IMG/VR virus record: IMGVR_UViG_3300043786_001077
Location: 1-50,211 of that record
Source: a virus
Reading direction: 5' to 3' (one strand)
DNA length: 50,211 nucleotides
The notes beneath the pieces were generated by a model. It made no database searches and had not been told where the DNA came from. It was given only the letters and a program-made list of their open reading frames with translations. Every line of letters starts with the position of its first letter. Positions within the stretch are counted from its first letter, which is position 1. The position numbers were made by a program, and so were the translations under genes. This document shows, one piece after another, positions 1 through 50,211 of this stretch.

Positions 1-127
1 CATCCGGTCGCAATCGTCCCGCCGCCGCCAGCCGACGTGCCGGATTGATACGGGTAATATGGATACGGATACACCGGCCCGCAGCATTCGGGGCACTCGT
101 TGAGATCTTCCCAGCCGTCGGGTGACA
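1..127. repeat. Direct terminal repeat, left copy
   Basis: Bases 1-127 are identical to 50085-50211. A repeat of exactly 127 bases at the two contig ends is what an assembler leaves when it closes a circular or circularly permuted genome with a 127-base word, so I read it as an assembly overlap. It contains no gene start of its own, but the gene starting at 131 on the minus strand runs through it and across the join. Confidence 0.95.
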
Positions 128-131
128 ACAT
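1..131 (-). CDS. 5' part of a hypothetical Tyr/Pro/Cys-containing protein that crosses the contig ends
   Basis: An ATG at 131 on the minus strand opens a frame that runs off base 1 and continues, through the terminal repeat, to the stop at 49694. The whole protein is 173 residues. It starts MLSPDGWEDLNECPECCG, has a Cys-x2-Cys-Cys cluster and then a Pro-Tyr run (PYPYYPYQSG) and a Gly-rich turn. The start lies 8 bases below the stop of the upstream gene (140), as expected in a tight late operon. I do not recognise a family. The position among fibre-like genes suggests a virion-associated or tail-tip protein, which is inference. Confidence 0.7.
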   Translation of the reverse strand, partial: MLSPDGWEDLNECPECCGPVYPYPYYPYQSGTSAGGGGTIATG

Positions 132-139
132 GCCGCGCC

Positions 140-751
140 TTAGTAAGTCCCCGTGTAGCCGTTCGCCACTTGCACTTCAACGCTCATCACAACCGTCTGG
201 CCGCTGTTATTCACCGGCGTGATTGTCCATTGATCGCCGCCCGGCACCCATCGCGTGAAGATGTCCGCGCCGTTGGTCACGACGTCCGATGCGTCATGGC
301 TCACGCGAAAACCGGCCGTCCGGTCAATCGTGATCGTTGCGCTATTGAGGTCCGTAATCTGCACAAATTCGCAACGCGCGCCGGACAATTGCAAACACAC
401 TTGCTGACCGGCAGCGAATCCCGTCCCGCTCGCCAGCACGACCGTTGTCGCACCGGCCGCCCCGCCGCTCGATACGGTCGTCGCGTTGACAGCGACAGTC
501 GAGGAGATGCAATCGTACGAATTGTCGGGATGGATAATCGTATCGTCATCCGTCCGCCGGATCGAGACATACGCGGACCGGGTCAGTGCGGTCGCCGCGT
601 TACGTCCGATCCGCACCAGCACCCACGCGCCTTCCTTGCCCCGCAGGTCGAGCGCAACCGCCGTGCCCGGAGTCGCGGAGGTCGAATACGACGTCGGGGA
701 AATCGCGGTCGAAAAAGTCTGTGCGGTCGGGACCGTTGTTACCGTAGGCAT
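140..751 (-). CDS. Hypothetical beta-rich virion protein
   Basis: A 203-residue protein rich in Thr, Ser, Ala and Val, with no signal peptide or membrane segment. The alternating pattern, for example TTVVLASGTGFAAGQQVCLQ near the middle, suggests a beta-sandwich or fibre-like fold, and the end is VQVANGYTGTY. A GGAGAA ribosome-binding site lies just upstream of the start. It is 2 bases from the upstream gene (stop at 754), so the two are co-transcribed. The place in the late operon suggests a tail-tip, fibre or decoration role; no specific family was recognised. Confidence 0.65.
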   Translation of the reverse strand: MPTVTTVPTAQTFSTAISPTSYSTSATPGTAVALDLRGKEGAWVLVRIGRNAATALTRSAYVSIRRTDDDTIIHPDNSYDCISSTVAVNATTVSSGGAAGATTVVLASGTGFAAGQQVCLQLSGARCEFVQITDLNSATITIDRTAGFRVSHDASDVVTNGADIFTRWVPGGDQWTITPVNNSGQTVVMSVEVQVANGYTGTY

Positions 752-753
752 GG

Positions 754-1212
754 TTATTCATTCTCCTTTCGTGCGGCTTCGACATCCGCCGCCGTGCAAC
801 CGGACCAAAGCGGCTTGCGATTGTCGGCCAGCAACAGCATTTCTTTTTTGTGGACAACGGTCATGATGCCAGCGGCAATCAGGCCGTCGAGCATCGCGAC
901 TACTTCGGGCAGTTGCAGGTCAACCGTTTCAAGCGCAAAAATCGCTTGCACGGTTTTCAGTAAGCCCTTGAACCGCAATTTGTCCTGAATCGTCCCGCCG
1001 GTCAGGTCCGCGACGGGCAGCGAATCAAGGGCCTGCACCATGCCGAGAATCTGCTTCCGGGCCACATAGGCAATCAGTTCGGCTGTCGGCACGAGACCGG
1101 GCTGAGTCTTCGCCGCAAGGGCATTCGCGCAATCCCAATCACGATCCTCGTCGAATGCAACGCGGGCGGCGTGGTCGGGCGGCAGGGCAAGTATGAAATC
1201 GCGGAGTGACAA
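754..1212 (-). CDS. Hypothetical helical protein of the tail/fibre operon
   Basis: A 152-residue, mostly helical, acidic protein starting MSLRDFILALPPDHAARVAF. No catalytic motif, membrane segment or zinc cluster is visible. It sits 1 base after the LamG-protein gene and 2 bases before the next gene, so it is translated from the late operon. Small helical proteins at this position in tailed phages can be chaperones for fibres, but nothing in the sequence proves that. Confidence 0.6.
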   Translation of the reverse strand: MSLRDFILALPPDHAARVAFDEDRDWDCANALAAKTQPGLVPTAELIAYVARKQILGMVQALDSLPVADLTGGTIQDKLRFKGLLKTVQAIFALETVDLQLPEVVAMLDGLIAAGIMTVVHKKEMLLLADNRKPLWSGCTAADVEAARKENE

Positions 1213-1213
1213 G

Positions 1214-2050
1214 TTATCTCCAGTTTAGGGGTGAATCAGGGACGCGATAGCCGATGCGGGAAAGTTGGTAGTCGAGTGCAACTTCCATGGGGGAAAGAGC
1301 GCGATTCCAAATCGATACTTCATCAATGCGGCCGTTGAAAGGGGCGGCTAAATCATGAGTTTGCCCGAAACGTACCGGTTCAAGGCTGAGCGGTATCCCG
1401 GAAACCGTCGCAGTCGCAGAGACACTACCACCGTCCCCAAAAATTGTTTTTGTTGTCCCTCTTCGAGTCATGGTAATTCGGTGCCAAGCGAAATTTGAAA
1501 GTGTCACGTAGGTAAACGGAGCATTAACAATACCGCCGCCCCAGCTTGTCCCTGTGCCCGTTGCTCCATCGGAACCAAGCCAGAACCCGGTAGCAAAATT
1601 TTTATCCACAATTCGGCCAAAATTCCCCAAACCCGGCGAAGTGGCTGAGAAAAAAGTCGCTGACACCGTGAAATCGTTCAATGCGGTAGTAAAAGGAGTG
1701 AGGACATAGTCATTCACACCATCAAACGCCAGACTTGAAAACCCACCGTTAGGCTGCCATCCGCTTGTCGTCGATGGGACCATGTTGATCAACGTCCCAT
1801 GATTCCGCCCCGCCAAGTCTAACAGTCGCGACCCGCCACCGCCAACGCCCGGCGGCGTGAGCCACCAAGCGACCCGTCCACGGTTCAGCGGATGCGCCCA
1901 ATTCACGGCATTTGTGGGATCGACGTAGTTGTAGCGGCGCTGCAAAGAATAGGACAATAACGCGGGCGAAATAGATTCGACGCCCAACCGCTGCCCGCTC
2001 AAAGGCAGCGTCAGACCTTGCAAACCCGCACTCAGTCCGCTCAGTGCCAT
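1214..2050 (-). CDS. LamG / concanavalin-like domain protein, probable receptor-binding or fibre protein
   Basis: A 278-residue protein counted from ATG 2050, chosen because it follows the upstream stop at 2058; the frame is open up to 2074. The core from about residue 65 to 260 has the LamG/concanavalin-like jellyroll pattern: SLAFDGVNDYVLTP, FTVSATFFS, WHRITMTRRG, then NGRIDEVSIWNRALSP near the end, a typical LamG closing motif. Such domains bind glycans. In a phage late operon this suggests host-surface recognition or capsid decoration by weak sugar binding. The family call is from motifs, the role is inferred. Confidence 0.75.
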   Translation of the reverse strand: MALSGLSAGLQGLTLPLSGQRLGVESISPALLSYSLQRRYNYVDPTNAVNWAHPLNRGRVAWWLTPPGVGGGGSRLLDLAGRNHGTLINMVPSTTSGWQPNGGFSSLAFDGVNDYVLTPFTTALNDFTVSATFFSATSPGLGNFGRIVDKNFATGFWLGSDGATGTGTSWGGGIVNAPFTYVTLSNFAWHRITMTRRGTTKTIFGDGGSVSATATVSGIPLSLEPVRFGQTHDLAAPFNGRIDEVSIWNRALSPMEVALDYQLSRIGYRVPDSPLNWR

Positions 2051-2057
2051 GGTCGCC

Positions 2058-2357
2058 TTAGCTGATGGTGACAAGCTGGCCGGGGATGTCGAAACTGACC
2101 TGCTGCGCCGCCGTGTCGGAAATTAGATAGACATCGCCGATGTACTCGAAATCGGCGGGCGACAATTCCGCGACGCCGTTGATGTAGAACCCCGTCGATG
2201 TCGTCACGCCCACCGGACCGTAGTAGCACTTCCCGCTCGTCGGCACGCTGAACTTGATCCCGTGTTTGATCGGCGTGGTCGCGGCGGCGGCGTTCGCGGT
2301 CAACTGCACGGCCGCCGTGCCGACTGTTTTCTGACCGATTGTGCCCTTGATTGCCAT
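2058..2357 (-). CDS. Small beta-rich virion protein (decoration/fibre-like)
   Basis: A 99-residue protein with the pattern VGTAAVQLTANAAAATTPIK, GKCYYGPVGVTTSTGFYING and FDIPGQLVTIS. The block T-VGTAAV-L-T near the start, a YYGPVGVTTSTG or VYFGTVSTVTTSTG block in the middle and a QxVxx(D)IP ending recur in the gene at 47059-47367, so the two are paralogues. Such small all-beta proteins commonly sit on phage heads or tails. The specific role is not known. Confidence 0.65.
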   Translation of the reverse strand: MAIKGTIGQKTVGTAAVQLTANAAAATTPIKHGIKFSVPTSGKCYYGPVGVTTSTGFYINGVAELSPADFEYIGDVYLISDTAAQQVSFDIPGQLVTIS

Positions 2358-2426
2358 GCAAAGCCCCGCGTGTGATGGCCGGTCCCGGCCTTGCCTTCGT
2401 TCTTGCCTTGGCCCGTCCGGACGATC

Positions 2427-3131
2427 CTAGATGCAGTTTGCGGCACACTGCGCGAGCGTTTGATACGGTCCGCTGTTGTAGCCCTCGGGCGGCGTCGTTG
2501 ACTGCACGCAATCGCCAGCCACGCACCAGTACAACGTCTCCCGTTTGCCCGTCTCGTTCGGATCGTACTCGAAGACGGTCGCCGCAATGCCGTTCGCCTG
2601 TATAAGCCACCATTCCGTTTTCTTTTGCAACGTCCCGCCGTCGCACCGAAAATCATTGATCGGCACAACGATGCCATCGAGGATTACCGTGCCGTAGCTG
2701 AACGGATATTCGAACGCGCCACCGACGCCGCCCGATCCTGGCACGATGTAATACTGCGAATCCGCTTGATCGACGGGCCGGACGTAGACGATGCTCCCCG
2801 GCGCGAGGCCTGTATTCCCGTTTGGCTCAATCGCTGGCGTTCGTGTCGGTGTTCCGCCAGACGCTTCAAGGCTATCCTTGCTCCATTGCGTGACGGAGAT
2901 TTTCCCCGCGAGATCGGCGGAAACGTAGACGCGATTCCACCCGTAGGCGGCCCCGATCCGTTCGCCGGTCAACCGCGCGAGATACGTCTCGGGCTTGAGG
3001 TCGGCAATCGACGCGCCCAGCGGACCGGGCCAGAATGCGTTAATGCCCGTGCCCGTGGACCGGTCGAGGGCGGCGGTCGCGTCCGTCGCTCTCGTCAATC
3101 CCGATCGGTTAAATGCGGGCCGTACGTTCAT
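2427..3131 (-). CDS. Hypothetical virion protein with C-terminal cysteines
   Basis: A 234-residue protein. The middle contains YVRPVDQADSQYYIVPGSGG, and the C-terminal part carries several Cys (WCVAGDCVQ, CAANCI) that could form disulfides or bind metal. It ends at 2427, 69 bases before the next start, and its start (3131) is 2 bases from the stop of the preceding gene. It looks like a minor tail or fibre component, but no family is recognised. Confidence 0.6.
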   Translation of the reverse strand: MNVRPAFNRSGLTRATDATAALDRSTGTGINAFWPGPLGASIADLKPETYLARLTGERIGAAYGWNRVYVSADLAGKISVTQWSKDSLEASGGTPTRTPAIEPNGNTGLAPGSIVYVRPVDQADSQYYIVPGSGGVGGAFEYPFSYGTVILDGIVVPINDFRCDGGTLQKKTEWWLIQANGIAATVFEYDPNETGKRETLYWCVAGDCVQSTTPPEGYNSGPYQTLAQCAANCI

Positions 3132-3133
3132 GC

Positions 3134-3541
3134 TTAGATCGTCGCGTCCGGTTTGTCGGGCGTCTGTTCCTGCAATCTCTGCGCGCGTTCGGCCAACGCT
3201 TTCAGCGCTTCCATCGCCTGCACGGCATCTTTCGGCCGGCTCGTCACGACATCGGGCGGGCCGATGATGGTTTTCTTTTTCGGCTTGAAGTCAATCGGTT
3301 TTGTGATAAGGTCCGCGTCAATCAGCAAATGAACCCAGATAATTGTCCACGGTTCATCAAGCCTTCCACGGCATGTATGGTAACTGACGAGCGTAACCTT
3401 TGCGTCCTTCGGATCGATAATGTTTTCGCCGTAAAGGATCGGTTCCGGCAGCGTGAATTTGTCGTTCGACCATTCGCTGCGATAATTTGTCGAATAGCCC
3501 GGCTTGAGAACGGGGACTGTGATTTCGATTTCGTCGGCCAT
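3134..3541 (-). CDS. Hypothetical protein, late operon
   Basis: A 135-residue protein counted from ATG 3541 (MADEIEITVPVLKPGYSTNY). The frame is open upstream to 3676, but that would cover the start of the divergent plus-strand gene. The N-terminal half looks beta-rich. The C-terminal half is helical and charged, with AMEALKALAERAQRLQEQTP suggesting a coiled coil. No motif of known function is visible. Only about 37 bases separate it from the plus-strand gene at 3579, so any divergent control region is very short. Confidence 0.6.
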   Translation of the reverse strand: MADEIEITVPVLKPGYSTNYRSEWSNDKFTLPEPILYGENIIDPKDAKVTLVSYHTCRGRLDEPWTIIWVHLLIDADLITKPIDFKPKKKTIIGPPDVVTSRPKDAVQAMEALKALAERAQRLQEQTPDKPDATI

Positions 3542-3578
3542 GCTTGTTTTTGCCTTGTTTTTCGTGGCAATAACAGGG

Positions 3579-4547
3579 ATGCCGACGACAACGCATAACG
3601 GGGTGTCATTCGAGGTTGGTTCCGAGCCGATGCCGTCGCGGGAAATAGGCGCACGCGAAACGACAGGCCGAGCCAAATTGCACTACACCACGACAACATC
3701 GTTTTACGAGGACGAATGCAATACGTTTGAGAAAGCGATACTTGGTTATTCGACGATTGATACGGTCAATTCAGGCAGATTGAAACGATACTATCCCCTT
3801 CGCTGGCCATATCGTAATCAGGGATCACTTGACGCCTTGTCGTTATCGCTCCCGTCGTTGGGCAAAGTCGCAAAGGAAAATGTCGTTTCGCAATCGACCG
3901 ACGGGCCGGTCGTCAACATGGCCGGATACTCTTATTGGCCGTCCGCTCCTCGATACCATTATGACTGCCAGTTCGGTAGTTTGCCATACACTCGGTTTGA
4001 TACCGATGCGGAAGCGTATACGGGACCGACTCCGCCAAGAGAACTAGGTCGATTTATTCGCGTTTACGAGCAGGCCGTGCCGCGAGAATTCCGCACGCCT
4101 GACTACGGGTTTGTACGAGCCGACAAGCCCGATCAAGAAGTCCTGAAGGTTGGCTTCGTGCCGTTCATTCAGGCCGAAGTGATCTACACTTGGTATCAGG
4201 TGCCGTATCCAAACGGCATCCCGTGGCAGACAATTGAAGACACCTACTTAAAGGTCAACGACGACAATTTCGACGGCGACGAAAACGCCGAAGGATACCT
4301 AGAAGGCACGTTGCTGTTTACGAAAACGGGACCGCTTGATAACTGGTATTTTGGGCCGGGCGGGTTGAAGTATGTCGATGTCATTTACTATTTCACTTAC
4401 AACCCGATCGGCTGGAACAACTACAAATTGGCTGATAATAAAATCGTTCAGTTGTACAGAAAAAATGCTAAAGACAATAACGGGAACCCTATACCGCCCT
4501 ACCAGCCCGCGCCGTTCCCCGACTTGTTTGATTGGAGCAACGGGTAA
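3579..4547 (+). CDS. Hypothetical protein, probable tail-associated, on the opposite strand to its neighbours
   Basis: A 322-residue protein from ATG 3579 (MPTTTHNGVSFEVGSEPMPS). An earlier start at 3504 would overlap the divergent gene by 38 bases. The protein is rich in Tyr, Trp and Pro, for example YTWYQVPYPNGIPWQTIEDT and YFTYNPIGWNNYK, and ends in a Pro-rich tail followed by DLFDW. The aromatic, beta-like composition resembles structural proteins. No enzyme motif is seen. It is the only plus-strand gene inside the tail block, so it probably has its own promoter or was inserted or inverted. Confidence 0.7.
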   Translation: MPTTTHNGVSFEVGSEPMPSREIGARETTGRAKLHYTTTTSFYEDECNTFEKAILGYSTIDTVNSGRLKRYYPLRWPYRNQGSLDALSLSLPSLGKVAKENVVSQSTDGPVVNMAGYSYWPSAPRYHYDCQFGSLPYTRFDTDAEAYTGPTPPRELGRFIRVYEQAVPREFRTPDYGFVRADKPDQEVLKVGFVPFIQAEVIYTWYQVPYPNGIPWQTIEDTYLKVNDDNFDGDENAEGYLEGTLLFTKTGPLDNWYFGPGGLKYVDVIYYFTYNPIGWNNYKLADNKIVQLYRKNAKDNNGNPIPPYQPAPFPDLFDWSNG

Positions 4548-4590
4548 CATCCCGTCGGCATCCGCCCGCGATGCCGACGCACCCGCCGCG

Positions 4591-6255
4591 TCACTTGTTC
4601 AGCTTGCCGACTTCCTGTTTCAGTTCGTCCAGCTTATCGACGATCGGCTTATTGGCTTCGGCCGCCTGCGTGCGGATCAGCGTTTCCGCGAGGTCGTAAT
4701 AGGTTGACCCAGCCTCGGCAAACCCGACGCCCTCGGTGAGCATAAGTTTGCGGGATTCACTTGCCGCCTTAGCACCAGACCCGGCACCTAGTCCAGCCGC
4801 AGCCGATGAGCCAAAACCAGATTCTTCCTTGTTAATTTTTTTCATCGCATTGATATTTTCCTTTAACTGCATCGCTTCGGCGTAATACTGTTTCGACAAC
4901 CGCTCTCGATCTTCTGGCGAGGCAGCCTCTACTTTTGCCTTTGATTCTGTAATCATTTTTGCGGATGCGGCTATGTTTTTTTCGATGTAAGCCTGACGCT
5001 GTTCAGCAGACATCCCGCGCATAGATTGATTGCGTTTCATCATTTCTTCGCTGGCACCGCCCTGCATAATGTCTTGGTATCGGTATCGCTCCGTGTCCAG
5101 CATATCAGGCGCGTTATAGCCAGCGATTGCCCCAAGCCCGCCGCCTATAGCGGTGCCGTAAGGGCCAAACACGCTTCCGATTTTTGCTCCTATCGCTCCG
5201 CCAGCAATTGCACCGCCGCCACGCATAATCTGATTCTGTCGCTCTTCGCCTCCCGCTTGAATAAATTTCCTGATGGAACGGGTCGCGTTTGTCAACCCGT
5301 CCATAAATGGCTTGAATGCTGCTGCCAATTCAAGAGACAATCTTCGCATCTCCAACGCGAACCGCTCGCCTTCGACGGTCCCCGAATAGCCTGACGCCGC
5401 AAGGCCTGCCACCGTGCCCGCGGCACCCATTGCCACGCCGCCCGCCATTCGACCGGCCCCGCTAATCGCTTCCCGATTTTGACCGTAGAAATACGCGGCC
5501 GCGCCGCCGTACCTGCCGTACTTAACCTGGGCCTCCATCAACTTCGTTTGCCGAATCAGTCGGTCATGCGTCGCGGCGAGTTTCTTCGCCTCACGTTCCG
5601 CCTTGACCGTTTCGACAATCCGCTTCCGCATGTCGCCGGTGCCGATTTCCCGCTCAAGATATCGGTTTTGAAATCCCAATTCATACCGCTGCTGTTTCGC
5701 CACGTCGCCCTGTTCGCCAATCTGCGTATATCGCGCTGAACGAGCCATCGCCTTTTGCAGGTCGGGAATCTGCCGATAGCTTGTCCCGCTATAGGCCGCG
5801 AGGGCACTCACGTCCATGCCACCGGCTTGCTTAGCCGCTTTTGCAAGCGCGGCCATGTTCATCCCGCCGCCGGCCGTTACCAAGCCGTGCGATTTGCCCA
5901 TCGCGTCTAGTTGTCTGCGGAGCTTTTCAACCTGTGTAGAGGCCGCGAGGGCACTCACGTCCATGCCACCGGCTTGCTTAGCCGCCCTCGCAATCGCGGC
6001 CATGTTCATCCCGCCGCCGGCCGTTGCCGAGCCGAGCGATTTATTCATCGCGTCCAGTTGCTTGCGTAGCTTTTCAACTTGCGCTGTTGCGTCCTTCGTG
6101 CCGGTCGACATCCGTCTTAAAAACGAATCAAGATAAACATTCCCGCTTAAAGTATCCGGTTTATTAATTTCATCTTTCAATTCCTTAAACTTCTTCAAGG
6201 CATCGGTGATGTCGAGCGTGATGCTTGTCGAAATTCCGCCGATCGGGTCTGCCAT
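4591..6255 (-). CDS. Tail tape measure-like protein
   Basis: A 554-residue protein after the tail-tube and chaperone-type genes, where siphophage tape measures sit. The N-terminus is coiled coil (DITDALKKFKELKDEINKP). Residues of about 60-155 contain a 49-residue tandem repeat (QVEKLRRQLDAMGKS then TAGGGMNMAALAKAAKQAGG). A Gly/Ala-rich, membrane-like stretch follows (MAGGVAMGAAGTVAGLAASG, later GGGAIAGGAIGAKIGSVFGP), and the end is again coiled coil (VDKLDELKQEVGKLNK). Helical sequence with hydrophobic Gly/Ala segments is typical of tape measures. It is short, so the tail should be short too. Confidence 0.75.
   Translation of the reverse strand: MADPIGGISTSITLDITDALKKFKELKDEINKPDTLSGNVYLDSFLRRMSTGTKDATAQVEKLRKQLDAMNKSLGSATAGGGMNMAAIARAAKQAGGMDVSALAASTQVEKLRRQLDAMGKSHGLVTAGGGMNMAALAKAAKQAGGMDVSALAAYSGTSYRQIPDLQKAMARSARYTQIGEQGDVAKQQRYELGFQNRYLEREIGTGDMRKRIVETVKAEREAKKLAATHDRLIRQTKLMEAQVKYGRYGGAAAYFYGQNREAISGAGRMAGGVAMGAAGTVAGLAASGYSGTVEGERFALEMRRLSLELAAAFKPFMDGLTNATRSIRKFIQAGGEERQNQIMRGGGAIAGGAIGAKIGSVFGPYGTAIGGGLGAIAGYNAPDMLDTERYRYQDIMQGGASEEMMKRNQSMRGMSAEQRQAYIEKNIAASAKMITESKAKVEAASPEDRERLSKQYYAEAMQLKENINAMKKINKEESGFGSSAAAGLGAGSGAKAASESRKLMLTEGVGFAEAGSTYYDLAETLIRTQAAEANKPIVDKLDELKQEVGKLNK
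5794..6087 (-). repeat. 147-bp tandem repeat in the tape measure gene
   Basis: Two adjacent copies, about 5794-5940 and 5941-6087, encode two 49-residue units that begin QVEKLR(R/K)QLDAM and end AGGMDVSALAA. The copies differ by a few substitutions, so the duplication is recent but not identical. It adds whole units to the tape measure and would lengthen the tail stepwise. Confidence 0.85.
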
Positions 6256-6257
6256 GG

Positions 6258-6545
6258 CTATTGTCCCTTTGCGATGACGGCCGTGAGTTCCGGCGCAATG
6301 ACCGGCAGCAAACCTTTCGCGCCGCGCTTTTCGTTATGACTGCACGCGGCGGCCGCGATGCTTTCCACACTGCCGTCGATACGTTTTTGCCCGTCGTCAC
6401 GGCCGCCGTAGGCCAACTGACAATAGAAGACAACCTGATTCGGCGTCATCGTCATGATGTCGATGACTTCGCGCGTCTTCTTGTAATGCGATTGCAATTT
6501 GAGCGGCGCGAGGTCAAGCCCCGCGATATCAACTGAGATTTTCAA
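6258..6545 (-). CDS. Small protein between tail tube genes and tape measure (tail assembly chaperone position)
   Basis: A 95-residue protein starting MKISVDIAGLDLAPLKLQSH, with REVIDIMTMTPNQVVFYCQL in the middle. It lies 2 bases before the tape measure start. Together with the upstream gene it occupies the place of the two tail-assembly chaperones in siphophages. I looked for a slippery heptamer joining the two genes and saw no convincing one, so a frameshift fusion is not claimed. Confidence 0.6.
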   Translation of the reverse strand: MKISVDIAGLDLAPLKLQSHYKKTREVIDIMTMTPNQVVFYCQLAYGGRDDGQKRIDGSVESIAAAACSHNEKRGAKGLLPVIAPELTAVIAKGQ

Positions 6546-6552
6546 CGGATCG

Positions 6553-7044
6553 TTATCCGGCCACGGGTTGAACCGTGTCCGTTTCGCTTTTGTGGGCCGT
6601 GCGCCCCGATATGATTTGATCGATCATCATCCGCGCGACAGTCACGTTCACCAAATTCACGGCCGCGCCAACAATGTCCCGCGTCAGTTCAGGATTCAAC
6701 TTTTTCGCGCGGTGATACAGTTCGCAACGCACGCCGTCCACGTCGAAGCGATATTGCAGTACGTCGTATTCTTCCGCAGGCGATACGACACGCGCCGCCA
6801 GTTCCGACACGACTTGCCGATCCGCCCACGACGCGGGCGAGACGGCGCCAAATTCGCGTATCATCGCCTTTACGCGGTCGTTGCGCTTCTTTTCAACAAG
6901 CGCTTGCAGTTCCGCATACAACGCGCATTCTTCCGCGACGTTGAGCGGCGCGATGTTGAACGTGACCTGTTGCGGCTTGCCTTCGGGCGTCACCGTGTCA
7001 ATGATGACGCTGCCGTAAAAACCATGCGCTTCGCTTGCGTTCAT
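6553..7044 (-). CDS. Tail assembly chaperone-like protein
   Basis: A 163-residue protein from ATG 7044 (MNASEAHGFYGSVIIDTVTP), chosen because longer frames would cover the tail-tube stop at 7074. The N-terminal part looks beta and the rest helical, with ELQALVEKKRNDRVKAMIRE and a C-terminal helix NLVNVTVARMMIDQIISG. It lies directly between the tube protein and the tape measure, where tail chaperones are encoded. The assignment rests on position and fold pattern, not on a conserved motif. Confidence 0.6.
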   Translation of the reverse strand: MNASEAHGFYGSVIIDTVTPEGKPQQVTFNIAPLNVAEECALYAELQALVEKKRNDRVKAMIREFGAVSPASWADRQVVSELAARVVSPAEEYDVLQYRFDVDGVRCELYHRAKKLNPELTRDIVGAAVNLVNVTVARMMIDQIISGRTAHKSETDTVQPVAG

Positions 7045-7073
7045 GCGTCCTTCGATGAAATGGGAACCGTCAA

Positions 7074-7520
7074 TTAGGTATTCGCCGGAACACTTGCCGC
7101 CGCGATACCGGCAGAGTAAATGCCGCCCTCGAACGTCAGCGTAAACTTGCGGTGACTGTCGCCCGACTCCGGCAACGTCTTCGGAGCGCCGGTCAGAATG
7201 CAATTTGCGAGTTTGTCGTAGGTCGTCGCTCCGCTGGACCGTTTGACGTAAACATCAAAGCGGTTGCCCATGGCGATGATGCTTTCCAAAGCCGTCACGT
7301 CTTCGGCCACGGTGCAAGTGTACGATCCGCGATACTTGTTCGTGATCTTGTTAATCCACGCCGAATCGGAAGCGGCATAGTCGCTGACGGCAACGTCGTT
7401 GGCCCAATCGCCCTGCTCAACGTTCACGCGAAACGCGCCGCTCGTCGCGCCGGGAGTGGCAACGACGATAAACGATTGATCGCCCGGGAGAATACTTGTC
7501 AAACTGACCGGATAAGGCAT
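7074..7520 (-). CDS. Probable major tail tube protein
   Basis: A 148-residue protein from ATG 7520 (MPYPVSLTSILPGDQSFIVV). It is beta-rich: an N-terminal strand pair, then FRVNVEQGDW, RGSYTCTVAEDVTALESI, and a C-terminal FTLTFEGGIYSAG. It follows the tail-terminator gene and precedes the chaperone-like genes, the usual place of the tube protein. AGAGG about 9 bases before the start is a good ribosome-binding site. The leader (7521-7559) also carries the recurring GGCAATAA element. Confidence 0.65.
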   Translation of the reverse strand: MPYPVSLTSILPGDQSFIVVATPGATSGAFRVNVEQGDWANDVAVSDYAASDSAWINKITNKYRGSYTCTVAEDVTALESIIAMGNRFDVYVKRSSGATTYDKLANCILTGAPKTLPESGDSHRKFTLTFEGGIYSAGIAAASVPANT

Positions 7521-7559
7521 CGCACACACCTCTTGCGTTGTGTGTTATTGCCTTACTTT

Positions 7560-7994
7560 TCACGCTCTCGATTCGATCATTTTCACGGTCCACGATTGCG
7601 TGATTGGGACCATATCCGTGCCGTTGCGCATCTTCGTGTCGACCTGCTGATTGATCGTAGTCGGGACGATCATATTCACCGCGCTGCCGGTCGGGTTGGA
7701 GACCGCACCCGGCTTGAAATCGAATAGTGCCGCAAGTGCGGCCTGAATCGCCGCTTGTGCCGTTGCCGATGCGGCGGCGTAGACCTGGATCGTCAGCGTG
7801 TAGAGGCGATAGTATCCGCCCGCGTAAGGTGTCGTGCTGACGGGATCGAATCGCACAATGCCATACGCGCCCAACGCGGGCGAGGCCTGCTCGTGCCGAC
7901 CCTGACGCCAGCCGCCCGGCACAAGAGCCGCCACGGTCGCATCGTTTTTCAATGCCGTAATGAACGACGTGTAAATTGCGTCAAGGTTCGTCAC
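7560..7994 (-). CDS. Tail terminator / completion-like protein
   Basis: A 144-residue protein starting MTNLDAIYTSFITALKNDAT, with a middle beta segment YYRLYTLTIQVYAAAS and a helix QAAIQAALAALFD. This helix-beta-helix pattern, with the ending QSWTVKMIESRA, is like the tail-completion (gpU/DUF3168-like) proteins that cap the tube. Its start overlaps the stop of the upstream gene by 4 bases, and the tube gene follows. The order connector, stopper, terminator, tube supports the call. Confidence 0.6.
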   Translation of the reverse strand: MTNLDAIYTSFITALKNDATVAALVPGGWRQGRHEQASPALGAYGIVRFDPVSTTPYAGGYYRLYTLTIQVYAAASATAQAAIQAALAALFDFKPGAVSNPTGSAVNMIVPTTINQQVDTKMRNGTDMVPITQSWTVKMIESRA

Positions 7995-8695
7995 GGGATC
8001 AACTCCAAGTCGTATTCGTTCAGGACCGCGACGGATTGCGCGGGCCGATACGCGACAATCGTATAGCGTCGGCTCGTCGCCACTTCAAACACGACGGACT
8101 GAGCACTCGTCGTGGGATAAGCGGACGTGTAGATCGTCGCGTTGCGGACCATCGTCCGGCAGCCGAGCGTATCGTCGGCCTGCGTCTGCGTCTGCTGAAC
8201 CCATGCCGTGACCGTCGAAATGTCCGTCCACGATGACACGACACGCTGCCCCGCATTGCTGATTGACACAACGGGATTCTGGAATTTGACGCTGATGCCC
8301 GTCGCCCCGATGATCGTCGGCAGGACGCACCCTAGCTTCCAAGCCCGCAACGCCCCGACGTCGGACACCTGCTCGATCGTCCATGTCTGCGCAGTCTGCG
8401 GGACGGAAGTGTTATCGGTGATAGTGTCGCCCGGCAGCGGCCGCTCAAGCGCCGTGTCGATAGCCGCATTGACTCGCGGCATGTAAATATCGCAAGTCTG
8501 AATCGCGTAGACCGCGCTTCCGCTCGACTGCGGCAGCGTGACGAAATTCCGGTGCCAACAATTTGCGATCTCAATTTCCTGACCATGCACGGGCGGCGGG
8601 CCGGCCGAGGTTCGGCGGCGGAATGACATCGTGCGCCGGTCCGGCACATTCTGCCAATACGATCCGAGCCGGTTGGCGTCTGCGGTAATTGGCAT
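7991..8695 (-). CDS. Head-tail joining region protein, function unknown
   Basis: A 234-residue, beta-rich protein starting MPITADANRLGSYWQNVPDR. It includes EIANCWHRNFVTLP, TCDIYMPRVNAAIDTALE and a long Thr/Ser/Gln-rich part (STVTAWVQQTQTQADDTLG). It lies between the gp10-like neck gene and the tail terminator, with a 4-base overlap to the latter. Position suggests a head-tail stopper or neck component. No motif was recognised that would settle it. Confidence 0.6.
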   Translation of the reverse strand: MPITADANRLGSYWQNVPDRRTMSFRRRTSAGPPPVHGQEIEIANCWHRNFVTLPQSSGSAVYAIQTCDIYMPRVNAAIDTALERPLPGDTITDNTSVPQTAQTWTIEQVSDVGALRAWKLGCVLPTIIGATGISVKFQNPVVSISNAGQRVVSSWTDISTVTAWVQQTQTQADDTLGCRTMVRNATIYTSAYPTTSAQSVVFEVATSRRYTIVAYRPAQSVAVLNEYDLELIP

Positions 8696-8698
8696 GAT

Positions 8699-9091
8699 TT
8701 ATTCTATCCCCGCTTTCCCGGCTTGATCGAAATACAGCTGGAACTGTCGGACCATTTCATCGGTGGCAATGTTCTTGAAAAACCACGGGTGATCCCTAAA
8801 TTCCAGCGCGCCCATGTAAATAACATTGTTGCCGACGTAAAGGATGACCTGATTATTCGCGTCGTTACGCTCAACGACAAACGTCGTGCCGGATCGGCCC
8901 GCGCCGGTGATCTTTCGCGGCGGTGCCCCCGGCGTGGCCTTTGTCGCGGCGCGTGGCGGTCGGCTGCCCGGCACAATCTCGGCTGGCACGCTCAATACCT
9001 TCTTGAGATCGGCGACAACTTCCGCACCGACGCGGGCGGCCGCGTATTCCGCACGCCGCATGATTTCCGCCTTGAATTGATCCTGCGTCAT
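8699..9091 (-). CDS. HK97 gp10-like neck protein
   Basis: A 130-residue protein from ATG 9091, chosen because the ATGA overlap with the upstream stop implies coupling; ATG 9103 is also possible. The N-terminal helix MTQDQFKAEIMRRAEYAAAR is followed by a basic Pro-rich loop (GSRPPRAATKATPGAPPRKI), strands around TTFVVERNDANNQVILYVGN, and ALEFRDHPWF. The latter is the usual 'G-...-E-G' to 'HP-(F)' region of HK97 gp10-like neck/tail-completion proteins. It would join head and tail. Confidence 0.65.
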   Translation of the reverse strand: MTQDQFKAEIMRRAEYAAARVGAEVVADLKKVLSVPAEIVPGSRPPRAATKATPGAPPRKITGAGRSGTTFVVERNDANNQVILYVGNNVIYMGALEFRDHPWFFKNIATDEMVRQFQLYFDQAGKAGIE

Positions 9092-9828
9092 CGCAGCACC
9101 CATGTCGTGCCAATCACCGCAGCGCGATAATTATCAAGAATCTGTCGGGCCGATCCGAGGACCGGAATGCCGCCCCGCATCTGGTCAAGGACCGTCTGAG
9201 TGGTCAATCCGTCCGACACGTCGATATAACTGACCGACGTACTCATCTGGCCGCCTGTGTTGTTGAGTTTGCTCATCTGCACGGCAATCTGAGCGACGGC
9301 CGTAATCACTTCGGGCGGCAGCGTGCCTGCCGTATATCCGGCCGTATAGGTCGCCTTGATCTGGCCGGGTATCTGCCCCCATGACGCGGGAATGTAGTTC
9401 GCGGTCAAGCCTCGACCGTAGTAAGCTGACGCGACGGGAAACGGATACCCGCGCGAGTACCAATCCGTGCCCCGCGTGCTGAGCGTGAGCGTTAGAACGC
9501 CCTTGGCGTAGTCGCATAGGAAATCGGTGCCAAGCGTCAGAATCGTGCTTGCACCAAACGTGCCTGGCACTTGCCCGTATCCGCCGGAGGTGTCGCGACG
9601 GACTTCCGTCAGCGTTGTCACGGGCCGACGTTTAAGATTGAGATAGACCGATTGCGAACCGTCGTAATACTCTACCGCCGAGGCGCTGTCCATCGACCAG
9701 CCGACGTATTGATCGGCCACACTGCACGCCTGCGGTAGCAAAGCGTTTTTCAACGTCCCACTGAAATCCGAAAACGTGCTAGACACGTTGGAGAGGTCCG
9801 TCGTGGTGATAATCGCAGACAGGCCCAT
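9088..9828 (-). CDS. Head-tail connector (gp6-like) protein
   Basis: A 246-residue protein starting MGLSAIITTTDLSNVSSTFS. It shows the usual features of phage gp6-like connectors: helical N-terminus with ACSVADQYVGW, then VEYYDGSQSVYLNLKRRPVT, the 'RRPVTTLTEVRRD' segment, then IKATYTAGYT and ALPPEVITAVAQIAVQM-type helices. The C-terminus is MRGGIPVLGSARQILDNYR. It lies after the decoration and capsid genes and just before gp10-like. It probably forms the ring under the portal. Confidence 0.7.
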   Translation of the reverse strand: MGLSAIITTTDLSNVSSTFSDFSGTLKNALLPQACSVADQYVGWSMDSASAVEYYDGSQSVYLNLKRRPVTTLTEVRRDTSGGYGQVPGTFGASTILTLGTDFLCDYAKGVLTLTLSTRGTDWYSRGYPFPVASAYYGRGLTANYIPASWGQIPGQIKATYTAGYTAGTLPPEVITAVAQIAVQMSKLNNTGGQMSTSVSYIDVSDGLTTQTVLDQMRGGIPVLGSARQILDNYRAAVIGTTWVLR

Positions 9829-9844
9829 GTCACACCCCCGTACA

Positions 9845-9877
9845 ACAAAAAAACCGGCCGGAATACCGGACCGGCTT
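9845..9877 (-). terminator. Rho-independent terminator after the decoration gene
   Basis: On the minus strand a GC-rich hairpin with arms CCGGTCCGG and CCGGCCGG (one bulge, loop TATT) is followed by seven T. It lies between the stop at 9901 and the start at 9828, so it would reduce transcription from the capsid/decoration unit into the connector genes. Confidence 0.8.
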
Positions 9878-9900
9878 GGCCAAACTGTTTTGCGCGTCCC

Positions 9901-10287
9901 TTAGTAGGACTTCTTGCCGCTGTGGAGCGTGATTGCGATACCGGCCGAGATCGTCCCGCCGCTCAGGTCCACTTCCGCCCGGACGTATTGCTTGGTCCGC
10001 TCGAACGCCGCGCTGACTTGCAACGTATTGTCGCTTGTGCCGGTGAAGGTCACGGCGGTCGAACCGGCAATCGCGGTAAAGGTCGTGTTGTCGCTCGATT
10101 CCGTGAAGGCAATCGAACCGCTGGTGGCGTTGTTGATGGCTCCGAGCGACACGACGCCGCTGACAAGGCCCGACCCGGCTCCGAAATCGACGCCCGTACC
10201 GAGTTGATCGGCGGTGTAAACGGCCGGGACGATAGTCACGCCGCTTACGCCATTGTTTTGCAGGTCGTCATAACGATTCTGTGGCAT
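9901..10287 (-). CDS. Small beta-rich head decoration-like protein
   Basis: A 128-residue protein with VSGVTIVPAVYTADQLGTG, NNATSGSIAFTESSDNTTFT and an ending GISAGIAITLHSGKKSY-like segment. The 'SDN.TF..I.GS..VT.TGT' and 'RTKQYVRAEVD' patterns match small phage proteins that follow the capsid gene and coat the head. Similar patterns recur at 46200-46622 and 46634-47050 (QQSSDNSEW, ARYVRARIQFSGG), so these look like related folds. A terminator lies on each side of it, so it may be produced in its own large amount. Confidence 0.65.
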   Translation of the reverse strand: MPQNRYDDLQNNGVSGVTIVPAVYTADQLGTGVDFGAGSGLVSGVVSLGAINNATSGSIAFTESSDNTTFTAIAGSTAVTFTGTSDNTLQVSAAFERTKQYVRAEVDLSGGTISAGIAITLHSGKKSY

Positions 10288-10322
10288 GGTTCCTCAGTGG
10301 GTTTGATTTTGTGCGTGTTCAA

Positions 10323-10352
10323 CCAAAACACGGCCCCATGACCGGGGCCGTG
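10323..10352 (-). terminator. Terminator-like hairpin after the capsid gene
   Basis: On the minus strand a 9-bp stem (CACGGCCCC with GGGGCCGTG, loop GGTCAT) is followed by TTTT. It sits between the capsid stop (10365) and the decoration start (10287). The short T-tract suggests partial termination or mRNA 3'-end protection. Confidence 0.65.
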
Positions 10353-10364
10353 CATCCGTCACGA

Positions 10365-11813
10365 TTAGGAGGCGAGCAGGTCGTCGCAGAGCGTGAAGCT
10401 GTTCGGCGTTCGCGGACCGGCGTCGATGAACTGCAGCGACCGCAGGCGGACAACGCCATTCGCGAAGTCCGTTTGGCCGAACGGATTCATGGTCAGTTCC
10501 ATGACGCCGTAGCGGGCAATCATCCAGTCGGGCATATGGCCGAGCAGGACATAGTTCAGGTTCGAGGCGCTGCCCTTTACCCGGTTCGCGCTGCACTGAC
10601 GGCTCACGATGACTTCGTAGCCGTTGAGGGACTTCTTGAATTCGTCGTTGCCCCGGCTCATCGTGTTGAACACAAGCAACCCGGCGCTATCGTTGGCCGT
10701 CACGGCGTCCGCCCGTCGGTTCGCAATCGCGGCGAACAGGTTCGGGCGCATGATGAACTTCAACTCCTTGTCGTTCACGGCGTCGGGCATCGTGCCCCAC
10801 ATCCCGAGAACGTCTTCCGGCTGGAACGTGTCGCCATTCCCGCCGACCGTCTTCGCAATATGGATGTTGATGTTCAAGTAAGTGTTGCTGTCGCCAACGT
10901 AGTTCAGCAGGCCCTTGATCGAAGTTGTCGAGCCCGGATCTTCGAGCATGGCTTGATCGGCCCGGAGGGCGCCGACGGCAGCCATGTCGCGACGGGCCAA
11001 CGCTTCGAGCGACGGGTTGCTGAAATTCATCCCTTCGACCGTCAGGCTGGTAATCACGGCCAATTTCTTGGCCCGCAGTTCCAGTTGGCCGGTCGTCAGT
11101 TCGCTCGGCGTGATGGGCTGACCTTCACCGACAAAGTAAGCGGTGGCGGGACCGGTCTGACGCGGAACGCTGACCGCGCCGTTCTGGCCGAACGTCATTT
11201 CAGTTGCACCGGCGCGGGCGAAAACTTCCCGGTTCCGCTGCAGCTCGATGACGTCGGAGAGCAGCGTCGGAGGCGGGATAAACGTACCGCCCGAAGTCGC
11301 GGGGAACGTGCCAAGCGACTTCTTGCGGAGCCATTCGGCCTCGTCCGGGTCGGATTTCTCAACGCTGGCGTGCAACTTTTGGCCCAGTTCCTTGAGGAAC
11401 GAGCGGCCGTTGCCGTCATCGCGGACATGTTCGCCGTGGTACATCGGGTTGGCCGACGCCACGACGAGCATGGAATTCCGCTTTTCCATCACGTTGCCGT
11501 AGAACGATTTCAGCTTGTTGCTGACTTCGACTTCTTCCTTGCACTCTTCCGAGCCGATGGCGCGGTCGCAGAACGCGGCGGCACGCAGGAACGAATAGCC
11601 CTGCGAATCCCTGCACACCGGGCCGGTCGTGACGTGCGGCTGGCCGGCGAGCAGCGACGGGTTGATTCCCTTGTAGTTCGGGTTGCCCTTCGCCTCATCC
11701 TTGGCCTTGTCGCCGAACGACTTGGCCCGGTAGGTCTCGGCGGACTCGGCTCGTTCATCACGAACCGCAGCCACCTTGTCCTTCAACTTGTCGATGCGGT
11801 CCTTGATGGACAT
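10365..11813 (-). CDS. Major capsid protein, HK97 fold
   Basis: A 482-residue protein. The N-terminus (MSIKDRIDKLKDKVAAVRDE) is coiled coil, like the scaffolding delta domain of HK97-type capsids. From about residue 165 the mature part follows: GTFIPPPTLLSDVIELQRNR, TEMTFGQNGAVSVPRQTGPA, VGEGQPITPSELTTGQLELR, KKLAVITSLTVEG, and the end carries FLDAGPRTP-like QFIDAGPRTPNSFTLCDDLL. These are the usual elements of this family (N-arm, E-loop, P-domain). The upstream gene is the prohead protease. AAGGAG gives a good ribosome-binding site 10 bases before ATG 11813. Confidence 0.85.
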   Translation of the reverse strand: MSIKDRIDKLKDKVAAVRDERAESAETYRAKSFGDKAKDEAKGNPNYKGINPSLLAGQPHVTTGPVCRDSQGYSFLRAAAFCDRAIGSEECKEEVEVSNKLKSFYGNVMEKRNSMLVVASANPMYHGEHVRDDGNGRSFLKELGQKLHASVEKSDPDEAEWLRKKSLGTFPATSGGTFIPPPTLLSDVIELQRNREVFARAGATEMTFGQNGAVSVPRQTGPATAYFVGEGQPITPSELTTGQLELRAKKLAVITSLTVEGMNFSNPSLEALARRDMAAVGALRADQAMLEDPGSTTSIKGLLNYVGDSNTYLNINIHIAKTVGGNGDTFQPEDVLGMWGTMPDAVNDKELKFIMRPNLFAAIANRRADAVTANDSAGLLVFNTMSRGNDEFKKSLNGYEVIVSRQCSANRVKGSASNLNYVLLGHMPDWMIARYGVMELTMNPFGQTDFANGVVRLRSLQFIDAGPRTPNSFTLCDDLLAS

Positions 11814-11852
11814 TCCGCACTCCTTGAGAAAATGGGTCGGGTGTTGTTGCCC

Positions 11853-12812
11853 TTAGTTGGCGGGGTTTTCCGCCATGGCTTCGAGGGTCTCGGTCAACGC
11901 GCCGATGGCCTCTTCATGACCGGAGATGCGGTCGATGACTTCGCTGAGATGTTCGCCGAGGACTTCCTGCGCGATTTCCGCCACGATGGCGCGGAGATTT
12001 TCCGGCGTGATGGCCGACGGGTTTTCTTCTTCAATTTCCGTTTCGACTTCGCTCGCCTCTTCCATTTCGCCCGGCTCTTCGATCTCTTCCACTTTTTCAA
12101 TTTCCTTGCCATTCACTTCGGACGGCTTGCAGGCGTCCATCAGTTGTTTTTCGAGCAGGTCCACGTCGCCTTCCGGGTACATTTCCTTCCAGCGGCCGTA
12201 CATGGCCTTGAGCTTTTCCGCCACTTCATCGGCGGGCTTTTCCATCTCCTCGGACGGCTTGTGCGATTCTTTTTTCTTCACGACGCTGGCTCCATAACGG
12301 ACGATTCGGCCGCCTTCGGCGGATGGTGTTAGGTCGTTCTTGCCCGCTTCGGTTTGCGATTTGGCGCGCACCGCCAACGCTTCGGGATTGTCGGGGATGT
12401 TGACGAGACTGACTTCGAAGAGTTTTGCGCCGGTCAGGACATCGACCGGCTTGCCGTTGATGTACTTTTTGACGGGTTTATTCGCGGTGAACCCCGGCGA
12501 AAAACCGCGCTTGAACCCGAGCTTGTACTGCCGGTATTCGTTGCGCCCGGCTTCGGAACCCATGTCGAAGTAACAGCGCCCGAATAGACCGTTCGCGCGC
12601 TTCTCAATCGAATACTGCCCGTCGGGATGTTCCCACTTGCCGACGATCTCGCCTCTCAGGTCGTGCTTGACGAGCGCGATCGGGTTGCGTTCGTGTTCGG
12701 ACGTGTCCCATTCTTCAACGGGAACGTACTCGTTAGATCGGTCGATGACGGGGGCGGAGATCCATCCCTCGACCCAATTTTCGCCGACGGTGATTTCGTC
12801 AACGGCTGCCAT
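11853..12812 (-). CDS. Prohead protease with C-terminal acidic scaffold-like tail
   Basis: A 319-residue protein from ATG 12812 (MAAVDEITVGENWVEGWISA); a TTG at 12848 would add 12 residues. Residues of about 10-155 match HK97-type prohead proteases (S78): VIDRSNEYVPVEEWD, NPIALVKHDLRGEIVGKWEH with the probable catalytic His, YKLGFKRGFSPGF, and LFEVSLVNIPDNPEA with the catalytic Ser in EVSLV. The C-terminal half is a very acidic, helical tail, EEIEEPGEMEEASEVETEIE, ending in a coiled coil. This suggests a protease-scaffold fusion. Confidence 0.8.
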   Translation of the reverse strand: MAAVDEITVGENWVEGWISAPVIDRSNEYVPVEEWDTSEHERNPIALVKHDLRGEIVGKWEHPDGQYSIEKRANGLFGRCYFDMGSEAGRNEYRQYKLGFKRGFSPGFTANKPVKKYINGKPVDVLTGAKLFEVSLVNIPDNPEALAVRAKSQTEAGKNDLTPSAEGGRIVRYGASVVKKKESHKPSEEMEKPADEVAEKLKAMYGRWKEMYPEGDVDLLEKQLMDACKPSEVNGKEIEKVEEIEEPGEMEEASEVETEIEEENPSAITPENLRAIVAEIAQEVLGEHLSEVIDRISGHEEAIGALTETLEAMAENPAN

Positions 12813-12857
12813 GGCCGTTGTTGCCCGATGCCGTTCGGGCGCGGGCAAAAATGGACT

Positions 12858-15023
12858 ATGGGGATTTCAGGCCGCCTTTACGATGGCGTCATCGCATTTG
12901 CCAAAGCGGTAGCGGGACGCGAGAAGGTTGACAAGAAAGTGGCTTCGCTTCTGGGCGGAACCCCGGCAAGTTGGCGGGCGTGGTCGGGCGATCCGTATCA
13001 GCAGATCATCGAATACCGCAACTGGACGTATACCGCGATCCGCTTTCGTGCGTTGCGCCGTCAGGTGCCGCCGATCGTTGCGCGGTATGTTGACGCGGGC
13101 GAGATCGAGGGCGATCGGGCGGAGCGGCGGAAGGCGTTCACGTTCGGCGGCGCGATGCCAAAAAAGCGAAATATCGTTTCGCGGCAAAAGGCAATCGGAT
13201 CGGGTATCAGTCGGGTCGGTCACGAATTGGAATACCTGCCCACGTCCTCGGCCCCGATGCGATTGTTGCACGATCCGAACGATCCGCAGATTGGCATCGA
13301 CCTGTGGTATATGTGTTCGGTATTCGAGGACTTGACGGGCCGCGTGCATATCTGGAAAGTGCGGGACGGCGCGGGCCGGGTTGTCGAACTGTGGTATCTG
13401 CCCACGCAATGGTGCGATCCGCGACCGGGCGACGGCAAACTGATTAACCAACTGCTCGTTACGATGCCTTCGGGCGGGTCGGTGATCCTTGACGCGGACG
13501 ATGTGATTACAATCGGCGAGCCGTCGCCGTTTGGGTATCTGGCCTGGCAATCGCCGTTGCAGGCACACGGGTTGACGGTCGACCTGAATAACGCTCTGTT
13601 CGTCAGTCGATTCAACGGGCTGATAAACGGATCGCATGTTGGCAGCATGATTAAAGTGCCGTCGTCGATGGCGAATAATCCTGATTCGATGGCGCGCCTC
13701 GAGCAATCGCTGTTGAGCCGGACGGTCGGGACGATCAACTACAATCGGCCATTGATTGCGGAAGAGGGCGCGGAGCTTATCAATCTGACTCCGCAGATGG
13801 AGCTGGCGTTCAGCCAATCCGCGAACCAGATGAGGGACAATATCTTCGCCGCGTTCGATCTTGATGCGTCGGTCATGGGCTACGCGAATGAGGCCACTTA
13901 CGCGGCGTCGGTTGTCACGCAGAAAAACGTGTTCAACAAAGTGGTCAAGCCTTATTGGGAACGGCGTAATGCGACGCTGACCGAAAAACTGCTGAAAATG
14001 GAATTCGGCCTCGACTTGTGTGCGATCAATGAACACAAGACGGAAGAGACGCCGGACGAAAAGGAACGTCGGCTGCGGTTCATGAAGGAATCGGGCGCGA
14101 TTTCGGTCAATGAGATCCGGGTCGAATACGAAAAGGAACCGTATGACGATCCGCGATATGACGAACCGATTGGTTTTGCCGAATACGCTCGTCTAGACGC
14201 TGGCAATCCGAATGACGCGCCCACGGATGACTACGGGCAGACACCGCCGAGCGATTTTAATGGCGGACAAGATATTCTTACCGTTTACAAAAGTTTTACC
14301 GGCGTAATTACCGACGCAATTGGTCGAAAAATTCGTTACGTCAATGGCAAACGTGTCCCCATGGGTGGCGTATCACAAAACGCATCAAGTGCATCGCAAA
14401 GCGATTCAGAACTTTCACAGCAAACAAAAGTAGATACGTTCAAAACAAGAAAGCTGGACAATGATGACATCGAGGCACTAAACGAAGCTGGGGTTATAAA
14501 AAATCAAATAACGTACGACGAGCTCGAAAGGTCAATTCAGCCGTCTACGCCATCTGATTTGGATGGCGAATACATTTATCTTTGGCACGGAACAAGTTCA
14601 ACGGCGGCAAGGAAAATAGCCAAAGACGGAACTATTAAAGAAGGCGAACGAGGCCGAAATGCGACTGCCGATGTAAACCACGCTGCCGAATACCCAGAAT
14701 CTACTGGCGCGGATTGCTTGGTTTTGATAAAAGCCAAAGTCAGCGAAATAGGAATAGACCCAAACGACACAAACAGTAAAATTATTGATGCAGCAAAAAA
14801 TGATATTAACATAGCCAAAAAAATGAGTTTATTCCCTGAAAGTTACGACATAAAAGACAGAAGCTCTTGTTCGATTGGCAGCAACACAATTGTAGCTATT
14901 ATTAATATGCGAGATGGTGTTAGGCGAGAAGAAGCATTTTCATTTATAGAAAAAGGAAATTTAATGGATGCAATTTATAGCGGTGCCACGGTGGAATACC
15001 TTAACAGAAAAGAAACAAAATAA
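12858..15023 (+). CDS. Portal protein with C-terminal ADP-ribosyltransferase-like extension
   Basis: A 721-residue protein from ATG 12858 (MGISGRLYDGVIAFAKAVAG); ATG 12828 is possible. Residues 1 to about 460 are portal-like: YQQIIEYRNWTYTAIRFRAL, IDLWYMCSVFEDLTGRVHIW, ELWYLPTQWC, VIHI-like DVITIGEPSPFGYLAWQSPL and FGLDLDASVMGYANEATYAA. Typical portals stop there. Here a linker (ITDAIGRKIRYVNGKRVP, Ser/Gln-rich) leads to about 150 more residues with YLWHGTSSTAARKIAKDG, RNATADVNHAAEYPES and CLVLIKAKVSE. This is the H...Y layout of ADP-ribosyltransferases (PARP/KptA-like). The extension is clearly AT-richer than the portal part. Confidence 0.8.
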   Translation: MGISGRLYDGVIAFAKAVAGREKVDKKVASLLGGTPASWRAWSGDPYQQIIEYRNWTYTAIRFRALRRQVPPIVARYVDAGEIEGDRAERRKAFTFGGAMPKKRNIVSRQKAIGSGISRVGHELEYLPTSSAPMRLLHDPNDPQIGIDLWYMCSVFEDLTGRVHIWKVRDGAGRVVELWYLPTQWCDPRPGDGKLINQLLVTMPSGGSVILDADDVITIGEPSPFGYLAWQSPLQAHGLTVDLNNALFVSRFNGLINGSHVGSMIKVPSSMANNPDSMARLEQSLLSRTVGTINYNRPLIAEEGAELINLTPQMELAFSQSANQMRDNIFAAFDLDASVMGYANEATYAASVVTQKNVFNKVVKPYWERRNATLTEKLLKMEFGLDLCAINEHKTEETPDEKERRLRFMKESGAISVNEIRVEYEKEPYDDPRYDEPIGFAEYARLDAGNPNDAPTDDYGQTPPSDFNGGQDILTVYKSFTGVITDAIGRKIRYVNGKRVPMGGVSQNASSASQSDSELSQQTKVDTFKTRKLDNDDIEALNEAGVIKNQITYDELERSIQPSTPSDLDGEYIYLWHGTSSTAARKIAKDGTIKEGERGRNATADVNHAAEYPESTGADCLVLIKAKVSEIGIDPNDTNSKIIDAAKNDINIAKKMSLFPESYDIKDRSSCSIGSNTIVAIINMRDGVRREEAFSFIEKGNLMDAIYSGATVEYLNRKETK

Positions 15024-15066
15024 AATGATGCTTCGGAACTGCTAATGGAACAAAACCGGATGAATA

Positions 15067-16818
15067 ATGCCTATTGACCCCGCCCACGGCCGCGACATTC
15101 CGAGCGGGGCATCATTTGCCCGCGTCGTCGGGCGTTTCCTTGCCCGCACCCGTCAGCGATTTTACGACGCCGTTCGCCAAGGCTATACGCCGAAAATCAG
15201 CCCGATGGACGCGCAGGAACTCGCGGCCGATCTCGTGCCGTTCTATATGCGAGAATTGGAGCTGGGCGCGCGCTGGTCGATGGTTCAATTGAGCAGGCCG
15301 CGCAGTTCGATGATCCGCCTGCCGCGCGGGGTCGCTTCGGCTGAGGGCTTGATCGTCCCGTCTCCCCGTGTTGTCGCAGCACTGACGCGACAACCGGGCG
15401 CGCCGCTTCCGATCATGGAACCGCCAACGCCAACGGCGCGGGTGACAACGCCGATTCCTGGCGGTACGGGCGGGAAGTTTGGCGTTGACTTGTCGCGGGC
15501 GTTCACGTTGTTACAGCCGACGGTCCGGCCCGCTGCCGAGGCAATGGCCACAAACTTCGTGGGCGAGTTGACCGGTACGACACAGCAGAAGGTCCGCGAG
15601 GCGATCCGCGACGGGTTGACGGCGGGCGAGCCGCTGTCGAAGATTCAGGCCCGGCTGATGGGCATCACGGAAGATGTGCCGACGGTGGCGGGGCGTGTCG
15701 AGAAGTTGAGCGTGTTTGATCGGGATCGGGCAATTACGGTCGGCTTGACGGAATCGAGCAGGGCACGCCATCGGGGTCAGGCGACATACGCGCAGTCGCT
15801 CGGATCGTGGGGCCTTGAATACTTGGCCTCGTCGGACGCGTGTGATCTCTGCCTATCGCTAAACGGCAAGCAAGTGCCGCACGGCGAACCGTTTTACGTT
15901 TGGCCGAAGGCACCGGCAGAGTATCGAAATGTTTGGTATCCGCCCAGCCATCCGAATTGCGTCGTCGGAGATACGTTAATTGCAAGTTGCGGCATCCAGT
16001 CGGCTATTCGCGGCATCTACAGAGGCGACGTTGTAACACTTTCGTTTGACGATGGACCGGATTTGACCGTTACCCCAAATCACATGCTCTTGACCGATGC
16101 CGGGTTTCTCAAAGCGGCGGACATTGTGAAGGGCCGCAATGTAATCCGCACACCGCTCGTCGAATCGCATCGTCTTCCAAACTTTAACGGCCCAAATCAC
16201 GACCACGCTCCAGCCTTGGCTCGTGATATATTTGACTCGCTTGCTGTATATAGCGGCGTGCTTTCCAGTAAAATGCCAATTGCCCCCGAAGACCTCCACG
16301 GCGATGCGGCTTTCTGCGATAGCCAAATCAATGTTATAAATGCCAAGGTTCATCTGCGGGATCGTTTCAATTCCGCGAACTTTGAGCCAATCGGCGACAG
16401 CAATTTCATACTTCGAAACATTGCTGGGATTGACGGCTCTTGTCGCGGCGATCTTCAGGCGATGTTCCACGCTTTGCTTTTTGCCACGAACGGCCGCATG
16501 GGCATTGAACGCGAGCGCCATGCGGCTTTCCTTGGGCATATTTTGAAATCGCAGAATGTTGGCTTCACTGCCGTTTCTGATTCGCAGGCCGATCTTTTTC
16601 ATGCAACGGATAATTCTCGGCCTACTGACGCCGATCGACTTCGAGATGCTCAAAACGCTTTGCCCAAGGTCGTAACGACGTCTCAGGTCATCGCAGTCAA
16701 TAGGCGTTTTCATAACGGTCCCGTTTACGATTTTCAAACTGCCGAAACGATGTACCTTGTCGGTCACGGGATTATATCCTCGAATTGCCGTTGTACCGCG
16801 ATCGACGTTTTCAGGTGA
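15067..16818 (+). CDS. MuF-type head morphogenesis protein interrupted by an intein
   Basis: The 583-residue precursor has extein residues 1-297 and 574-583. The extein has the MuF pattern: a helical N-terminus, TTQQKVREAIRDGLTAGEPL, ITVGLTESSRARHRGQATYA, and SSDACDLCLSLNGKQVPHGE with the CxxC pair. The family's closing motif HPNCRC is split by the intein between Asn and Cys and restored by splicing (HPN plus CRCTAIDVFR). MuF proteins act in head assembly and may be ejected with DNA. It follows the portal gene by 43 bases. ATG 15067 is the first good start. Confidence 0.85.
   Translation: MPIDPAHGRDIPSGASFARVVGRFLARTRQRFYDAVRQGYTPKISPMDAQELAADLVPFYMRELELGARWSMVQLSRPRSSMIRLPRGVASAEGLIVPSPRVVAALTRQPGAPLPIMEPPTPTARVTTPIPGGTGGKFGVDLSRAFTLLQPTVRPAAEAMATNFVGELTGTTQQKVREAIRDGLTAGEPLSKIQARLMGITEDVPTVAGRVEKLSVFDRDRAITVGLTESSRARHRGQATYAQSLGSWGLEYLASSDACDLCLSLNGKQVPHGEPFYVWPKAPAEYRNVWYPPSHPNCVVGDTLIASCGIQSAIRGIYRGDVVTLSFDDGPDLTVTPNHMLLTDAGFLKAADIVKGRNVIRTPLVESHRLPNFNGPNHDHAPALARDIFDSLAVYSGVLSSKMPIAPEDLHGDAAFCDSQINVINAKVHLRDRFNSANFEPIGDSNFILRNIAGIDGSCRGDLQAMFHALLFATNGRMGIERERHAAFLGHILKSQNVGFTAVSDSQADLFHATDNSRPTDADRLRDAQNALPKVVTTSQVIAVNRRFHNGPVYDFQTAETMYLVGHGIISSNCRCTAIDVFR
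15958..16785 (+). mobile_element. Intein in the MuF protein, double-coded with an antisense endonuclease gene
   Basis: The 276-residue intein begins with Cys (TGC 15958) as CVVGDTLIASC (block A). It has VTLSFDDGPDLTVTPNHMLL with the TxxH of block B, and ends GPVYDFQTAETMYLVGHG then ISSN before Cys+1 (blocks F and G). The last residue Asn and following Cys are canonical, but the usual penultimate His is Ser. The region between the splicing blocks (about 16140-16660) has no sense-strand endonuclease motif; it is the reverse complement of an endonuclease gene. All 276 codons are open. Confidence 0.88.
15976..16713 (-). CDS. Vsr-like (EDxHD-type) homing endonuclease encoded antisense inside the MuF intein
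   Basis: A 245-residue protein from ATG 16713 (MKTPIDCDDLRRRYDLGQSV); the frame is open up to 16767. Residues 7-45 are a helix-turn-helix (SVLSISKSIGVSRPRIIRCM) as in phage homing endonucleases. Residues 100-175 show the Vsr-like nuclease core: KYEIAVADWLKVRG (E103), GIYNIDLAIAE (D129), VEVFGGNWHF (H147), then SKRVKYITSQGWSVVVIW. This is the layout of EDxHD/I-Bth0305I-type enzymes. The gene lies wholly inside the intein and runs opposite to it. No strong Shine-Dalgarno is seen, so how it is expressed is unclear. Confidence 0.78.
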   Translation of the reverse strand: MKTPIDCDDLRRRYDLGQSVLSISKSIGVSRPRIIRCMKKIGLRIRNGSEANILRFQNMPKESRMALAFNAHAAVRGKKQSVEHRLKIAATRAVNPSNVSKYEIAVADWLKVRGIETIPQMNLGIYNIDLAIAESRIAVEVFGGNWHFTGKHAAIYSKRVKYITSQGWSVVVIWAVKVWKTMRFDERCADYIAALHNVRRFEKPGIGQEHVIWGNGQIRSIVKRKCYNVASVDAANSRLDAATCN

Positions 16819-16842
16819 TTTTTCCCGTTTTTCGCACGCAAA

Positions 16843-16860
16843 AAAATTTCCGGAAATTTT
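16843..16860. promoter_or_regulatory. Operator-like palindrome upstream of the 16.88 kb promoter
   Basis: AAAATTTCCGGAAATTTT is a perfect 18-bp palindrome, 21 bases before the -35 of the promoter at 16882. Its core ATTTCC-GGAAAT resembles the TTTCAGGAAAT palindrome next to the promoter at 23998, so the same repressor could bind both. A terminator role for the MuF gene (a T-tract follows) is the alternative. Confidence 0.5.
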
Positions 16861-16881
16861 CCCTTTTTTTCTCCCGGACTA

Positions 16882-16910
16882 TTGCCAGCCCCGAATATCT
16901 ATACTAAGAT
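16882..16910 (+). promoter_or_regulatory. Sigma70-like promoter for the small zinc-cluster gene
   Basis: TTGCCA (16882-16887), a 17-base spacer and TAAGAT (16905-16910). The expected transcript start is near 16917. It matches promoters at 22148 and 23998 that also have TTGCC at -35 and a 17-base spacer. Confidence 0.7.
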
Positions 16911-16922
16911 ATTCTACATAAC

Positions 16923-16969
16923 ACGAGCAACACGCTCAACCGACGCCCGGCGGAACCGGGCAGGGGAAA
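16923..16969 (+). promoter_or_regulatory. Double-hairpin mRNA leader, copy 1
   Basis: The leader contains GAGC-aacac-GCTC (16925-16937) and a stronger hairpin GCCCGG-CGGAA-CCGGGC (16945-16961), followed by AGGGGAA and the start codon. The same two hairpins, with the shared CGCTCAACCGAC between them, occur at 24041-24077 in front of another small gene. Paired changes keep the stems. It may control translation or stabilise the mRNA. Confidence 0.65.
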
Positions 16970-17224
16970 ATGACAATGAGTCTGCAAATCCTCGGAGTGA
17001 ATGACGATGTCACGACTTGTGAATGCTGCGGCAAGTCCAATCTTAAATTGACCGTTGTACTTTCCGCTGGCGAGGGCATTCAACATTTCGGCCGCGATTG
17101 TGCGGCTAAAGCGATCGCGTTTTCGCGTGGCACACGGCGGAAATCCGCTCATGTTATCGAAGTTGAAGCCAGAAACGCTCAGGCAGGTTATCGACGGACA
17201 GCGGGCGGATTTACGCGAATCTAA
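16970..17224 (+). CDS. Small zinc-cluster phage protein
   Basis: An 84-residue protein; ATG 16970 or 16976 (MSLQILGVNDDVTTCECCGK). It has CxCC near residue 20 followed by LKLTVVLSAGEGIQHFGRDC, so a CxCC...C metal site is likely. Small proteins with this CECCGK...FG.DCA pattern are widespread in phages without a known job. It stands alone between its own promoter and a strong terminator, so it is an independent, possibly highly expressed, transcript. Confidence 0.75.
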   Translation: MTMSLQILGVNDDVTTCECCGKSNLKLTVVLSAGEGIQHFGRDCAAKAIAFSRGTRRKSAHVIEVEARNAQAGYRRTAGGFTRI

Positions 17225-17238
17225 CACGCTGACGCCAC

Positions 17239-17267
17239 GCCCCGGCGACGTGCCGGGGTTTTTCTTT
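17239..17267 (+). terminator. Rho-independent terminator
   Basis: CCCCGG (17240-17245), loop CGACGTG and CCGGGG (17253-17258) are followed by TTTTTCTTT. It ends the transcript of the small zinc-cluster gene and lies before the plus-strand gene at 17288, which would then depend on read-through. Confidence 0.85.
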
Positions 17268-17287
17268 ACCCACACCGGAATCCCACA

Positions 17288-17500
17288 ATGACCACCGCAC
17301 AAAAACAAAAACTTGCCATCGAAATCGTCATGGCCGTTGCGGAGACGATCCGCGAGGCGGGCGAGATCCCGTCCGGCCACCTCTACGCCGGCCTGATGGA
17401 AAAAGGCTGCACGATGGCGCAATACGACAACCTGATTCGCACCTTGATCGAGTCCGGCATCGTCCGCAAGTCGGGCCATATGCTCAAATGGGCTATCTGA
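17288..17500 (+). CDS. Small winged-helix-like protein
   Basis: A 70-residue protein starting MTTAQKQKLAIEIVMAVAET. The helices AETIREAGEIPSGHLYAGLM and TMAQYDNLIRTLIESGIVRK followed by a short strand (HMLKWAI) look like a winged-helix/HTH fold, the last part being the wing. It ends 8 bases inside the 3' end of the convergent terminase gene. It could be a regulator; no family name is certain. Confidence 0.65.
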   Translation: MTTAQKQKLAIEIVMAVAETIREAGEIPSGHLYAGLMEKGCTMAQYDNLIRTLIESGIVRKSGHMLKWAI

Positions 17501-19859
17501 TTCCCCATCCGCCGATAGTCGATTCGACATGCACGGTTACATAGCGCAAGCTGTCGCAATTATGCACTAGGATTCCATTCGCGACGTATTCGCCAGATTC
17601 AGTCGTGAGATTGTAAACCGGAGCAATCCGGTTTGTTTTTTTTACGGAAACGACACGAACAAGAGCAAAACTGTTTGACAGCATACCGATTGCATTTGAA
17701 TTCAGCACCGCAGGACTTGCAATTTCTGGATTCGTCGTCAGCCCCCGAATCTCTTCTTGCTGCTGATTTGCAGTTATTCCCGCAAAACTTGTTTTTACTT
17801 GTGTAAAAACACTCGTATTGCTTCCCGCACTTCTGGCATTGGAGCGAAATCTTTTTTCTGTTTTTAACAATTTCTTTTGCGTGCAATGAATGCCAAGCAC
17901 GCCCTTCAGGCGATCGATGCCACTCCTTAGCTTTTGGCACGCCGTATTTAACAATGATTTCAGCATATAACGCCCTGCGCTCTGGCGACAACGTTTCGGC
18001 GTGATGCTTGGCGTGATCTTCTTTTGTAATCGCACGCAAGTTTGCAGGGTGATTATTTTCAGTATCTTCGTCAATATGGTGGACGTGATAGCCTTCGGGT
18101 ATCGGCCCGTGAAAGTCTCTGTATATTTGCCGATGCAGGTAATCTTTTCCGTGCATTCGCTCGACAATCCCGGCGATGTAGTACTTTCTATCGCTTGTCT
18201 GTTTTGCGTTTGGGTATCGCCGGTACTTTGTTCCGTTGTACTCGATGACAACGGCTTTGCCTGATTCGTATTTCTTGAGTTGTAGTTGTTCCATAAAGAT
18301 ATATATCCTACTTCATCAGCGCCACAGATTATATTGCCTAATTTTTTATAGCCTTGTGTCGTCCATATTGGGTGATCGGAAGTCCCTTCAATTGTTTGGC
18401 CATTGGCAAGCTCTAAACGATATATCTCCGCTGCCGCGTTGGTCATTGCTGAATCTTTTACCGTTGCCATCCCATGCCGGGAAAGCACGCTATCGCCAAT
18501 TTGAACCGATTCGATAGGCGTCATTCCGCGTTGCGTATAAACCATTGTGCCAGCGACGAAACAGCCGTGGTTATTTGCATCCTCGGGGCAATCCTTCCGA
18601 GGATTCCAAACGTAAGACCGCATTTCCTCAATCGTCGATGTCGGTTTACCCTTGGCCCGTAATTTTGCGTCCGGCGCGTGCGTCAATGCCCCTTGTGTGA
18701 TATAGAGCCGGGCGCGTCCGTCCTTCTGGATGCGCAAACGTGACTGCACCTGTTGGATGCCCTTCCGCATATCGGCTTTGTCCGCCATCGTGCAATGTAG
18801 TCGCGAGTGACGGGTGAATGACGCTGCGTTCGTCGGGTCATGGTCGCACACAATCGCCTGCGGGCGCGGTTCGCGTTTTTCCTCAATCTCTTTCGCCGCC
18901 CATGCCGCCACGTCCTCGACGAGGCGTTCCGTCTGATACAATTCGCGATAGAGGTACATCCGCCCGTCGCCGTCCTTCGCCCAAAATTGCAACACCATCG
19001 GATCGTTCCATCCCCAGTCGATCGCCCAATATCGCGGCCACGACACGGGCGGGAGCGGCCCCCCGAATACTTCCTGGCAAGCGGCCGGCGTGAGGATATT
19101 GGTCTTCGGATCGAACGTGTCGTACACCAATCCTTCGGCGGCGGCCCATAATCCCTCAAGCAACCGCTTCCTCATGAACCCGGTGAGCGTGCCGAGTTGC
19201 TTGTCGAGGTATTCGCGCCCGTCCTCCGTCCAATCCTGGCCGTTGTGGAATCGCGGGTTATGTTCGTGCCTCGATTCATGCCCTGATATCAGGCCCGCGT
19301 CCATCAGCCGCTTGAGCCAGTGGTGGTCGTAGGTCGGATTGCAGTCGAGGATAATCTGCCGGAACGGCTTGCCCGCGAGACCGCCGTCGATCTTTTTCGC
19401 TTTCGTGAACTTGGCCCGTAACGCGCGTTTCAGGGAAAGGTATTCATCCTCTTCCAGTTCGGCCGCTTCCTGCACATACCCGCCATTGAATTCCGTGGAG
19501 AATAGCTTTTCGGGCTTGTCCATGCCCGCGCACACGATAACGGACCGGTTCGGCATTTCGTAGTAGTCGCGGGTCTTCCGCATCAGCGGGCGGTTCATCA
19601 GGACCGGCGACGTTTCGCCGAACACGTCATTTTCGAGCGTGACCAACGCTGATTCGGCCAGCGATGCCTTGGTTTTCCGAACGATAAACCAACGGGTTCC
19701 GGGATAGAGGTAGGCGAGGTGGACTAGTTTGAAAAGGCTGGCAAGTGTCTTGCCCGTACCGGCAGGCCCCCACGCGAGTGAGGCGGGCGAACGGTCGCGG
19801 TAATGGTCAAGATTCCCGCCACGGAAAACAGGCGCGGGCAGGATAAGGGGCGCACTCAT
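17493..19859 (-). CDS. terL: Terminase large subunit interrupted by an intein
   Basis: The precursor is 788 residues; without the intein the terminase is 453, the usual length. Walker A is GPAGTGKT (31-38), the probable Walker B/catalytic acid is at GGYVQEAAELEEDE (about 126-139), and the coupling motif is ILDCNP (170-175). The nuclease domain starts with YWAIDWGWNDP (D281), then IVCDHDPTNA. The third acidic motif, NNHG-CDSLRY, is split by the intein after Gly432. It packages DNA with TerS, whose gene overlaps its start by 4 bases. Confidence 0.9.
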   Translation of the reverse strand: MSAPLILPAPVFRGGNLDHYRDRSPASLAWGPAGTGKTLASLFKLVHLAYLYPGTRWFIVRKTKASLAESALVTLENDVFGETSPVLMNRPLMRKTRDYYEMPNRSVIVCAGMDKPEKLFSTEFNGGYVQEAAELEEDEYLSLKRALRAKFTKAKKIDGGLAGKPFRQIILDCNPTYDHHWLKRLMDAGLISGHESRHEHNPRFHNGQDWTEDGREYLDKQLGTLTGFMRKRLLEGLWAAAEGLVYDTFDPKTNILTPAACQEVFGGPLPPVSWPRYWAIDWGWNDPMVLQFWAKDGDGRMYLYRELYQTERLVEDVAAWAAKEIEEKREPRPQAIVCDHDPTNAASFTRHSRLHCTMADKADMRKGIQQVQSRLRIQKDGRARLYITQGALTHAPDAKLRAKGKPTSTIEEMRSYVWNPRKDCPEDANNHGCFVAGTMVYTQRGMTPIESVQIGDSVLSRHGMATVKDSAMTNAAAEIYRLELANGQTIEGTSDHPIWTTQGYKKLGNIICGADEVGYISLWNNYNSRNTNQAKPLSSSTTEQSTGDTQTQNRQAIESTTSPGLSSECTEKITCIGKYTETFTGRYPKAITSTILTKILKIITLQTCVRLQKKITPSITPKRCRQSAGRYMLKSLLNTACQKLRSGIDRLKGVLGIHCTQKKLLKTEKRFRSNARSAGSNTSVFTQVKTSFAGITANQQQEEIRGLTTNPEIASPAVLNSNAIGMLSNSFALVRVVSVKKTNRIAPVYNLTTESGEYVANGILVHNCDSLRYVTVHVESTIGGWGIR
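17559..18563 (-). mobile_element. Intein in TerL with a second gene in another frame
   Basis: The 335-residue intein starts at Cys (codon 18563-18561) as CFVAGTMVYTQRGMTPIESV. It contains IYRLELANGQTIEGTSDHPI with the TxxH of block B, and ends VYNLTTESGEYVANGILVHN before Cys+1. So Cys1, His-Asn and Cys+1 are all canonical, and splicing should restore NNHGCDSLRY. The part between the Hint blocks (about 17660-18330) is Lys/Thr/Ser-rich without endonuclease motifs in this frame, but stays open. In another frame it is an HNH gene. The segment is AT-richer than the flanking extein. Confidence 0.92.
17599..18294 (-). CDS. HNH homing endonuclease nested out of frame inside the TerL intein
   Basis: A 231-residue protein on the same strand as terL but in a different frame, from ATG 18294 (MEQLQLKKYESGKAVVIEYN). 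Residues 52-90 form the HNH site: YLHRQIYRDFHGPIPEGYHV then HHIDEDTENNHPANLRAIT (H72, H73, N81). Two C-terminal zinc fingers follow: CQKCGKQYE...CGNNC (about 152-175) and CKSCGAEFK...CSCSC (about 192-215). This is a complete free-standing phage HNH enzyme. TATAAT (18333-18328) lies 34 bases upstream, with AGGA closer, so it could have its own promoter. Its 3' end reaches into the block F coding region. Confidence 0.88.
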   Translation of the reverse strand: MEQLQLKKYESGKAVVIEYNGTKYRRYPNAKQTSDRKYYIAGIVERMHGKDYLHRQIYRDFHGPIPEGYHVHHIDEDTENNHPANLRAITKEDHAKHHAETLSPERRALYAEIIVKYGVPKAKEWHRSPEGRAWHSLHAKEIVKNRKKISLQCQKCGKQYECFYTSKNKFCGNNCKSAARRDSGADDESRNCKSCGAEFKCNRYAVKQFCSCSCRFRKKNKPDCSGLQSHD

Positions 19860-20320
19860 CCGATGGCGATATGTTTGACTTCGTGGCCGAGATCAACTAG
19901 GTCACTCTCCGCCGATTGTTGTCGGGTCGTCGCGTCCTGAACAGCCTTCCGCAATTCGGCAATCTCTTTCTTAAGCAGATAGATTTCGCGCCGGTCCGAG
20001 CCGAACGATTCGGGGTAGCACCGTTCGAGCGTCCACGCGTTCGCCTGCCACGTTTTCCTACCGGCAACCTGAATGGCCATTACCATGCGCGCGACGGCGT
20101 CCGCCTTGGCTTTTTCTACCGCTGTGTAAAATGAAACGAAATCAGTGCCATTTTTATTTGTTTTGCCCTGTCGTCCCAACGCGAGCCAGTAGAAGACTTG
20201 CCGTTCACTGATGCCCGCACGGAGCGCCGCGAATTTCAGCGGCACGCCTACGCCGAGGTCGCGGGTAATGGATTCCCGGACCTTGTCAGTCAGTTTCGGA
20301 CGTGAACCCTTGCGGGCCAT
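19856..20320 (-). CDS. terS: Terminase small subunit-like DNA-binding protein
   Basis: A 154-residue protein starting MARKGSRPKLTDKVRESITR. Residues 15-55 are a helix-turn-helix (GVPLKFAALRAGISERQVFY), followed by FYTAVEKAKADAVARMVMAI and a C-terminal coiled coil (REIYLLKKEIAELRKAVQDA). This is typical of small terminases, which bind the packaging site and form a ring. It overlaps the terL start by 4 bases. GGCAATAA lies directly in front of its start, with no classic Shine-Dalgarno. Confidence 0.8.
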   Translation of the reverse strand: MARKGSRPKLTDKVRESITRDLGVGVPLKFAALRAGISERQVFYWLALGRQGKTNKNGTDFVSFYTAVEKAKADAVARMVMAIQVAGRKTWQANAWTLERCYPESFGSDRREIYLLKKEIAELRKAVQDATTRQQSAESDLVDLGHEVKHIAIG

Positions 20321-20395
20321 GCTGGTTATTGCCTGCGGTCAATCAGTCGGCATTGTGTGGCTTCGTGACTGCACCAGTCGAGTTTGAGAACGGGT

Positions 20396-20899
20396 TTAGA
20401 ACTCATGGCCACAGTTCGGGCATGTCGCTTTTTGTTTTTCGTCTAGCTTGCCTTGATCTTCTGTCCCTGCTGGCTCAAAGTCAGGCGGGTTGATTCCGGT
20501 TTCCTTCGCCAACTCATCCAGCATCGCCTGCGCCGCCGCGTTGTCCATATCAAAACTTTTTAGCAGTTCGTCCAACTTCTCCGCATCTTTCCCCGCCATC
20601 GCCCCCAACGGGTCATACGTCGCGAGGATCTTATCCGCCTCTTCATCGGTCACGTCAAGCACCAGACACGGCAATTCGGCCTCGCCTGATACTTCCGTGC
20701 GGGCGTGGCCGTCGATCAGCATATAGCTGCCGTCTTCGAGTTGTCTCACAAGGCACGCCCCCGCGAACCCAACCTCGGCCAATATGCCTTTTATGGCATT
20801 TTGCTGTTCTTTCGAATGCGTCCGCCAATTCTTCGGATTTGGCCGGAGTTGACTGCCCTTGATGCGCTTCAACTCAACAATGCGATCTTTAATCAGCAT
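20396..20899 (-). CDS. ParB-like nuclease domain protein with C-terminal zinc ribbon
   Basis: A 167-residue protein. The N-terminal half is a ParB/Srx domain: IVELKRIKGSQLRPNPKNWR, KGILAEVGFAGACLVRQLED and the signature MLIDGHARTEV, then LPCLVLDVTDEEADKILATY. The C-terminus ends CPNCGHEF, half of a zinc ribbon. Phage ParB-like proteins often lie next to the terminase and are thought to act as nucleases or DNA-modification partners. Here it precedes terS by 75 bases. The exact activity is not visible. Confidence 0.75.
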   Translation of the reverse strand: MLIKDRIVELKRIKGSQLRPNPKNWRTHSKEQQNAIKGILAEVGFAGACLVRQLEDGSYMLIDGHARTEVSGEAELPCLVLDVTDEEADKILATYDPLGAMAGKDAEKLDELLKSFDMDNAAAQAMLDELAKETGINPPDFEPAGTEDQGKLDEKQKATCPNCGHEF

Positions 20900-20918
20900 A
20901 CGTCCCTCTTATTGCCTT

Positions 20919-20945
20919 GTTCTGTTATATCCTCAAACAGCCCCG
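20919..20945. repeat. 27-bp dispersed repeat, copy 1
   Basis: GTTCTGTTATATCCTC then one variable base and AACAGCCCCG. A second copy lies at 21437-21463 with one mismatch. On the minus strand the first covers the end of the exonuclease gene (20933) and its 3' flank, the second lies near the end of the gene at 21390. This looks like the trace of a duplication of that gene's end. Confidence 0.7.
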
Positions 20946-21346
20946 CGTGCCAGCGCCCGCGCATCTTCCAGTGCGTTGTGTGGCACGGCCGAAGTTGTCG
21001 CGGTGTCAGGCAGATCGCGGCGCACTTCAAAGGTCATGCGGTCTGGGCCGATGCGGTCGCCTGGCCGGTATTCCAAGAAGTTGCAGAAATGCGCGATGTC
21101 GCCGGGCCAGTCACTGACGATGTGCACGCTGTCGAACCCGGCCAGAAAGTGCCCCAAGCTCAGCCGCAGTTCCCCGTCACGCTGCGGTTCTTGGTTCAGA
21201 TGTGGCATCACATGCTCGCCAACCCACCAGCCCGGGTCATCGCAGTAGCGCACGCCGTACCACTCGCGCCCATCCTCTGCCACAAGCGCCAGCGAAATCA
21301 GGGCGCCTCGGTACTCGTTGAATTCGGTGTCAATCCACAGCTTCAC
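20933..21346 (-). CDS. 3'-5' exonuclease of the RNase H-like (Rv2179c-type) family
   Basis: A 137-residue protein starting MKLWIDTEFNEYRGALISLA. The DTEF motif is the first acidic pair of DEDD exonucleases. VRYCDDPGWWVGEHVMPHLN, VHIVSDWPGDIAHFCNFLEY (second D) and HNALEDARALARGAV (final H...D) follow, so all DEDD/H residues seem present. The short form without extra domains resembles the 3'-5' exoribonuclease Rv2179c-like group. Substrate (RNA or DNA) cannot be told. It lies between the ParB-like and sigma-like genes. Confidence 0.8.
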   Translation of the reverse strand: MKLWIDTEFNEYRGALISLALVAEDGREWYGVRYCDDPGWWVGEHVMPHLNQEPQRDGELRLSLGHFLAGFDSVHIVSDWPGDIAHFCNFLEYRPGDRIGPDRMTFEVRRDLPDTATTSAVPHNALEDARALARGAV

Positions 21347-21389
21347 GTTTGCATCTTTCGGTTGTTCGCCGGCATTGGTCGGGTGCCGG

Positions 21390-22127
21390 CTAACCCGTCA
21401 TTCCACCGGACTGCCTTCGGCAGCCGGTGAATTCATGTTCTGTTATATCCTCGAACAGCCCCGGCCCAGCGTCCTGCGGCACGCTGCCCGTTCGTTTTTT
21501 CGCCTCGCCCGTCTTCAATCCGAGCGACTGCCGGATGACGATCATGCGCGCCTTCGCGCATAACGCTTCGATCTCTTTTGTCAATTTCAATTCGCCGTTC
21601 GAGTAGTCCGTCAGCGTCTGCATCTCGTCCGGCGTCAGGCAGTGCGCGATCTCCGCGTATTGCTCCCGCGCCTCGATGACTTTCCCCATTCGACTTTCCG
21701 CTGCTTCGACCGATTGCCATTTTTCGATGGAACTCTTGCCGTCGCCGTCGCCCGATATTTGTCGGCAGATCGAGCGCCCACCTTTGGCGTTGTCTTGTAT
21801 CCACCGCAAAGCCGCAAGGGTCACGCATGACGTGAGGTAGGTTATCGGCTTGACTTTGACAAGCCACGAGAAGCGGCGGATAAACCTGGCCGATGCTTCG
21901 TCCGCGAAATTGTCCGCGAGTGCGGGGTCGATGTTGCGCGCCGATGCCACTTGCCGGACCTTGATGCGCATCGCGTTGATGATGCCTTCAAGCATTCGGC
22001 GCTGCGGGCCGGATAGCGGCCGGACTTGACGGCACGCGGGGCACTTGTCGCTGCGCTTCAATCCCCGATACGCTGGCCTGACGATCCCGCACGGGCAATG
22101 GATGACCAATTTCTCGATATCCCGCAT
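21390..22127 (-). CDS. Zinc-ribbon, sigma-factor-like protein
   Basis: A 245-residue protein. The N-terminus has a zinc ribbon CPCG...CPACR (about residues 11-36). The middle resembles region 2 of sigma70-like factors: ADEASARFIRRFSWLVKVKP, ITYLTSCVTLAALRWIQDNA. A second helical part around CLTPDEMQTLTDYSNGELKL could be a region 4-like HTH. A phage sigma factor for late genes would fit, but the match is weak and a different DNA-binding job is possible. GGAGG lies 13 bases before the start, and a divergent promoter is in the 55-base gap to 22183. Confidence 0.55.
   Translation of the reverse strand: MRDIEKLVIHCPCGIVRPAYRGLKRSDKCPACRQVRPLSGPQRRMLEGIINAMRIKVRQVASARNIDPALADNFADEASARFIRRFSWLVKVKPITYLTSCVTLAALRWIQDNAKGGRSICRQISGDGDGKSSIEKWQSVEAAESRMGKVIEAREQYAEIAHCLTPDEMQTLTDYSNGELKLTKEIEALCAKARMIVIRQSLGLKTGEAKKRTGSVPQDAGPGLFEDITEHEFTGCRRQSGGMTG
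21437..21463. repeat. 27-bp dispersed repeat, copy 2
   Basis: This matches 20919-20945 with one mismatch. Here it encodes the segment GLFEDITE near the C-terminus of the sigma-like protein. In copy 1 the same frame would read GLFEDITEQ, though no gene uses that frame there. Confidence 0.7.
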
Positions 22128-22147
22128 GACTCTTTTTATCCTCCAAT

Positions 22148-22176
22148 TTGCCTGCGCCCTTATAACCGATTACAAT
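22148..22176 (+). promoter_or_regulatory. Promoter for the sigma-like/beta clamp unit, apparently leaderless
   Basis: TTGCCT (22148-22153), a 17-base spacer and TACAAT (22171-22176). The expected start of transcription, 6-8 bases later, falls on or next to the ATG at 22183, and there is no Shine-Dalgarno, so the first mRNA is probably leaderless. The -35 is the same as at 23998. Confidence 0.7.
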
Positions 22177-22182
22177 CGCAAG

Positions 22183-22611
22183 ATGAACGCAAGATTCCTC
22201 GACGAATCGGACGCGGTCAAGCGGCATATCGGGATCGTTATCAATGCGGTCTCATGGCTGCGCATCAAAATACCGTGGACAACGGGCATTCATGACGAGT
22301 TGATATCCGACGGCATGATGACAATTCTGAAATGCGTCCGCAAAGCCAATCGCGGCGAACATGACGAGACGATTACCAAATTCTCAACCTATCTCACGCG
22401 CGCGGTCCAGCAGAATTTGATGCGCCGGGTCATCCGGTGCAAGCGGCGGAATCGGTTCTGGGGCCGGTCATCGAATCGCGAAGGCGAGGATATGATGCAC
22501 ACAATTGAAGACCGCCGATCTTTGCCCGAATCCATGATTCCATACGATGAACCGGAACTCGCCCGCGCGTCGCAATATCGGGCACGGTTCACCGGCTCGC
22601 TTTGCGACTAA
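22183..22611 (+). CDS. Sigma70 region 2-like protein
   Basis: A 142-residue protein from ATG 22183 (MNARFLDESDAVKRHIGIVI), chosen because the promoter -10 ends only 6 bases upstream. The helices IHDELISDGMMTILKCVRKA and TKFSTYLTRAVQQNLMRRVI are like the core of sigma70 region 2 (DLVQEG...L..A...FD....F..YL...V...), followed by a basic stretch RCKRRNRFWGRS. There is no clear region 4. It may be a phage sigma-like factor or modifier of host RNA polymerase. It is followed after 22 bases by the clamp gene. Confidence 0.6.
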   Translation: MNARFLDESDAVKRHIGIVINAVSWLRIKIPWTTGIHDELISDGMMTILKCVRKANRGEHDETITKFSTYLTRAVQQNLMRRVIRCKRRNRFWGRSSNREGEDMMHTIEDRRSLPESMIPYDEPELARASQYRARFTGSLCD

Positions 22612-22633
22612 CTCTTAACCCATCGAGGACCCC

Positions 22634-23737
22634 ATGCGTTTATCAATCAATGTCGATCAGTTTTCCCGCGCCGTGCAGACGGTCGCGCCCGTCACGCTGG
22701 CCAGCAACCTGAACCCGATCTTGTCGCAGTTGCGGATATCGACCGACGAGGACGCGGTATCGGTATCCGCGACGAATAACGAACAGACGATTTCGATCAG
22801 GGTCGAGGCGGAAATCCGACAGCCAGGGTCAACCCTTATCAATCCGAAACAAATAGCGGCAATTCTCAAAGAAGGCCGCGACGAGACAGCGAAGATCGAG
22901 ACTGATGGCACGACGGCACTGGTGCGGATCGGGCGGGCGGAATACACGCTGGCCACGACAAGCGACGATGGATACCCGACCGATGACGAGGCGAAGCGGA
23001 AACCGGCATTTTCGATTGACACCGTAAGCCTCAATAAAATGATCTTGGCGACCCGTTACGCGGCCATGAAACAGCAATCCGCACGGTGGGCGACTTCGGG
23101 CATTCTGCTCGAAGCCGAGGACGGTGAGGCTGTCATGTGCGGCACCGACACGAAACGGCTTTCGATTTCCGCAAAGCCCGCTGCGGCATTAAGCCCGATT
23201 ACCCTTGCCGATGCGGTCATTCTTCCGCTGCCTGCTGTCGAATCGCTGCTGAAATTGTGCGAGTGGGGCGAGGTCGTGTGCTGCGATATTGGCAAAACGG
23301 CGCGATTCTATACCGACACGTGGAGTTTCAGCACGTCGCTCGTCTCAGGCCGATTCCCCCCGTATCGGGAGATCCTGCCGAAAAACCATAAGCATGACGT
23401 GACGATCGAGGCCGGCCCGTTCGCATCGGCGATCCGGCAGGCGATGGTCACGGCCGACGTTGACAGTCGTCGCGTCGATTTTGTTTTCCGCAAGGGCGAA
23501 ATCGAATTGTCAGCCACGGGGCCGGATACGGGCCGGTCGCGCGTTGTCTTCGAATGCCCTGGCTGTGAGATTGAGGACTTCGAGATTGCGCTTGACCCGA
23601 AATATATGCTGGATTACCTGCAATCGCAGACGGGGCCGGTGTGCCTGAAAATGACCGATAGCGCCAAGCCCGTCACGCTCAAGGGCGAGTCGAATCAGAT
23701 TTATCTCGTCATGCCGATGACGGCCGAAAAAGGTTGA
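22634..23737 (+). CDS. dnaN: DNA polymerase III beta sliding clamp homologue
   Basis: A 367-residue protein, the normal length for DnaN. It starts MRLSINVDQFSRAVQTVAPV, has NPILSQLRISTDEDAVSVSA in domain 1, then STLINPKQIAAILKEGRDE. Domain 2 starts DTVSLNKMILATRYAAMKQQ and includes ATSGILLEAEDGEAVMCGTD followed by RLSISAKP. Domain 3 ends QIYLVMPMTAEKG, the place of the usual VMPMRL ending. The clamp tethers DNA polymerase and repair enzymes. No polymerase gene was recognised in the window, so it probably works with the host enzyme. Confidence 0.88.
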   Translation: MRLSINVDQFSRAVQTVAPVTLASNLNPILSQLRISTDEDAVSVSATNNEQTISIRVEAEIRQPGSTLINPKQIAAILKEGRDETAKIETDGTTALVRIGRAEYTLATTSDDGYPTDDEAKRKPAFSIDTVSLNKMILATRYAAMKQQSARWATSGILLEAEDGEAVMCGTDTKRLSISAKPAAALSPITLADAVILPLPAVESLLKLCEWGEVVCCDIGKTARFYTDTWSFSTSLVSGRFPPYREILPKNHKHDVTIEAGPFASAIRQAMVTADVDSRRVDFVFRKGEIELSATGPDTGRSRVVFECPGCEIEDFEIALDPKYMLDYLQSQTGPVCLKMTDSAKPVTLKGESNQIYLVMPMTAEKG

Positions 23738-23767
23738 CAGCCGTCCCGCATTTTGTACCTTGCAGGC

Positions 23768-23992
23768 ATGAAAATCCGCGACCAAATCATCGCACGCGCC
23801 GCTGAACTTGGCCTGACGGCGCACGCCATCGCTCGGCAGCCTAGTATCGGGATCGGCCGGACGACATTGCACCGGTATTTTTCAGGAAATTCAGACTTGA
23901 CCGGCGAAAAAATCGAGCGGCTTTTTGCGGTTTTGGGCTTGGAAATCAGGGCCAAAATGATTTCAGGAAATATTTCAGGAAATATTTCCTGA
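23768..23992 (+). CDS. Small HTH repressor-like protein
   Basis: A 74-residue protein from ATG 23768 (MKIRDQIIARAAELGLTAHA). It is an Xre/CI-type HTH: LGLTAHAIARQPSIGIGRTT is the helix-turn-helix, followed by LHRYFSGNSDLTGEKIERLF. The last codons (GNISGNIS) are written by two copies of TTTCAGGAAATA that belong to a 22-bp palindrome directly before the promoter at 23998. So the gene carries its likely operator in its own 3' end. It lies 30 bases after the clamp gene. Confidence 0.78.
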   Translation: MKIRDQIIARAAELGLTAHAIARQPSIGIGRTTLHRYFSGNSDLTGEKIERLFAVLGLEIRAKMISGNISGNIS

Positions 23993-23994
23993 AA
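23961..23994. promoter_or_regulatory. Operator-like repeat and palindrome at the end of the HTH gene
   Basis: TTTCAGGAAATA occurs twice in tandem (23961-23972 and 23973-23984). The second copy plus the following bases form a perfect 22-bp palindrome, 23973-23994 (TTTCAGGAAAT and its inverse). It ends 3 bases before the -35 at 23998. A repressor bound here would block that promoter. Confidence 0.7.
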
Positions 23995-23997
23995 GTC

Positions 23998-24026
23998 TTG
24001 CCTAGTTCCGCATCCGGGACTATAGT
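23998..24026 (+). promoter_or_regulatory. Sigma70-like promoter next to the palindrome
   Basis: TTGCCT (23998-24003), a 17-base spacer and TATAGT (24021-24026), close to consensus. The transcript should start near 24033 and carry the double-hairpin leader. Confidence 0.78.
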
Positions 24027-24039
24027 ATTATCAGACAAG

Positions 24040-24077
24040 ACGAGCGAGACCCGCTCAACCGACCCGGCGGGACCGGG
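24040..24077 (+). promoter_or_regulatory. Double-hairpin mRNA leader, copy 2
   Basis: GAGCG-agacc-CGCTC (24042-24056) and CCCGG-CGGGA-CCGGG (24063-24077), joined by the same AACCGAC linker as in the leader at 16923-16969. The stems are kept although several bases differ. Confidence 0.65.
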
Positions 24078-24092
24078 ATGATGGGAACGAAA

Positions 24093-24323
24093 ATGGTTTA
24101 CTCTGGGACGCTGACTGAATGCCGTCGCCAAGCATTCGCCAACGGATTCGAAATTGACCGTTACGAAGGCTATACCGTGGCTTTGAATTGCGGAGTTGCA
24201 AATACCACGACTGCAGACCGAAACAATTTCAGCCGGGTTTTGCTGAAAGATCACGAAGGCAATTACGCCGGGATGATACAACGCTGCCAAAATGATTTCG
24301 CACTTGTCACCCAAAATAACTAA
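24093..24323 (+). CDS. Small hypothetical protein under the palindrome-controlled promoter
   Basis: A 76-residue protein from ATG 24093 (MVYSGTLTECRRQAFANGFE); ATGs at 24078 and 24081 are in frame but fall in the second hairpin. It has one Tyr-rich helix, then CGVANTTTADRNNFSRVLLK and a beta-like end YAGMIQRCQNDFALVTQNN. No known family is recognised. It has its own promoter, leader and terminator, in the same design as the gene at 16970, which suggests co-regulation. Confidence 0.65.
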   Translation: MVYSGTLTECRRQAFANGFEIDRYEGYTVALNCGVANTTTADRNNFSRVLLKDHEGNYAGMIQRCQNDFALVTQNN

Positions 24324-24438
24324 CCCGCTGTCGATGGCCCAAGGCCGCGGTCCGAAAATTCAATAGCACCCTTTCCGCATTATCGCCCCAAATTCGGGCG
24401 ATCTTTCCCTAAACTGGGAAATATCCATTTTCGCCCCG

Positions 24439-24480
24439 AAACCCCGTCAGACGCGATCCTATGCGTTCTGGCGGGGTTTT
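24439..24480. terminator. Terminator between convergent genes
   Basis: A long stem, ACCCCGTCAGACGC (24441-24454) with GCGTTCTGGCGGGGT (24463-24477), is followed by TTTT on the plus strand. It separates the plus-strand gene ending at 24323 from the minus-strand operon ending at 24485 and could work in both directions. Confidence 0.78.
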
Positions 24481-24484
24481 AGCG

Positions 24485-24826
24485 TCATCGGCTGAGGGCG
24501 ATTCGGATCGTCTCCCAATCTTCGGGCCGCCAAACGTGGGCGATGGCCCCGGCGGCCTTGAGGTCTTCCAGCCAAGCGACTTGGGCGGGCGACGGTTTGT
24601 TTTTGCCGACTTTCAGTTCCGCGAAAATTACCACTTCGCGGACCAGCACCAAATCCGGGAACCCCGCGCCGTCGCCCTGGACGGCGGTCATCCATCGGCC
24701 TGATTTGCTCATCGCGGGCCGGAAGTGCGCCACTCGCCAGCCGTTCAGCCGGGCAAGGGCGATGACCTGTCTGAGGAAATCGGCTTCGGACAGCTTCGGG
24801 AAACTTGCGGACGTTTTGCTTTTCAA
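24485..24826 (-). CDS. VRR-NUC nuclease
   Basis: A 113-residue protein with the VRR-NUC layout: an N-terminal helix (ADFLRQVIALARLNGWRVAH), GDGAGFPDLVLVREVVIFAE with catalytic PD, AELKVG (E-x-K), PSPAQVAWLEDLKAAGAIA and HVWRPEDWE. This PD-(D/E)xK family cuts DNA, often branched structures, and is common in phage replication clusters. Its start overlaps the stop of the next gene upstream by 4 bases. Confidence 0.88.
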   Translation of the reverse strand: MKSKTSASFPKLSEADFLRQVIALARLNGWRVAHFRPAMSKSGRWMTAVQGDGAGFPDLVLVREVVIFAELKVGKNKPSPAQVAWLEDLKAAGAIAHVWRPEDWETIRIALSR

Positions 24827-25443
24827 CGCACACCCCTTGCAATCTGGCCAATCATCGCCTTCGGGTCAATCGCGGCCTCAGTGCGATACAACGCCTCGCG
24901 GTCGCTTCGACGGTCGATCATCTGCTGCCGCCAATCGCTGTTGACGTAATTTTGGTACGCCTCGATGCCCAGCGACCGTTGCGATTCATCCCGCTCTTTT
25001 TGCGCGTCGCCAAACCGTCGCCCGATGGAGCAGGCGCACAAGACAGCGCAGGTCACAAAAATCTCTTTTGCGGTGGAAGAATAGGCCGGACGCCAGCCCT
25101 CGGCGGAAGAATGCTTGTGGTGCGGTACGATAATCCATCCGGTATCGCCGCATTCGGTGCATAGCCCGCGATCCTCGGCGGAATAATCCTTGACCGCCGC
25201 CTTGGCGCGATCCGCACGCCGATTGAGAATTGCCGATCGAATTGCCGCGAAATGATCCGCCGTGCGTATCGGCCGGTCGGTCAGGGCCAGCACGTCGTAA
25301 ATCGCCTGTTTCATCTCGGCGGGATCGGCACGGAGAGCCACGAACCCCGGCCACCACGCCTTGAGCATGGCCTGATTTGTTCCGGTGTTCGCGTCGTTCG
25401 CGGTGAGGTAGGCCGCGATCCATTCGAGATACCAGCCGGGCAT
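24823..25443 (-). CDS. Hypothetical replication-cluster protein with a CxxC cluster
   Basis: A 206-residue protein. Residues 1-90 are helical (WIAAYLTANDANTGTNQAML, FAAIRSAILNRRADRAKAAV). The middle has CTECGDTG and CAVLCACSIG, together possibly a zinc site. The C-terminus is helical. The CxxCxxxG pattern and the position right after a replisome-organizer-like gene recall primosomal loader or organizer partners, but no ATPase motif is seen. The function is unknown. Confidence 0.6.
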   Translation of the reverse strand: MPGWYLEWIAAYLTANDANTGTNQAMLKAWWPGFVALRADPAEMKQAIYDVLALTDRPIRTADHFAAIRSAILNRRADRAKAAVKDYSAEDRGLCTECGDTGWIIVPHHKHSSAEGWRPAYSSTAKEIFVTCAVLCACSIGRRFGDAQKERDESQRSLGIEAYQNYVNSDWRQQMIDRRSDREALYRTEAAIDPKAMIGQIARGVR

Positions 25444-25446
25444 AGG

Positions 25447-26355
25447 TCACTCCGGAATTGCGACAAGGTTAGCGGGCGGCAACGCGGCCGCCTCGCGGCG
25501 TTTGGCTTCTTCAATTTCGCGGGCGAGGCTGTCAATCACCAGCATGGCCTCGGCGGTCTTGTAAGTCACGGCGGGGGCTTTTTTCTGTCCGTAGCCTGTT
25601 CCGCGATTTTGTGCGTTTTCCATCCACCGGTTCAAAAATGCTGGCATCCCGCGCGGCGTCTTGCGTTTCGATGGATTCGATTCGCACCATACCGCCGCCT
25701 TTCGTGCTTCGGCGATGACATCGACGCCAGCGTAGGCCTCAGAAAGTTTGTCGGCCAAAGATGCGACCAAATGCCATCCAGTTGCCTTTGATCCCGAAAC
25801 GGGAAAAGTCACCAATGCCGGTTCAGCAGGCGTCGGCTCGGAGCGGTGATTAACCGCCTCCGAGCAATATATATCCTGCTCCTGTTCCTGTTCCTGTTCT
25901 TGCTCCTGTTCCTGTTCCTGATTAGGGGGTGGTATGGGTATACGTTGGGCTAACGTTACCCTATACGTTTCGGGCAGGTATCGCGTATTTGCGCAAAACT
26001 TTGGCAGCAATGGGGTTTGCGGCAATTCTTCAATATCGGCAAGGCAGGACTTGAAGACGTTGATGTTTTCCGAGGCGTTGTACTTCCACCAAGTCGGCAA
26101 AAACAGCACGCGACGGGCCTCATCCCAACCCCATCCGAACGTATCGCGAACCTTCTCGAAACGTTTGGCGAACGTTTGGGTAGACGTTCCAAGTTCCTCT
26201 GCGGCAAGCGCCGGTGAGAAGACAAAAATGCCGCACCGATTGACCTGACGGGACGTAAAACAGTAAATCGCAACAAGTTTTTCTTCGAGGTCAAGCGAAG
26301 AAAACTTTTCGTCGTTCCATATCTTTACGTCGATCTTTCGGTATCGTGCCATCAT
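25447..26355 (-). CDS. Replisome organizer-like protein
   Basis: A 302-residue protein starting MMARYRKIDVKIWNDEKFSS. The N-terminal 110 residues have the winged-helix pattern of phage replication initiators (LEEKLVAIYCFTSRQVNRCG, LAAEELGTSTQTFAKRFEKV, VLFLPTWWKYNASENINVFK). A run of Gln-Glu repeats (about residues 147-162) is a flexible linker. The C-terminal part has WMENAQNRGTGYGQKKAP, seen in such proteins after a DnaD-like part. It probably binds the origin and recruits a helicase; that role is inferred. Confidence 0.7.
   Translation of the reverse strand: MMARYRKIDVKIWNDEKFSSLDLEEKLVAIYCFTSRQVNRCGIFVFSPALAAEELGTSTQTFAKRFEKVRDTFGWGWDEARRVLFLPTWWKYNASENINVFKSCLADIEELPQTPLLPKFCANTRYLPETYRVTLAQRIPIPPPNQEQEQEQEQEQEQEQDIYCSEAVNHRSEPTPAEPALVTFPVSGSKATGWHLVASLADKLSEAYAGVDVIAEARKAAVWCESNPSKRKTPRGMPAFLNRWMENAQNRGTGYGQKKAPAVTYKTAEAMLVIDSLAREIEEAKRREAAALPPANLVAIPE
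25874..25921. repeat. Hexamer microsatellite encoding a Gln-Glu linker
   Basis: About eight near-perfect copies of CTGTTC (CTGCTC or CTTGCTC variants) encode the (QE)n linker of the replisome organizer-like protein on the minus strand. Copy number can change by slippage without breaking the frame. Confidence 0.8.
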
Positions 26356-26405
26356 CAGCCCCTTTTGTTTAAGGCATCACAAGTCGCGGCAGTTTTAACA
26401 GCAAT

Positions 26406-27329
26406 TTATTTTGTATTTCCAAACAGACTTGCTGATTCTTCAATTTCGGTTTGCGATTCGGCTTTTGCTAAATTCCTGCAAGCTTCGTGATAATACTCAT
26501 CCTTTAGTTCGCAGCCGTAAAATTGTCTCGGCATGGCAATTCGATTGCCTGTTTTCGGTGATTTCCCGCCTAACGCCGTGTAACCTTCGCTACCAATTCC
26601 TGTAAACGGGCTGAAAACCAACTCGCTTGGATTGCTGAATAAAAGTATGCACCGCCTAATTACTTCAAGTTGAAGCGGACAAATATGCTTAACGTCATCT
26701 TCTGATTTTGCCGATCGAGTGTTAAGCGTATCTGTTTCTTGTATATCGTCCCAAGTGCCTTCGGCCCATTTAATCCAATCGTTTCGTGTTACTTGGTCCT
26801 TGGCGTCAATCTTGACTTTGTTTTCTCCGGGTGCGGTAAACTTGATAAGGTAATCGTTTAGCGTTCCGCGAGTCCGCGACCGGTCAGATTCAAGTCCGCT
26901 GAATTGCAACTCGCGTGATTTTGTGCGAATGGCCTGGGCTTGCGGATTCTTGCGGACTGACCAATCGTATTCGTAAATCAATCCGGCACGCTCGGCTATG
27001 CGTATATTCAATCCTCGGAAGTCGTTCAAGCCTTGGCCTCCGGTCCTTTTCATGCGTGGAATTTGCATGACGTGTACAATCGCCACCCGCCCAGGCTTCA
27101 TCACGCGGGCAAGTTGGCGATAGAAAAAAGATAGATGCAATTTTCCATCGGCCCCTAAGTCTTCACTATTGCCAATGTCTTGATCCGATGGCGTGTAGGC
27201 ATAGAGTGCAGGAAACGGCGGCGAAAATACCGTAAAATCAACCGAAGCCGCAGGCATTTCGGCCATATGCTCAATGCAATCGCCGTGATGAACGTGCCAG
27301 TTTTTGCCGTTAGGAATCAGTCGATTCAT
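26406..27329 (-). CDS. DNA methyltransferase (N4/N6 amino-methylase)
   Basis: A 307-residue protein. HVHHGDCIEHMAEMPAASVD and FTVFSPPFPALYAY give catalytic motif IV as SPPF, a form often seen in N4-cytosine enzymes. FSPFTGIGSEGYTALGGKSP near residue 240 is motif I (FxGxG). RQFYGCELKDEYYHEACRNL follows. The order IV then I is the beta class. With its neighbour helicase, 2 bases away, it may modify phage DNA and protect it from host restriction. The target sequence cannot be read from the gene. Confidence 0.85.
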   Translation of the reverse strand: MNRLIPNGKNWHVHHGDCIEHMAEMPAASVDFTVFSPPFPALYAYTPSDQDIGNSEDLGADGKLHLSFFYRQLARVMKPGRVAIVHVMQIPRMKRTGGQGLNDFRGLNIRIAERAGLIYEYDWSVRKNPQAQAIRTKSRELQFSGLESDRSRTRGTLNDYLIKFTAPGENKVKIDAKDQVTRNDWIKWAEGTWDDIQETDTLNTRSAKSEDDVKHICPLQLEVIRRCILLFSNPSELVFSPFTGIGSEGYTALGGKSPKTGNRIAMPRQFYGCELKDEYYHEACRNLAKAESQTEIEESASLFGNTK

Positions 27330-27331
27330 GG

Positions 27332-28798
27332 TTAAATTCCCCCTCCGATTTCTCGGAATAGCCTTTCTTGTTCTTCGGTATCTTGTTGAACCCGAGCCGC
27401 TTTTCGCAGGACGGTTTCAATCATCGGACGCTCAAGGTCCGTGACTGGGATATGAACGTTAAGAGGTCGAGTTGACCCGTAACGGTTTGACCGTTTGACG
27501 GCCTGATAGTATTCCTCATAGCTGTCTTGCAACGTGCTAAATAGTTGCCGTGTGCAACATTGCAGATTCAATCCGAGGCCGAGAATCTTCGGTTTGCTTA
27601 TCAGCGTCTTAATTTTGCCTGATTGAAAATCTTCGACGATTCGAACTCGTTCATCATGAGGTGTTGAGCCGTCGATATTGCCAGAATTAGAAATCATGCT
27701 GGCTAACTGGTCTTGCTCGGCGTTGTATCGACACCAAACGATCCTAGACTCATCGCCAAACGAATTCAAGCGGTTGACGATGTAATCAGGTTTTAACGAT
27801 TCGGCACCAATGCCCTTGGCGATCCGTGCAATCTTAGCACGAGATCCAATGCCTCCAAGCGTTCCGAATAAATCCCCGCTGGCAATCTGAGCTTGACCGC
27901 GTTGGTCTTCGGTTAAATCAACGTCCTCGATGTGGACATTGATCGGCGGTAACGTGCCGCAGTTGTCTTTCCAACCATAGACGGCGGGATTCGTCAAGAA
28001 AATAGACCAATGCGAAAGCGACTTGTAAAACGGTCGCAACGCATGGGGCTTTAATTCCCACCGATTTTGAGTCTCGCCACGGTTTACAAAATATTTGGCA
28101 AGGAACGAATTCACGGTCGGGAATTGGTCAAGCAAAACAGCGTGATTCGCATACTCAATCCGATCGTTTGGGGCAGGGGTGCCAGTGCCGGCCAGCTTCC
28201 ATTCAAGACCTTTGCCAAGTTCAATCAGCCGTGTACCCCATGCACCATAATGGGACTTCAGCATGCTAGATTCGTCAATGATCAAGGCACCGATTCGGCC
28301 TTGATTGACTTTTTCCGTAATCGCTTCAAAATTGGTAATCCCAATTCGTCCGCCCGATTCAGTCCATGATGGCAAGTCTTTTGCGTGAACTTGTTTGATA
28401 GGCAGGTCATTCCCGTACCATCGCTTCGATTCGGCGATCGTCTGCCGTACAACCATCAGCGGGCAAATCATTAATACGGACTTACCCTGAGGCAACACGT
28501 CGCCAACGTGACGCATGTATTCGAGAAAGATCAAAGTCTTGCCAAGTCCGCAGTCGGCAAAAATCGCATACTTGCGTTTTCGTATAGCAATCTCGGCGAT
28601 TGCTTTTTGGTAATCGAAAAGCATTCTGCGTGGCTTATATTCGACATCTTTTACAGCAATCGAAGTCAGTCCTATGCGGTCCGCGTACTCATCAGGAATA
28701 ATAGCGTCCGTGCCTTGAAATCTGTAAACAGGCAGACTCTTAATTTTTAGAAAAGTTCTGTATCCTTCTATCGTATTCAAATTTAATGCAATGCGCAT
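27332..28798 (-). CDS. SNF2/DEAD-type helicase
   Basis: A 488-residue superfamily 2 helicase. Motif I FADCGLGKTLIFLEYM (about residue 80), Ia PLMVVRQTIAESKRWYG, II GALIIDESSMLKSHYGAWG, III GTGTPAPNDRIEYANH, then in the second half ILGLGLNLQCC (V) and YQAVKRSNRYGSTR (VI, Q..GR.xR-like). It is the SNF2-like form common in phages, usually next to a methyltransferase as here. It could act in DNA replication, recombination or translocation. It starts at 28798, sharing TAATG with the upstream gene. Confidence 0.85.
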   Translation of the reverse strand: MRIALNLNTIEGYRTFLKIKSLPVYRFQGTDAIIPDEYADRIGLTSIAVKDVEYKPRRMLFDYQKAIAEIAIRKRKYAIFADCGLGKTLIFLEYMRHVGDVLPQGKSVLMICPLMVVRQTIAESKRWYGNDLPIKQVHAKDLPSWTESGGRIGITNFEAITEKVNQGRIGALIIDESSMLKSHYGAWGTRLIELGKGLEWKLAGTGTPAPNDRIEYANHAVLLDQFPTVNSFLAKYFVNRGETQNRWELKPHALRPFYKSLSHWSIFLTNPAVYGWKDNCGTLPPINVHIEDVDLTEDQRGQAQIASGDLFGTLGGIGSRAKIARIAKGIGAESLKPDYIVNRLNSFGDESRIVWCRYNAEQDQLASMISNSGNIDGSTPHDERVRIVEDFQSGKIKTLISKPKILGLGLNLQCCTRQLFSTLQDSYEEYYQAVKRSNRYGSTRPLNVHIPVTDLERPMIETVLRKAARVQQDTEEQERLFREIGGGI

Positions 28799-29040
28799 TA
28801 GCCACCCCCCGGCATCACAAGTCGCGGAAGTTTGGTATTGACTTCGCAGTTAAAAAATTGCCCCGGTTCATCCTCAGCCGCGTAAAAAAAACTACGCAAC
28901 AGCCAGCAGTGGGGCGCATGAATCGGGTTGTACCCGACCAGAAAGCCAAGGTAGTGAATTGATCCGGCAGGCCTCGCACGCATCCCCCAGTCATCAGGCC
29001 ACACGGCCGGCCGCCAGTCGGAATCGTTGTTCTCGGTCAT
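28798..29040 (-). CDS. Small hypothetical protein of the early operon
   Basis: An 80-residue protein rich in Trp, Pro and aromatic residues (WRPAVWPDDWGMRARPAGSI, HCWLLRSFFYAAEDEPGQFF). No motif is recognised. Its TAATG overlap with the helicase start shows translational coupling. Confidence 0.6.
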   Translation of the reverse strand: MTENNDSDWRPAVWPDDWGMRARPAGSIHYLGFLVGYNPIHAPHCWLLRSFFYAAEDEPGQFFNCEVNTKLPRLVMPGGG

Positions 29041-29062
29041 AAGTCACCTCAGGTTAGTGTTG

Positions 29063-29242
29063 CTATCCCCAAACGGTTGTAATGGTGCAGCCGCTTGATC
29101 CGTCTTGATTTTCAACAACCGTTTCGGCTGCGGGCGTTGCCTTTTGCAAGCCGTAATGGCACGCCAGCAACTCGCCCCACAACGCCCCAGCCCGCGTCAG
29201 GGCTTCGCGGAATTCTTGCGTAATCTGTTCTTGTGTCCTCAT
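29063..29242 (-). CDS. Small hypothetical protein of the early operon
   Basis: A 59-residue protein from ATG 29242 (MRTQEQITQEFREALTRAGA), which overlaps the upstream stop as ATGA. It is helical at the N-terminus and ends SSGCTITTVWG. The function is unknown. Confidence 0.6.
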   Translation of the reverse strand: MRTQEQITQEFREALTRAGALWGELLACHYGLQKATPAAETVVENQDGSSGCTITTVWG

Positions 29243-29448
29243 GCTATCCTCGTGCTTCGGGTGTTGGAAAAAGGATGTCGGCACCATGCCAGCCGCGTGC
29301 AGCGGACGGCCGGGCCGTAGTGGCCGATGGCCAGCCACTCAGCGCGTTCGGCCATGAGTTCCCAATAGCGGAAAGACCGCCACCTTTCAACATCGGGCGG
29401 TGTTTTGTTCGGGTCTTCGGGCGGTTCAGGCGGGATCGTGTCGTCCAT
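29239..29448 (-). CDS. Small hypothetical protein, first gene of the minus-strand early operon
   Basis: A 69-residue protein starting MDDTIPPEPPEDPNKTPPDV, Pro-rich first and then basic and aromatic (ERWRSFRYWELMAERAEWLA). It is the first gene after the promoter at 29508 and is coupled by ATGA to the next. The function is unknown. Confidence 0.6.
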   Translation of the reverse strand: MDDTIPPEPPEDPNKTPPDVERWRSFRYWELMAERAEWLAIGHYGPAVRCTRLAWCRHPFSNTRSTRIA

Positions 29449-29479
29449 TTTGTCCTTTTTTGGCGAAGTGATCGGTTAA

Positions 29480-29508
29480 CAATTACACGAGCTTGGCACG
29501 GTTATCAA
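29480..29508 (-). promoter_or_regulatory. Promoter of the minus-strand early operon
   Basis: On the minus strand TTGATA (29508-29503), a 17-base spacer and TAATTG (29485-29480). The transcript would start near 29473, 25 bases before the ATG at 29448. Confidence 0.55.
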
Positions 29509-29546
29509 GCGGGCGGGAAGGAAAAAGGCCAAAATAATTTAAAATA

Positions 29547-29572
29547 GTTGAAGTTTCCTGCGGGAATTCAAC
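29547..29572. promoter_or_regulatory. Inverted repeat between divergent operons
   Basis: GTTGAA-gt-TTCC-TGCG-GGAA-TTCAAC forms a stem with a 2-base bulge. It lies between the minus-strand promoter at 29508 and the plus-strand structured region. It may be an operator (its core is like the TTTCC palindromes at 16.8 and 24.0 kb) or, read on the minus strand with its AT-rich 3' side, a terminator. Confidence 0.4.
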
Positions 29573-29610
29573 GAGGAAAAACTTTTTTGCGAAATTTTGT
29601 CGTTGGCCTC

Positions 29611-29638
29611 TTGCAATCCTGTTGCTTGCGGATATCTA
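29611..29638 (+). promoter_or_regulatory. Possible promoter for the plus-strand middle operon
   Basis: TTGCAA (29611-29616), a 16-base spacer and TATCTA (29633-29638). It is upstream of a structured 190-base leader and the small secreted protein gene at 29830. The -10 is weak. Confidence 0.4.
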
Positions 29639-29639
29639 T

Positions 29640-29829
29640 TCATGCACCGGCGGCGTAGCCGTGATTGGGAGAGACGGCCGGGCGGCTCGACAGCGGGCCG
29701 TCCGGTTGCCCTAAGCCACGGAAGGGCCGTTGCACGACGCGACGACCGGACCCCTGCCGATGTCACGGATGGTAAGCATCGGCGGGGCGTGATAAACCGG
29801 CCGGGCGGTTCCCCGGAAGAGGGTTGGGC
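29640..29829 (+). other. GC-rich structured leader without a gene
   Basis: About 190 bases without a convincing reading frame. It contains hairpins such as GACGGCC...GGCCGTC (about 29673-29702) and GCCGATG...CATCGGC (about 29757-29783), and a short GCCGGGC...CCCCGG part just before the next start. It may be a regulatory leader or an RNA gene. Confidence 0.45.
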
Positions 29830-30075
29830 ATGATGCGTTACCTTTTGATTTGCGCCGTCACGATCGGCGTTGGCGCGGCGGCTCAGGCCGGCCCGCTTGG
29901 CATCCTGTCGCCGCGAGGCACGGGGCCGGTGCGGCGAGTGGTGCAGGTGATCCGCGAGCATCGGCCGGTGGCGACGGTCGCGGCACAGACGGTTGGCGGT
30001 GTGCGGGCTGTCGTTGAGGCCCGGCCGGTGGTGACGTTTGTCGGTAACTGTGCGAATGGAATTTGCCCCAAGTAG
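29830..30075 (+). CDS. Small secreted protein
   Basis: An 81-residue protein from ATG 29830 (MMRYLLICAVTIGVGAAAQA), with a clean signal peptide (basic start, hydrophobic core, AQA cleavage site at about residue 20). The mature part is rich in Arg, Val and Pro (RRVVQVIREHRPVATVAAQT) and ends with two Cys (GNCANGICPK). Such small secreted proteins are common in GC-rich environmental bacteria, which is part of my host guess. The function is unknown. Confidence 0.6.
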   Translation: MMRYLLICAVTIGVGAAAQAGPLGILSPRGTGPVRRVVQVIREHRPVATVAAQTVGGVRAVVEARPVVTFVGNCANGICPK

Positions 30076-30529
30076 GGGCGGCGAATCATCGCGGCGGCGT
30101 TGGAAGCAGCATTTGAGTCGCAGGTTCGAATCCTGCCTGCCGCCTTCGGGAAGCAGTGGGGGAGTCCGGCATCCCGCGAATGCTTAGAGAAACGCACGAA
30201 TCCCGTCATTTGCAGGCGATCGACTGCAAAGGCTAGAGCGGGTGAATCGGCGGCTGAACCGAATGGCCGGGGTAGCGACCGGCCCGCGATGTTGATCCAC
30301 GGCCTGAAATGTGATAGGAACGCATGGATGGTCTTTAGACGTGTTGCCCCGAGCGTCGTGGATTCGGGGCGTAAGCACGGGGCGGGCTGGCACCCGCAAC
30401 CAGGCGTAAAGGCAGGCGACGGAAGCCCCGCAAGGGCACACAGAAGACAACTGATCGCGAGCGGTTGACCGTCACGCGCAGTTCTGCCAAACACCGTTCG
30501 AATCGGTGCGTGCTTATTAGACAAAATCC
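30076..30529 (+). ncRNA. Structured RNA region with two tRNA-like 3' ends
   Basis: About 450 bases without a believable gene. At 30119-30135 a perfect T-arm (GCAGG-TTCGAAT-CCTGC) is followed by CTGCCGC, which pairs partly with GCGGCGA near 30078; the middle is too short (66 bases) for a normal tRNA. At 30492-30508 a second T-arm (CACCG-TTCGAAT-CGGTG) is followed by CGTGCTT, which pairs perfectly with AAGCACG at 30373-30379; the D-arm-like GCGGG-CTGGCA-CCCGC lies in between but about 95 extra bases separate it from the T-arm. Other stems: GGCCGG...CCGGCC, GCCCCGA...TCGGGGC. It may hold degenerate or interrupted tRNAs or a new RNA. Confidence 0.4.
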
Positions 30530-30601
30530 AGCGCCGTAGCTTAGTGGAAGATCGCCCCGCTGATAACGGGGAGGTCGGCCGTCCGATTTGGCCCGGTGCT
30601 A
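30530..30601 (+). tRNA. tRNA-Ile (anticodon GAU)
   Basis: The acceptor stem is AGCGCCG (30530-30536) with CGGTGCT (30594-30600), 7 pairs. The anticodon stem is CCCCG/CGGGG (30555-30559, 30567-30571), with loop CTGATAA and anticodon GAT at 30562-30564. The T-stem GGCCG/TGGCC has loop TCCGATT. The D-arm is weak (one mismatch). No CCA is encoded. The unusual T-loop and D-arm lower the certainty that it is functional. Confidence 0.7.
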
Positions 30602-30620
30602 GTTTGCAAGGGAAAAAACC

Positions 30621-30806
30621 ATGACCACCGAAACAGTCGTCTTAATCTTGGCCATTGGCGAAGCCATCGGGCATATTGCTGACGATCCTACGGCCGAGAG
30701 GTTGCACAATGCGACGGTTGATTTTTTTGCGAAGAAGCCGGAAACGCCGTGCTTTCCGCAAGATGAAAGCCCCCGCCACAGTGAGGACTACAATCGTGGC
30801 TATTAA
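30621..30806 (+). CDS. Small hypothetical protein
   Basis: A 61-residue protein from ATG 30621 (MTTETVVLILAIGEAIGHIA), with a hydrophobic N-terminal helix and a polar C-terminus (PQDESPRHSEDYNRGY). It follows the tRNA by 19 bases. The function is unknown. Confidence 0.5.
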   Translation: MTTETVVLILAIGEAIGHIADDPTAERLHNATVDFFAKKPETPCFPQDESPRHSEDYNRGY

Positions 30807-31134
30807 AACATCGGGTCCAACCATCAAGTGCGGTTATGAATCCGGGTCCGTAGGCTTGGGAGCTTGGATTGTGGCCATGCACGATGAAATGGGGTTTCCA
30901 GCCGAGTTATCGTTTGAGATGTCTAGGGAAAAAGAGATGCGCCCGGCTTTTTTGGGATGCCTACTTGAAGCGTCAGCGCGAAATTTGCCACCGAGATTCA
31001 TCAAAGAAATTTCAGGGTACTTCTTGGCAAACTTTACTCCGACGCTCGGTGAATCCTTAGCACTAGCCGCATGGACATCTACGCCGCGCTTTCCGAAGGA
31101 TCAAAGCACCCGCCACATCGACAACGCGGAATAA
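30796..31134 (+). CDS. Hypothetical protein, probable GTG start
   Basis: A 112-residue protein if read from GTG 30796 (VAIKTSGPTIKCGYESGSVG), which overlaps the previous stop by 11 bases. It has helical segments ELSFEMSREKEMRPAFLGCL and FIKEISGYFLANFTPTLGES. The start is uncertain. No family was recognised. Confidence 0.5.
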   Translation: MAIKTSGPTIKCGYESGSVGLGAWIVAMHDEMGFPAELSFEMSREKEMRPAFLGCLLEASARNLPPRFIKEISGYFLANFTPTLGESLALAAWTSTPRFPKDQSTRHIDNAE

Positions 31135-31140
31135 ATAACC

Positions 31141-31323
31141 ATGCCCAACCAACGCCTCATCACCCTGCGCGGCGACCTGTCGCAGGCTCAGTTTGCCGCA
31201 CGTTTTTTTCGCGTTTCGCACCGCACCTACCAGCGCTACGAGGCGATGCCGTGGGAGAAATTGCCTGGTCCAGTCCGAATTTTGGCGGAATTTTACGAAA
31301 AAAAACAGCACGAAAAACGCTAG
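31141..31323 (+). CDS. Small HTH protein
   Basis: A 60-residue protein starting MPNQRLITLRGDLSQAQFAA. LSQAQFAARFFRVSHRTYQR is a clear HTH (QxxFA...V...T..R), and the rest is a short helix. It is a small DNA-binding regulator, the second of the phage. A 117-base AT-rich gap follows with the next promoter-like sequences. Confidence 0.7.
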   Translation: MPNQRLITLRGDLSQAQFAARFFRVSHRTYQRYEAMPWEKLPGPVRILAEFYEKKQHEKR

Positions 31324-31440
31324 AAAACTAGGGAAAAAACGCGATTTAAGGAAATAGTTTGGGAAAATTTGCGTACCGATCTGTACACGCTACGTCAGTT
31401 TGTCGTATAAATACATCACAACACTAACGGGGAAGCGACA

Positions 31441-31680
31441 ATGAACACGCAGCACATCGACGCCATCGACGCGGGCTACGACCACTACCGCCTGGCTCAG
31501 CTTGTCGCGGCGGTCTCGGCTTTCGTCGCGTCGGCCGACCTCTCGCAGGCACCGGCGGCGGAATTGCTCCGGTTGCATTCGGAACTCAGTGTTTCAGCGC
31601 TTTGCGTCGGTGGCGAACTTGAGACACGCGAACGGCCGGAATTGTCAGCGGCTTCCGCCGGCCTTGACCTGCCGTTCTAA
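31441..31680 (+). CDS. Small hypothetical helical protein
   Basis: A 79-residue protein starting MNTQHIDAIDAGYDHYRLAQ. The ribosome-binding site GGGGAAG lies 5 bases upstream. TATAAA about 30 bases upstream could be a -10 box. The protein is helical, with LVAAVSAFVASADLSQAPAA and a polar end. The function is unknown. Confidence 0.6.
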   Translation: MNTQHIDAIDAGYDHYRLAQLVAAVSAFVASADLSQAPAAELLRLHSELSVSALCVGGELETRERPELSAASAGLDLPF

Positions 31681-31740
31681 TTACAATCCACGCGGCACAC
31701 CGCCGTCCGTGATGGCCGGACGCCATCGGGAGAGAATGCG

Positions 31741-32031
31741 ATGCTACCACCGATCAACGACCCGATTTACGACCGCCCGCAGTTGAGCGTCCACGAATTG
31801 CCCGGCGACGATGAGTATTTCCGGGGGCAACACGAATCAATTGGTGATAGTGCCTACGAGGCCGGATACGACGCCTATCAGGAGGGCATCTCTCGCGACG
31901 ATGGCGGAGGTTTTCACGGCAACGCAATTCAGGCATGGCGTGAAGGGTGGGACGACGCCGAGGAGGCCGACGCCGACGGGACCGATCCGGAAATCGTTCT
32001 GCCCGTGGTGGCGATGGGGGGTGAGGAATGA
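31741..32031 (+). CDS. Small acidic hypothetical protein
   Basis: A 96-residue acidic protein with GDSAYEAGYDAYQEGISRDD and AIQAWREGWDDAEEADADGT. The Yxx(G/A)(Y/W) pattern resembles small phage proteins of unknown job (like ribosome-modulation-factor-type 'A..EG..A...G' segments). It overlaps the next gene by ATGA, so it is the head of a coupled operon. Confidence 0.6.
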   Translation: MLPPINDPIYDRPQLSVHELPGDDEYFRGQHESIGDSAYEAGYDAYQEGISRDDGGGFHGNAIQAWREGWDDAEEADADGTDPEIVLPVVAMGGEE

Positions 32032-32333
32032 GTAAGCATTCCATGGGGCCGTATGTGAAAATTGATCGAACGCTGTACTCAGTGATGCAGTCCCGAGATT
32101 TTCGCGGCCAACAGGTTTTTAAGCATAGGTTTACGGCTTTTTTCAACTACGACGACACGATCAGCGAAGAAGAGGTTGCGGCGACACTCAGTTTGATGCA
32201 GGCCGCGCCTGATTTGCTGGAAGCGCTGAAACGAATTGCTAGAGTGGCATCTGTCGAGCTAACTGGACGCCGCGACGATGTTTTGGAACAGGCCCGCGCC
32301 GCTATCGCCAAGGCGGAAGGCGGTGGGGAATGA
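32028..32333 (+). CDS. Phage hypothetical protein, 'AAPDLLEAL' family
   Basis: A 101-residue protein starting MSKHSMGPYVKIDRTLYSVM. It ends in the helices SLMQAAPDLLEALKRIARVA and [13 protein letters not shown]. This C-terminal pattern is shared with 32986-33432 and is widespread in phage genomes next to replication genes. ATGA overlaps on both sides couple it to its neighbours. The function is unknown. Confidence 0.7.
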   Translation: MSKHSMGPYVKIDRTLYSVMQSRDFRGQQVFKHRFTAFFNYDDTISEEEVAATLSLMQAAPDLLEALKRIARVASVELTGRRDDVLEQARAAIAKAEGGGE

Positions 32334-32989
32334 CCATTATTGAAAAAGCTTTGAAAGATTTTCCCAGAACCAGCCCCGAGGATTGGCGGCAGGTTGGAAG
32401 ATCGGCCGTGCATAAAGATTGCACAATCGGCAACCGCGCCATTTTTTTGGGAACTGCGATTTGTCGGGGCGGCACGATCCTTGGCGGCACGATCTGGGGC
32501 GGCACGATTGAGGGCGGCACGATTGAGGGCGGATATATTTGGGGCGGCACGATCCGGGGCGGCATGATCTGGGGCGGCACGATCCGGGGCGGCATGATCT
32601 GGGGCGGCATGATTGAGGGCGGCACGATTGAGGGCGGATATATTTGGGGCGGCATGATTTGGGGCGGCACGATCCTTGGCGGCACGATCTGGGGCGGCAC
32701 GATCCGGGGCGGCATGATCCTTGGCGGCACGATCCGTCAAACGCCGCTGCAAATTTTTGGCGCGTGCAATTGGAACGTCGTCGTTAGCAAGCCCGGCCAC
32801 GTTTCGGTTGGGTGTGAGTGTCATACGCCCGAATACTGGCGTGAACACATCGACGACATTGCCCGGAAGCATTCCGTCGATGACGCTGAAAAAGCGAGGG
32901 TCATGCGATGCGTCGAGATGGCGGCGAAGTGGCTGGAAGAAAACCCAGACGCGGTAGTTGACGAAGTTGCGGAAGGCGGTGGGGAATGA
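32330..32989 (+). CDS. Pentapeptide-type repeat protein
   Basis: A 219-residue protein. Residues 1-46 are ordinary ([20 protein letters not shown]). Residues 47-136 are eighteen five-residue repeats of the form G-G-(T/M/Y)-I-(W/R/E/L). The C-terminal 80 residues contain a Trp/Cys part ([20 protein letters not shown]) and helices ending [20 protein letters not shown]. Such repeats should build a right-handed quadrilateral beta helix. Some pentapeptide proteins mimic DNA and inhibit gyrase, but this repeat lacks the common A(D/N)LxX form, so the role is open. Confidence 0.75.
32468..32737 (+). repeat. Eighteen 15-bp repeats encoding GGxIx
   Basis: Units like GGCGGCACGATCTGG repeat without a gap. 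The Thr/Met, Trp/Arg/Glu/Leu positions vary in only a few codons. A larger segment (the codons for [10 protein letters not shown] and neighbours) occurs twice, so the array grew by both unit and block duplication. Confidence 0.9.
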
Positions 32990-33432
32990 GCAAGCATACG
33001 CCGGGACCGTGGCAAGTTGACGAAAATGCCAAAGGCTACGATACCGAAGTCGCTAAGTGCATCGTTTGGGGACCAAAGGGGCCTGGCTACGGTGCTATTG
33101 CTTACACATCGCCGCATGGGCTTCCGTACAGCGATGGCCTGCAAATTGCCGATGTCGCTAAGTGCATCGTTTGGGGACCAAAGGGGCCTGGCTACGGTGC
33201 TATTGCTTACACATCGCCGCGTGGGTTTCCGTACAGCGATGGCCTGCAAATTGCCGATGCCCGCCTCATTGCCGCCGCGCCGGATCTGCTGGCGGCGTGC
33301 AAAGAGATGCTGTCCGAAATGATGGTGTGGGAAGATGCACACGGCATCCATCCTGCTGCAACTTTGGCCCGCGCCGCCATCGCCAAGGCGGAAGGCATGC
33401 CAACCGAAAAGGAGGCCGACCGACACGGATAA
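32986..33432 (+). CDS. Phage hypothetical protein ('TPGPW' family) with an internal duplication
   Basis: A 148-residue protein starting [20 protein letters not shown], the usual opening of a very common phage family, with the usual end ARLIAAAPDLLAACKEMLSE and ATLARAAIAKAEG. Two 35-residue copies beginning VAKCIVWGPKGPGYGAIAYT sit in tandem in the middle; other members have only one. The duplication keeps the frame. The function is unknown. Confidence 0.75.
   Translation: MSKHTPGPWQVDENAKGYDTEVAKCIVWGPKGPGYGAIAYTSPHGLPYSDGLQIADVAKCIVWGPKGPGYGAIAYTSPRGFPYSDGLQIADARLIAAAPDLLAACKEMLSEMMVWEDAHGIHPAATLARAAIAKAEGMPTEKEADRHG
33049..33258 (+). repeat. 105-bp tandem duplication
   Basis: Copies 33049-33153 and 33154-33258 differ by only a few bases (His-Gly-Leu to Arg-Gly-Phe). 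This is a recent in-frame duplication inside the gene at 32986. Confidence 0.95.
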
Positions 33433-33492
33433 AAAACACTAACCACACTCGCACACAATTACACCTACACAACCACACACAACCACAACCAC
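33433..33492 (+). promoter_or_regulatory. CA-rich, nearly G-free leader
   Basis: Sixty bases between two genes are almost only A, C and T (one G). They contain no Shine-Dalgarno before ATG 33493. A similar stretch lies at 34390-34430. Such unstructured leaders can drive SD-independent translation. Confidence 0.55.
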
Positions 33493-34389
33493 ATGACCAC
33501 CAAAAAAACCTCACGCCTCAAAGGCCGCGACCCACAAGCGGTCGAGCCTTCTAAGCCGAAAATCGTCGTGTACGGAAAGCCCGGATGCGGCAAGACGTGG
33601 ATGGCGATGGAATTCCCCAACGTCTTCTATATCGACACGGAAGGCGGGGCCGACCTCGACCACTACCGCAAGAAACTCAAGGAATCGAAGGCCATGTATT
33701 TCGGCCCGGAGGACGGTTCGCTTGATTTTAACTCCGTGCTTGAACAGATTCAGGCACTCGCGACGGAAGAACACGACCGCAAAACGCTTGTGATTGACAG
33801 CATGTCGAAGCTGTTCAATAACCAGATCGCGATGACGCAAGAGGAAATGATTCGCAACAATGTTGAGGACGCTTTCGGCGCATCGAAGAAGCCCGCCATT
33901 GCGTACATGCGGCGGCTCGTCGCATGGATCAACAAGCTCGACATGAATGTCGTTTTGATCCACCACCAGAAATCGACATGGAAAGACGGCAAGGAAGTCG
34001 GCGTCACATTCGACGGATGGGACAAATTGGAGTACGAACTGCACCTTGTCCTGCAGATCGAAAAGATGGGGCCGTCGCGGATCGCCCGCGTAGGCAAGAC
34101 CCGCATGGAAAAATTCCCCGAGGCCTCAACGTTTCCGTGGTCGTTCAAGGAATTTTCCAGTCGCTACGGGATCGACGTAATTGACCGCGAGGCGGCGAAA
34201 CTTGACCTCTGCACGCAGGAGCAGCGGGACGCCTACGCGGGATTGATCGCCAAGGTCCGCGTCGATAAGGCGATCCTGGAAAAATGGGATTCCGCGACGC
34301 CCGACGTGGCCCTGCTGACGAGCGAATCCATGGCCAAGCGGATCGGCTGGCTTGAGGCGCAATTGAAAGCACAGACCGCAACTGCATAA
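33493..34389 (+). CDS. Sak4-like / AAA_24 RecA-fold ATPase
   Basis: A 298-residue protein. The P-loop is VVYGKPGCGKTWMAMEFPNV (about residues 27-46), followed by FYIDTEGGADLDHYRKKL. Walker B is KTLVIDSMSKLFNNQ, with a sensor-like part NVVLIHHQKS. This is the AAA_24/Sak4 family that phages use for DNA recombination or replication with an SSB partner. Here the next gene is that partner type. The leader is CA-rich without a ribosome-binding site. Confidence 0.8.
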   Translation: MTTKKTSRLKGRDPQAVEPSKPKIVVYGKPGCGKTWMAMEFPNVFYIDTEGGADLDHYRKKLKESKAMYFGPEDGSLDFNSVLEQIQALATEEHDRKTLVIDSMSKLFNNQIAMTQEEMIRNNVEDAFGASKKPAIAYMRRLVAWINKLDMNVVLIHHQKSTWKDGKEVGVTFDGWDKLEYELHLVLQIEKMGPSRIARVGKTRMEKFPEASTFPWSFKEFSSRYGIDVIDREAAKLDLCTQEQRDAYAGLIAKVRVDKAILEKWDSATPDVALLTSESMAKRIGWLEAQLKAQTATA

Positions 34390-34430
34390 CAATCCCACCA
34401 TCACACCACCTAACCACGGACCACACACAC

Positions 34431-34865
34431 ATGCAATACAACCCCGACGCAAAAAAGCCGTCAACCGTCCTGCCTGCTGGTGAATACCCGGCCCAGATCG
34501 TCCACGCCGAGGAAAAGAATTCCAAGGCCGGCAATCCGATGCTTGTCGTGAAAATGGCCGTATGGAACACGGTCACGGCGAACGAATACAGATTGACCGA
34601 TTACATCATTCAAGGCGGGCAGTATTCGGCCGATTGGAAGATCAAGAACCTTGCAAGGGCGGCCGGCCTCGAAGTCAGTGGCGATTTGGACCCGATGGAA
34701 TTGATCGGGAAGAACGTCAAGGTCAAGTTGCGCGTCAAGCCACCGAAGGACAATTTCCCCGAGTCAAACGGCGTATCGGATTACTTCTCGTGGCAGACGG
34801 ATAAGGACGGGCCACAGCCTGAGCCGAAGCCGCAGCAACCGGTTGACGCCGACATCCCGTTTTGA
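34431..34865 (+). CDS. DUF669-like single-stranded DNA-binding protein
   Basis: A 144-residue protein starting MQYNPDAKKPSTVLPAGEYP. The opening '(L)PAGEYPAQIVHAEEKNSKAG', then PMLVVKMAVW, YIIQGGQYSADWKIKNLARA and IGKNVKVKLRVKPPKD are typical of phage DUF669/SSB-like proteins with an OB-type fold. The end (PEPKPQQPVDADIPF) is an acidic DxDIPF-like tail as in SSBs, which recruits partners. It follows the Sak4-like ATPase. Confidence 0.78.
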   Translation: MQYNPDAKKPSTVLPAGEYPAQIVHAEEKNSKAGNPMLVVKMAVWNTVTANEYRLTDYIIQGGQYSADWKIKNLARAAGLEVSGDLDPMELIGKNVKVKLRVKPPKDNFPESNGVSDYFSWQTDKDGPQPEPKPQQPVDADIPF

Positions 34866-35094
34866 CGACCACGGCTTCCCACGAGCCGCGACCGCGAATT
34901 GCCGGAAAACCTTTACCGGACTATGTAGCGGAGTGGGGATTAGCGCCAGATCGAGCGGCCTTGAATTGTCCGCGAGGTATCCCCGAGGTCAAAATTGAAC
35001 GGCGGCAAATTGCACCGCCGTCCTCCATGGCGCAAACGCGACGGCTGGCCCACGATACGGGCCACTTCCCCACACCTACTTTCCCGAGGCGAAC

Positions 35095-35277
35095 ATGCTG
35101 ATTCTCAAGAGGAAAATCGGCGAGGCCATCTACATCGACAACAAGATCAAAGTCATGGTGACGAGGGTTGAAAACGGCGCGGTCAGTCTTGGAATTGAGG
35201 CGCCGGTCAATATCGAAATCATGCGGCAGGAATTGGCCCTGAACCGCTTTAAGAAACTCACGGGGGGCAAGTCATGA
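35095..35277 (+). CDS. csrA: CsrA-like carbon storage regulator
   Basis: A 60-residue protein, the normal CsrA size. MLILKRKIGEAIYIDNKIKV matches the family start (MLxLxRKxGExIxI), and NGAVSLGIEAPVNIEIMRQE contains the conserved xVxLGIxAPxxxxxxRxE RNA-binding part. CsrA dimers bind ANGGA motifs in mRNA leaders and block or protect translation. A phage copy could redirect host or phage mRNAs. The ribosome-binding site is GAGG 6 bases before ATG. ATGA couples it to the next gene. Confidence 0.92.
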   Translation: MLILKRKIGEAIYIDNKIKVMVTRVENGAVSLGIEAPVNIEIMRQELALNRFKKLTGGKS

Positions 35278-35645
35278 CAACCGAGCAATTCGTCATCGCG
35301 TATGAAATCGCGTTGACGCTGATCGTCGGGTATCTGTTGATCGTCGAATATCTCGACCGCGCGGCGCGGAATGAGAACCTGGCGGAAATCAATCAGGCGC
35401 TCGCCCGATGCCTGACGGCCGAAACGAACTGTACAAAGTATGAGTGCAAGGCGGCGGAACATGCGGCGGCATCACGGCACGCGGCGGGCGATGCGAAAAA
35501 GGCGAAGGAGCATACGCAGGGGTTGCACGATTGCATCAAGCCGCAACTGCCGACGATCGAGATGCCCGCGAGCCATTTCGCGAAGGTCGTGACGGGCCGC
35601 GACGGCGACACGGACGAATTCGTTACGGCAGGACAACCGCAATGA
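35274..35645 (+). CDS. Small membrane protein
   Basis: A 123-residue protein starting MTTEQFVIAYEIALTLIVGY. Residues 6-26 are a membrane segment (EIALTLIVGYLLIVEYL). The rest is helical with Ala/Lys-rich AASRHAAGDAKKAKEHTQ. Co-translated with csrA and the next gene (ATGA on both sides). The function is unknown. Confidence 0.65.
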   Translation: MTTEQFVIAYEIALTLIVGYLLIVEYLDRAARNENLAEINQALARCLTAETNCTKYECKAAEHAAASRHAAGDAKKAKEHTQGLHDCIKPQLPTIEMPASHFAKVVTGRDGDTDEFVTAGQPQ

Positions 35646-36262
35646 TCGACCGCGACGATATCCACTTGCCCGGCGTGCCAAGGGGTGCCGTTGCGGATTG
35701 GTATTCCGAGCGTGGCATGATCGGGGAAGAGTTTTTAGTGAGGCCACCATTTCTTTATCGCGACGTTCGTCGGTTTATGGGCGGTAGTAGAATCTTAGGC
35801 GGCGGCAGCGGCAGCGGCTACGGCGGCGGCATCGGCTACGGCGGCGGCATCGGCAACGGCTACGGCGGCGGCAGCGGTGGCAGGGGCAGCGGCATCGGCA
35901 AAGGCGACGGCGGCTACGGCGGCGGCAGCGGTGGCAGGGGCAGGGGAAACGGCGATGTTGGCAATCATTTAACCACGGAGCGATACATGCGAATCGGGCG
36001 GAACTACCTTTGCCATCTCGGCGACTGGCACACATTCGTCGGGCGATGCACCGAGCAGATCGGCCCGCTGACGTATGTATTGCAGAACGCTAGCAAGGTC
36101 GCGAACACGAATAACGGCGACAATTGGCACAAGCTCGCAGGCGGCGACGAGAAGGCGCGAAAACAAGCAACCTACGTCCACTACACGACCGAAGTGATCG
36201 TTCCGCTATCAATCGCCGCGATCGAGTGGGTCGGAGAATTACCGAAGCAGGTGCAAGCATGA
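35642..36262 (+). CDS. Hypothetical protein with Gly-rich hypervariable segment, paralogue 1
   Basis: A 206-residue protein from ATG 35642 (MIDRDDIHLPGVPRGAVADW). The N-terminal 47 residues are conserved with the paralogue at 36692. Residues of about 48-103 are Gly/Tyr/Ser-rich (GGGSGSGYGGGIGYGGGIGN) and encoded by GGC triplet runs. The C-terminal part is conserved (HLTTERYMRIGRNYLCHLGD, then NWHKLAGGDEKARKQ and AAIEWVGELP). No family is recognised; the C-terminal helical domain has a NxxHKL-like part that could be a small enzymatic or binding domain. Confidence 0.7.
   Translation: MIDRDDIHLPGVPRGAVADWYSERGMIGEEFLVRPPFLYRDVRRFMGGSRILGGGSGSGYGGGIGYGGGIGNGYGGGSGGRGSGIGKGDGGYGGGSGGRGRGNGDVGNHLTTERYMRIGRNYLCHLGDWHTFVGRCTEQIGPLTYVLQNASKVANTNNGDNWHKLAGGDEKARKQATYVHYTTEVIVPLSIAAIEWVGELPKQVQA
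35790..35958 (+). repeat. GGC-rich Gly repeat segment, copy 1
   Basis: Runs of GGCGGC, GGCAGC and GGCTAC encode the Gly-rich middle of the protein starting at 35642. Spacing and order differ from the paralogue at 36837-36993, so it changes faster than the flanks. Confidence 0.85.
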
Positions 36263-36699
36263 GCCACCTCCATCTCACCCCCGCCGAAGCCACTATGAGC
36301 ACCAATATGCCCGTCGATCCGAAACCAGCCGGTCTGCACGAAGACCGGGCCGAACTGTGGTATCTCGCCACCGGCATCATCAACAGCCACGAAACCGGCG
36401 ACGACCTGAAGCAGATGGCTTTGGGCATTCGCCAGCAGTTGCGACTTGAGGCGCGGACCAATGAACTGACGGAACTCTTCTATGAAGTCAAAGGACAGCG
36501 GGATAAGGCGTTTCTTGACATCGCACATTGGGTTCAACTTGCCAAGTATCAACGCGACTGGTTTCGCAACAACCACAACGACGGCATCAACGCTGGCCCA
36601 TGCCCGACCGATGCCAAGATTGCGGCATCCGAAAAGATGATCGGCCGCACGGTTGGATACCCAGCAGCAGATGATGGGGGCGATGGCCGAAATGATTGA
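36259..36699 (+). CDS. Hypothetical helical protein between the two paralogues
   Basis: A 146-residue protein from ATG 36259 (MSHLHLTPAEATMSTNMPVD), in ATGA overlap with the previous gene. It has long helices (IRQQLRLEARTNELTELFYE, KAFLDIAHWVQLAKYQRDWF) and a polar end. The end overlaps the start of the next paralogue by a few bases. The function is unknown. Confidence 0.65.
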   Translation: MSHLHLTPAEATMSTNMPVDPKPAGLHEDRAELWYLATGIINSHETGDDLKQMALGIRQQLRLEARTNELTELFYEVKGQRDKAFLDIAHWVQLAKYQRDWFRNNHNDGINAGPCPTDAKIAASEKMIGRTVGYPAADDGGDGRND

Positions 36700-37291
36700 C
36701 CGTGATGACATCCACGCTCCAGGCGTGCCAAGGGGTGCCGTTGCTGATTGGTATTCAGATCGCGGCATGATCGGGGAAGAGTATTTAGTGAGGCCGCCAT
36801 TTCTTTATCGCGACGTTCGTCGGTTTATGGGTGGTAGCGGCGGCAGAATCATAGGCAGCGGCGGCGGCTACGGCGGTGGGGGCGGCGGCGGGATCGGTGG
36901 CGGCTTGGGTGACGGCGGCGGCATCGGCATCGGCGGCGGCTACGGCAGCGGCAGCGGCTACGGCATCGGCAGCGGCTACGGCGATTCCGGCAATCATTTA
37001 ACCACGGAGCGATACATGAAAATCGGGCGGAACTACCTTTGTCATCTCGGCGACTGGCAAACATTCGTCGGGCGATGCACCGAACAGATCGGCCCGCTGA
37101 CATACGTGTTGCATGACGTGAGCAAAATTGCCAACACCAATGATGGTGATAATTGGCACAAGCTCGCAGGCGGCGACAAGAACGCCCGCCAGCAGGCAAC
37201 CTACGCCCACTACACAACTGAGGTAATCGTTCCGCTTTCCATCGCGGCGATCGAATGGGTCGGTGAATTGCCGGTGCAGGTGCAAGCATGA
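36692..37291 (+). CDS. Hypothetical protein with Gly-rich hypervariable segment, paralogue 2
   Basis: A 199-residue protein from ATG 36692 (MIDRDDIHAPGVPRGAVADW); ATG 36683 is also in frame. It is a near copy of the protein at 35642 in its N-terminal 47 and C-terminal 95 residues, with a different Gly-rich middle (GSGGGYGGGGGGGIGGGLGD). The DNA is also nearly the same in the flanks, so the duplication is recent. It ends in ATGA overlap with the HTH gene that follows. Confidence 0.7.
   Translation: MIDRDDIHAPGVPRGAVADWYSDRGMIGEEYLVRPPFLYRDVRRFMGGSGGRIIGSGGGYGGGGGGGIGGGLGDGGGIGIGGGYGSGSGYGIGSGYGDSGNHLTTERYMKIGRNYLCHLGDWQTFVGRCTEQIGPLTYVLHDVSKIANTNDGDNWHKLAGGDKNARQQATYAHYTTEVIVPLSIAAIEWVGELPVQVQA
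36837..36993 (+). repeat. GGC-rich Gly repeat segment, copy 2
   Basis: The Gly codon runs here (GGCGGCGGC, GGTGGCGGC, GGCAGCGGC) differ in order and number from those at 35790-35958, while the sequence on either side is nearly identical. Confidence 0.85.
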
Positions 37292-38139
37292 GCCAATCGA
37301 AAACGCACTACCCCGACCATTACAACTATGTTTTGAGCGGATTCCATGAACTGCGCAAAAAGCAGCGGCATGTGACGAAAAGCGACTTGGCCAAGCACCT
37401 TGGAATCACGCCGAAAAAATTTGTGAATTGGACGAACCGTTCAACGATCAACCGCGTGCCGGTCAATAATTTGCTTGTATTCGACGGCATCGAATCAATC
37501 AATTCGCAGCGGGTCATTGAATACATCCGCAAGCACTACGGGCCGGATCGGACGGCGACCGTCAAGGAAATTGTCAAGAACGCTCATACGCGATCCGAGA
37601 TGTTGGCCAAGTTGCAGAAAAACGGGTACATCAGAATTGCGATATGCGAATCGAATAAAATGCTCCGTCATTTCATCGCGCTGAAAGACTACCCGCAGAC
37701 TGTGGCACCAAGGCCGACGCGATGGATCAACACGGCAAAATATCGCAGCAATTCAAAATTTCACCTGCCGAGACGCGATACGCCCGCACTTAAAAAGCCG
37801 ATGACCGAAACTCAGGAAGACCGGCGCGACACGGAGACGCTTGAGGTTTACTTCGCGATATGCCAAAACTACGGGCGGGAGAATTGGCCTGGGTGGAGCG
37901 TGGCCGAGATCGCGGAGGCCACGGGGAAGCCGATCAATCGCGTGAAGGAAATCGTTGACTACATTGCGCAGATCGAAGGCAGTCAGGCATTGGTAGAAGT
38001 GGCCCGTGTCAATGGCGTCAGGCGATACAAGCGGAAGCGGATCGCGCACGAGGAAGAGGCGGCAGCCGCTCGGCGGATCATGCTACGCAAGATGAGAGAA
38101 AAAGCGGCGGCGGCATCCGGCCAAGGGGAAACAAGATGA
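37288..38139 (+). CDS. HTH-domain DNA-binding protein
   Basis: A 283-residue basic protein starting MSQSKTHYPDHYNYVLSGFH. Residues 25-50 look like an HTH (VTKSDLAKHLGITPKKFVNW), and residues of about 195-225 look like a second (WSVAEIAEATGKPINRVKEI, with VDYIAQIEGSQALVEV after it). The end is very basic and helical. It could regulate the middle or late genes. It is coupled to the genes on both sides. No family name is certain. Confidence 0.7.
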   Translation: MSQSKTHYPDHYNYVLSGFHELRKKQRHVTKSDLAKHLGITPKKFVNWTNRSTINRVPVNNLLVFDGIESINSQRVIEYIRKHYGPDRTATVKEIVKNAHTRSEMLAKLQKNGYIRIAICESNKMLRHFIALKDYPQTVAPRPTRWINTAKYRSNSKFHLPRRDTPALKKPMTETQEDRRDTETLEVYFAICQNYGRENWPGWSVAEIAEATGKPINRVKEIVDYIAQIEGSQALVEVARVNGVRRYKRKRIAHEEEAAAARRIMLRKMREKAAAASGQGETR

Positions 38140-38369
38140 CCACCGAAAACCCGCCCGCCAAGCGTGGCAGGCCTCGCCGGAATGAATCGTCGCCGCTCAG
38201 GTCTTGCTCGATGTTTTTTGCGGACGATGAAAAGGCCCGCATCATCGAGGAATTCGGCAGCATTTATTGGGCGGGCCGGTTTTTCGCGGAAGAGGTCATG
38301 CCGAAAATTGACAAGATTCGAGCGATGGCCGTCACCCCTTCGGCCACGCCACCAGTCCCCACCTCGTAA
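38136..38369 (+). CDS. Small basic protein with AT-hook-like start
   Basis: A 77-residue protein starting MTTENPPAKRGRPRRNESSP. KRGRPRR is an AT-hook-like DNA-binding element. The helical FFADDEKARIIEEFGSIYWA follows. It is the last gene of the plus-strand operon and overlaps the convergent protease gene by 38 bases. The role is unknown. Confidence 0.6.
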   Translation: MTTENPPAKRGRPRRNESSPLRSCSMFFADDEKARIIEEFGSIYWAGRFFAEEVMPKIDKIRAMAVTPSATPPVPTS

Positions 38370-38790
38370 AATCGGCGTATCGCCCTCGGTCATGCCAGCC
38401 CGCGTTCCATTCGGTCGCGGGCAAACTTTTCGGACCGTCGTAGGGGTCTTGATAATACACCCGCCGACGATAGACGCCTGATACGACGACATAATGCCCG
38501 CATTCCTCGCCGTCGAAGTCGCGCGTAATCAGGCAAATCACCGGCCGATAGGAATCGCAATAGTGCCTTAAATCGTCCGTCATCATTTCGCCCGCAACGA
38601 CATTCCACGACTTGCCGACTCGAATCTTCGACTCCAGCGTCGCGGGGTCAAGCCCCTGGATCCCGTTCGAGAGGTCTAATATCGCCCCCGGCCTCTTGTC
38701 CGTGTGCCAACGGTAAATCGTCTTCCACGCTGCAATTCCGCAATCGTGCGATACGGTCTGGCGAATGTCCGGCAACGTGTGCGGCTTCAT
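38332..38790 (-). CDS. C39/papain-like cysteine peptidase
   Basis: A 152-residue protein with DIRQTVSHDCGIAAWKTIYR (catalytic Cys in HDCG, about residue 17), ECGHYVVVSGVYRRRVYYQD (catalytic His in CGHYVV, and Asp in QDPYDG). This is the C39-like layout (QxxxxxCG ... HxVVV ... xDP). Such domains in phages can be lysins or process proteins. It has no signal peptide. It is the 3'-most gene of the minus-strand block and is convergent with the plus operon. Confidence 0.75.
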   Translation of the reverse strand: MKPHTLPDIRQTVSHDCGIAAWKTIYRWHTDKRPGAILDLSNGIQGLDPATLESKIRVGKSWNVVAGEMMTDDLRHYCDSYRPVICLITRDFDGEECGHYVVVSGVYRRRVYYQDPYDGPKSLPATEWNAGWHDRGRYADFTRWGLVAWPKG

Positions 38791-38895
38791 CGCTCACCCC
38801 TTGACAAGGTCGGCCCGCGTATCGCGTGGATCGCCAACAGGCGACGGTGCAGACACCGGCATAGCGACCGGCTGCCCAACAATTTAGCGGCGTAT

Positions 38896-39759
38896 TCATT
38901 TCGCCCGAATGCTTTCAAATTCGACGGCGTTATTCCAAAATTTCAATTTAACCCAAACTGCTCCGAGCGGCTTCGGCCCATGCCTCTTTTCAACTTCAAA
39001 CCCGCCAGCCCCGTCCGCCCATGCGTCCTTGTAACCCGGAGGCCGGACATGCAACTGCTCATCCCGGTAGACCGCCATCCGTTCCGATAACCGTTGCCGT
39101 GTGATTGTCAGATTCCATTCCGTGTGAGTATGCCCAGTCAGCACGATATTCGGGTCTGGTGTATAAACCGTGATCCGATTCGTGTCGATAATCCCGTGAG
39201 TCACCGGACCGCCGCCGCCTGAACCGTGATAATGATAAATGATAATCGGCTTTGCACGATTGCCTGGCGAATCGAACATCAACCGTATCCAGCCGCCGTA
39301 TCCCGATTTCATCACCGGCGAACCGCACTTGTTCAATTCGCGGACGAGATGGCCGGTCAGACACGTTTCATGGCTTTTGATAATCGCCGTTTCGTGATTG
39401 CCTAGGCCGAGAACCGCGAATTGTTTCGCGTAAGGCCTATAGAAATCGGCGGCCGTATCGACAAGCAAATCAAGATAGTTTCCGTCAACATGCTCAGGGC
39501 GCAACGCCCGCTTGTCCGATCGCTTGTCCCATTTCCCCTGCATCGCGCAAAACAAATCGCCGTTGTCAATGATCGCCGCGTTCCGTTCCTTTGCCTCATC
39601 AAGATGCTTCTTTTCAAGTTTCCAATCGCATTTTGGGTTGTCGTGGTGAACGTCGGACCTTAGCAGCAACCAGCCTTCCCACCCGCTTTTCACGTTTGGG
39701 AATTTGATCGTGAACACGTTAGTCTCATGCCGTTGAATCGTCCAAGATGCGGCCATCAT
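38896..39759 (-). CDS. Calcineurin-like metallophosphoesterase
   Basis: A 287-residue protein from ATG 39759 (MMAASWTIQRHETNVFTIKF); GAGG is near, and ATG 39756 is equally possible. The metal motifs are complete and in order: SDVHHD, IIDNGDLF, GLGNHE, IIYHYHG and LTGHTH. It is a member of the calcineurin-like family (DxH...GD...GNH(E/D)...H...GHxH), cutting phosphoesters of nucleic acids or nucleotides. It may trim or degrade host DNA. The substrate is not visible. Confidence 0.88.
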   Translation of the reverse strand: MMAASWTIQRHETNVFTIKFPNVKSGWEGWLLLRSDVHHDNPKCDWKLEKKHLDEAKERNAAIIDNGDLFCAMQGKWDKRSDKRALRPEHVDGNYLDLLVDTAADFYRPYAKQFAVLGLGNHETAIIKSHETCLTGHLVRELNKCGSPVMKSGYGGWIRLMFDSPGNRAKPIIIYHYHGSGGGGPVTHGIIDTNRITVYTPDPNIVLTGHTHTEWNLTITRQRLSERMAVYRDEQLHVRPPGYKDAWADGAGGFEVEKRHGPKPLGAVWVKLKFWNNAVEFESIRAK

Positions 39760-39851
39760 CACCTCGGTAAGGGAAATGCCCCGGCCAGCGCCATCCTGGG
39801 CCGACCGGGGCCGCGCCGCCGAGTTCCCCAACGGCGCGAGTCCATGATATG

Positions 39852-40082
39852 CTAACTCAATCCCAATTCATACGGCATCGCAAACGGCATATCCTCGCAG
39901 GCAATCACCAATCCGAGCAGCGATAAGCGATAGTGTTTGTCATTGCCTTTTGCCCGCGTAACAATCAAGTCCATGGCTTCGAGGACGAGAAATTCGACCA
40001 TCTGTTCCTCGTTCATCAGCAAGTCGCCCGGCGGATCGGCAAGCAATTCCAAAACGCGCCGGGCCTTGCGGTCAAGCCTCAC
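39852..40082 (-). CDS. Small hypothetical protein
   Basis: A 76-residue protein starting MRLDRKARRVLELLADPPGD. It is helical, with NEEQMVEFLVLEAMDLIVTR and LSLLGLVIACEDMPF, possibly a winged-helix fragment. It overlaps the stop of the upstream gene by 4 bases (40079-40082). The function is unknown. Confidence 0.55.
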   Translation of the reverse strand: MRLDRKARRVLELLADPPGDLLMNEEQMVEFLVLEAMDLIVTRAKGNDKHYRLSLLGLVIACEDMPFAMPYELGLS

Positions 40083-40597
40083 TTGCCCTTCTTCCAGTCG
40101 CGAATCAGACGGATCGCCTGCAAAACAAGGCCCGCGATGCCAATAATCAGCATCGGATTTTCAACGGGCTGCTCTTCGCCGGCCGATACCGCTTGCGGCT
40201 TGTCGAGACCGTATTCGTCAATCAGGTCAACGATGAAATGCTTTGTATTCGCATAAACCATCATCGAGTTGCCGACGGCGGGCAAGCGGATGTGTTCCGT
40301 AAATTTGCCGCCAAGCATCGCCGCGACAAACTTCAAGGCATCGCCCAGTTCATCAAGAATCTTCGACGCATCCTTCGACTCGATCGCGTCCATGATGTCA
40401 TCAATGACCTTGCCAACGTCGGCAAACCCCGCCGCGATGCAGGCCGCCTCGAAGAGGTCGCCCGCCTTGTCAAGCTCGAACGCCTTGATATGCGCCCAGA
40501 ATTCGGGCAGCTTCCGCAAGTGTGCCAACAGCGGCAGATACTTCTGCAAACTGTAGAGGCTCTTGAGGTTGTCGAAAATCCCTTCAACGCTCTGCAT
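40079..40597 (-). CDS. Hypothetical protein with C-terminal membrane segment
   Basis: A 172-residue helical protein starting MQSVEGIFDNLKSLYSLQKY. A hydrophobic stretch near the end (NPMLIIGIAGLVLQAIRLIR) followed by a basic DWKKGK tail fits a membrane anchor or a holin-like membrane protein. It is longer than usual for a holin. Its neighbours include two small zinc proteins and a protease, so a lysis role is possible but unproven. Confidence 0.6.
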   Translation of the reverse strand: MQSVEGIFDNLKSLYSLQKYLPLLAHLRKLPEFWAHIKAFELDKAGDLFEAACIAAGFADVGKVIDDIMDAIESKDASKILDELGDALKFVAAMLGGKFTEHIRLPAVGNSMMVYANTKHFIVDLIDEYGLDKPQAVSAGEEQPVENPMLIIGIAGLVLQAIRLIRDWKKGK

Positions 40598-40598
40598 G

Positions 40599-40931
40599 TC
40601 AGTCCCTCCGGTGCATGTAATGACCGTCGTCGATTATATCCGGGCAGTCCTTTGCGTCCGGTGTGATTCTCGGATCGTCAGCGTGGAATAGGTGTTCGCC
40701 ATTGGCGGCCCGCCGCATCAGGACGGCCAATTTTTCGTTCGTGCCGGGCCATGCGTCCGTCGGTTCGCACGGGACGCGGGTCGTGTAATCGTATCCGCTC
40801 GGATCTTGCCTTGGCGTTGGCGGATATGATCGGCGGATTTTTCGCGAGCGATAGCAGACGGCGCAGAGTTCACGCGCTCGACTGACAAGCCTCTTGCGGC
40901 AATGGATGCACTTCCGCCGCGTGGCGAGCAT
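40599..40931 (-). CDS. Small zinc-binding protein
   Basis: A 110-residue protein from ATG 40931 (MLATRRKCIHCRKRLVSRAR). Two CxxC pairs, CIHC (about residue 8) and CAVC (about 25), form a zinc site. The rest is polar (GTNEKLAVLMRRAANGEHLF). It is 1 base before the next gene. The function is unknown. Confidence 0.6.
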   Translation of the reverse strand: MLATRRKCIHCRKRLVSRARELCAVCYRSRKIRRSYPPTPRQDPSGYDYTTRVPCEPTDAWPGTNEKLAVLMRRAANGEHLFHADDPRITPDAKDCPDIIDDGHYMHRRD

Positions 40932-40953
40932 GGCGGAATCGCTGTAGACTTTA

Positions 40954-41232
40954 TCAGGCGATGCCAAGGTAGTATTCCAATTCGCGCACAGCGTCATCGT
41001 TATATGAAATCGCGTCTTCCATCTGGCGGATGGCGTTTTCCTGCCACGGGCTAACGTCGTCCATCGGTGGCGAAATAGACGTTTTTATTTTTTGCATTGG
41101 GCCGTGTATTTCAAAGCAATTTTGGCACATCCATCTCATGAATTCTCTACTATAGCCACAGTGGGAAACGGGGCCGGTTCGCGAGCATATATCGCACATG
41201 CCGTCCGGATTAAATGACCAGCATTCTGCCAT
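40954..41232 (-). CDS. Small zinc-binding protein
   Basis: A 92-residue protein starting MAECWSFNPDGMCDICSRTG. CDIC and CQNC (residues of about 13-16 and 36-39) give a zinc site. The C-terminal helix (NAIRQMEDAISYNDDAVREL) may dimerise. The function is unknown. Confidence 0.6.
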   Translation of the reverse strand: MAECWSFNPDGMCDICSRTGPVSHCGYSREFMRWMCQNCFEIHGPMQKIKTSISPPMDDVSPWQENAIRQMEDAISYNDDAVRELEYYLGIA

Positions 41233-41247
41233 GGTGATTATTATCCC

Positions 41248-41451
41248 TTATCGTTGAAACAGCCAGCGGCGCGGCGTCGCTTGCGGGGTCGGGCAGACTC
41301 CGCCGGGGCAGGACGATTGCGTTTGACCGTTCGGCATGAAATAGAATTCAACGGGCCGCGACGGCACCGCGCCAGACTCAATGCGGATCGTGTTCCGCAC
41401 CACGAACGCGGGCGGGCAAAGGTTCGTCACTTTGAATTCTGGCGCGTCCAT
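41248..41451 (-). CDS. Small hypothetical protein
   Basis: A 67-residue protein starting MDAPEFKVTNLCPPAFVVRN. It has a few Cys and Pro and ends WLFQR. No motif is recognised. It lies between the papain-like protease and the zinc proteins. Confidence 0.5.
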   Translation of the reverse strand: MDAPEFKVTNLCPPAFVVRNTIRIESGAVPSRPVEFYFMPNGQTQSSCPGGVCPTPQATPRRWLFQR

Positions 41452-41485
41452 GTTGGCCTCGTTAAGAAAAAAGCATTACTATTCA

Positions 41486-42313
41486 TTACACTGACATCGT
41501 CGTCGTCCGAATCGCAACCGCGCCCATCGGCATCATCTCCGACTCGCGGATGACGGCAAGGCCATGATGCCCCCAACCCTTCCACGAGTTGAGCATGAGC
41601 CAGCCCCATTCACCGGCCTCGATGCGGACCAGCCGAAGCAAGGCGACACTGTGGCCCCACCATTTGAAGTCAGCGGCCACGGGATTGTTCATCATGAGTT
41701 GCGTGGCGATTTGGTCAATCGTCATCTTCTGATCCCATTCGCGGCGGCTAACGTCGTACCAATCTTCCTCAATCTTGAACCGGGCCATCGACGCGCGAAG
41801 TTGTGGCGTATCTCGTCGTGTGTTTCGCGAATGCAACGGCCACTGATCGACCGCTTCGCCTTCGATGGCGATACCGTTTTCACGCATGAACTTTGCCGAT
41901 AGGCCGGCCCATCCGCCCTCGTCACGACCGCCCTTGATGATGGCAAAGACGGAATGCGGATTCAATCGGATGTATGGCAAACCGGCCGCCAGCCGTTTGA
42001 GCATGATGCAATGGCCGGTCGAATAAGCCCAGCACGCGCCGTGGCCATTCTGCTCCAAATTCACGAACGCCGGACGATTCAACGCCGTGCCGCCAAGGAA
42101 AATATGCTCCAACGACGCGCCGGTTTCGTTGTCCTCGTCGAACCGCGCGTCCCATTCCGAACGTGGAACCAGCGTCATCTCCGACGGCGATTGCATCATC
42201 TCGTCGGGGAATTCGTTGTAGTCGCGTGGCTCCGCGCCGGAACGGAATCCTGGCGGGATGCCCCCGCGACGGTCAACGATGGGAATCACTCCGCGATATT
42301 TATCAGGCATCAC
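41486..42313 (-). CDS. Papain-like cysteine protease
   Basis: A 275-residue protein. The catalytic Cys is in NLEQNGHGACWAYSTGHCIM (QNGHGACWAYS, about residue 93, with the oxyanion Gln before it), the His in FKWWGHSVALL (about residue 221), and Asn-Ser-Trp in MLNSWKGWGHHGL. This is the full C1A papain order. Papain-like enzymes in phages are rare among lysins; it may process virion proteins or attack host proteins. There is no signal peptide. Its start overlaps the upstream gene by 4 bases (42310-42313). Confidence 0.85.
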   Translation of the reverse strand: MMPDKYRGVIPIVDRRGGIPPGFRSGAEPRDYNEFPDEMMQSPSEMTLVPRSEWDARFDEDNETGASLEHIFLGGTALNRPAFVNLEQNGHGACWAYSTGHCIMLKRLAAGLPYIRLNPHSVFAIIKGGRDEGGWAGLSAKFMRENGIAIEGEAVDQWPLHSRNTRRDTPQLRASMARFKIEEDWYDVSRREWDQKMTIDQIATQLMMNNPVAADFKWWGHSVALLRLVRIEAGEWGWLMLNSWKGWGHHGLAVIRESEMMPMGAVAIRTTTMSV

Positions 42314-43113
42314 TCACCCCGCTTTTGTTTCAAAAGTTGCAACATCCCATCCGCCGACGATGGCAGCGGCACGATTTCAACTTCGCCGTTTACCTCAATG
42401 GCCACCGACGGGATCGCGTTGTTCAGCTTCGCCTTGACCGCTTCCCACATCCGATTCAGCGTTGGCTCATACTTGTCGAGCGTCGTATCCTTGTCCAGCA
42501 CCACCCACCCGCCGACACCGCCCGCCTTCGTACATTTCGCGTCAAGATAGTCGCGCACCTCAGCGGCGTAAATCGCGCCCTTCTGTTTCGCCGTCAATAC
42601 TTGTGCCGATTCAACGATAAACAGCACGCGGAACGTATTGACAATCGGCTTCACATCCGGCTTCGGATCAACAGGCGGCGGCCTCGGTCCGTTGCCAACC
42701 GCGATGAATACCCGCTTCGCCTCAGTCTCGCCTTGAGCACCGACCGGCACCACAATCAACTCGTCGCGCCCATCCTTGACCGCTTCGACAATCACCAGAT
42801 GCTTTGCCGTAAACGTTTTCGTCTCCACGCCGCTACCGCCGACAAACTTCCCACGAACGCGCAGCGGCCCCACGTCCTTCGTGACCTTGACCGATCCGCC
42901 CGGCGACGTGAAAACCAGTACCGGCACGTCGGCCTCAATGACGTACAGCAGTTCCGCATCCAACCGCACATCACTCGCGGCCGGCGTCGGCACGGGTGCG
43001 GGCGCGACAGGCTGGGCAGGCACGGGCAGCCGAATCGCATCAGCACCACGCGCGAGCGTCACGGCCAAGGCCACGACAAGGAACGCGATAATCGCGCGGA
43101 ATAGCAAGGACAT
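42310..43113 (-). CDS. Secreted hypothetical protein
   Basis: A 267-residue protein from ATG 43113 (MSLLFRAIIAFLVVALAVTL), with a clear signal peptide ending ARGADA. The mature part has a Pro/Ala linker (PVPAQPVAPAPVPTPAASDV), then a beta-like part (ELLYVIEADVPVLVFTSPGG) and a second domain FRVLFIVESAQVLTAKQKGA with ECDL-like AEVRDYLDAKC. ATG 43113 overlaps the PhoH stop as TGATG. This kind of large secreted protein looks host-like. The function is unknown. Confidence 0.65.
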   Translation of the reverse strand: MSLLFRAIIAFLVVALAVTLARGADAIRLPVPAQPVAPAPVPTPAASDVRLDAELLYVIEADVPVLVFTSPGGSVKVTKDVGPLRVRGKFVGGSGVETKTFTAKHLVIVEAVKDGRDELIVVPVGAQGETEAKRVFIAVGNGPRPPPVDPKPDVKPIVNTFRVLFIVESAQVLTAKQKGAIYAAEVRDYLDAKCTKAGGVGGWVVLDKDTTLDKYEPTLNRMWEAVKAKLNNAIPSVAIEVNGEVEIVPLPSSADGMLQLLKQKRGE

Positions 43114-43775
43114 CACGATTTCCCAACGGCCGCTAGGACAAGATTCACAAACGGGTCGCGGACCTGATCCGCAGCAGTACACCGCACAACAAAAACGCCG
43201 GGGACATCCGTCAGCTTCTTCGCCAACGTTGTCAGCGGCACCTCCTGCCCCTTCCCGATCTTCAAGTCCGTCTGGTCCGGGTCGCCGCAAAGCACCACCC
43301 GGCCACCGCGCCCAACCCTCGTTACCGCACATATTAGCTGGCTCCATGTTGCGTTCTGTGCCTCGTCAATGATAAGCGTTGCGTTGCTCACCGTCCTGCC
43401 GCGCAGCATACCGATCGGCACGGTCTCGATCTTCGGGCCAAGCGACGCCAACTTTGCTTCGCTCAGGTCGCCCATCACATCGCTGAACGGGGCCATCCAC
43501 GGGCCAAGTTTTTCGTTCAGGTCGCCGGGGAAGTACCCTAACTCTTCCTCGACGCCCGTCGTTGGCCTCGACAGCATCGCACGCGCGGAACGGCCCGCAA
43601 TCACATCGGCAATCGCGCCGGCCAGCCCGGCCGTTGTCTTGCCCGTCCCCGCGCGGCCAATCAAAATAATCACCCGCGCCCGATCCCATATCTCGACCGT
43701 CTTTTTCTGTGCCTCGTTTCGCGGCCGATAGACAATGGACACCGCCGAACGTTTTTCAGACTTACGCAACGTCAA
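43113..43775 (-). CDS. PhoH-like ATPase
   Basis: A 220-residue protein with Walker A IILIGRAGTGKTTAGLAGAI (about residues 36-55), the family motif EELGYFPGDLNEKLGPWMAP and Walker B ATLIIDEAQNATWSQL, then RVVLCGDPDQTDLKIGKGQE. This is the PhoH/NYN-free form common in phages. PhoH-type enzymes are thought to act on RNA or during phosphate stress; in phages the role is not settled. Confidence 0.85.
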   Translation of the reverse strand: MTLRKSEKRSAVSIVYRPRNEAQKKTVEIWDRARVIILIGRAGTGKTTAGLAGAIADVIAGRSARAMLSRPTTGVEEELGYFPGDLNEKLGPWMAPFSDVMGDLSEAKLASLGPKIETVPIGMLRGRTVSNATLIIDEAQNATWSQLICAVTRVGRGGRVVLCGDPDQTDLKIGKGQEVPLTTLAKKLTDVPGVFVVRCTAADQVRDPFVNLVLAAVGKS

Positions 43776-43799
43776 CCCTCTTGCGTTTATGTATCCGCG

Positions 43800-44102
43800 C
43801 TACCGCCCGTCGATCCGGCTCGTCAGTCGCGCGTGCGTCCAGCGCATTTCGAAAACCGCCTTCTCGAAATCCACCCCGCCCGCCTGTTCAAGGTCGCGAG
43901 TATCAAGGAAAAACTCAATGATGCCAAGTTCCTTGGCGGCCTGGCAGTAGCACCATATCCGATACGGGTCGCAGGCCCACCAGATCGCGTCGGATACAGT
44001 CAGATTCGCGTGGCCGGAAATCAAGACGGCGACCGCAAATTCCGTCGTGTATTGGTTCGTTAAATAGTTGATAAGCGAAACGAACATACTGGAAATCGTC
44101 AT
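43800..44102 (-). CDS. Small hypothetical protein
   Basis: A 100-residue protein starting MTISSMFVSLINYLTNQYTT. It has an N-terminal hydrophobic helix and an aromatic middle (DAIWWACDPYRIWCYCQAAK). It lies between the PhoH gene and the membrane coiled-coil gene. The function is unknown. Confidence 0.55.
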   Translation of the reverse strand: MTISSMFVSLINYLTNQYTTEFAVAVLISGHANLTVSDAIWWACDPYRIWCYCQAAKELGIIEFFLDTRDLEQAGGVDFEKAVFEMRWTHARLTSRIDGR

Positions 44103-44126
44103 ACGGAGACTCGTTTCGGAAAATGG

Positions 44127-44447
44127 CTACTTCCTCAATGTCTGGACCGCATGTTCCACATCGCCAAGCCGCATGCCCATCGACTCAATCGCCTTTGTGT
44201 TTTCGGCCATGCCCTTGCCGAACGTCTCGGTAATGTTCTGCAGGCGATTGTCGAATTGCTCGATGATATGGTCGATTCGCTGATTGTTGTCCTTATGCAC
44301 TTCCGCCATCATGCGGTCATGCTCTTCCTGCATCCTCTCCAGACGCCTCGCAATATAAGGTAAGCCCCATTTCACTCCCGCGCCGATCAAGAGAACCAGA
44401 ACGCCGAACGCCCCGTTCTGGCGGATGAATTCCGATACGTTTTCCAT
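44127..44447 (-). CDS. Membrane protein with coiled coil, holin-like candidate
   Basis: A 106-residue protein starting MENVSEFIRQNGAFGVLVLL. One membrane segment (residues 13-30, GAFGVLVLLIGAGVKWGLPY) is followed by a long coiled coil (RRLERMQEEHDRMMAEVHKD, later FGKGMAENTKAIESMGMRLG). Type III-like holins and virion-envelope proteins look like this. The overlap of its start with the end of the next upstream gene (131 bases, other frame) is large. Confidence 0.6.
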   Translation of the reverse strand: MENVSEFIRQNGAFGVLVLLIGAGVKWGLPYIARRLERMQEEHDRMMAEVHKDNNQRIDHIIEQFDNRLQNITETFGKGMAENTKAIESMGMRLGDVEHAVQTLRK

Positions 44448-45021
44448 CGTCGCTCCGCGCTCGATTCGTCAACAGGGTAAACCGGTTCCCCGCTGCTTTC
44501 GTTTTTGCCTTGTAGACAATGGTTTTCGTTGGTTCGGCAAACGGCATCGGCGGAGCGGCAAAATATCCGAATATCCCGTTCTCCGCGCGCACATGCTCAA
44601 TCAATAACTGAGCGGCCTGCTTCGCCTCGCTCACCGTGGCGAACGTGTCGTCGTGGTCCGTGACGATATTCAGCCATTCGCCCATCACGCACGCGCACGA
44701 ACGCCACCGCTTGCCGACCTTGATGACACGCCAGCCCGCGCCCTGATAGCGGTCATGCTGACGCGGGAAAAGATGCTCGTACCATTGGTCGCCGTAATGC
44801 TTTGCGAACCATTCGACCACATAACGCGCCGCCTCGTATGCGGTCTTAAACCCCGCCGCGACGAACGGTTTCCCGTGCTTGAATTCCGCGATGAACTTGC
44901 GGTTATTCTGCTGGCCACGGACAAACTTGTAGCCCGAAGGCCGCGAGCAGTCGGCCAGCATCTCAACATCGTCACGCGTCGGTCTGTATTGGCTGTGATT
45001 GGAAATGACGGCATCCCGCAA
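44317..45021 (-). CDS. Hypothetical protein, C-terminus overlaps the holin-like gene
   Basis: A 234-residue protein starting MRDAVISNHSQYRPTRDDVE. The core is beta/alpha (KFVRGQQNNRKFIAEFKHGK, AGFKTAYEAARYVVEWFAKH) and resembles AP2/ERF-like DNA-binding domains found in some phage genes. It ends in a frame that overlaps 44127-44447. The last 40 residues, basic and without obvious structure, may not be under selection. The function is unknown. Confidence 0.5.
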   Translation of the reverse strand: MRDAVISNHSQYRPTRDDVEMLADCSRPSGYKFVRGQQNNRKFIAEFKHGKPFVAAGFKTAYEAARYVVEWFAKHYGDQWYEHLFPRQHDRYQGAGWRVIKVGKRWRSCACVMGEWLNIVTDHDDTFATVSEAKQAAQLLIEHVRAENGIFGYFAAPPMPFAEPTKTIVYKAKTKAAGNRFTLLTNRARSDDGKRIGIHPPERGVRRSGSLDRRGSEMGLTLYCEASGEDAGRA

Positions 45022-45093
45022 CGGTGGATAGAATCCAGCGTCGGGGTCTGAGAGCGGCGGGTCGTTGATTTCCAGTCGGCGGCCCGTCGCGTG

Positions 45094-46179
45094 TTATTGC
45101 CTTTTCGCGGGCGGCCATTCCGTCATCATTTCGCCGCCGCCGATCCGACCGCCACCGTCCCAAACGAAATGGGTCCACTTCTTGCCGTAGAGAGTCGCAA
45201 ACTTCAGCCCGCGTGCCGACGATGGTCCCCATGACAGCATCTCAGCGGCAAGGCCCGTCTCCGATGCGAATTGAAAGGACGTGATCGGGCGATAGACCGG
45301 ACCGGTTTCGGTCTGAATACGCTGCTGGCATCCGATGGCAAGAAATGTCCCGGTATCGTTCATCCGCACGAACGGATTGCCATCAAGGAACGTCGTGCCG
45401 AATACTGTGACCGGCGTCAAGAATTGCCCACCTGCGTAGATTTTTCCGTCGATTTCGCAACCGGTAATCATCAGCGGGCCGGGCATCCCCCATCGGATTT
45501 CGCCTTGGACATGGCAGCCAGTTAGGGTCAGCTGGCCGGGATTCGTCGAATGCGGGTCGGCTGTTTCAATATACCTCGAGCAACCTTCCGAGTAGCTTCC
45601 GCTCAATATCGCGACGTTATTGATCCGACCGATGCGGATGCCGGTCTCGCAATAGGTGATGATCCCGCCGCGATCCTGCAAACCGCCGTTGATAAGGTCA
45701 ATGCCGATCGGGCATCCGTTGATCCGCACGCGATCCAGATAGATATTCTGCCCGTTGCCCGATTCGATTCTCAGGCCGGCCTTGCGCCCGTGAAGTTGGA
45801 CGTTGCTGATCGTGTTTTCGCTGATCGACTTCGCCACGCCATCGCCGATGACGATGCCGTACTCCCCGCCGCTGATGATCGGCCCGTCGATGATGTTATC
45901 GTTGACGCTAATCGGCGATTCATTCGACGCCGTTAACACAATGCCCGATTCGGCCTGCCCGCAATGGATCTCCGCAATGCCTTCAACCCGGCACCGCTGG
46001 CAGTTGTCAAATTGAATGACGGCTTTCGTCGGCGGACCGACGTATCGCAGATTCGTCGTGCCGTCGCCGCGTATGATGTTCGCGATGGAATTGCGCAGGA
46101 CAATCGGGCGGTCGATCTCAACCCACCCGCCCGGCGCGACGACAACCGGGCCAACGGCTTTCAGTTGCGACGAGGCCAT
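45094..46179 (-). CDS. Parallel beta-helix (pectate lyase-like) tail spike or fibre protein
   Basis: A 361-residue protein starting MASSQLKAVGPVVVAPGGWV. The middle is a right-handed beta helix: repeated rungs like ENTISNVQLHGRKAGLRIES, GNGQNIYLDRVRINGCPIGI and TYCETGIRIGRINNVAILSG. Such spikes bind or cut host polysaccharide. I see no clear catalytic triad. The neighbours are the small beta-rich virion proteins (46.2-47.4 kb), so it belongs to the host-recognition set. Confidence 0.78.
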   Translation of the reverse strand: MASSQLKAVGPVVVAPGGWVEIDRPIVLRNSIANIIRGDGTTNLRYVGPPTKAVIQFDNCQRCRVEGIAEIHCGQAESGIVLTASNESPISVNDNIIDGPIISGGEYGIVIGDGVAKSISENTISNVQLHGRKAGLRIESGNGQNIYLDRVRINGCPIGIDLINGGLQDRGGIITYCETGIRIGRINNVAILSGSYSEGCSRYIETADPHSTNPGQLTLTGCHVQGEIRWGMPGPLMITGCEIDGKIYAGGQFLTPVTVFGTTFLDGNPFVRMNDTGTFLAIGCQQRIQTETGPVYRPITSFQFASETGLAAEMLSWGPSSARGLKFATLYGKKWTHFVWDGGGRIGGGEMMTEWPPAKRQ

Positions 46180-46199
46180 GACCTACCTCGACAAAGTGT

Positions 46200-46622
46200 T
46201 TATTGTTTGCCAATGATGGCGCAGACGTTGGCGGGGCCAGACCCGCCGCCGCTAAATTGAATTCTTGCCCTAACGTATCTTGCTTGACGCGCGAAATTGA
46301 TAATTGTTGTAATTGGAGTGGATGCGCTAGATGCCACATTCAAAACGGCGGCATTGGGTATCGAGCCCCACTCGCTGTTATCGCTTGACTGCTGCAATGA
46401 CACTTCTACCGTAAATTCGCCTTCGCCAAAATCGCCGATTGAAACAACCGCGAACCCACCGCCGCTGCTTTGCGTAAGGTCAACCGAAACACCGTCTGTA
46501 TCAACTGCATAATCGTCAGGTACTAAAGAAGTGCCAACCACAGCCCCCGGTGCCAGTCCGCCCCGCATCAGGCCCGGCGGCGTTGACTCAATTTGATACG
46601 CGCCTGCGGCGAAATCGCTCAC
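46200..46622 (-). CDS. Small beta-rich virion protein (decoration-like)
   Basis: A 140-residue protein starting MSDFAAGAYQIESTPPGLMR. DFGEGEFTVEVSLQQSSDNS and FARQARYVRARIQFSGGGSG are like the patterns in the protein at 9901 and the one at 46634, so it belongs to the same group of decoration or fibre-tip proteins. It ends IIGKQ, as its neighbours end in (K/R)Q. The function is inferred. Confidence 0.6.
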   Translation of the reverse strand: MSDFAAGAYQIESTPPGLMRGGLAPGAVVGTSLVPDDYAVDTDGVSVDLTQSSGGGFAVVSIGDFGEGEFTVEVSLQQSSDNSEWGSIPNAAVLNVASSASTPITTIINFARQARYVRARIQFSGGGSGPANVCAIIGKQ

Positions 46623-46633
46623 GTCCTGCCCCC

Positions 46634-47050
46634 TTACTGTCTGCCGACAATCGCGCAGATTCGCGACTGAGTCGGGCTCTGATCCTGATGCTCAATCGCC
46701 GCGCGAACGTACCGCTGCGAACGATGAAAATTCACATAGCCAACGTAATCCGTGACGCCAACCAGCACACTCGCGCCCGTAATACTCGCCCACGTCACGC
46801 CGTCATTGGATTGCTGCGCGAAAACAAGCATTGGCGTCGAATTCGTGTGCATTCCAAACATCAGGAATGCCATCCCGCCGCCGATTGACAAATCAACACT
46901 GTTGCCATAGTACGGGTCGCCAATCGAACTTTGCTCGTGCAAGTTGGGCGAAATCGACATTCCGACGGTTGTGCCTGCCGCTAGAGCGCCGCGCATGACG
47001 CCGGGAGGGTCGGGCACAATCCGATAGGCGGCTGTCGCGAAGTCGGTCAT
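46634..47050 (-). CDS. Small beta-rich virion protein (decoration-like)
   Basis: A 138-residue protein from ATG 47050 (MTDFATAAYRIVPDPPGVMR). It is clearly related to the gene at 46200: the same opening (S/T-D-F-A-(A/T)-A-(Y)-I), PGVMRGALAAGTTVGMS, QQSNDGVTWASITGASVLV and AICAIVGRQ-like end. The pair likely arose by tandem duplication. Confidence 0.62.
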   Translation of the reverse strand: MTDFATAAYRIVPDPPGVMRGALAAGTTVGMSISPNLHEQSSIGDPYYGNSVDLSIGGGMAFLMFGMHTNSTPMLVFAQQSNDGVTWASITGASVLVGVTDYVGYVNFHRSQRYVRAAIEHQDQSPTQSRICAIVGRQ

Positions 47051-47058
47051 GGCCTGCC

Positions 47059-47367
47059 TTAGGCCGGGATAATATGGACGGTCTGAGCCGACGCCGATGC
47101 AATCAGGTAAAGCGTTGTCGAAGTAAACTTGCCGGCCGGAGCAGGAGGCGGATACGGCACGCGATCCGCCCAACTGCCCTTAGTCGCGGCCTTCGGGATA
47201 ATCGCGCCGGTCGAAGTCGTAACGGTGCTGACGGTGCCGAAGTAGACATCGCCGGTATTCGCCGAATCGCCAACAATCAGAATGCCATTCGGGAAGTCGG
47301 TCGTGAAGGTGAGATCGACGGCGGCAGTGCCGACGGTCACTTGTGTCGGTCCGGAAATAGCAGGCAC
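47059..47367 (-). CDS. Small beta-rich virion protein, paralogue of 2058-2357
   Basis: A 102-residue protein starting MPAISGPTQVTVGTAAVDLT. The middle VYFGTVSTVTTSTGAIIPKA and end QTVHIIPA match the pattern in the protein at 2058. It is probably a head or tail decoration protein. GGCAATAA is 24 bases upstream. Confidence 0.62.
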   Translation of the reverse strand: MPAISGPTQVTVGTAAVDLTFTTDFPNGILIVGDSANTGDVYFGTVSTVTTSTGAIIPKAATKGSWADRVPYPPPAPAGKFTSTTLYLIASASAQTVHIIPA

Positions 47368-47392
47368 GGCAAGCCCTCAAGCGGTTCGTAAA

Positions 47393-47896
47393 TTATTGCC
47401 TGCCCGTCGCCGGTTTCCGTGCGTGCCAACGAACATCATTCCCGCACGGCAAAACATCGACGATAATCTGTTCGAACCCGCTTGATTCCAACGCCGCCCG
47501 CAAGTCGTTCGGGTCAATGTTGCTGTAATGCTCGCCCTCGCTAAGCGTCGGCAATCCGTCCGAACTATGCGCCGCGCGGTTCGGCCCTGCGGCGGTGCCG
47601 AAGAAATGGCCCATCGGCTTGCACAACCGATACGCATTCTTCACCAGTCGCGGCCAGAGCGGGCAATGCTCAAGAGCCTCGCACGATACGACAACGTCGA
47701 ATTGCCTGCCGTCCGCATCGTATTCGCGGGCATCGGCGACAACCGTCACGCCCGGCCCTGGTCGGCAATCGACACCGACATATTCCCATCCGGGGAAATG
47801 TCCCGCCGCCGTGCCGTTGACGTTGTAGCTTCCGAGGTCAATGACCGATAATCGGCGCATCGACGCGACAAGCCATTGATCGGCCTCAGCGTGCAT
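47393..47896 (-). CDS. SAM-dependent methyltransferase (type 11-like)
   Basis: A 167-residue protein. The class I SAM fold is visible: SVIDLGSYNVNGTAAGHFPG (motif I, about residue 17), WEYVGVDCRPGPGV, FDVVVSCEALEHCPLWPRLV and GHFFGTAAGPN. The target could be a glycan, nucleotide or small molecule, not DNA. It stands with a glycosyltransferase-like gene and surface-type genes, so sugar modification is the best guess. TAATG overlap couples it to the microprotein gene. Confidence 0.78.
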   Translation of the reverse strand: MHAEADQWLVASMRRLSVIDLGSYNVNGTAAGHFPGWEYVGVDCRPGPGVTVVADAREYDADGRQFDVVVSCEALEHCPLWPRLVKNAYRLCKPMGHFFGTAAGPNRAAHSSDGLPTLSEGEHYSNIDPNDLRAALESSGFEQIIVDVLPCGNDVRWHARKPATGRQ

Positions 47897-48021
47897 TAGT
47901 TCGCCCCGTGAAAGTAAAGTAGCGTGATGAAGTATCCGAGGATGCCGGACATTATCACAAGAATCATGACGGCGATAGCATTTTCGCAGCGTGAATTCGC
48001 GGAGTCATTGTGATGACGCAT
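47896..48021 (-). CDS. 41-residue single-membrane-pass microprotein
   Basis: ATG 48021 opens a 41-residue frame starting MRHHNDSANSRC. It contains one hydrophobic segment (AIAVMILVIMSGILGYFITL) and a short tail FHGAN. The stop is TAA at 47898-47896, overlapping the methyltransferase ATG. It also overlaps the end of the upstream gene by 17 bases. Such tiny membrane proteins occur in phage lysis or superinfection-exclusion sets. The size makes it easy to miss. Confidence 0.55.
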   Translation of the reverse strand: MRHHNDSANSRCENAIAVMILVIMSGILGYFITLLYFHGAN

Positions 48022-48367
48022 GATATTCATTGCCAAGATAACTCAAACTGTTTACATCAACGCCTATCCGCTGGCATATTTGGCGGTAGCCGTCCGCGTC
48101 ATCATGAAAATCCAAACGCAACTGATGCCACCCGATCCAGTCCGGCGTCAGATAAATTTCCGCGTATTGGTTGACGGTCCACTCCCACCATTTTTTACCC
48201 GCTATAAGTTTTTCGTAGTATGGGTCCGGTGAGTCGGGGCTGATCCCGTGAGATTCGTACCGATGGAATTGCTCGTACCCCAATTCCGTTGGCAAAACAT
48301 CGGGCCACGCCGTGCAGCATTTCGCGAACCTATCGCATTGCGTCAGAAATTTCTGCCGGTATTTCAT
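48005..48367 (-). CDS. Hypothetical protein
   Basis: A 120-residue protein starting MKYRQKFLTQCDRFAKCCTA. It is rich in Trp/Tyr and His (LIAGKKWWEWTVNQYAEIYL, DWIGWHQLRLDFHDDADGYR). It lies 7 bases after the glycosyltransferase-like gene. The function is unknown; sugar metabolism is possible by context only. Confidence 0.55.
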   Translation of the reverse strand: MKYRQKFLTQCDRFAKCCTAWPDVLPTELGYEQFHRYESHGISPDSPDPYYEKLIAGKKWWEWTVNQYAEIYLTPDWIGWHQLRLDFHDDADGYRQICQRIGVDVNSLSYLGNEYHASSQ

Positions 48368-48374
48368 ACCAATT

Positions 48375-49481
48375 CTATCCCCACTTGAATCCCGGCGAAT
48401 TCAACGAACCTTGAACGTGAAAGCCAAGGCCAAGGTCTACATCATACTTTGCCGCGAGCGTGATATACGCCTCGTGCGCGTGCGGCTGTTCGTACCAGTA
48501 AATGTCCGTGTGCCATCGCGCGCGGTCATCGGTGAACAGGGGATTGGCGATTTTCTTGCCGCCCAGTTTGTTGATGCAATGCTCGATCACATTCTCCGCC
48601 GCATGGCCCAATACGCGCGGCTCGATCTCCGCCAAGATGTCCGGCCGATGCCATCGCGGGACGTGCATCAACAGGCATTCCGTCCGCACGCTGAAAAAAA
48701 ACTTGCCCCGGTTCTTGTGGACGTTTCCCATCGTGTGCGCGTTCTTTTCGCGCATGATCGCCGCCAGCTTTTGCAGGAACATCGGCCGGTCGATGATGAA
48801 CCGTTGTGATAATTTCATCCAGTATTCAATCCCGCGCGATGCGGCGTAGTTCAGGCCATGCTTGAACGCGCCGAGGTCGCCGCCCGCGTGCCCGATCCGT
48901 GACGGCGCTGCATTGCGATAGATCAACTTGTACCGTTCGCAGATTTCGAGGAGCCGATCTTTCTTGCACAGTCCATCGTCGCCCGATTCTTCCGTAAAAT
49001 CATCGCTGACGAGGATCGGCACATTTCCGCAGTGAGCGCGGATAACTTTCGCCTGCAATTCGACAAGTCCTGGCATCCCAAAGTGACCGATTGACACGCC
49101 AACGGTCGGCCATTCGCCGGTGACTTGCGCGGGCTGTGGTGGGTCTGATTGTGGCATAGGGTCGGCTTCGTGATCCGGTTCGTAGAGTTGACAGAGCGGC
49201 CCGCATGACGAATCGCAACGGCACTTCGGGCCGAGGCCTTTGCCGCACTCCCGCCATACTTTCGCGTGCGTCAGTCCCAATTCGATCCGTCGGGCGGGCG
49301 TGATCTCGTCGGGGTCGAGATGGGCACAAGGGATGCGCGACGTGATCGGCAAAAGGCCGGAGAGATTGCGATACCGCTGGTCGTGAATCTGGAGCCAACA
49401 AAGACGGCAGTCAATGCCCACGCGGAACGGCACGCCCTTCTGCGCGTTTTGCCCGCCGTGAATTTGGCAAAAATTAGGCAT
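48375..49481 (-). CDS. Glycosyltransferase-like (GT-A type) protein with N-terminal zinc cluster
   Basis: A 368-residue protein. The N-terminal 130 residues have many Cys/His (MPNFCQIHGGQNAQKGVPFR, IDCRLCW, GPKCRCDSSCGPLC), probably metal-bound. From residue 130 it resembles GT-A glycosyltransferases: WPTVGVSIGHFGMPGLVELQ, IRAHCGNVPILVSDDFTEES, GGDLGAFKHGLNYAASRGIE and WHTDIYWYEQPHAHEAYITL. The DxD would be the VSDDF region. It may decorate phage or host glycans. The substrate is not visible. Confidence 0.65.
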   Translation of the reverse strand: MPNFCQIHGGQNAQKGVPFRVGIDCRLCWLQIHDQRYRNLSGLLPITSRIPCAHLDPDEITPARRIELGLTHAKVWRECGKGLGPKCRCDSSCGPLCQLYEPDHEADPMPQSDPPQPAQVTGEWPTVGVSIGHFGMPGLVELQAKVIRAHCGNVPILVSDDFTEESGDDGLCKKDRLLEICERYKLIYRNAAPSRIGHAGGDLGAFKHGLNYAASRGIEYWMKLSQRFIIDRPMFLQKLAAIMREKNAHTMGNVHKNRGKFFFSVRTECLLMHVPRWHRPDILAEIEPRVLGHAAENVIEHCINKLGGKKIANPLFTDDRARWHTDIYWYEQPHAHEAYITLAAKYDVDLGLGFHVQGSLNSPGFKWG

Positions 49482-49521
49482 TCAGGGTTGAAAACCCGTT
49501 ATCGCAAGGTAAGTTAAATTC

Positions 49522-49704
49522 ATGCACAAGACACTATCTATCGTTGCCTCGATTATCACTTGCGTTTGCTTTGCCTATTTCGCGGCGGCATTCGCGTTGT
49601 TTTTCGTCCCGCCGCAGTACATGCCACCGACGAATTGGCCATTCGACGAGGGCGCGCGCAAAGCGTACAAGCCTTTTAGCGGCTCAGCGTACATCATTCG
49701 GTGA
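49522..49704 (+). CDS. Small membrane protein
   Basis: A 60-residue protein starting MHKTLSIVASIITCVCFAYF. Residues 5-30 form one membrane segment (or an uncleaved signal), and the rest is Pro/Tyr-rich. It overlaps the end of the convergent gene (49694) by 11 bases. It may be a holin partner or secreted peptide. The function is unknown. Confidence 0.5.
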   Translation: MHKTLSIVASIITCVCFAYFAAAFALFFVPPQYMPPTNWPFDEGARKAYKPFSGSAYIIR

Positions 49705-50211
49705 TGATGATTTGATAGGTTCCGTTGCAATAACGGCCGCCAAAATCGTCGCCATTGCAAAGAGCCGAGCCTTCGGCGTCAAAAGTAACTAGCAATGGAT
49801 TGCATGACGTTTGCACACCTATTGCAATGCAATCCGTAACGACTGCAACGTATCCTAGCCGCCAACTGTAATTTCCTAACCCGTCACTTTCGCAAGTTAA
49901 TTGATAGGTGATGCCGGGCAGACCGTCATTCAATGTTGGCGGTGGCGTTGATTCCCACAACGCCGCCGTTGGCGTGCTTCCGACGTAAGTAAATTCCCAA
50001 GATTGAGGCGCATAATTACCGCAGTCGCCCGTCGCGTTGACGAGCGTGCCGTACAATTTCTCCGGCAACAGCCTGCCCGGACAACATCCGGTCGCAATCG
50101 TCCCGCCGCCGCCAGCCGACGTGCCGGATTGATACGGGTAATATGGATACGGATACACCGGCCCGCAGCATTCGGGGCACTCGTTGAGATCTTCCCAGCC
50201 GTCGGGTGACA
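49694..50211 (-). CDS. 3' part of the protein crossing the contig ends
   Basis: This continues the gene that starts at 131 in the window (equal to 50215 on the circle). The protein has 173 residues in all. After the Pro-Tyr part comes CCPGRLLPEKLYGTLVNATG, then QSWEFTYVGSTPTAALWEST and a Cys-containing beta-rich end (TYQLTCESDGLGNYSWRLGY, CNGTYQIIITE). The GTG at 50158 is internal, not the start. A virion-associated role is inferred from context. Confidence 0.7.
   Translation of the reverse strand, partial: SPDGWEDLNECPECCGPVYPYPYYPYQSGTSAGGGGTIATGCCPGRLLPEKLYGTLVNATGDCGNYAPQSWEFTYVGSTPTAALWESTPPPTLNDGLPGITYQLTCESDGLGNYSWRLGYVAVVTDCIAIGVQTSCNPLLVTFDAEGSALCNGDDFGGRYCNGTYQIIITE
50085..50211. 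repeat. Direct terminal repeat, right copy
   Basis: This is identical to bases 1-127. See the left copy; it marks a closed circular contig of 50,084 unique bases. Confidence 0.95.

Follow-up and report, generated by a model that had tools for sequence, protein, structure and literature searches.

How can one stretch of DNA carry an intein on one strand and a homing endonuclease gene on the other, and is each of the two frames more than a by-product of its counterpart? The question arises within the gene for a MuF-like minor head protein (positions 15067 to 16818, plus strand; 583 aa; Pfam Phage_Mu_F, E 6.5e-7; PHROG phrog_15127 head protein, E 1.9e-29) in the window, which is the whole 50,211-nt stretch analyzed here (IMG/VR record IMGVR_UViG_3300043786_001077). 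Between the exteins of this gene lies an intein of 276 codons (15958 to 16785, plus strand), located by splicing motifs, the Intein_splicing profile, a family profile and the Hint fold, and standing immediately before the Cys of an HPN/CRC motif (here and below, a slash before Cys or Ala marks the intein boundary). Its Cys1 opens block A (15958 to 15960), block B reads TPNH (16072 to 16083), the block F region contains H, NGP and VYDF (16711 to 16734, with VYDF at 16723 to 16734), and block G ends in S-S-N followed by C+1 (16777 to 16788, with C+1 at 16786). On the minus strand, an open reading frame of 738 nt including the stop runs from an ATG at 16713 to a TAA at 15976 to 15978, opposite intein codon 7 (TTA, Leu), and the gene is longer (15976 to 16767) if the upstream GTG rather than this alternative ATG is its start. 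Antisense codons are exactly in step with sense codons, a codon-aligned register in which sense position 1 is antisense position 3. All sense codons of the window intein are open, and the two other frames over the nuclease hold 8 and 15 stops. The first-pass annotation had listed Cys1, the TxxH block, the terminal Asn and C+1, had given an overlap of 738 of 828 nt and had described a sense frame open at every codon across the antisense gene; all of these, including its coordinates, proved exact. The overlap of sense intein and antisense nuclease is confirmed as real.

The identity of the sense product was drawn from the family rather than from the window sequence by itself, since the latter scored under the Pfam Intein_splicing cut-off (E 2.8e-4, 21 bits, cut-off 35.8), whereas the sense family profile matched solved inteins in the PDB (MJ0781 intein, E 3e-7; RecA intein, E 1e-4) and the modelled fold agreed. 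The proposed recognition of the sense protein by intein profiles therefore held for the family profile and the fold, but not for the window alone at the Pfam cut-off. Structure models were built from an alignment of the window with related loci; in the sense model, Hint parts of moderate to good confidence (residues 1–67 and 238–277) flank a disordered stretch (residues 68–237, pLDDT 23–34), and Foldseek matches were nearly all inteins (best E 0.006, prob 1.00). Both C1 and T39-P40-N41-H42 are invariant in alignment A7, as are the C-terminal N276 and C277 (+1), and Cys1, TxNH, VY(D/N), N and C+1 are retained among aligned members. Profiles, motifs and model together support the sense product being an intein, and the disordered linker is the residue of reading the antisense gene in the sense frame.

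For the minus-strand protein, the Pfam match was to MTES_1575 (E 8.4e-9, slightly under the cut-off). A profile built from 20 antisense proteins matched I-Bth0305I (PDB 3R3P, "mobile intron protein," E 6.3e-7), and also the Neisseria Vsr-like endonuclease (3HRL) and the helix-turn-helix (HTH) domains of resolvases and transposases. Foldseek placed 3R3P at rank 1 in the PDB for the AlphaFold model of the antisense protein (mean pLDDT 66; prob 1.00, TM 0.64 on target). The HTH (residues 7–40 from the ATG; 16594 to 16695, minus strand) was indicated by the resolvase and transposase profile matches and by helices at residues 7–15, 20–27 and 31–40 modelled at pLDDT about 86–90. The nuclease core (residues 103–176; 16186 to 16407, minus strand) was delimited with alignment A1, the modelled strands and helices and the alignment to 3R3P; D129 and E140 are invariant in A1 and E103 is present in at least 90% of members. 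The earlier reading of an HTH and of nuclease homology was borne out, and its Vsr-like core agrees with the Vsr/EDxHD match. In place of the proposed E...D...H core, the residues found conserved are E103...YNxD129...VE140; as for the full E-D-x-H-D set, the window has a His further downstream (NWH) that varies among the members of A1. These matches and models support a protein that combines an HTH with an EDxHD/Vsr-type nuclease.

Nonetheless, an antisense frame may be a mere shadow of the sense gene, open by base composition and giving no protein. GC-rich genes commonly carry long codon-aligned antisense ORFs, and in the window alone the P values for openness are just 0.005–0.014 (sense frame about 0.014 from the genome's own codon usage; antisense frame given the sense protein about 0.005), values that are suggestive only, so that the weight is carried by relatives. 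In a tblastn search of 50,697 phage records, 125 records matched the antisense protein and 92 the sense intein, and alongside the window 42 related loci were examined, some nearly identical to one another, which came from viral contigs, prophages and cultured phages. At every locus with a nested nuclease, this gene runs antisense within a MuF intein and codon-aligned with it, and the sense intein frame has no stop, compared with 2 to 35 stops in the remaining two frames; sense-frame stops, whose occurrence in related phages the first-pass annotation had named as evidence that would count against the arrangement, are absent from all of these loci. The pairing occurs in phages of Escherichia, Salmonella, Pseudomonas, Vibrio, Klebsiella, Aggregatibacter, Gordonia, Mycobacterium and others. 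Across 17 divergent members, 0 sense stops were seen vs 99.8 expected from flanking codon usage (product P 4.5e-51), and the antisense frame is open even in a genome of 34% GC (L015), which argues against base composition as the cause. The same counts bear on the reading that the insert is removed as an RNA intron with an incidental sense frame: I-Bth0305I is itself intron-borne, but about 100 sense stops would be expected across the 17 members where none occur, and intein motifs sit at the exact boundaries, making this reading scarcely credible.

Substitution patterns distinguish which protein constrains which position. In the exteins, third positions vary most, with a ratio of sense position 1 to position 3 substitutions of 0.25–0.75, whereas under the nuclease this ratio rises to 1.3–2.7 in five separate groups; the check for selection in both frames that had been proposed at the outset thus yields a flip of substitutions from sense third to sense first positions, which are the antisense wobble positions. 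Beyond the antisense start, in the tail from block F to block G, sense wobble is again seen in three groups (0.00–0.14), and this return is less clear in two small groups of two sequences each. In blocks A to B both positions are slow, and both proteins matter there. As judged from these patterns, both strands are under selection. For the nuclease of the window itself, the nearest relative found shares about 34% identity, which is not close, and for this particular locus selection is therefore taken from the family.

A real nuclease could still be paired with a defunct intein, in which case MuF would be killed or lengthened, or the insert kept in the mature protein. Such an outcome would be compatible with the disordered middle of the sense product and with block G of the window, which is without the penultimate His (SSN/C; Guernseyvirinae members have AHN/C). 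The penultimate His is common, but not universal, among proven inteins. Against a defunct intein stand the retained Cys1, TxNH, VY(D/N), N and C+1 and the modelled Hint halves; in addition, the tail from block F to block G shows sense third-position wobble, clearest in three of five groups, and a disrupted essential MuF would not last in so many lytic phages. Although the ShiLan element (PMC11855218) offers a precedent for an insertion without a splicing domain, we consider loss of splicing decidedly unlikely.

The preference for an active intein with a translated antisense gene is also consistent with the register and the start signals. Shifted antisense frames meet unavoidable stops at 5 and 6 dipeptides, some of which most of these nucleases contain, and the codon-aligned frame is the sole antisense register without unavoidable stops; it can always be cleared of stops because TTA, CTA and TCA all have synonyms, and this explains why the same register is found everywhere. 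Most relatives place the antisense ATG opposite the block F His codon CAT (HVY(N/D)L), as the window does. A Shine-Dalgarno sequence of the GGAG/GAGG/AAGG type lies 4–11 nt upstream of the antisense start in 10 of 14 divergent members, where the sense amino acids would lead one to expect 3.3 of 14 (P 1.5e-4), an excess that points to antisense translation since the stretch otherwise codes only for the intein. The window ATG at 16713 is without such a sequence, and its GTG start at 16767 has a GAGG 10 nt upstream (16778 to 16781, minus strand). Collectively, these signals suggest that the minus strand is translated. No convincing minus-strand promoter was found by promoter scans, in which counts were near those of shuffles; the leftward terminase gene (17493 to 19859) could feed minus-strand transcription in the window. 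With the catalytic residues conserved, the Shine-Dalgarno excess at the start, the product identified by Pfam, PDB and Foldseek searches and the wobble tracking the antisense frame in mid-intein, a shadow ORF without a product is highly improbable; wobble flip and homology refute it, unless they are artefacts.

If both products are real, do they spread together? Alleles with and without the element were found in related phages. A viral contig whose MuF is 97% identical to that of the window over residues 1–298 is free of the intein, the site reading HPSCRC, Salmonella phage ER10 is without exactly the 816 nt (272 codons) present in LSPA1, and the MuF genes of E. coli phage Bas71 and of SETP3 are also intein-less. 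The endonuclease might home independently and merely be located in the intein, with no joint spread; a free-standing relative beside an intein-less MuF in Acinetobacter phages would be in keeping with this. However, intein-less alleles are without the whole 816 nt rather than the nuclease alone, and the nuclease gene extends from a start close to block F to a stop within block A, so that any transfer of it would take most of the intein along, and we regard independent homing as unlikely. The free-standing relative (locus L016, 455–1345; Acinetobacter phage IME285, and also BUCT629 and P1068) belongs to the same nuclease family and is convergent with, and just downstream of, the MuF gene; its sense frame has 12 stops vs 9.3 expected, which indicates that this frame closes once the nuclease sits outside an intein. 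It is possible that it represents an escaped or ancestral form. The nuclease tree has few supported deep branches, and no claim is therefore made on direction of transfer or on free-standing ancestry.

Taken as joint spread of intein and nuclease, the observations fit the following scheme. The sense strand would be translated within MuF, and the Hint halves (the first about 67 and the last about 40 residues) would excise the intein, the roughly 170 codons between them being read merely as a disordered linker. The minus strand would be transcribed separately to give the HTH and EDxHD/Vsr-type nuclease, which would cut MuF alleles devoid of the intein at the conserved HPNC codons, with repair copying the intein in; cleavage and homing are suggested by homology and by the filled and empty alleles. 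MuF would require an open sense frame and mobility an open antisense frame, and both demands can be satisfied because each sense stop corresponds to an antisense TTA, CTA or TCA, which a synonym can replace. We infer protein splicing, minus-strand translation, cleavage at HPNC and homing alike, and judge it very probable from sequence and models that MuF splices and that a separately expressed antisense endonuclease drives homing. We further lean toward viewing the whole as an old and widely dispersed selfish element with a splicing element on one strand and a homing endonuclease on the other, in which splicing blocks supply the ribosome-binding site, start and stop of the endonuclease, so that it is expressed apart from the host gene.

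Canonical mobile inteins, with in-frame LAGLIDADG or HNH endonucleases, likewise have Hint blocks, insert at conserved motifs of important genes, carry the endonuclease between blocks B and F and occur as filled and empty alleles; here, in contrast, a separate gene on the other strand, overlapping blocks A to F, encodes the endonuclease, and the stretch fused in frame is a disordered linker. Known EDxHD members are intron-borne or lie between split intein halves. The I-Bth0305I/EDxHD endonucleases (3R3P) share the catalytic fold, the E..D..E pattern (by profile and structure) and a phage homing context with the antisense product, but the gene described here lies antisense inside one unbroken intein. 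As cited in PMC12350094, the EDxHD gene family was first described with the split inteins of "fractured genes" (Dassa et al. 2009). Same-strand, hidden, out-of-frame HNH insertions in phage genes have been published as the ShiLan domain (Arsenault, Gosselin and Gogarten 2025, PMC11855218), with the insert proposed to be retained in the mature protein. In both cases, the host frame is open across a homing endonuclease in another frame; the ShiLan domain, however, is an HNH insertion on the same strand of a methylase host with no splicing domain detected, whereas the present element is on the opposite strand, of the EDxHD family and within a recognizable intein (Hint domain). Among the works that PMC11855218 cites are Gorbalenya 1998 and a preprint on actinobacteriophage inteins with "non-canonical architecture" (10.1101/2025.01.02.630785). 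The first-pass annotation knew of no described case, and in the literature that could be searched, which does not include that preprint, a work that may cover the Gordonia cases, no paper describes an intein with its endonuclease encoded antisense, but the idea of an overlapped endonuclease had been published for the same strand (PMC11855218). That part of the antisense arrangement has been noted previously by someone is a real, if minority, possibility. The intein alone has been noted in UPWr_S phages, as an "intein-containing capsid morphogenesis protein" (PMC8425127), and the Snoke record carries the same kind of annotation, for the intein only; these records and the phrog_15127 "head protein" belong to the same MuF intein family, but the antisense nuclease is unannotated in the records examined.

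Antisense overlap of two bacterial genes along most of their length, with each product identified, is seldom encountered and is contested. In the present case, each product falls into a known enzyme family, the overlap is old and shared among phages whose hosts differ widely, and substitution patterns reveal the constraint acting on either strand. To in-frame fusion and split inteins, the arrangement adds a third mode in which an intein can carry an endonuclease, and its antisense placement explains why intein scans miss the endonuclease. Since cultured phages exist with (Snoke, LSPA1) and without (Bas71, ER10, SETP3) the element, splicing, antisense expression and homing are directly testable.

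Insertion sites differ in a few members, at DSRTSTT/C in Escherichia phage BEU35 and at another MuF Cys in Sejanus. The BEU35 sense ORF (around 725–1489 of locus L019) holds at this second site a very diverged intein, also with an antisense nuclease, and the HPNC site of this phage is empty. In Rhodococcus phage REQ3 (L017), the intein seemingly begins with Ala (HPN/AVLEGST) and the antisense nuclease is without the HTH part; this may possibly reflect decay of the copy or membership of another splicing class. When viral contigs were scanned with the window proteins, one relative only was returned, which is intein-less; the profile of 20 sequences proved too heterogeneous for pattern scanning, and closer sub-alignments were partly successful. 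A candidate recovered via the Guernseyvirinae alignment (L026) was rejected as an unrelated LAGLIDADG-like gene with the HTH alone in common, and an apparent broken intein in GE_vB_M5 was set aside, the record being unverified and frameshifted throughout MuF.

In the same phage, the terminase large subunit gene (17493 to 19859, minus strand) also contains an intein at about 17556 to 18563 (CFVAGT...VHN/C), and an HNH_3 endonuclease ORF (17599 to 18294, minus strand; E 3e-16) overlaps it in another frame of the same strand. The same frame relation occurs in Tetrasphaera phage TJE1 and Acinetobacter phage Highwayman, where intein and HNH frames are also both open and the third frame has 9–25 stops; this overlap links the "hidden HNH" concept already published with a genuine splicing domain. 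In the portal protein ORF (12627 to 15023, plus strand; 798 aa), the Pfam Phage_portal match is limited to residues 211–499, and about 200 residues at the C terminus (EYIYLWHGTSSTAARKIAKDG...) have the look of an added, unrecognized domain.

Follow-up and report, generated by a model that had tools for sequence, protein, structure and literature searches.

In canonical homing inteins, such as PI-SceI, the endonuclease domain is in frame with the splicing domain, and homing nucleases in inteins are usually assumed to be in-frame domains of this kind. A different arrangement reportedly exists in the fractured genes of Dassa et al. from 2009 (NAR 37:2560, cited in PMC12350094), in which split inteins are said to be accompanied by a free-standing Vsr-like (EDxHD) nuclease. 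Inteins in the terminase large subunit (TerL) of mycobacteriophages sit in the ATPase domain (PMC5050341). Furthermore, the ShiLan element, an out-of-frame HNH in a phage methylase, is described in a recent paper (Arsenault, Gosselin, and Gogarten, 2025, PMC11855218). Here we analyze the window, that is, the whole 50,211-nucleotide stretch of IMG/VR virus record IMGVR_UViG_3300043786_001077, and its relatives, in which nucleases are unfused and share the DNA of the intein at a few hundred phage loci.

Inteins and nuclease frames in the window

The MuF-like minor head protein gene and the TerL gene are convergent, and each contains an insert, the two inserts being about 0.77 kb apart (Table 1). 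Their junctions, marked by slashes, read HPN/CVVGD...ISSN/CRC in MuF and NHG/CFVAG...LVHN/CDSLRY in TerL, and in both a nucleophile at residue 1, a TxxH block B, a C-terminal Asn, and a +1 Cys are found in the sequence. Among 28 sequences of the MuF intein, C1, T39, H42, and N276 are invariant and the +1 Cys is nearly so. The Pfam Intein_splicing match in MuF (0.002) is partial and below the family cut-off; a profile of the intein matches solved inteins at E-values from 2.2e-8 (best) to 3.7e-8, and inteins head the Foldseek list at an E-value of only about 3e-3. The AlphaFold model of the intein frame is confident at the splicing ends alone, residues 131–236 being mostly at about 30 pLDDT. By motif and homology, both inserts are thus self-splicing inteins, their splicing being predicted. 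Since MuF and TerL are each encoded in one uninterrupted frame, the class of split inteins does not apply to the window. As the original prediction held, the inteins occupy the most conserved motifs of their hosts, HPxCRC in MuF and D-H-x-x-D-A-x-R-Y in TerL.

Table 1. Coordinates of features in the window and in related loci.
Feature	Coordinates	Strand	Details
MuF-like minor head protein gene, intein-containing	15067..16818	+	583 aa precursor; Pfam Phage_Mu_F 6.5e-7; PHROG 15127 head protein 1.9e-29
MuF intein	15958..16785	+	276 aa, C1 to last Asn, followed by +1 Cys of CRC
MuF intein block B	16072..16083	+	T-P-N-H; coordinates computed
Vsr/EDxHD-type nuclease ORF, antisense	15976..16767	-	263 aa; GTG start 16767, alternative ATG 16713; MTES_1575 8.4e-9 (just below cut-off), DUF559 0.002
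Predicted active-site residues E121, D147, E158 (span)	16294..16407	-	in 52 sequences, E121 conserved in at least 90% and D147 and E158 in all
TerL gene, intein-containing	17493..19859	-	788 aa precursor; Terminase_3 8e-6; PHROG 2 terminase 4.7e-32
TerL intein	17559..18563	-	335 aa, in nuclease motif; Intein_splicing 2.1e-8 (just under Pfam cut-off); TIGR01443 (above its cut-off) and TIGR01445 matches
TerL intein block B	18372..18383	-	T-S-D-H by sequence; T and H invariant here in four TerL inteins
HNH_3 nuclease ORF	17599..18294	-	231 aa, TerL strand, different frame; ATG 18294, weak SD AGGA; HNH_3 3e-16; PHROG 15471 HNH endonuclease 4.9e-31
L352 TerL intein (also L353), N-terminal part	184-2604		+2 frame HNH ORF 629-1636; site and HNH family differ from the window's
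L354 intein in terminase-like packaging gene	1926-2585		HNH_3 ORF antisense register 0, geometry otherwise that of Vsr
L356 family A DNA polymerase, three inteins	87-4502		out-of-frame HNH ORFs (619-1401, 1951-2685) overprint two of them

The antisense ORF spans nearly the whole MuF intein, splicing blocks included, and its codons sit exactly over the intein codons on the opposite strand (antisense register 0), so that only TTA, CTA, and TCA of one frame create stops in the other. In its AlphaFold model (pLDDT 86.9), the N-terminal part is helical and the core is alpha/beta; the best Foldseek match of the model is I-Bth0305I (3r3p, E 9.4e-4, probability 1.00), followed by Vsr (1cw0/1vsr, probability 1.00); the profile match to 3r3p is 4.4e-5. 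A catalytic fold of the Vsr type is predicted for this ORF from the model. Of a putative E-D-x-H-D set, E121, D147, and E158 are conserved, and the window protein has a candidate His (GGNWH) that is absent from some relatives. Mirror motifs are seen at window positions 16290-16300 and 16070-16095: D(F/L)HGD of the intein frame complements AVE(V) of the nuclease, and the conserved C-terminal xYxVxRG of the nuclease is the complement of block B TPNH.

In the TerL intein, the ORF on the TerL strand has, by sequence, an HNH_3 domain. Two unrelated nucleases in two overlap geometries, as originally predicted, are therefore present, antisense in register 0 for Vsr and on the same strand in a different frame for HNH_3. 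As this holds in the window and in relatives, the class of canonical fused homing inteins does not apply.

Two other genes of the window can be recorded here. At its C-terminus, the portal protein is extended by about 250 aa encoded in AT-rich DNA (14277-15023, +), and a YLWHGTSSTAARKIAKDG stretch of this extension presumably resembles ADP-ribosyltransferase motifs; the extension searched alone had no PHROG match. Positions 22634-23737 (+) encode a DNA polymerase III beta sliding clamp, in which each of the three Pfam domains is present.

Relatives, mobility, and a proposed mechanism

Single window proteins used as queries gave no matches in IMG/VR. Scans of IMG/VR and GTDB together with a phage set provided 184 Vsr and 86 HNH loci, some of them from actinobacteriophages (Gordonia, Mycobacterium, Rhodococcus), and many of the loci are annotated merely as "hypothetical" or "head morphogenesis" protein; an alignment of all Vsr sequences proved too diverse, and sub-family alignments were used. 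In 171 of the 184 Vsr loci, the nuclease is antisense in register 0 with both intein halves within a single open frame, and 62 of the 86 HNH loci are on the same strand, +1, and open. At one locus (L208), scored as antisense with the two halves in separate ORFs, an intein half was probably misassigned. Internal antisense stops (65/146) were once considered as signs of nuclease decay, and this reading was dropped because most of them resemble natural starts or ends of nuclease ORFs.

When the N-half of the intein, not the nuclease, was used as the query, 80 of 80 MuF-type inteins had an antisense Vsr; in 76 of these a single open frame holds the two halves, and the other four are cut by contig ends. 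This set shares some contigs with the nuclease-first survey, and the result covers one intein family rather than all inteins, because the motif used as query, TPNHPxLT, is itself double-coded. On the TerL side the survey is small, as the corresponding intein-first search yielded six loci. No in-frame nuclease fusion was found among the 184 Vsr, 86 HNH, and 80 intein-first loci. Thus, overprinting is a general way of building mobile elements rather than a peculiarity of the window, and the general route that had been suggested is borne out by the survey. The two cases are nevertheless not inventions of this genome, a point on which the original reading needs amending: each belongs to an old, widespread family with an inherited geometry, Vsr being always antisense in register 0 and the window-type HNH_3 being +1 wherever the frame is open.

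Pairs of related phages give a view of mobility. MuF exteins of Snoke (L002) and Ec1-ASingh (L024) are about 91% identical with reciprocally filled and empty intein sites, one having an intein at HPN/C and an empty STI/C site, and the other the reverse. Sedona and Angelicage, whose exteins are about 95.6% identical, have different inteins at one site. Between Snoke and PK1, the inteins differ at about 3% of bases vs. 10–20% in the exteins, and the low intein divergence could come partly from double-coding constraint. The filled and empty sites and the allele replacement seen in these sequences fit homing rather than prove it. Ec1-ASingh, besides its antisense-Vsr MuF intein, has a separate relative of the window HNH with no intein halves detected nearby.

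We consider it highly probable that each element is a homing intein with its nuclease overprinted on the intein DNA instead of fused to it, with splicing, nuclease expression, cutting, and homing as the presumed steps. The MuF or TerL frame crosses the whole intein free of stops, so that the precursor would be made in one piece, and the flanking Hint halves would splice the insert out to let the essential protein mature. The nuclease would be translated separately from its own start, Vsr in antisense register 0 and HNH_3 in a different frame of the same strand. For HNH, initiation might occur internally at the ATG at 18294. For Vsr, a transcript of the minus strand would be needed, and read-through from TerL, whose minus-strand transcription runs towards MuF, may be one source; in a promoter scan for such a transcript, promoter-like sites were no commoner than chance. 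The nuclease would then cut alleles without the intein when phages co-infect, and repair would copy the intein together with the nuclease gene within it. Over the central part of the intein, the host frame is selected for openness and little else, and the nuclease frame bears the constraint at the protein level. Intein splicing would thereby spare the essential gene while the nuclease drives spread, as was originally suggested.

The nucleases might instead serve the phage, in packaging or in the exclusion of rivals, with the inteins as passive shelters. HNH proteins are known as packaging partners of terminase (Kala et al., 2014, as cited in PMC12613952), and a free-standing relative adjoins TerL in PAE1 (L023). 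This reading is unlikely, because there are presence and absence patterns, reciprocal empty sites, and allele replacement exactly at intein borders, and Vsr resembles the homing enzyme I-Bth0305I.

Slightly less probable still is that the same-strand HNH is made by programmed frameshifting as a fusion with the N-half of the intein, that is, as a canonical fused intein in disguise. The constant +1 relation of HNH to intein in 62 loci would suit this idea. It cannot account for the antisense Vsr or for the antisense HNH in L354, and in nearly all HNH frames a start codon is available in frame close to the domain. Shine-Dalgarno (SD) sequences at nuclease starts are weak; an SD-like site occurs in 28 of 60 HNH, vs. 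11% per arbitrary start, a weak comparison that is biased by several candidate starts, and these sites also speak against frameshifting.

Stop codons, codon bias, and the frame under selection

Open frames could arise from GC content or codon bias, in which case one frame in each pair would be spurious. In synonymous recoding of each nuclease with the codon usage of the genome, the intein frame stayed open over the window Vsr in 1.6% of trials (mean 3.9 stops) and over the window HNH in 2.1% (mean 3.4 stops). A chance of about 2% for each leaves some room for this explanation, as does the fact that register-0 antisense frames are often open anyway in GC-rich phages, and the overlaps of the window alone are suggestive, not decisive. 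The judgement that the overlap is beyond chance is therefore based on comparative evidence from relatives.

After clustering at 70% amino acid identity, with clusters that share phylogeny and hence are not independent, intein-frame stops numbered 0 vs. 589.7 expected in 132 Vsr representatives and 0 vs. 217.6 in 49 HNH representatives. A natural control is provided by 15 HNH loci with split inteins, which do not require an open frame: 74 stops were observed vs. 73.7 expected. As zero stops follow from the class "open" itself, the true test is the share of open clusters against the median probability of being open, P(open), and this share is 132/141 vs. 0.031 for Vsr and 49/66 vs. 0.007 for HNH. 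In public phages, tblastn found a Vsr-like nuclease in 125 records. The host frame is open and antisense across the full match, always in register 0, in 20 of 21 Vsr loci examined, the window included; these open loci have 0 forbidden codons vs. about 1–13 expected per locus (summed log10 P = -50.8, ancestry uncorrected). L013, which has no continuous intein frame across the nuclease, has 10 forbidden codons vs. 8.0 expected. AT-rich Vsr loci are open too, and each frame has independent family evidence. The null of recoded controls is rejected, and the explanation by chance or codon bias, already contradicted by these data, retains hardly any probability, in agreement with the argument against chance in the original prediction.

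The position of substitutions tells which frame selection acts on. In exteins of related loci, substitutions are mostly at host codon position 3, while in the intein centre over Vsr they are mostly at host position 1, which is the third position of the nuclease. For example, counts at host positions 1, 2, and 3 for L002/L025 are 73, 41, and 142 in the N-extein vs. 53, 6, and 19 in the intein centre, and those in the intein centre of L004/L018 are 63, 16, and 28. In HNH overlaps, substitutions move to intein position 2, again the nuclease third position: the pair L189/L190 has 1, 3, and 10 in IntN vs. 10, 35, and 3 in the overlap, and the L223/L247 overlap has 26, 85, and 37. This switch of phase indicates that the nuclease frame is under constraint at the protein level and that the intein frame there is mainly kept open.

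Nucleases of these kinds are often found in group I introns of phages. That the inserts are introns removed from RNA can nonetheless be dismissed, since the frames are open throughout, intein blocks, terminal Asn, and +1 Cys are conserved, and a search for catalytic intron RNA gave no Rfam match at E<=0.5.

Origins and comparison with known systems

The two large families use frames that cost few stops. By recoding, the HNH +1 frame is expected to contain 4.2 stops vs. up to 18.4 in other frames, and Vsr antisense-0 contains 6.0 vs. up to 14.4, antisense-1 being equally cheap (5.7). Costlier cases are the +2 HNH in L352 (13.8 stops expected) and the two +2 HNH ORFs in the DNA polymerase inteins of L356 (15.7 and 19.0 expected, none observed). 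Fused forms do occur in the neighbourhood, as the HNH_3 of the third L356 intein is in frame with it. In L354, 1.2 stops are expected, and openness is hence uninformative there. A 138-aa TerL-type mini-intein without nuclease in L355 (2501-2917) is a candidate nuclease-free form.

In the 15 split-intein HNH relatives, the N-half mostly ends ahead of the nuclease match, and the window HNH clusters with split ones in the HNH tree (95/93). The split label requires at least 3-4 changes, which may have run in either direction, on this tree, which is not rooted by an outgroup and is weakly supported at its deep nodes. On balance we lean to the view that homing inteins have three standard architectures, fused, split, and overprinted, that overprinting arose repeatedly, that the two large families settled in low-stop frames, and that split inteins form when the open frame breaks. 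For repeated origin, the geometries to be cited are Vsr antisense, HNH_3 +1, HNH +2 in the TerL of L352, HNH_3 antisense in L354, and another HNH +2 twice in L356. Invasion of a mini-intein by a free-standing endonuclease without fusion, the route originally proposed, is possible, and free-standing, split, and overprinted forms all exist. The Vsr ORF extends over almost all of the intein, splicing blocks included, and so was not simply inserted inside a mini-intein.

The material offers a large-scale system of overlapping genes, both antisense and sense, with split inteins as a built-in control, and makes the origin of split inteins testable. Gene callers usually overlook this whole class of phage nucleases.

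Like canonical homing inteins, the elements have a Hint splicing domain, sit in conserved motifs of essential genes, and encode a nuclease inside the intein; unlike them, they encode the nuclease in an ORF of its own, antisense or out of frame, and not as an intein domain. Fractured genes reportedly share the fold class of the nuclease and its unfused location between intein halves; unlike in them, the host gene here is unbroken, and the nuclease overlaps the intein rather than parting two genes. Split TerL/HNH relatives connect the overprinted and the fractured-gene forms. The TerL intein of the window lies in the C-terminal nuclease motif, in contrast to the ATPase domain for the TerL inteins of PMC5050341.

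The ShiLan element (PMC11855218) is similar in having an out-of-frame HNH ORF in an insertion that leaves the reading frame of the host gene intact, and in its disjunct distribution. It differs in that it lacks a splicing domain and presumably remains in the protein, while the Hint domain is complete here; searches of the paper's text found no mention of an opposite-strand case. No prior description of inteins overprinted by an unfused nuclease was found in the full texts searched, which are largely open-access papers. A 2025 preprint by the ShiLan authors, with "non-canonical architecture" in its title, may already describe part of this, and it limits the claim of novelty together with the out-of-frame HNH of ShiLan. 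Fused and split homing inteins are already known, and the nuclease overprinted on a complete intein appears to be the new feature here.

Follow-up and report, generated by a model that had tools for sequence, protein, structure and literature searches.

In textbook inteins, the endonuclease is an in-frame domain that is excised together with the intein. In "fractured genes", represented by split inteins of the gp41-1 type, a separate homing endonuclease gene (HEG) is located between the two intein halves. Another arrangement, collaborative homing, has been described for introns: a free-standing HEG lies beside a group I intron that has no HEG of its own (PMC10448857, PMC2814812). Genes for HNH endonucleases have further been found hidden out of frame in insertions within phage DNA methylases, namely the ShiLan domain and the Pacc40 insertion, which contain no splicing domain (PMC11855218, 2025). 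These insertions are the closest published precedent of the layout described here, and they lie outside any intein. A search of openly licensed PMC papers turned up no description of a true intein with an endonuclease encoded out of frame or antisense; an earlier description may exist elsewhere.

The DNA analysed here, called the window, is a stretch of 50,211 nucleotides of a viral record (IMGVR_UViG_3300043786_001077), in which the gene for the terminase large subunit (terL) is interrupted by an intein. Our results make it very probable that this intein is mobile and that its homing endonuclease, instead of forming an in-frame domain, is overprinted on it in a different reading frame.

The TerL intein and the gene nested in it

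The whole TerL (17493-19859, minus strand) is 788 amino acids long including the intein. Its N-extein (18564..19859, minus strand; 432 amino acids) comprises the ATPase and the start of the nuclease domain and matches phrog_2, terminase large subunit (4.7e-32), and Terminase_3 (8e-6). The C-extein (17493..17558, minus strand) starts with CDSLRY and carries a nuclease motif. Between them lies an intein of 335 amino acids (17559..18563, minus strand; TerL residues 433-767), which begins with Cys1 and ends with His-Asn in front of Cys+1, the junctions being NNHG/CFVAGT...GILVHN/CDSLRY. These canonical ends had been recognised in a first-pass annotation made from the sequence alone, and they are now joined by profile matches and a Hint fold. 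Intein_splicing from Pfam matches with 2.1e-8 and 34.5 bits, slightly below its curated cut-off of 35.8; the match of TIGR01443 exceeds its cut-off, and those of TIGR01445 and Hint_2 are weaker. Inteins of class 1 have Cys1, TxxH in block B, a C-terminal Asn and Cys, Ser or Thr at +1; in 32 aligned inteins Cys1, His64 and Asn335 are invariant and Thr61 nearly so, and the +1 residue is cysteine.

AlphaFold2 (AF2), whose input alignments for the intein and for the nested protein each had one phage-record row left out, predicts two confident Hint halves with pLDDT around 95. The N-terminal half spans intein residues 1-93 (18285..18563, minus strand; pLDDT about 95 over residues 1-80) and the C-terminal half, delimited by the structure model and the intein ends, residues 296-335 (17559..17678, minus strand). 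The linker of 202 residues between them (residues 94-295; 17679..18284, minus strand) is predicted to be disordered, with pLDDT mostly 30-43. The model matches the gp41-1 and DnaB mini-inteins with E-values down to 1.8e-6, the gp41-1 intein being the best match in PDB. Profiles, ends and predicted fold support the view that the insertion is a true intein, and splicing activity is predicted for it.

The disordered linker is the HNH gene read out of frame. Relative to TerL, this gene of 231 amino acids (17599..18294, minus strand) occupies the +2 (= -1) frame; it starts with ATG at 18294 and ends with a stop codon at 17599-17601. Its start region (18292..18320, minus strand) contains two consecutive TGA codons in the HNH frame, the moderate Shine-Dalgarno-like sequence AGTAGG and the ATG. 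The product is a homing-type endonuclease according to PF13392 (3e-16) and phrog_15471 (5e-31), and AF2 predicts a confident protein (mean pLDDT 92.3). Foldseek with this model returned no significant match, the best being 1u3e, I-HmuI (E 0.07); when the HNH profile was compared to PDB sequences, the same 1u3e was the sole significant match (0.0039). The catalytic motif is present, with His72, His73 and Asn81 invariant, and two C-terminal CxxC...CxxxC fingers follow, whose cysteines are invariant across 37 aligned HNHs. Profile searches thus find intein families in the TerL frame and PF13392 and phrog_15471 in the HNH frame, in agreement with the first-pass description of a 231-residue HNH gene with two fingers and its own ATG in another frame. 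The same description gave the intein frame as open for more than 230 codons across the gene; it is stop-free over all 231. In the third frame of the same strand, this stretch contains 14 stops. When codons of the window HNH are synonymously shuffled, the intein frame stays open in only 0.5% of cases. Roughly the last 26 HNH codons double as the first codons of the C-terminal splicing half and overlap its conserved block, so this stretch encodes two conserved proteins. The GC content of the HNH gene is 45%, compared with 59% in the TerL N-extein.

Recurrence, selection and proposed origin of nested HNH genes

Close relatives of the window virus were found neither in IMG/VR, with the window HNH and the TerL N-extein as queries, nor by blastn against phages; alignment-based searches were needed. 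Homologs were gathered from phage records, IMG/VR and GTDB genomes and sorted by six-frame open reading frames and by splicing-block profiles built from ten inteins. Because the search was seeded with nested HNHs, the resulting locus counts are not an unbiased census. Among 164 loci with HNH homologs, 111 are nested, with both splicing blocks, a stop-free frame and the +2 phase, and another four are partial. Since the window itself is present among them as a fetched copy (L001), 110 distinct nested loci were analysed; at 60% HNH identity they sort into 82 clusters. The layout, which the first-pass annotation had implied to be singular, is thus widespread. In all 110 loci the host is TerL and the phase +2, and the nested +2 junctions listed lie at a TerL-like site ahead of an xDAxRY motif. 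The sole in-frame HNH of the survey is a different HNH in the intein of a ribonucleotide-reductase-like ORF from an Armatimonadetes metagenome-assembled genome (L247); it has the classical in-frame layout and presents a contrast case.

Both frames of the nested loci are coding. A check for stops in relatives, proposed in the first-pass annotation, found none in the intein frame of any of the 110 loci, against 12.7 stop-free loci expected from synonymous shuffling of HNH codons within each gene. The third same-strand frame has 2041 stops in the nested loci, about 19 per gene, and in HNH homologs outside inteins the frame corresponding to that of the intein is open in only 4 of 49. The absence of stops in the intein frame is selected. 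The HNH frame is under selection as well, and it is the more constrained one, since in 37 related pairs substitutions are distributed as 1596:1285:2477 over codon positions 1:2:3 of the HNH and are thus most frequent at its wobble position, which is codon position 2 of the intein. In these tests, and in those on the antisense nuclease described below, significance is overstated because related loci were treated as independent and the nested class required an open frame; their direction is uniform. In synonymously shuffled HNH genes the intein frame averages 2.05 stops, the other frame of the same strand 19.4 and the antisense frames 4.9, 7.8 and 9.5. The phase that is seen is hence the one with fewest needed changes; common descent contributes too, and the two are inseparable here.

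HNH homologs that are not classed as nested mostly remain close to terL: 46 of 53 share a locus with it, in most cases with terL directly upstream. In two such loci (L115, L094) terL is uninterrupted and the HNH starts within about 30 nt of its end or overlaps it, and annotated free-standing copies adjoin terminase genes in CL2, PAE1, SN1 and BP10. Nested and free forms are interleaved in a quick HNH tree, with 14 label changes, 6 of them forced by starred branches; the changes are an upper estimate, as some "free" rows are truncations at contig edges (e.g. L133). A state without HNH occurs at the same site as well. The virus vir335 carries an HNH-less mini-intein of 132 amino acids where another locus (L116) has an HNH intein of 345 amino acids, their N-exteins being 99.3% identical. 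When L116 is compared to L267, a near-identical virus terL with a 132-aa mini-intein, the inteins are mosaic and diverge from about nt 148. The coexistence of free-standing, nested and HNH-less states at a single terL site makes it testable how composite inteins originate. The relationships among these sequences support, but do not prove, an origin in which a terL-adjacent free-standing HNH would have entered a mini-intein.

An antisense nuclease in the MuF intein

A second case in the same window had been left out of the first-pass annotation, which dealt with TerL. A Mu-F-like head morphogenesis protein (MuF; 15067..16818, plus strand; PF04233 6.5e-7, phrog_15127 1.9e-29) holds an intein of 276 amino acids (15958..16785, plus strand). 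Its Intein_splicing match (0.002) is below the cut-off, and its splicing blocks are conserved in 83 loci. Codon-aligned antisense to it lies a gene for a PD-(D/E)XK/Vsr-like endonuclease (PF18741 8.4e-9, DUF559), at 15976..16713 on the minus strand if counted from a conserved Met, within an ORF that extends to 16767 (263 amino acids). By tblastn, relatives of this nuclease were found in antisense orientation within genes of MuF type in Gordonia, Salmonella, Escherichia and Vibrio phages. Both splicing blocks are present in 83 of 86 antisense loci and partial in the other 3, and a single antisense phase is used throughout. The nuclease is unannotated in Jersey-like Salmonella phages, and the MuF gene of the E. 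coli phage Snoke, which is among the tblastn hits, is annotated as intein-containing without any annotation of the antisense gene.

The antisense phase pairs codon position 1 of the nuclease with position 3 of the host gene, so that host position 1 is the wobble position of the nuclease. In nine MuF genes of Jersey/Kagunavirus phages, substitutions at host positions 1:2:3 amount to 1639:1054:3947 in the N-extein and to 1609:342:948 in the nuclease overlap. Synonymous shuffling is uninformative here, as stops in the intein frame depend only on TTA, CTA and TCA codons of the nuclease, and codon avoidance relative to other genes was used for this reason. These three codons, each of which would be a stop in the intein frame, occur 0 times in the nuclease across 84 loci, whereas about 370 would be expected from the other genes of each locus. 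Expression of the nuclease needs an antisense transcript; as terL points toward it, read-through from terL could supply one in the window.

The surroundings (10365-19859) show an unusual arrangement. The portal gene (12627-15023) and MuF are on the plus strand and terL and the major head protein gene (10365-11813) on the minus strand, so that, compared with the customary gene order, portal and MuF seem to be inverted as a pair; only short imperfect pairs were found when inverted repeats flanking this segment were looked for. Elsewhere the phage genome contains a tRNA-Ile (GAT) at 30530-30601 (plus strand) and an N6/N4 DNA methylase gene (PF01555; 26406-27329, minus strand) adjoining a helicase gene (27332-28798).

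Mobility, expression and relation to known systems

Near-identical phages without the intein indicate that the element is mobile in relatives of the window virus, for which no near relative and no such pair were found in the collections. The TerL intein of Highwayman (327 amino acids) is missing from Acba_21, whose terL is otherwise 98.8% identical, and mismatches between the two are concentrated at 0 to +13 relative to the site, a pattern that co-conversion would produce. The Highwayman terL is matched by 41 other Acinetobacter records, none of which covers 80% of it, and among the matches listed, 21 Acinetobacter phages have both flanks without an intein. In another pair of loci (L024, L026) exteins diverge by 29.5% and the HNH by 0.8%. 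The MuF intein behaves likewise: that of Snoke is missing from fEg-Eco19, and between Snoke and PST-H1 the N-extein is 31% different and the nuclease overlap 2.4%. These comparisons fit horizontal spread of the element.

The same data bear on the idea that the nested HNH has given up homing and works with TerL as a packaging factor of HK97 type. HNH nucleases beside terL do assist cos cleavage in HK97 (PMC10448857), and the free-standing relatives adjoin terL. The element is, however, missing from near-identical phages with working terL, and its divergence is discordant with that of the exteins, as for a selfish element, which makes a packaging role improbable and leaves homing as the preferred reading.

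For a homing enzyme encoded out of frame, the question arises how it is translated. Shine-Dalgarno pairing of -7 kcal/mol or stronger is found at 28% of nested starts against 8% of control out-of-frame extein starts; it is only moderate in the window (-4.8 kcal/mol), and strong pairing is missing at about half of nested starts. A TATAAT upstream of the HNH, noted in the first-pass annotation, does exist (18333-18328). A dedicated promoter built on it is unsupported, as the hexamer has no -35 partner and no sigma-70 site for the HNH was found in 18000-18700. Internal ribosome entry and initiation would therefore be the best-supported route, ahead of an own promoter. Programmed -1 frameshifting from the intein frame, yielding a fusion of the N-terminal intein half with the HNH, would agree with the -1 position that the HNH frame has with respect to the intein in every nested TerL locus. 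Only 4 of 108 loci, however, have slippery heptamers close to the HNH start, a rate near that in extein controls, and a stop in the HNH frame precedes the first start by a median of 12 nt, which leaves hardly any room for a shift. The upstream stop and the lack of slippery-site enrichment, along with Shine-Dalgarno pairing above control, argue against frameshifting and render it highly unlikely.

That the HNH is really an in-frame intein domain displaced by a sequencing or assembly error was a caveat of the first-pass annotation itself, and the window is a single record; the same phase in 110 loci from independent assemblies and isolates rules out a single-base error as the cause, and with both Hint halves intact in one frame and stops avoided in it, this account has practically no probability. 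A group I intron or other RNA-spliced element, suggested by the frequent presence of HNH genes in group I introns, is just as implausible, given the continuous frame, the intein blocks, the Hint fold and the absence of any Rfam match at E<=1 in 14900-20000.

In the mechanism we propose for the overprinted homing endonuclease, translation of TerL would run through the intein, and the Hint domain, split by the disordered linker of about 200 residues, would excise itself and restore TerL. The HNH would be made separately, most likely by internal initiation on terL mRNA at the ATG at 18294. When a co-infecting phage has a terL without the intein, the nuclease would cut this gene at the insertion site or close to it and thereby convert it to the intein allele. 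The core of the first-pass reading, a true intein with an out-of-frame HNH and uncoupled expression, gains support from homology, 110 loci in one phase, codon-position substitutions, stop avoidance and structure prediction, its expression part being what we infer.

Two unrelated nucleases are thus overprinted on inteins in other frames across deep phage diversity, which points to a previously unnoticed way in which a mobile intein can bring along the enzyme that mobilises it. It is about as likely as not that overprinted homing endonucleases form a distinct and old class of phage inteins with at least two origins, one for the same-strand HNH of TerL and one for the antisense Vsr-like nuclease of MuF, and with a single fixed phase in either case. 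Having starts of their own, such nucleases would make intein mobility independent of splicing, and their layout may be a stage that connects free-standing HEGs, mini-inteins and the split inteins of fractured genes. The nested loci illustrate how a long overlapping gene can be accommodated in an essential one, and they can explain large inteins without a recognisable endonuclease in their own frame. Standard annotation misses such overlapping genes, and even phages that have been isolated (Jersey-like Salmonella phages, Highwayman, TJE1) lack an annotation of them.

Canonical HNH and LAGLIDADG inteins share with the TerL element the Hint domain, the position of the endonuclease in the linker and mobility; contrary to them, its HNH is out of frame in all 110 loci and must be translated separately. 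The best PDB match of the TerL element is the gp41-1 intein, which is of split type, but the open overlapping frame keeps both halves of the TerL intein on a single polypeptide. The nuclease has the HNH motif of the I-HmuI family and differs from it by two C-terminal fingers and by being nested in an intein, not an intron. As in collaborative homing, a free-standing HNH adjoins the terL with the insertion site and HNH-less mini-intein alleles exist; here, however, the HEG is partnered with an intein, which in most cases already contains it. Entry of a free HNH into a mini-intein would be the intein counterpart of intron collaborative homing. Finally, in the ShiLan and Pacc40 insertions, too, the host frame stays open across a complete HNH gene that is read in a different frame; their distribution is disjunct, and Pacc40 also has a free-standing relative adjoining the gene. 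Neither an intein nor an intron is detectable in ShiLan, however, and it presumably stays in the protein of a non-essential methylase (PMC11855218), whereas the element described here resides in the essential TerL, within an intein bearing a Hint domain, and has an antisense version as well.
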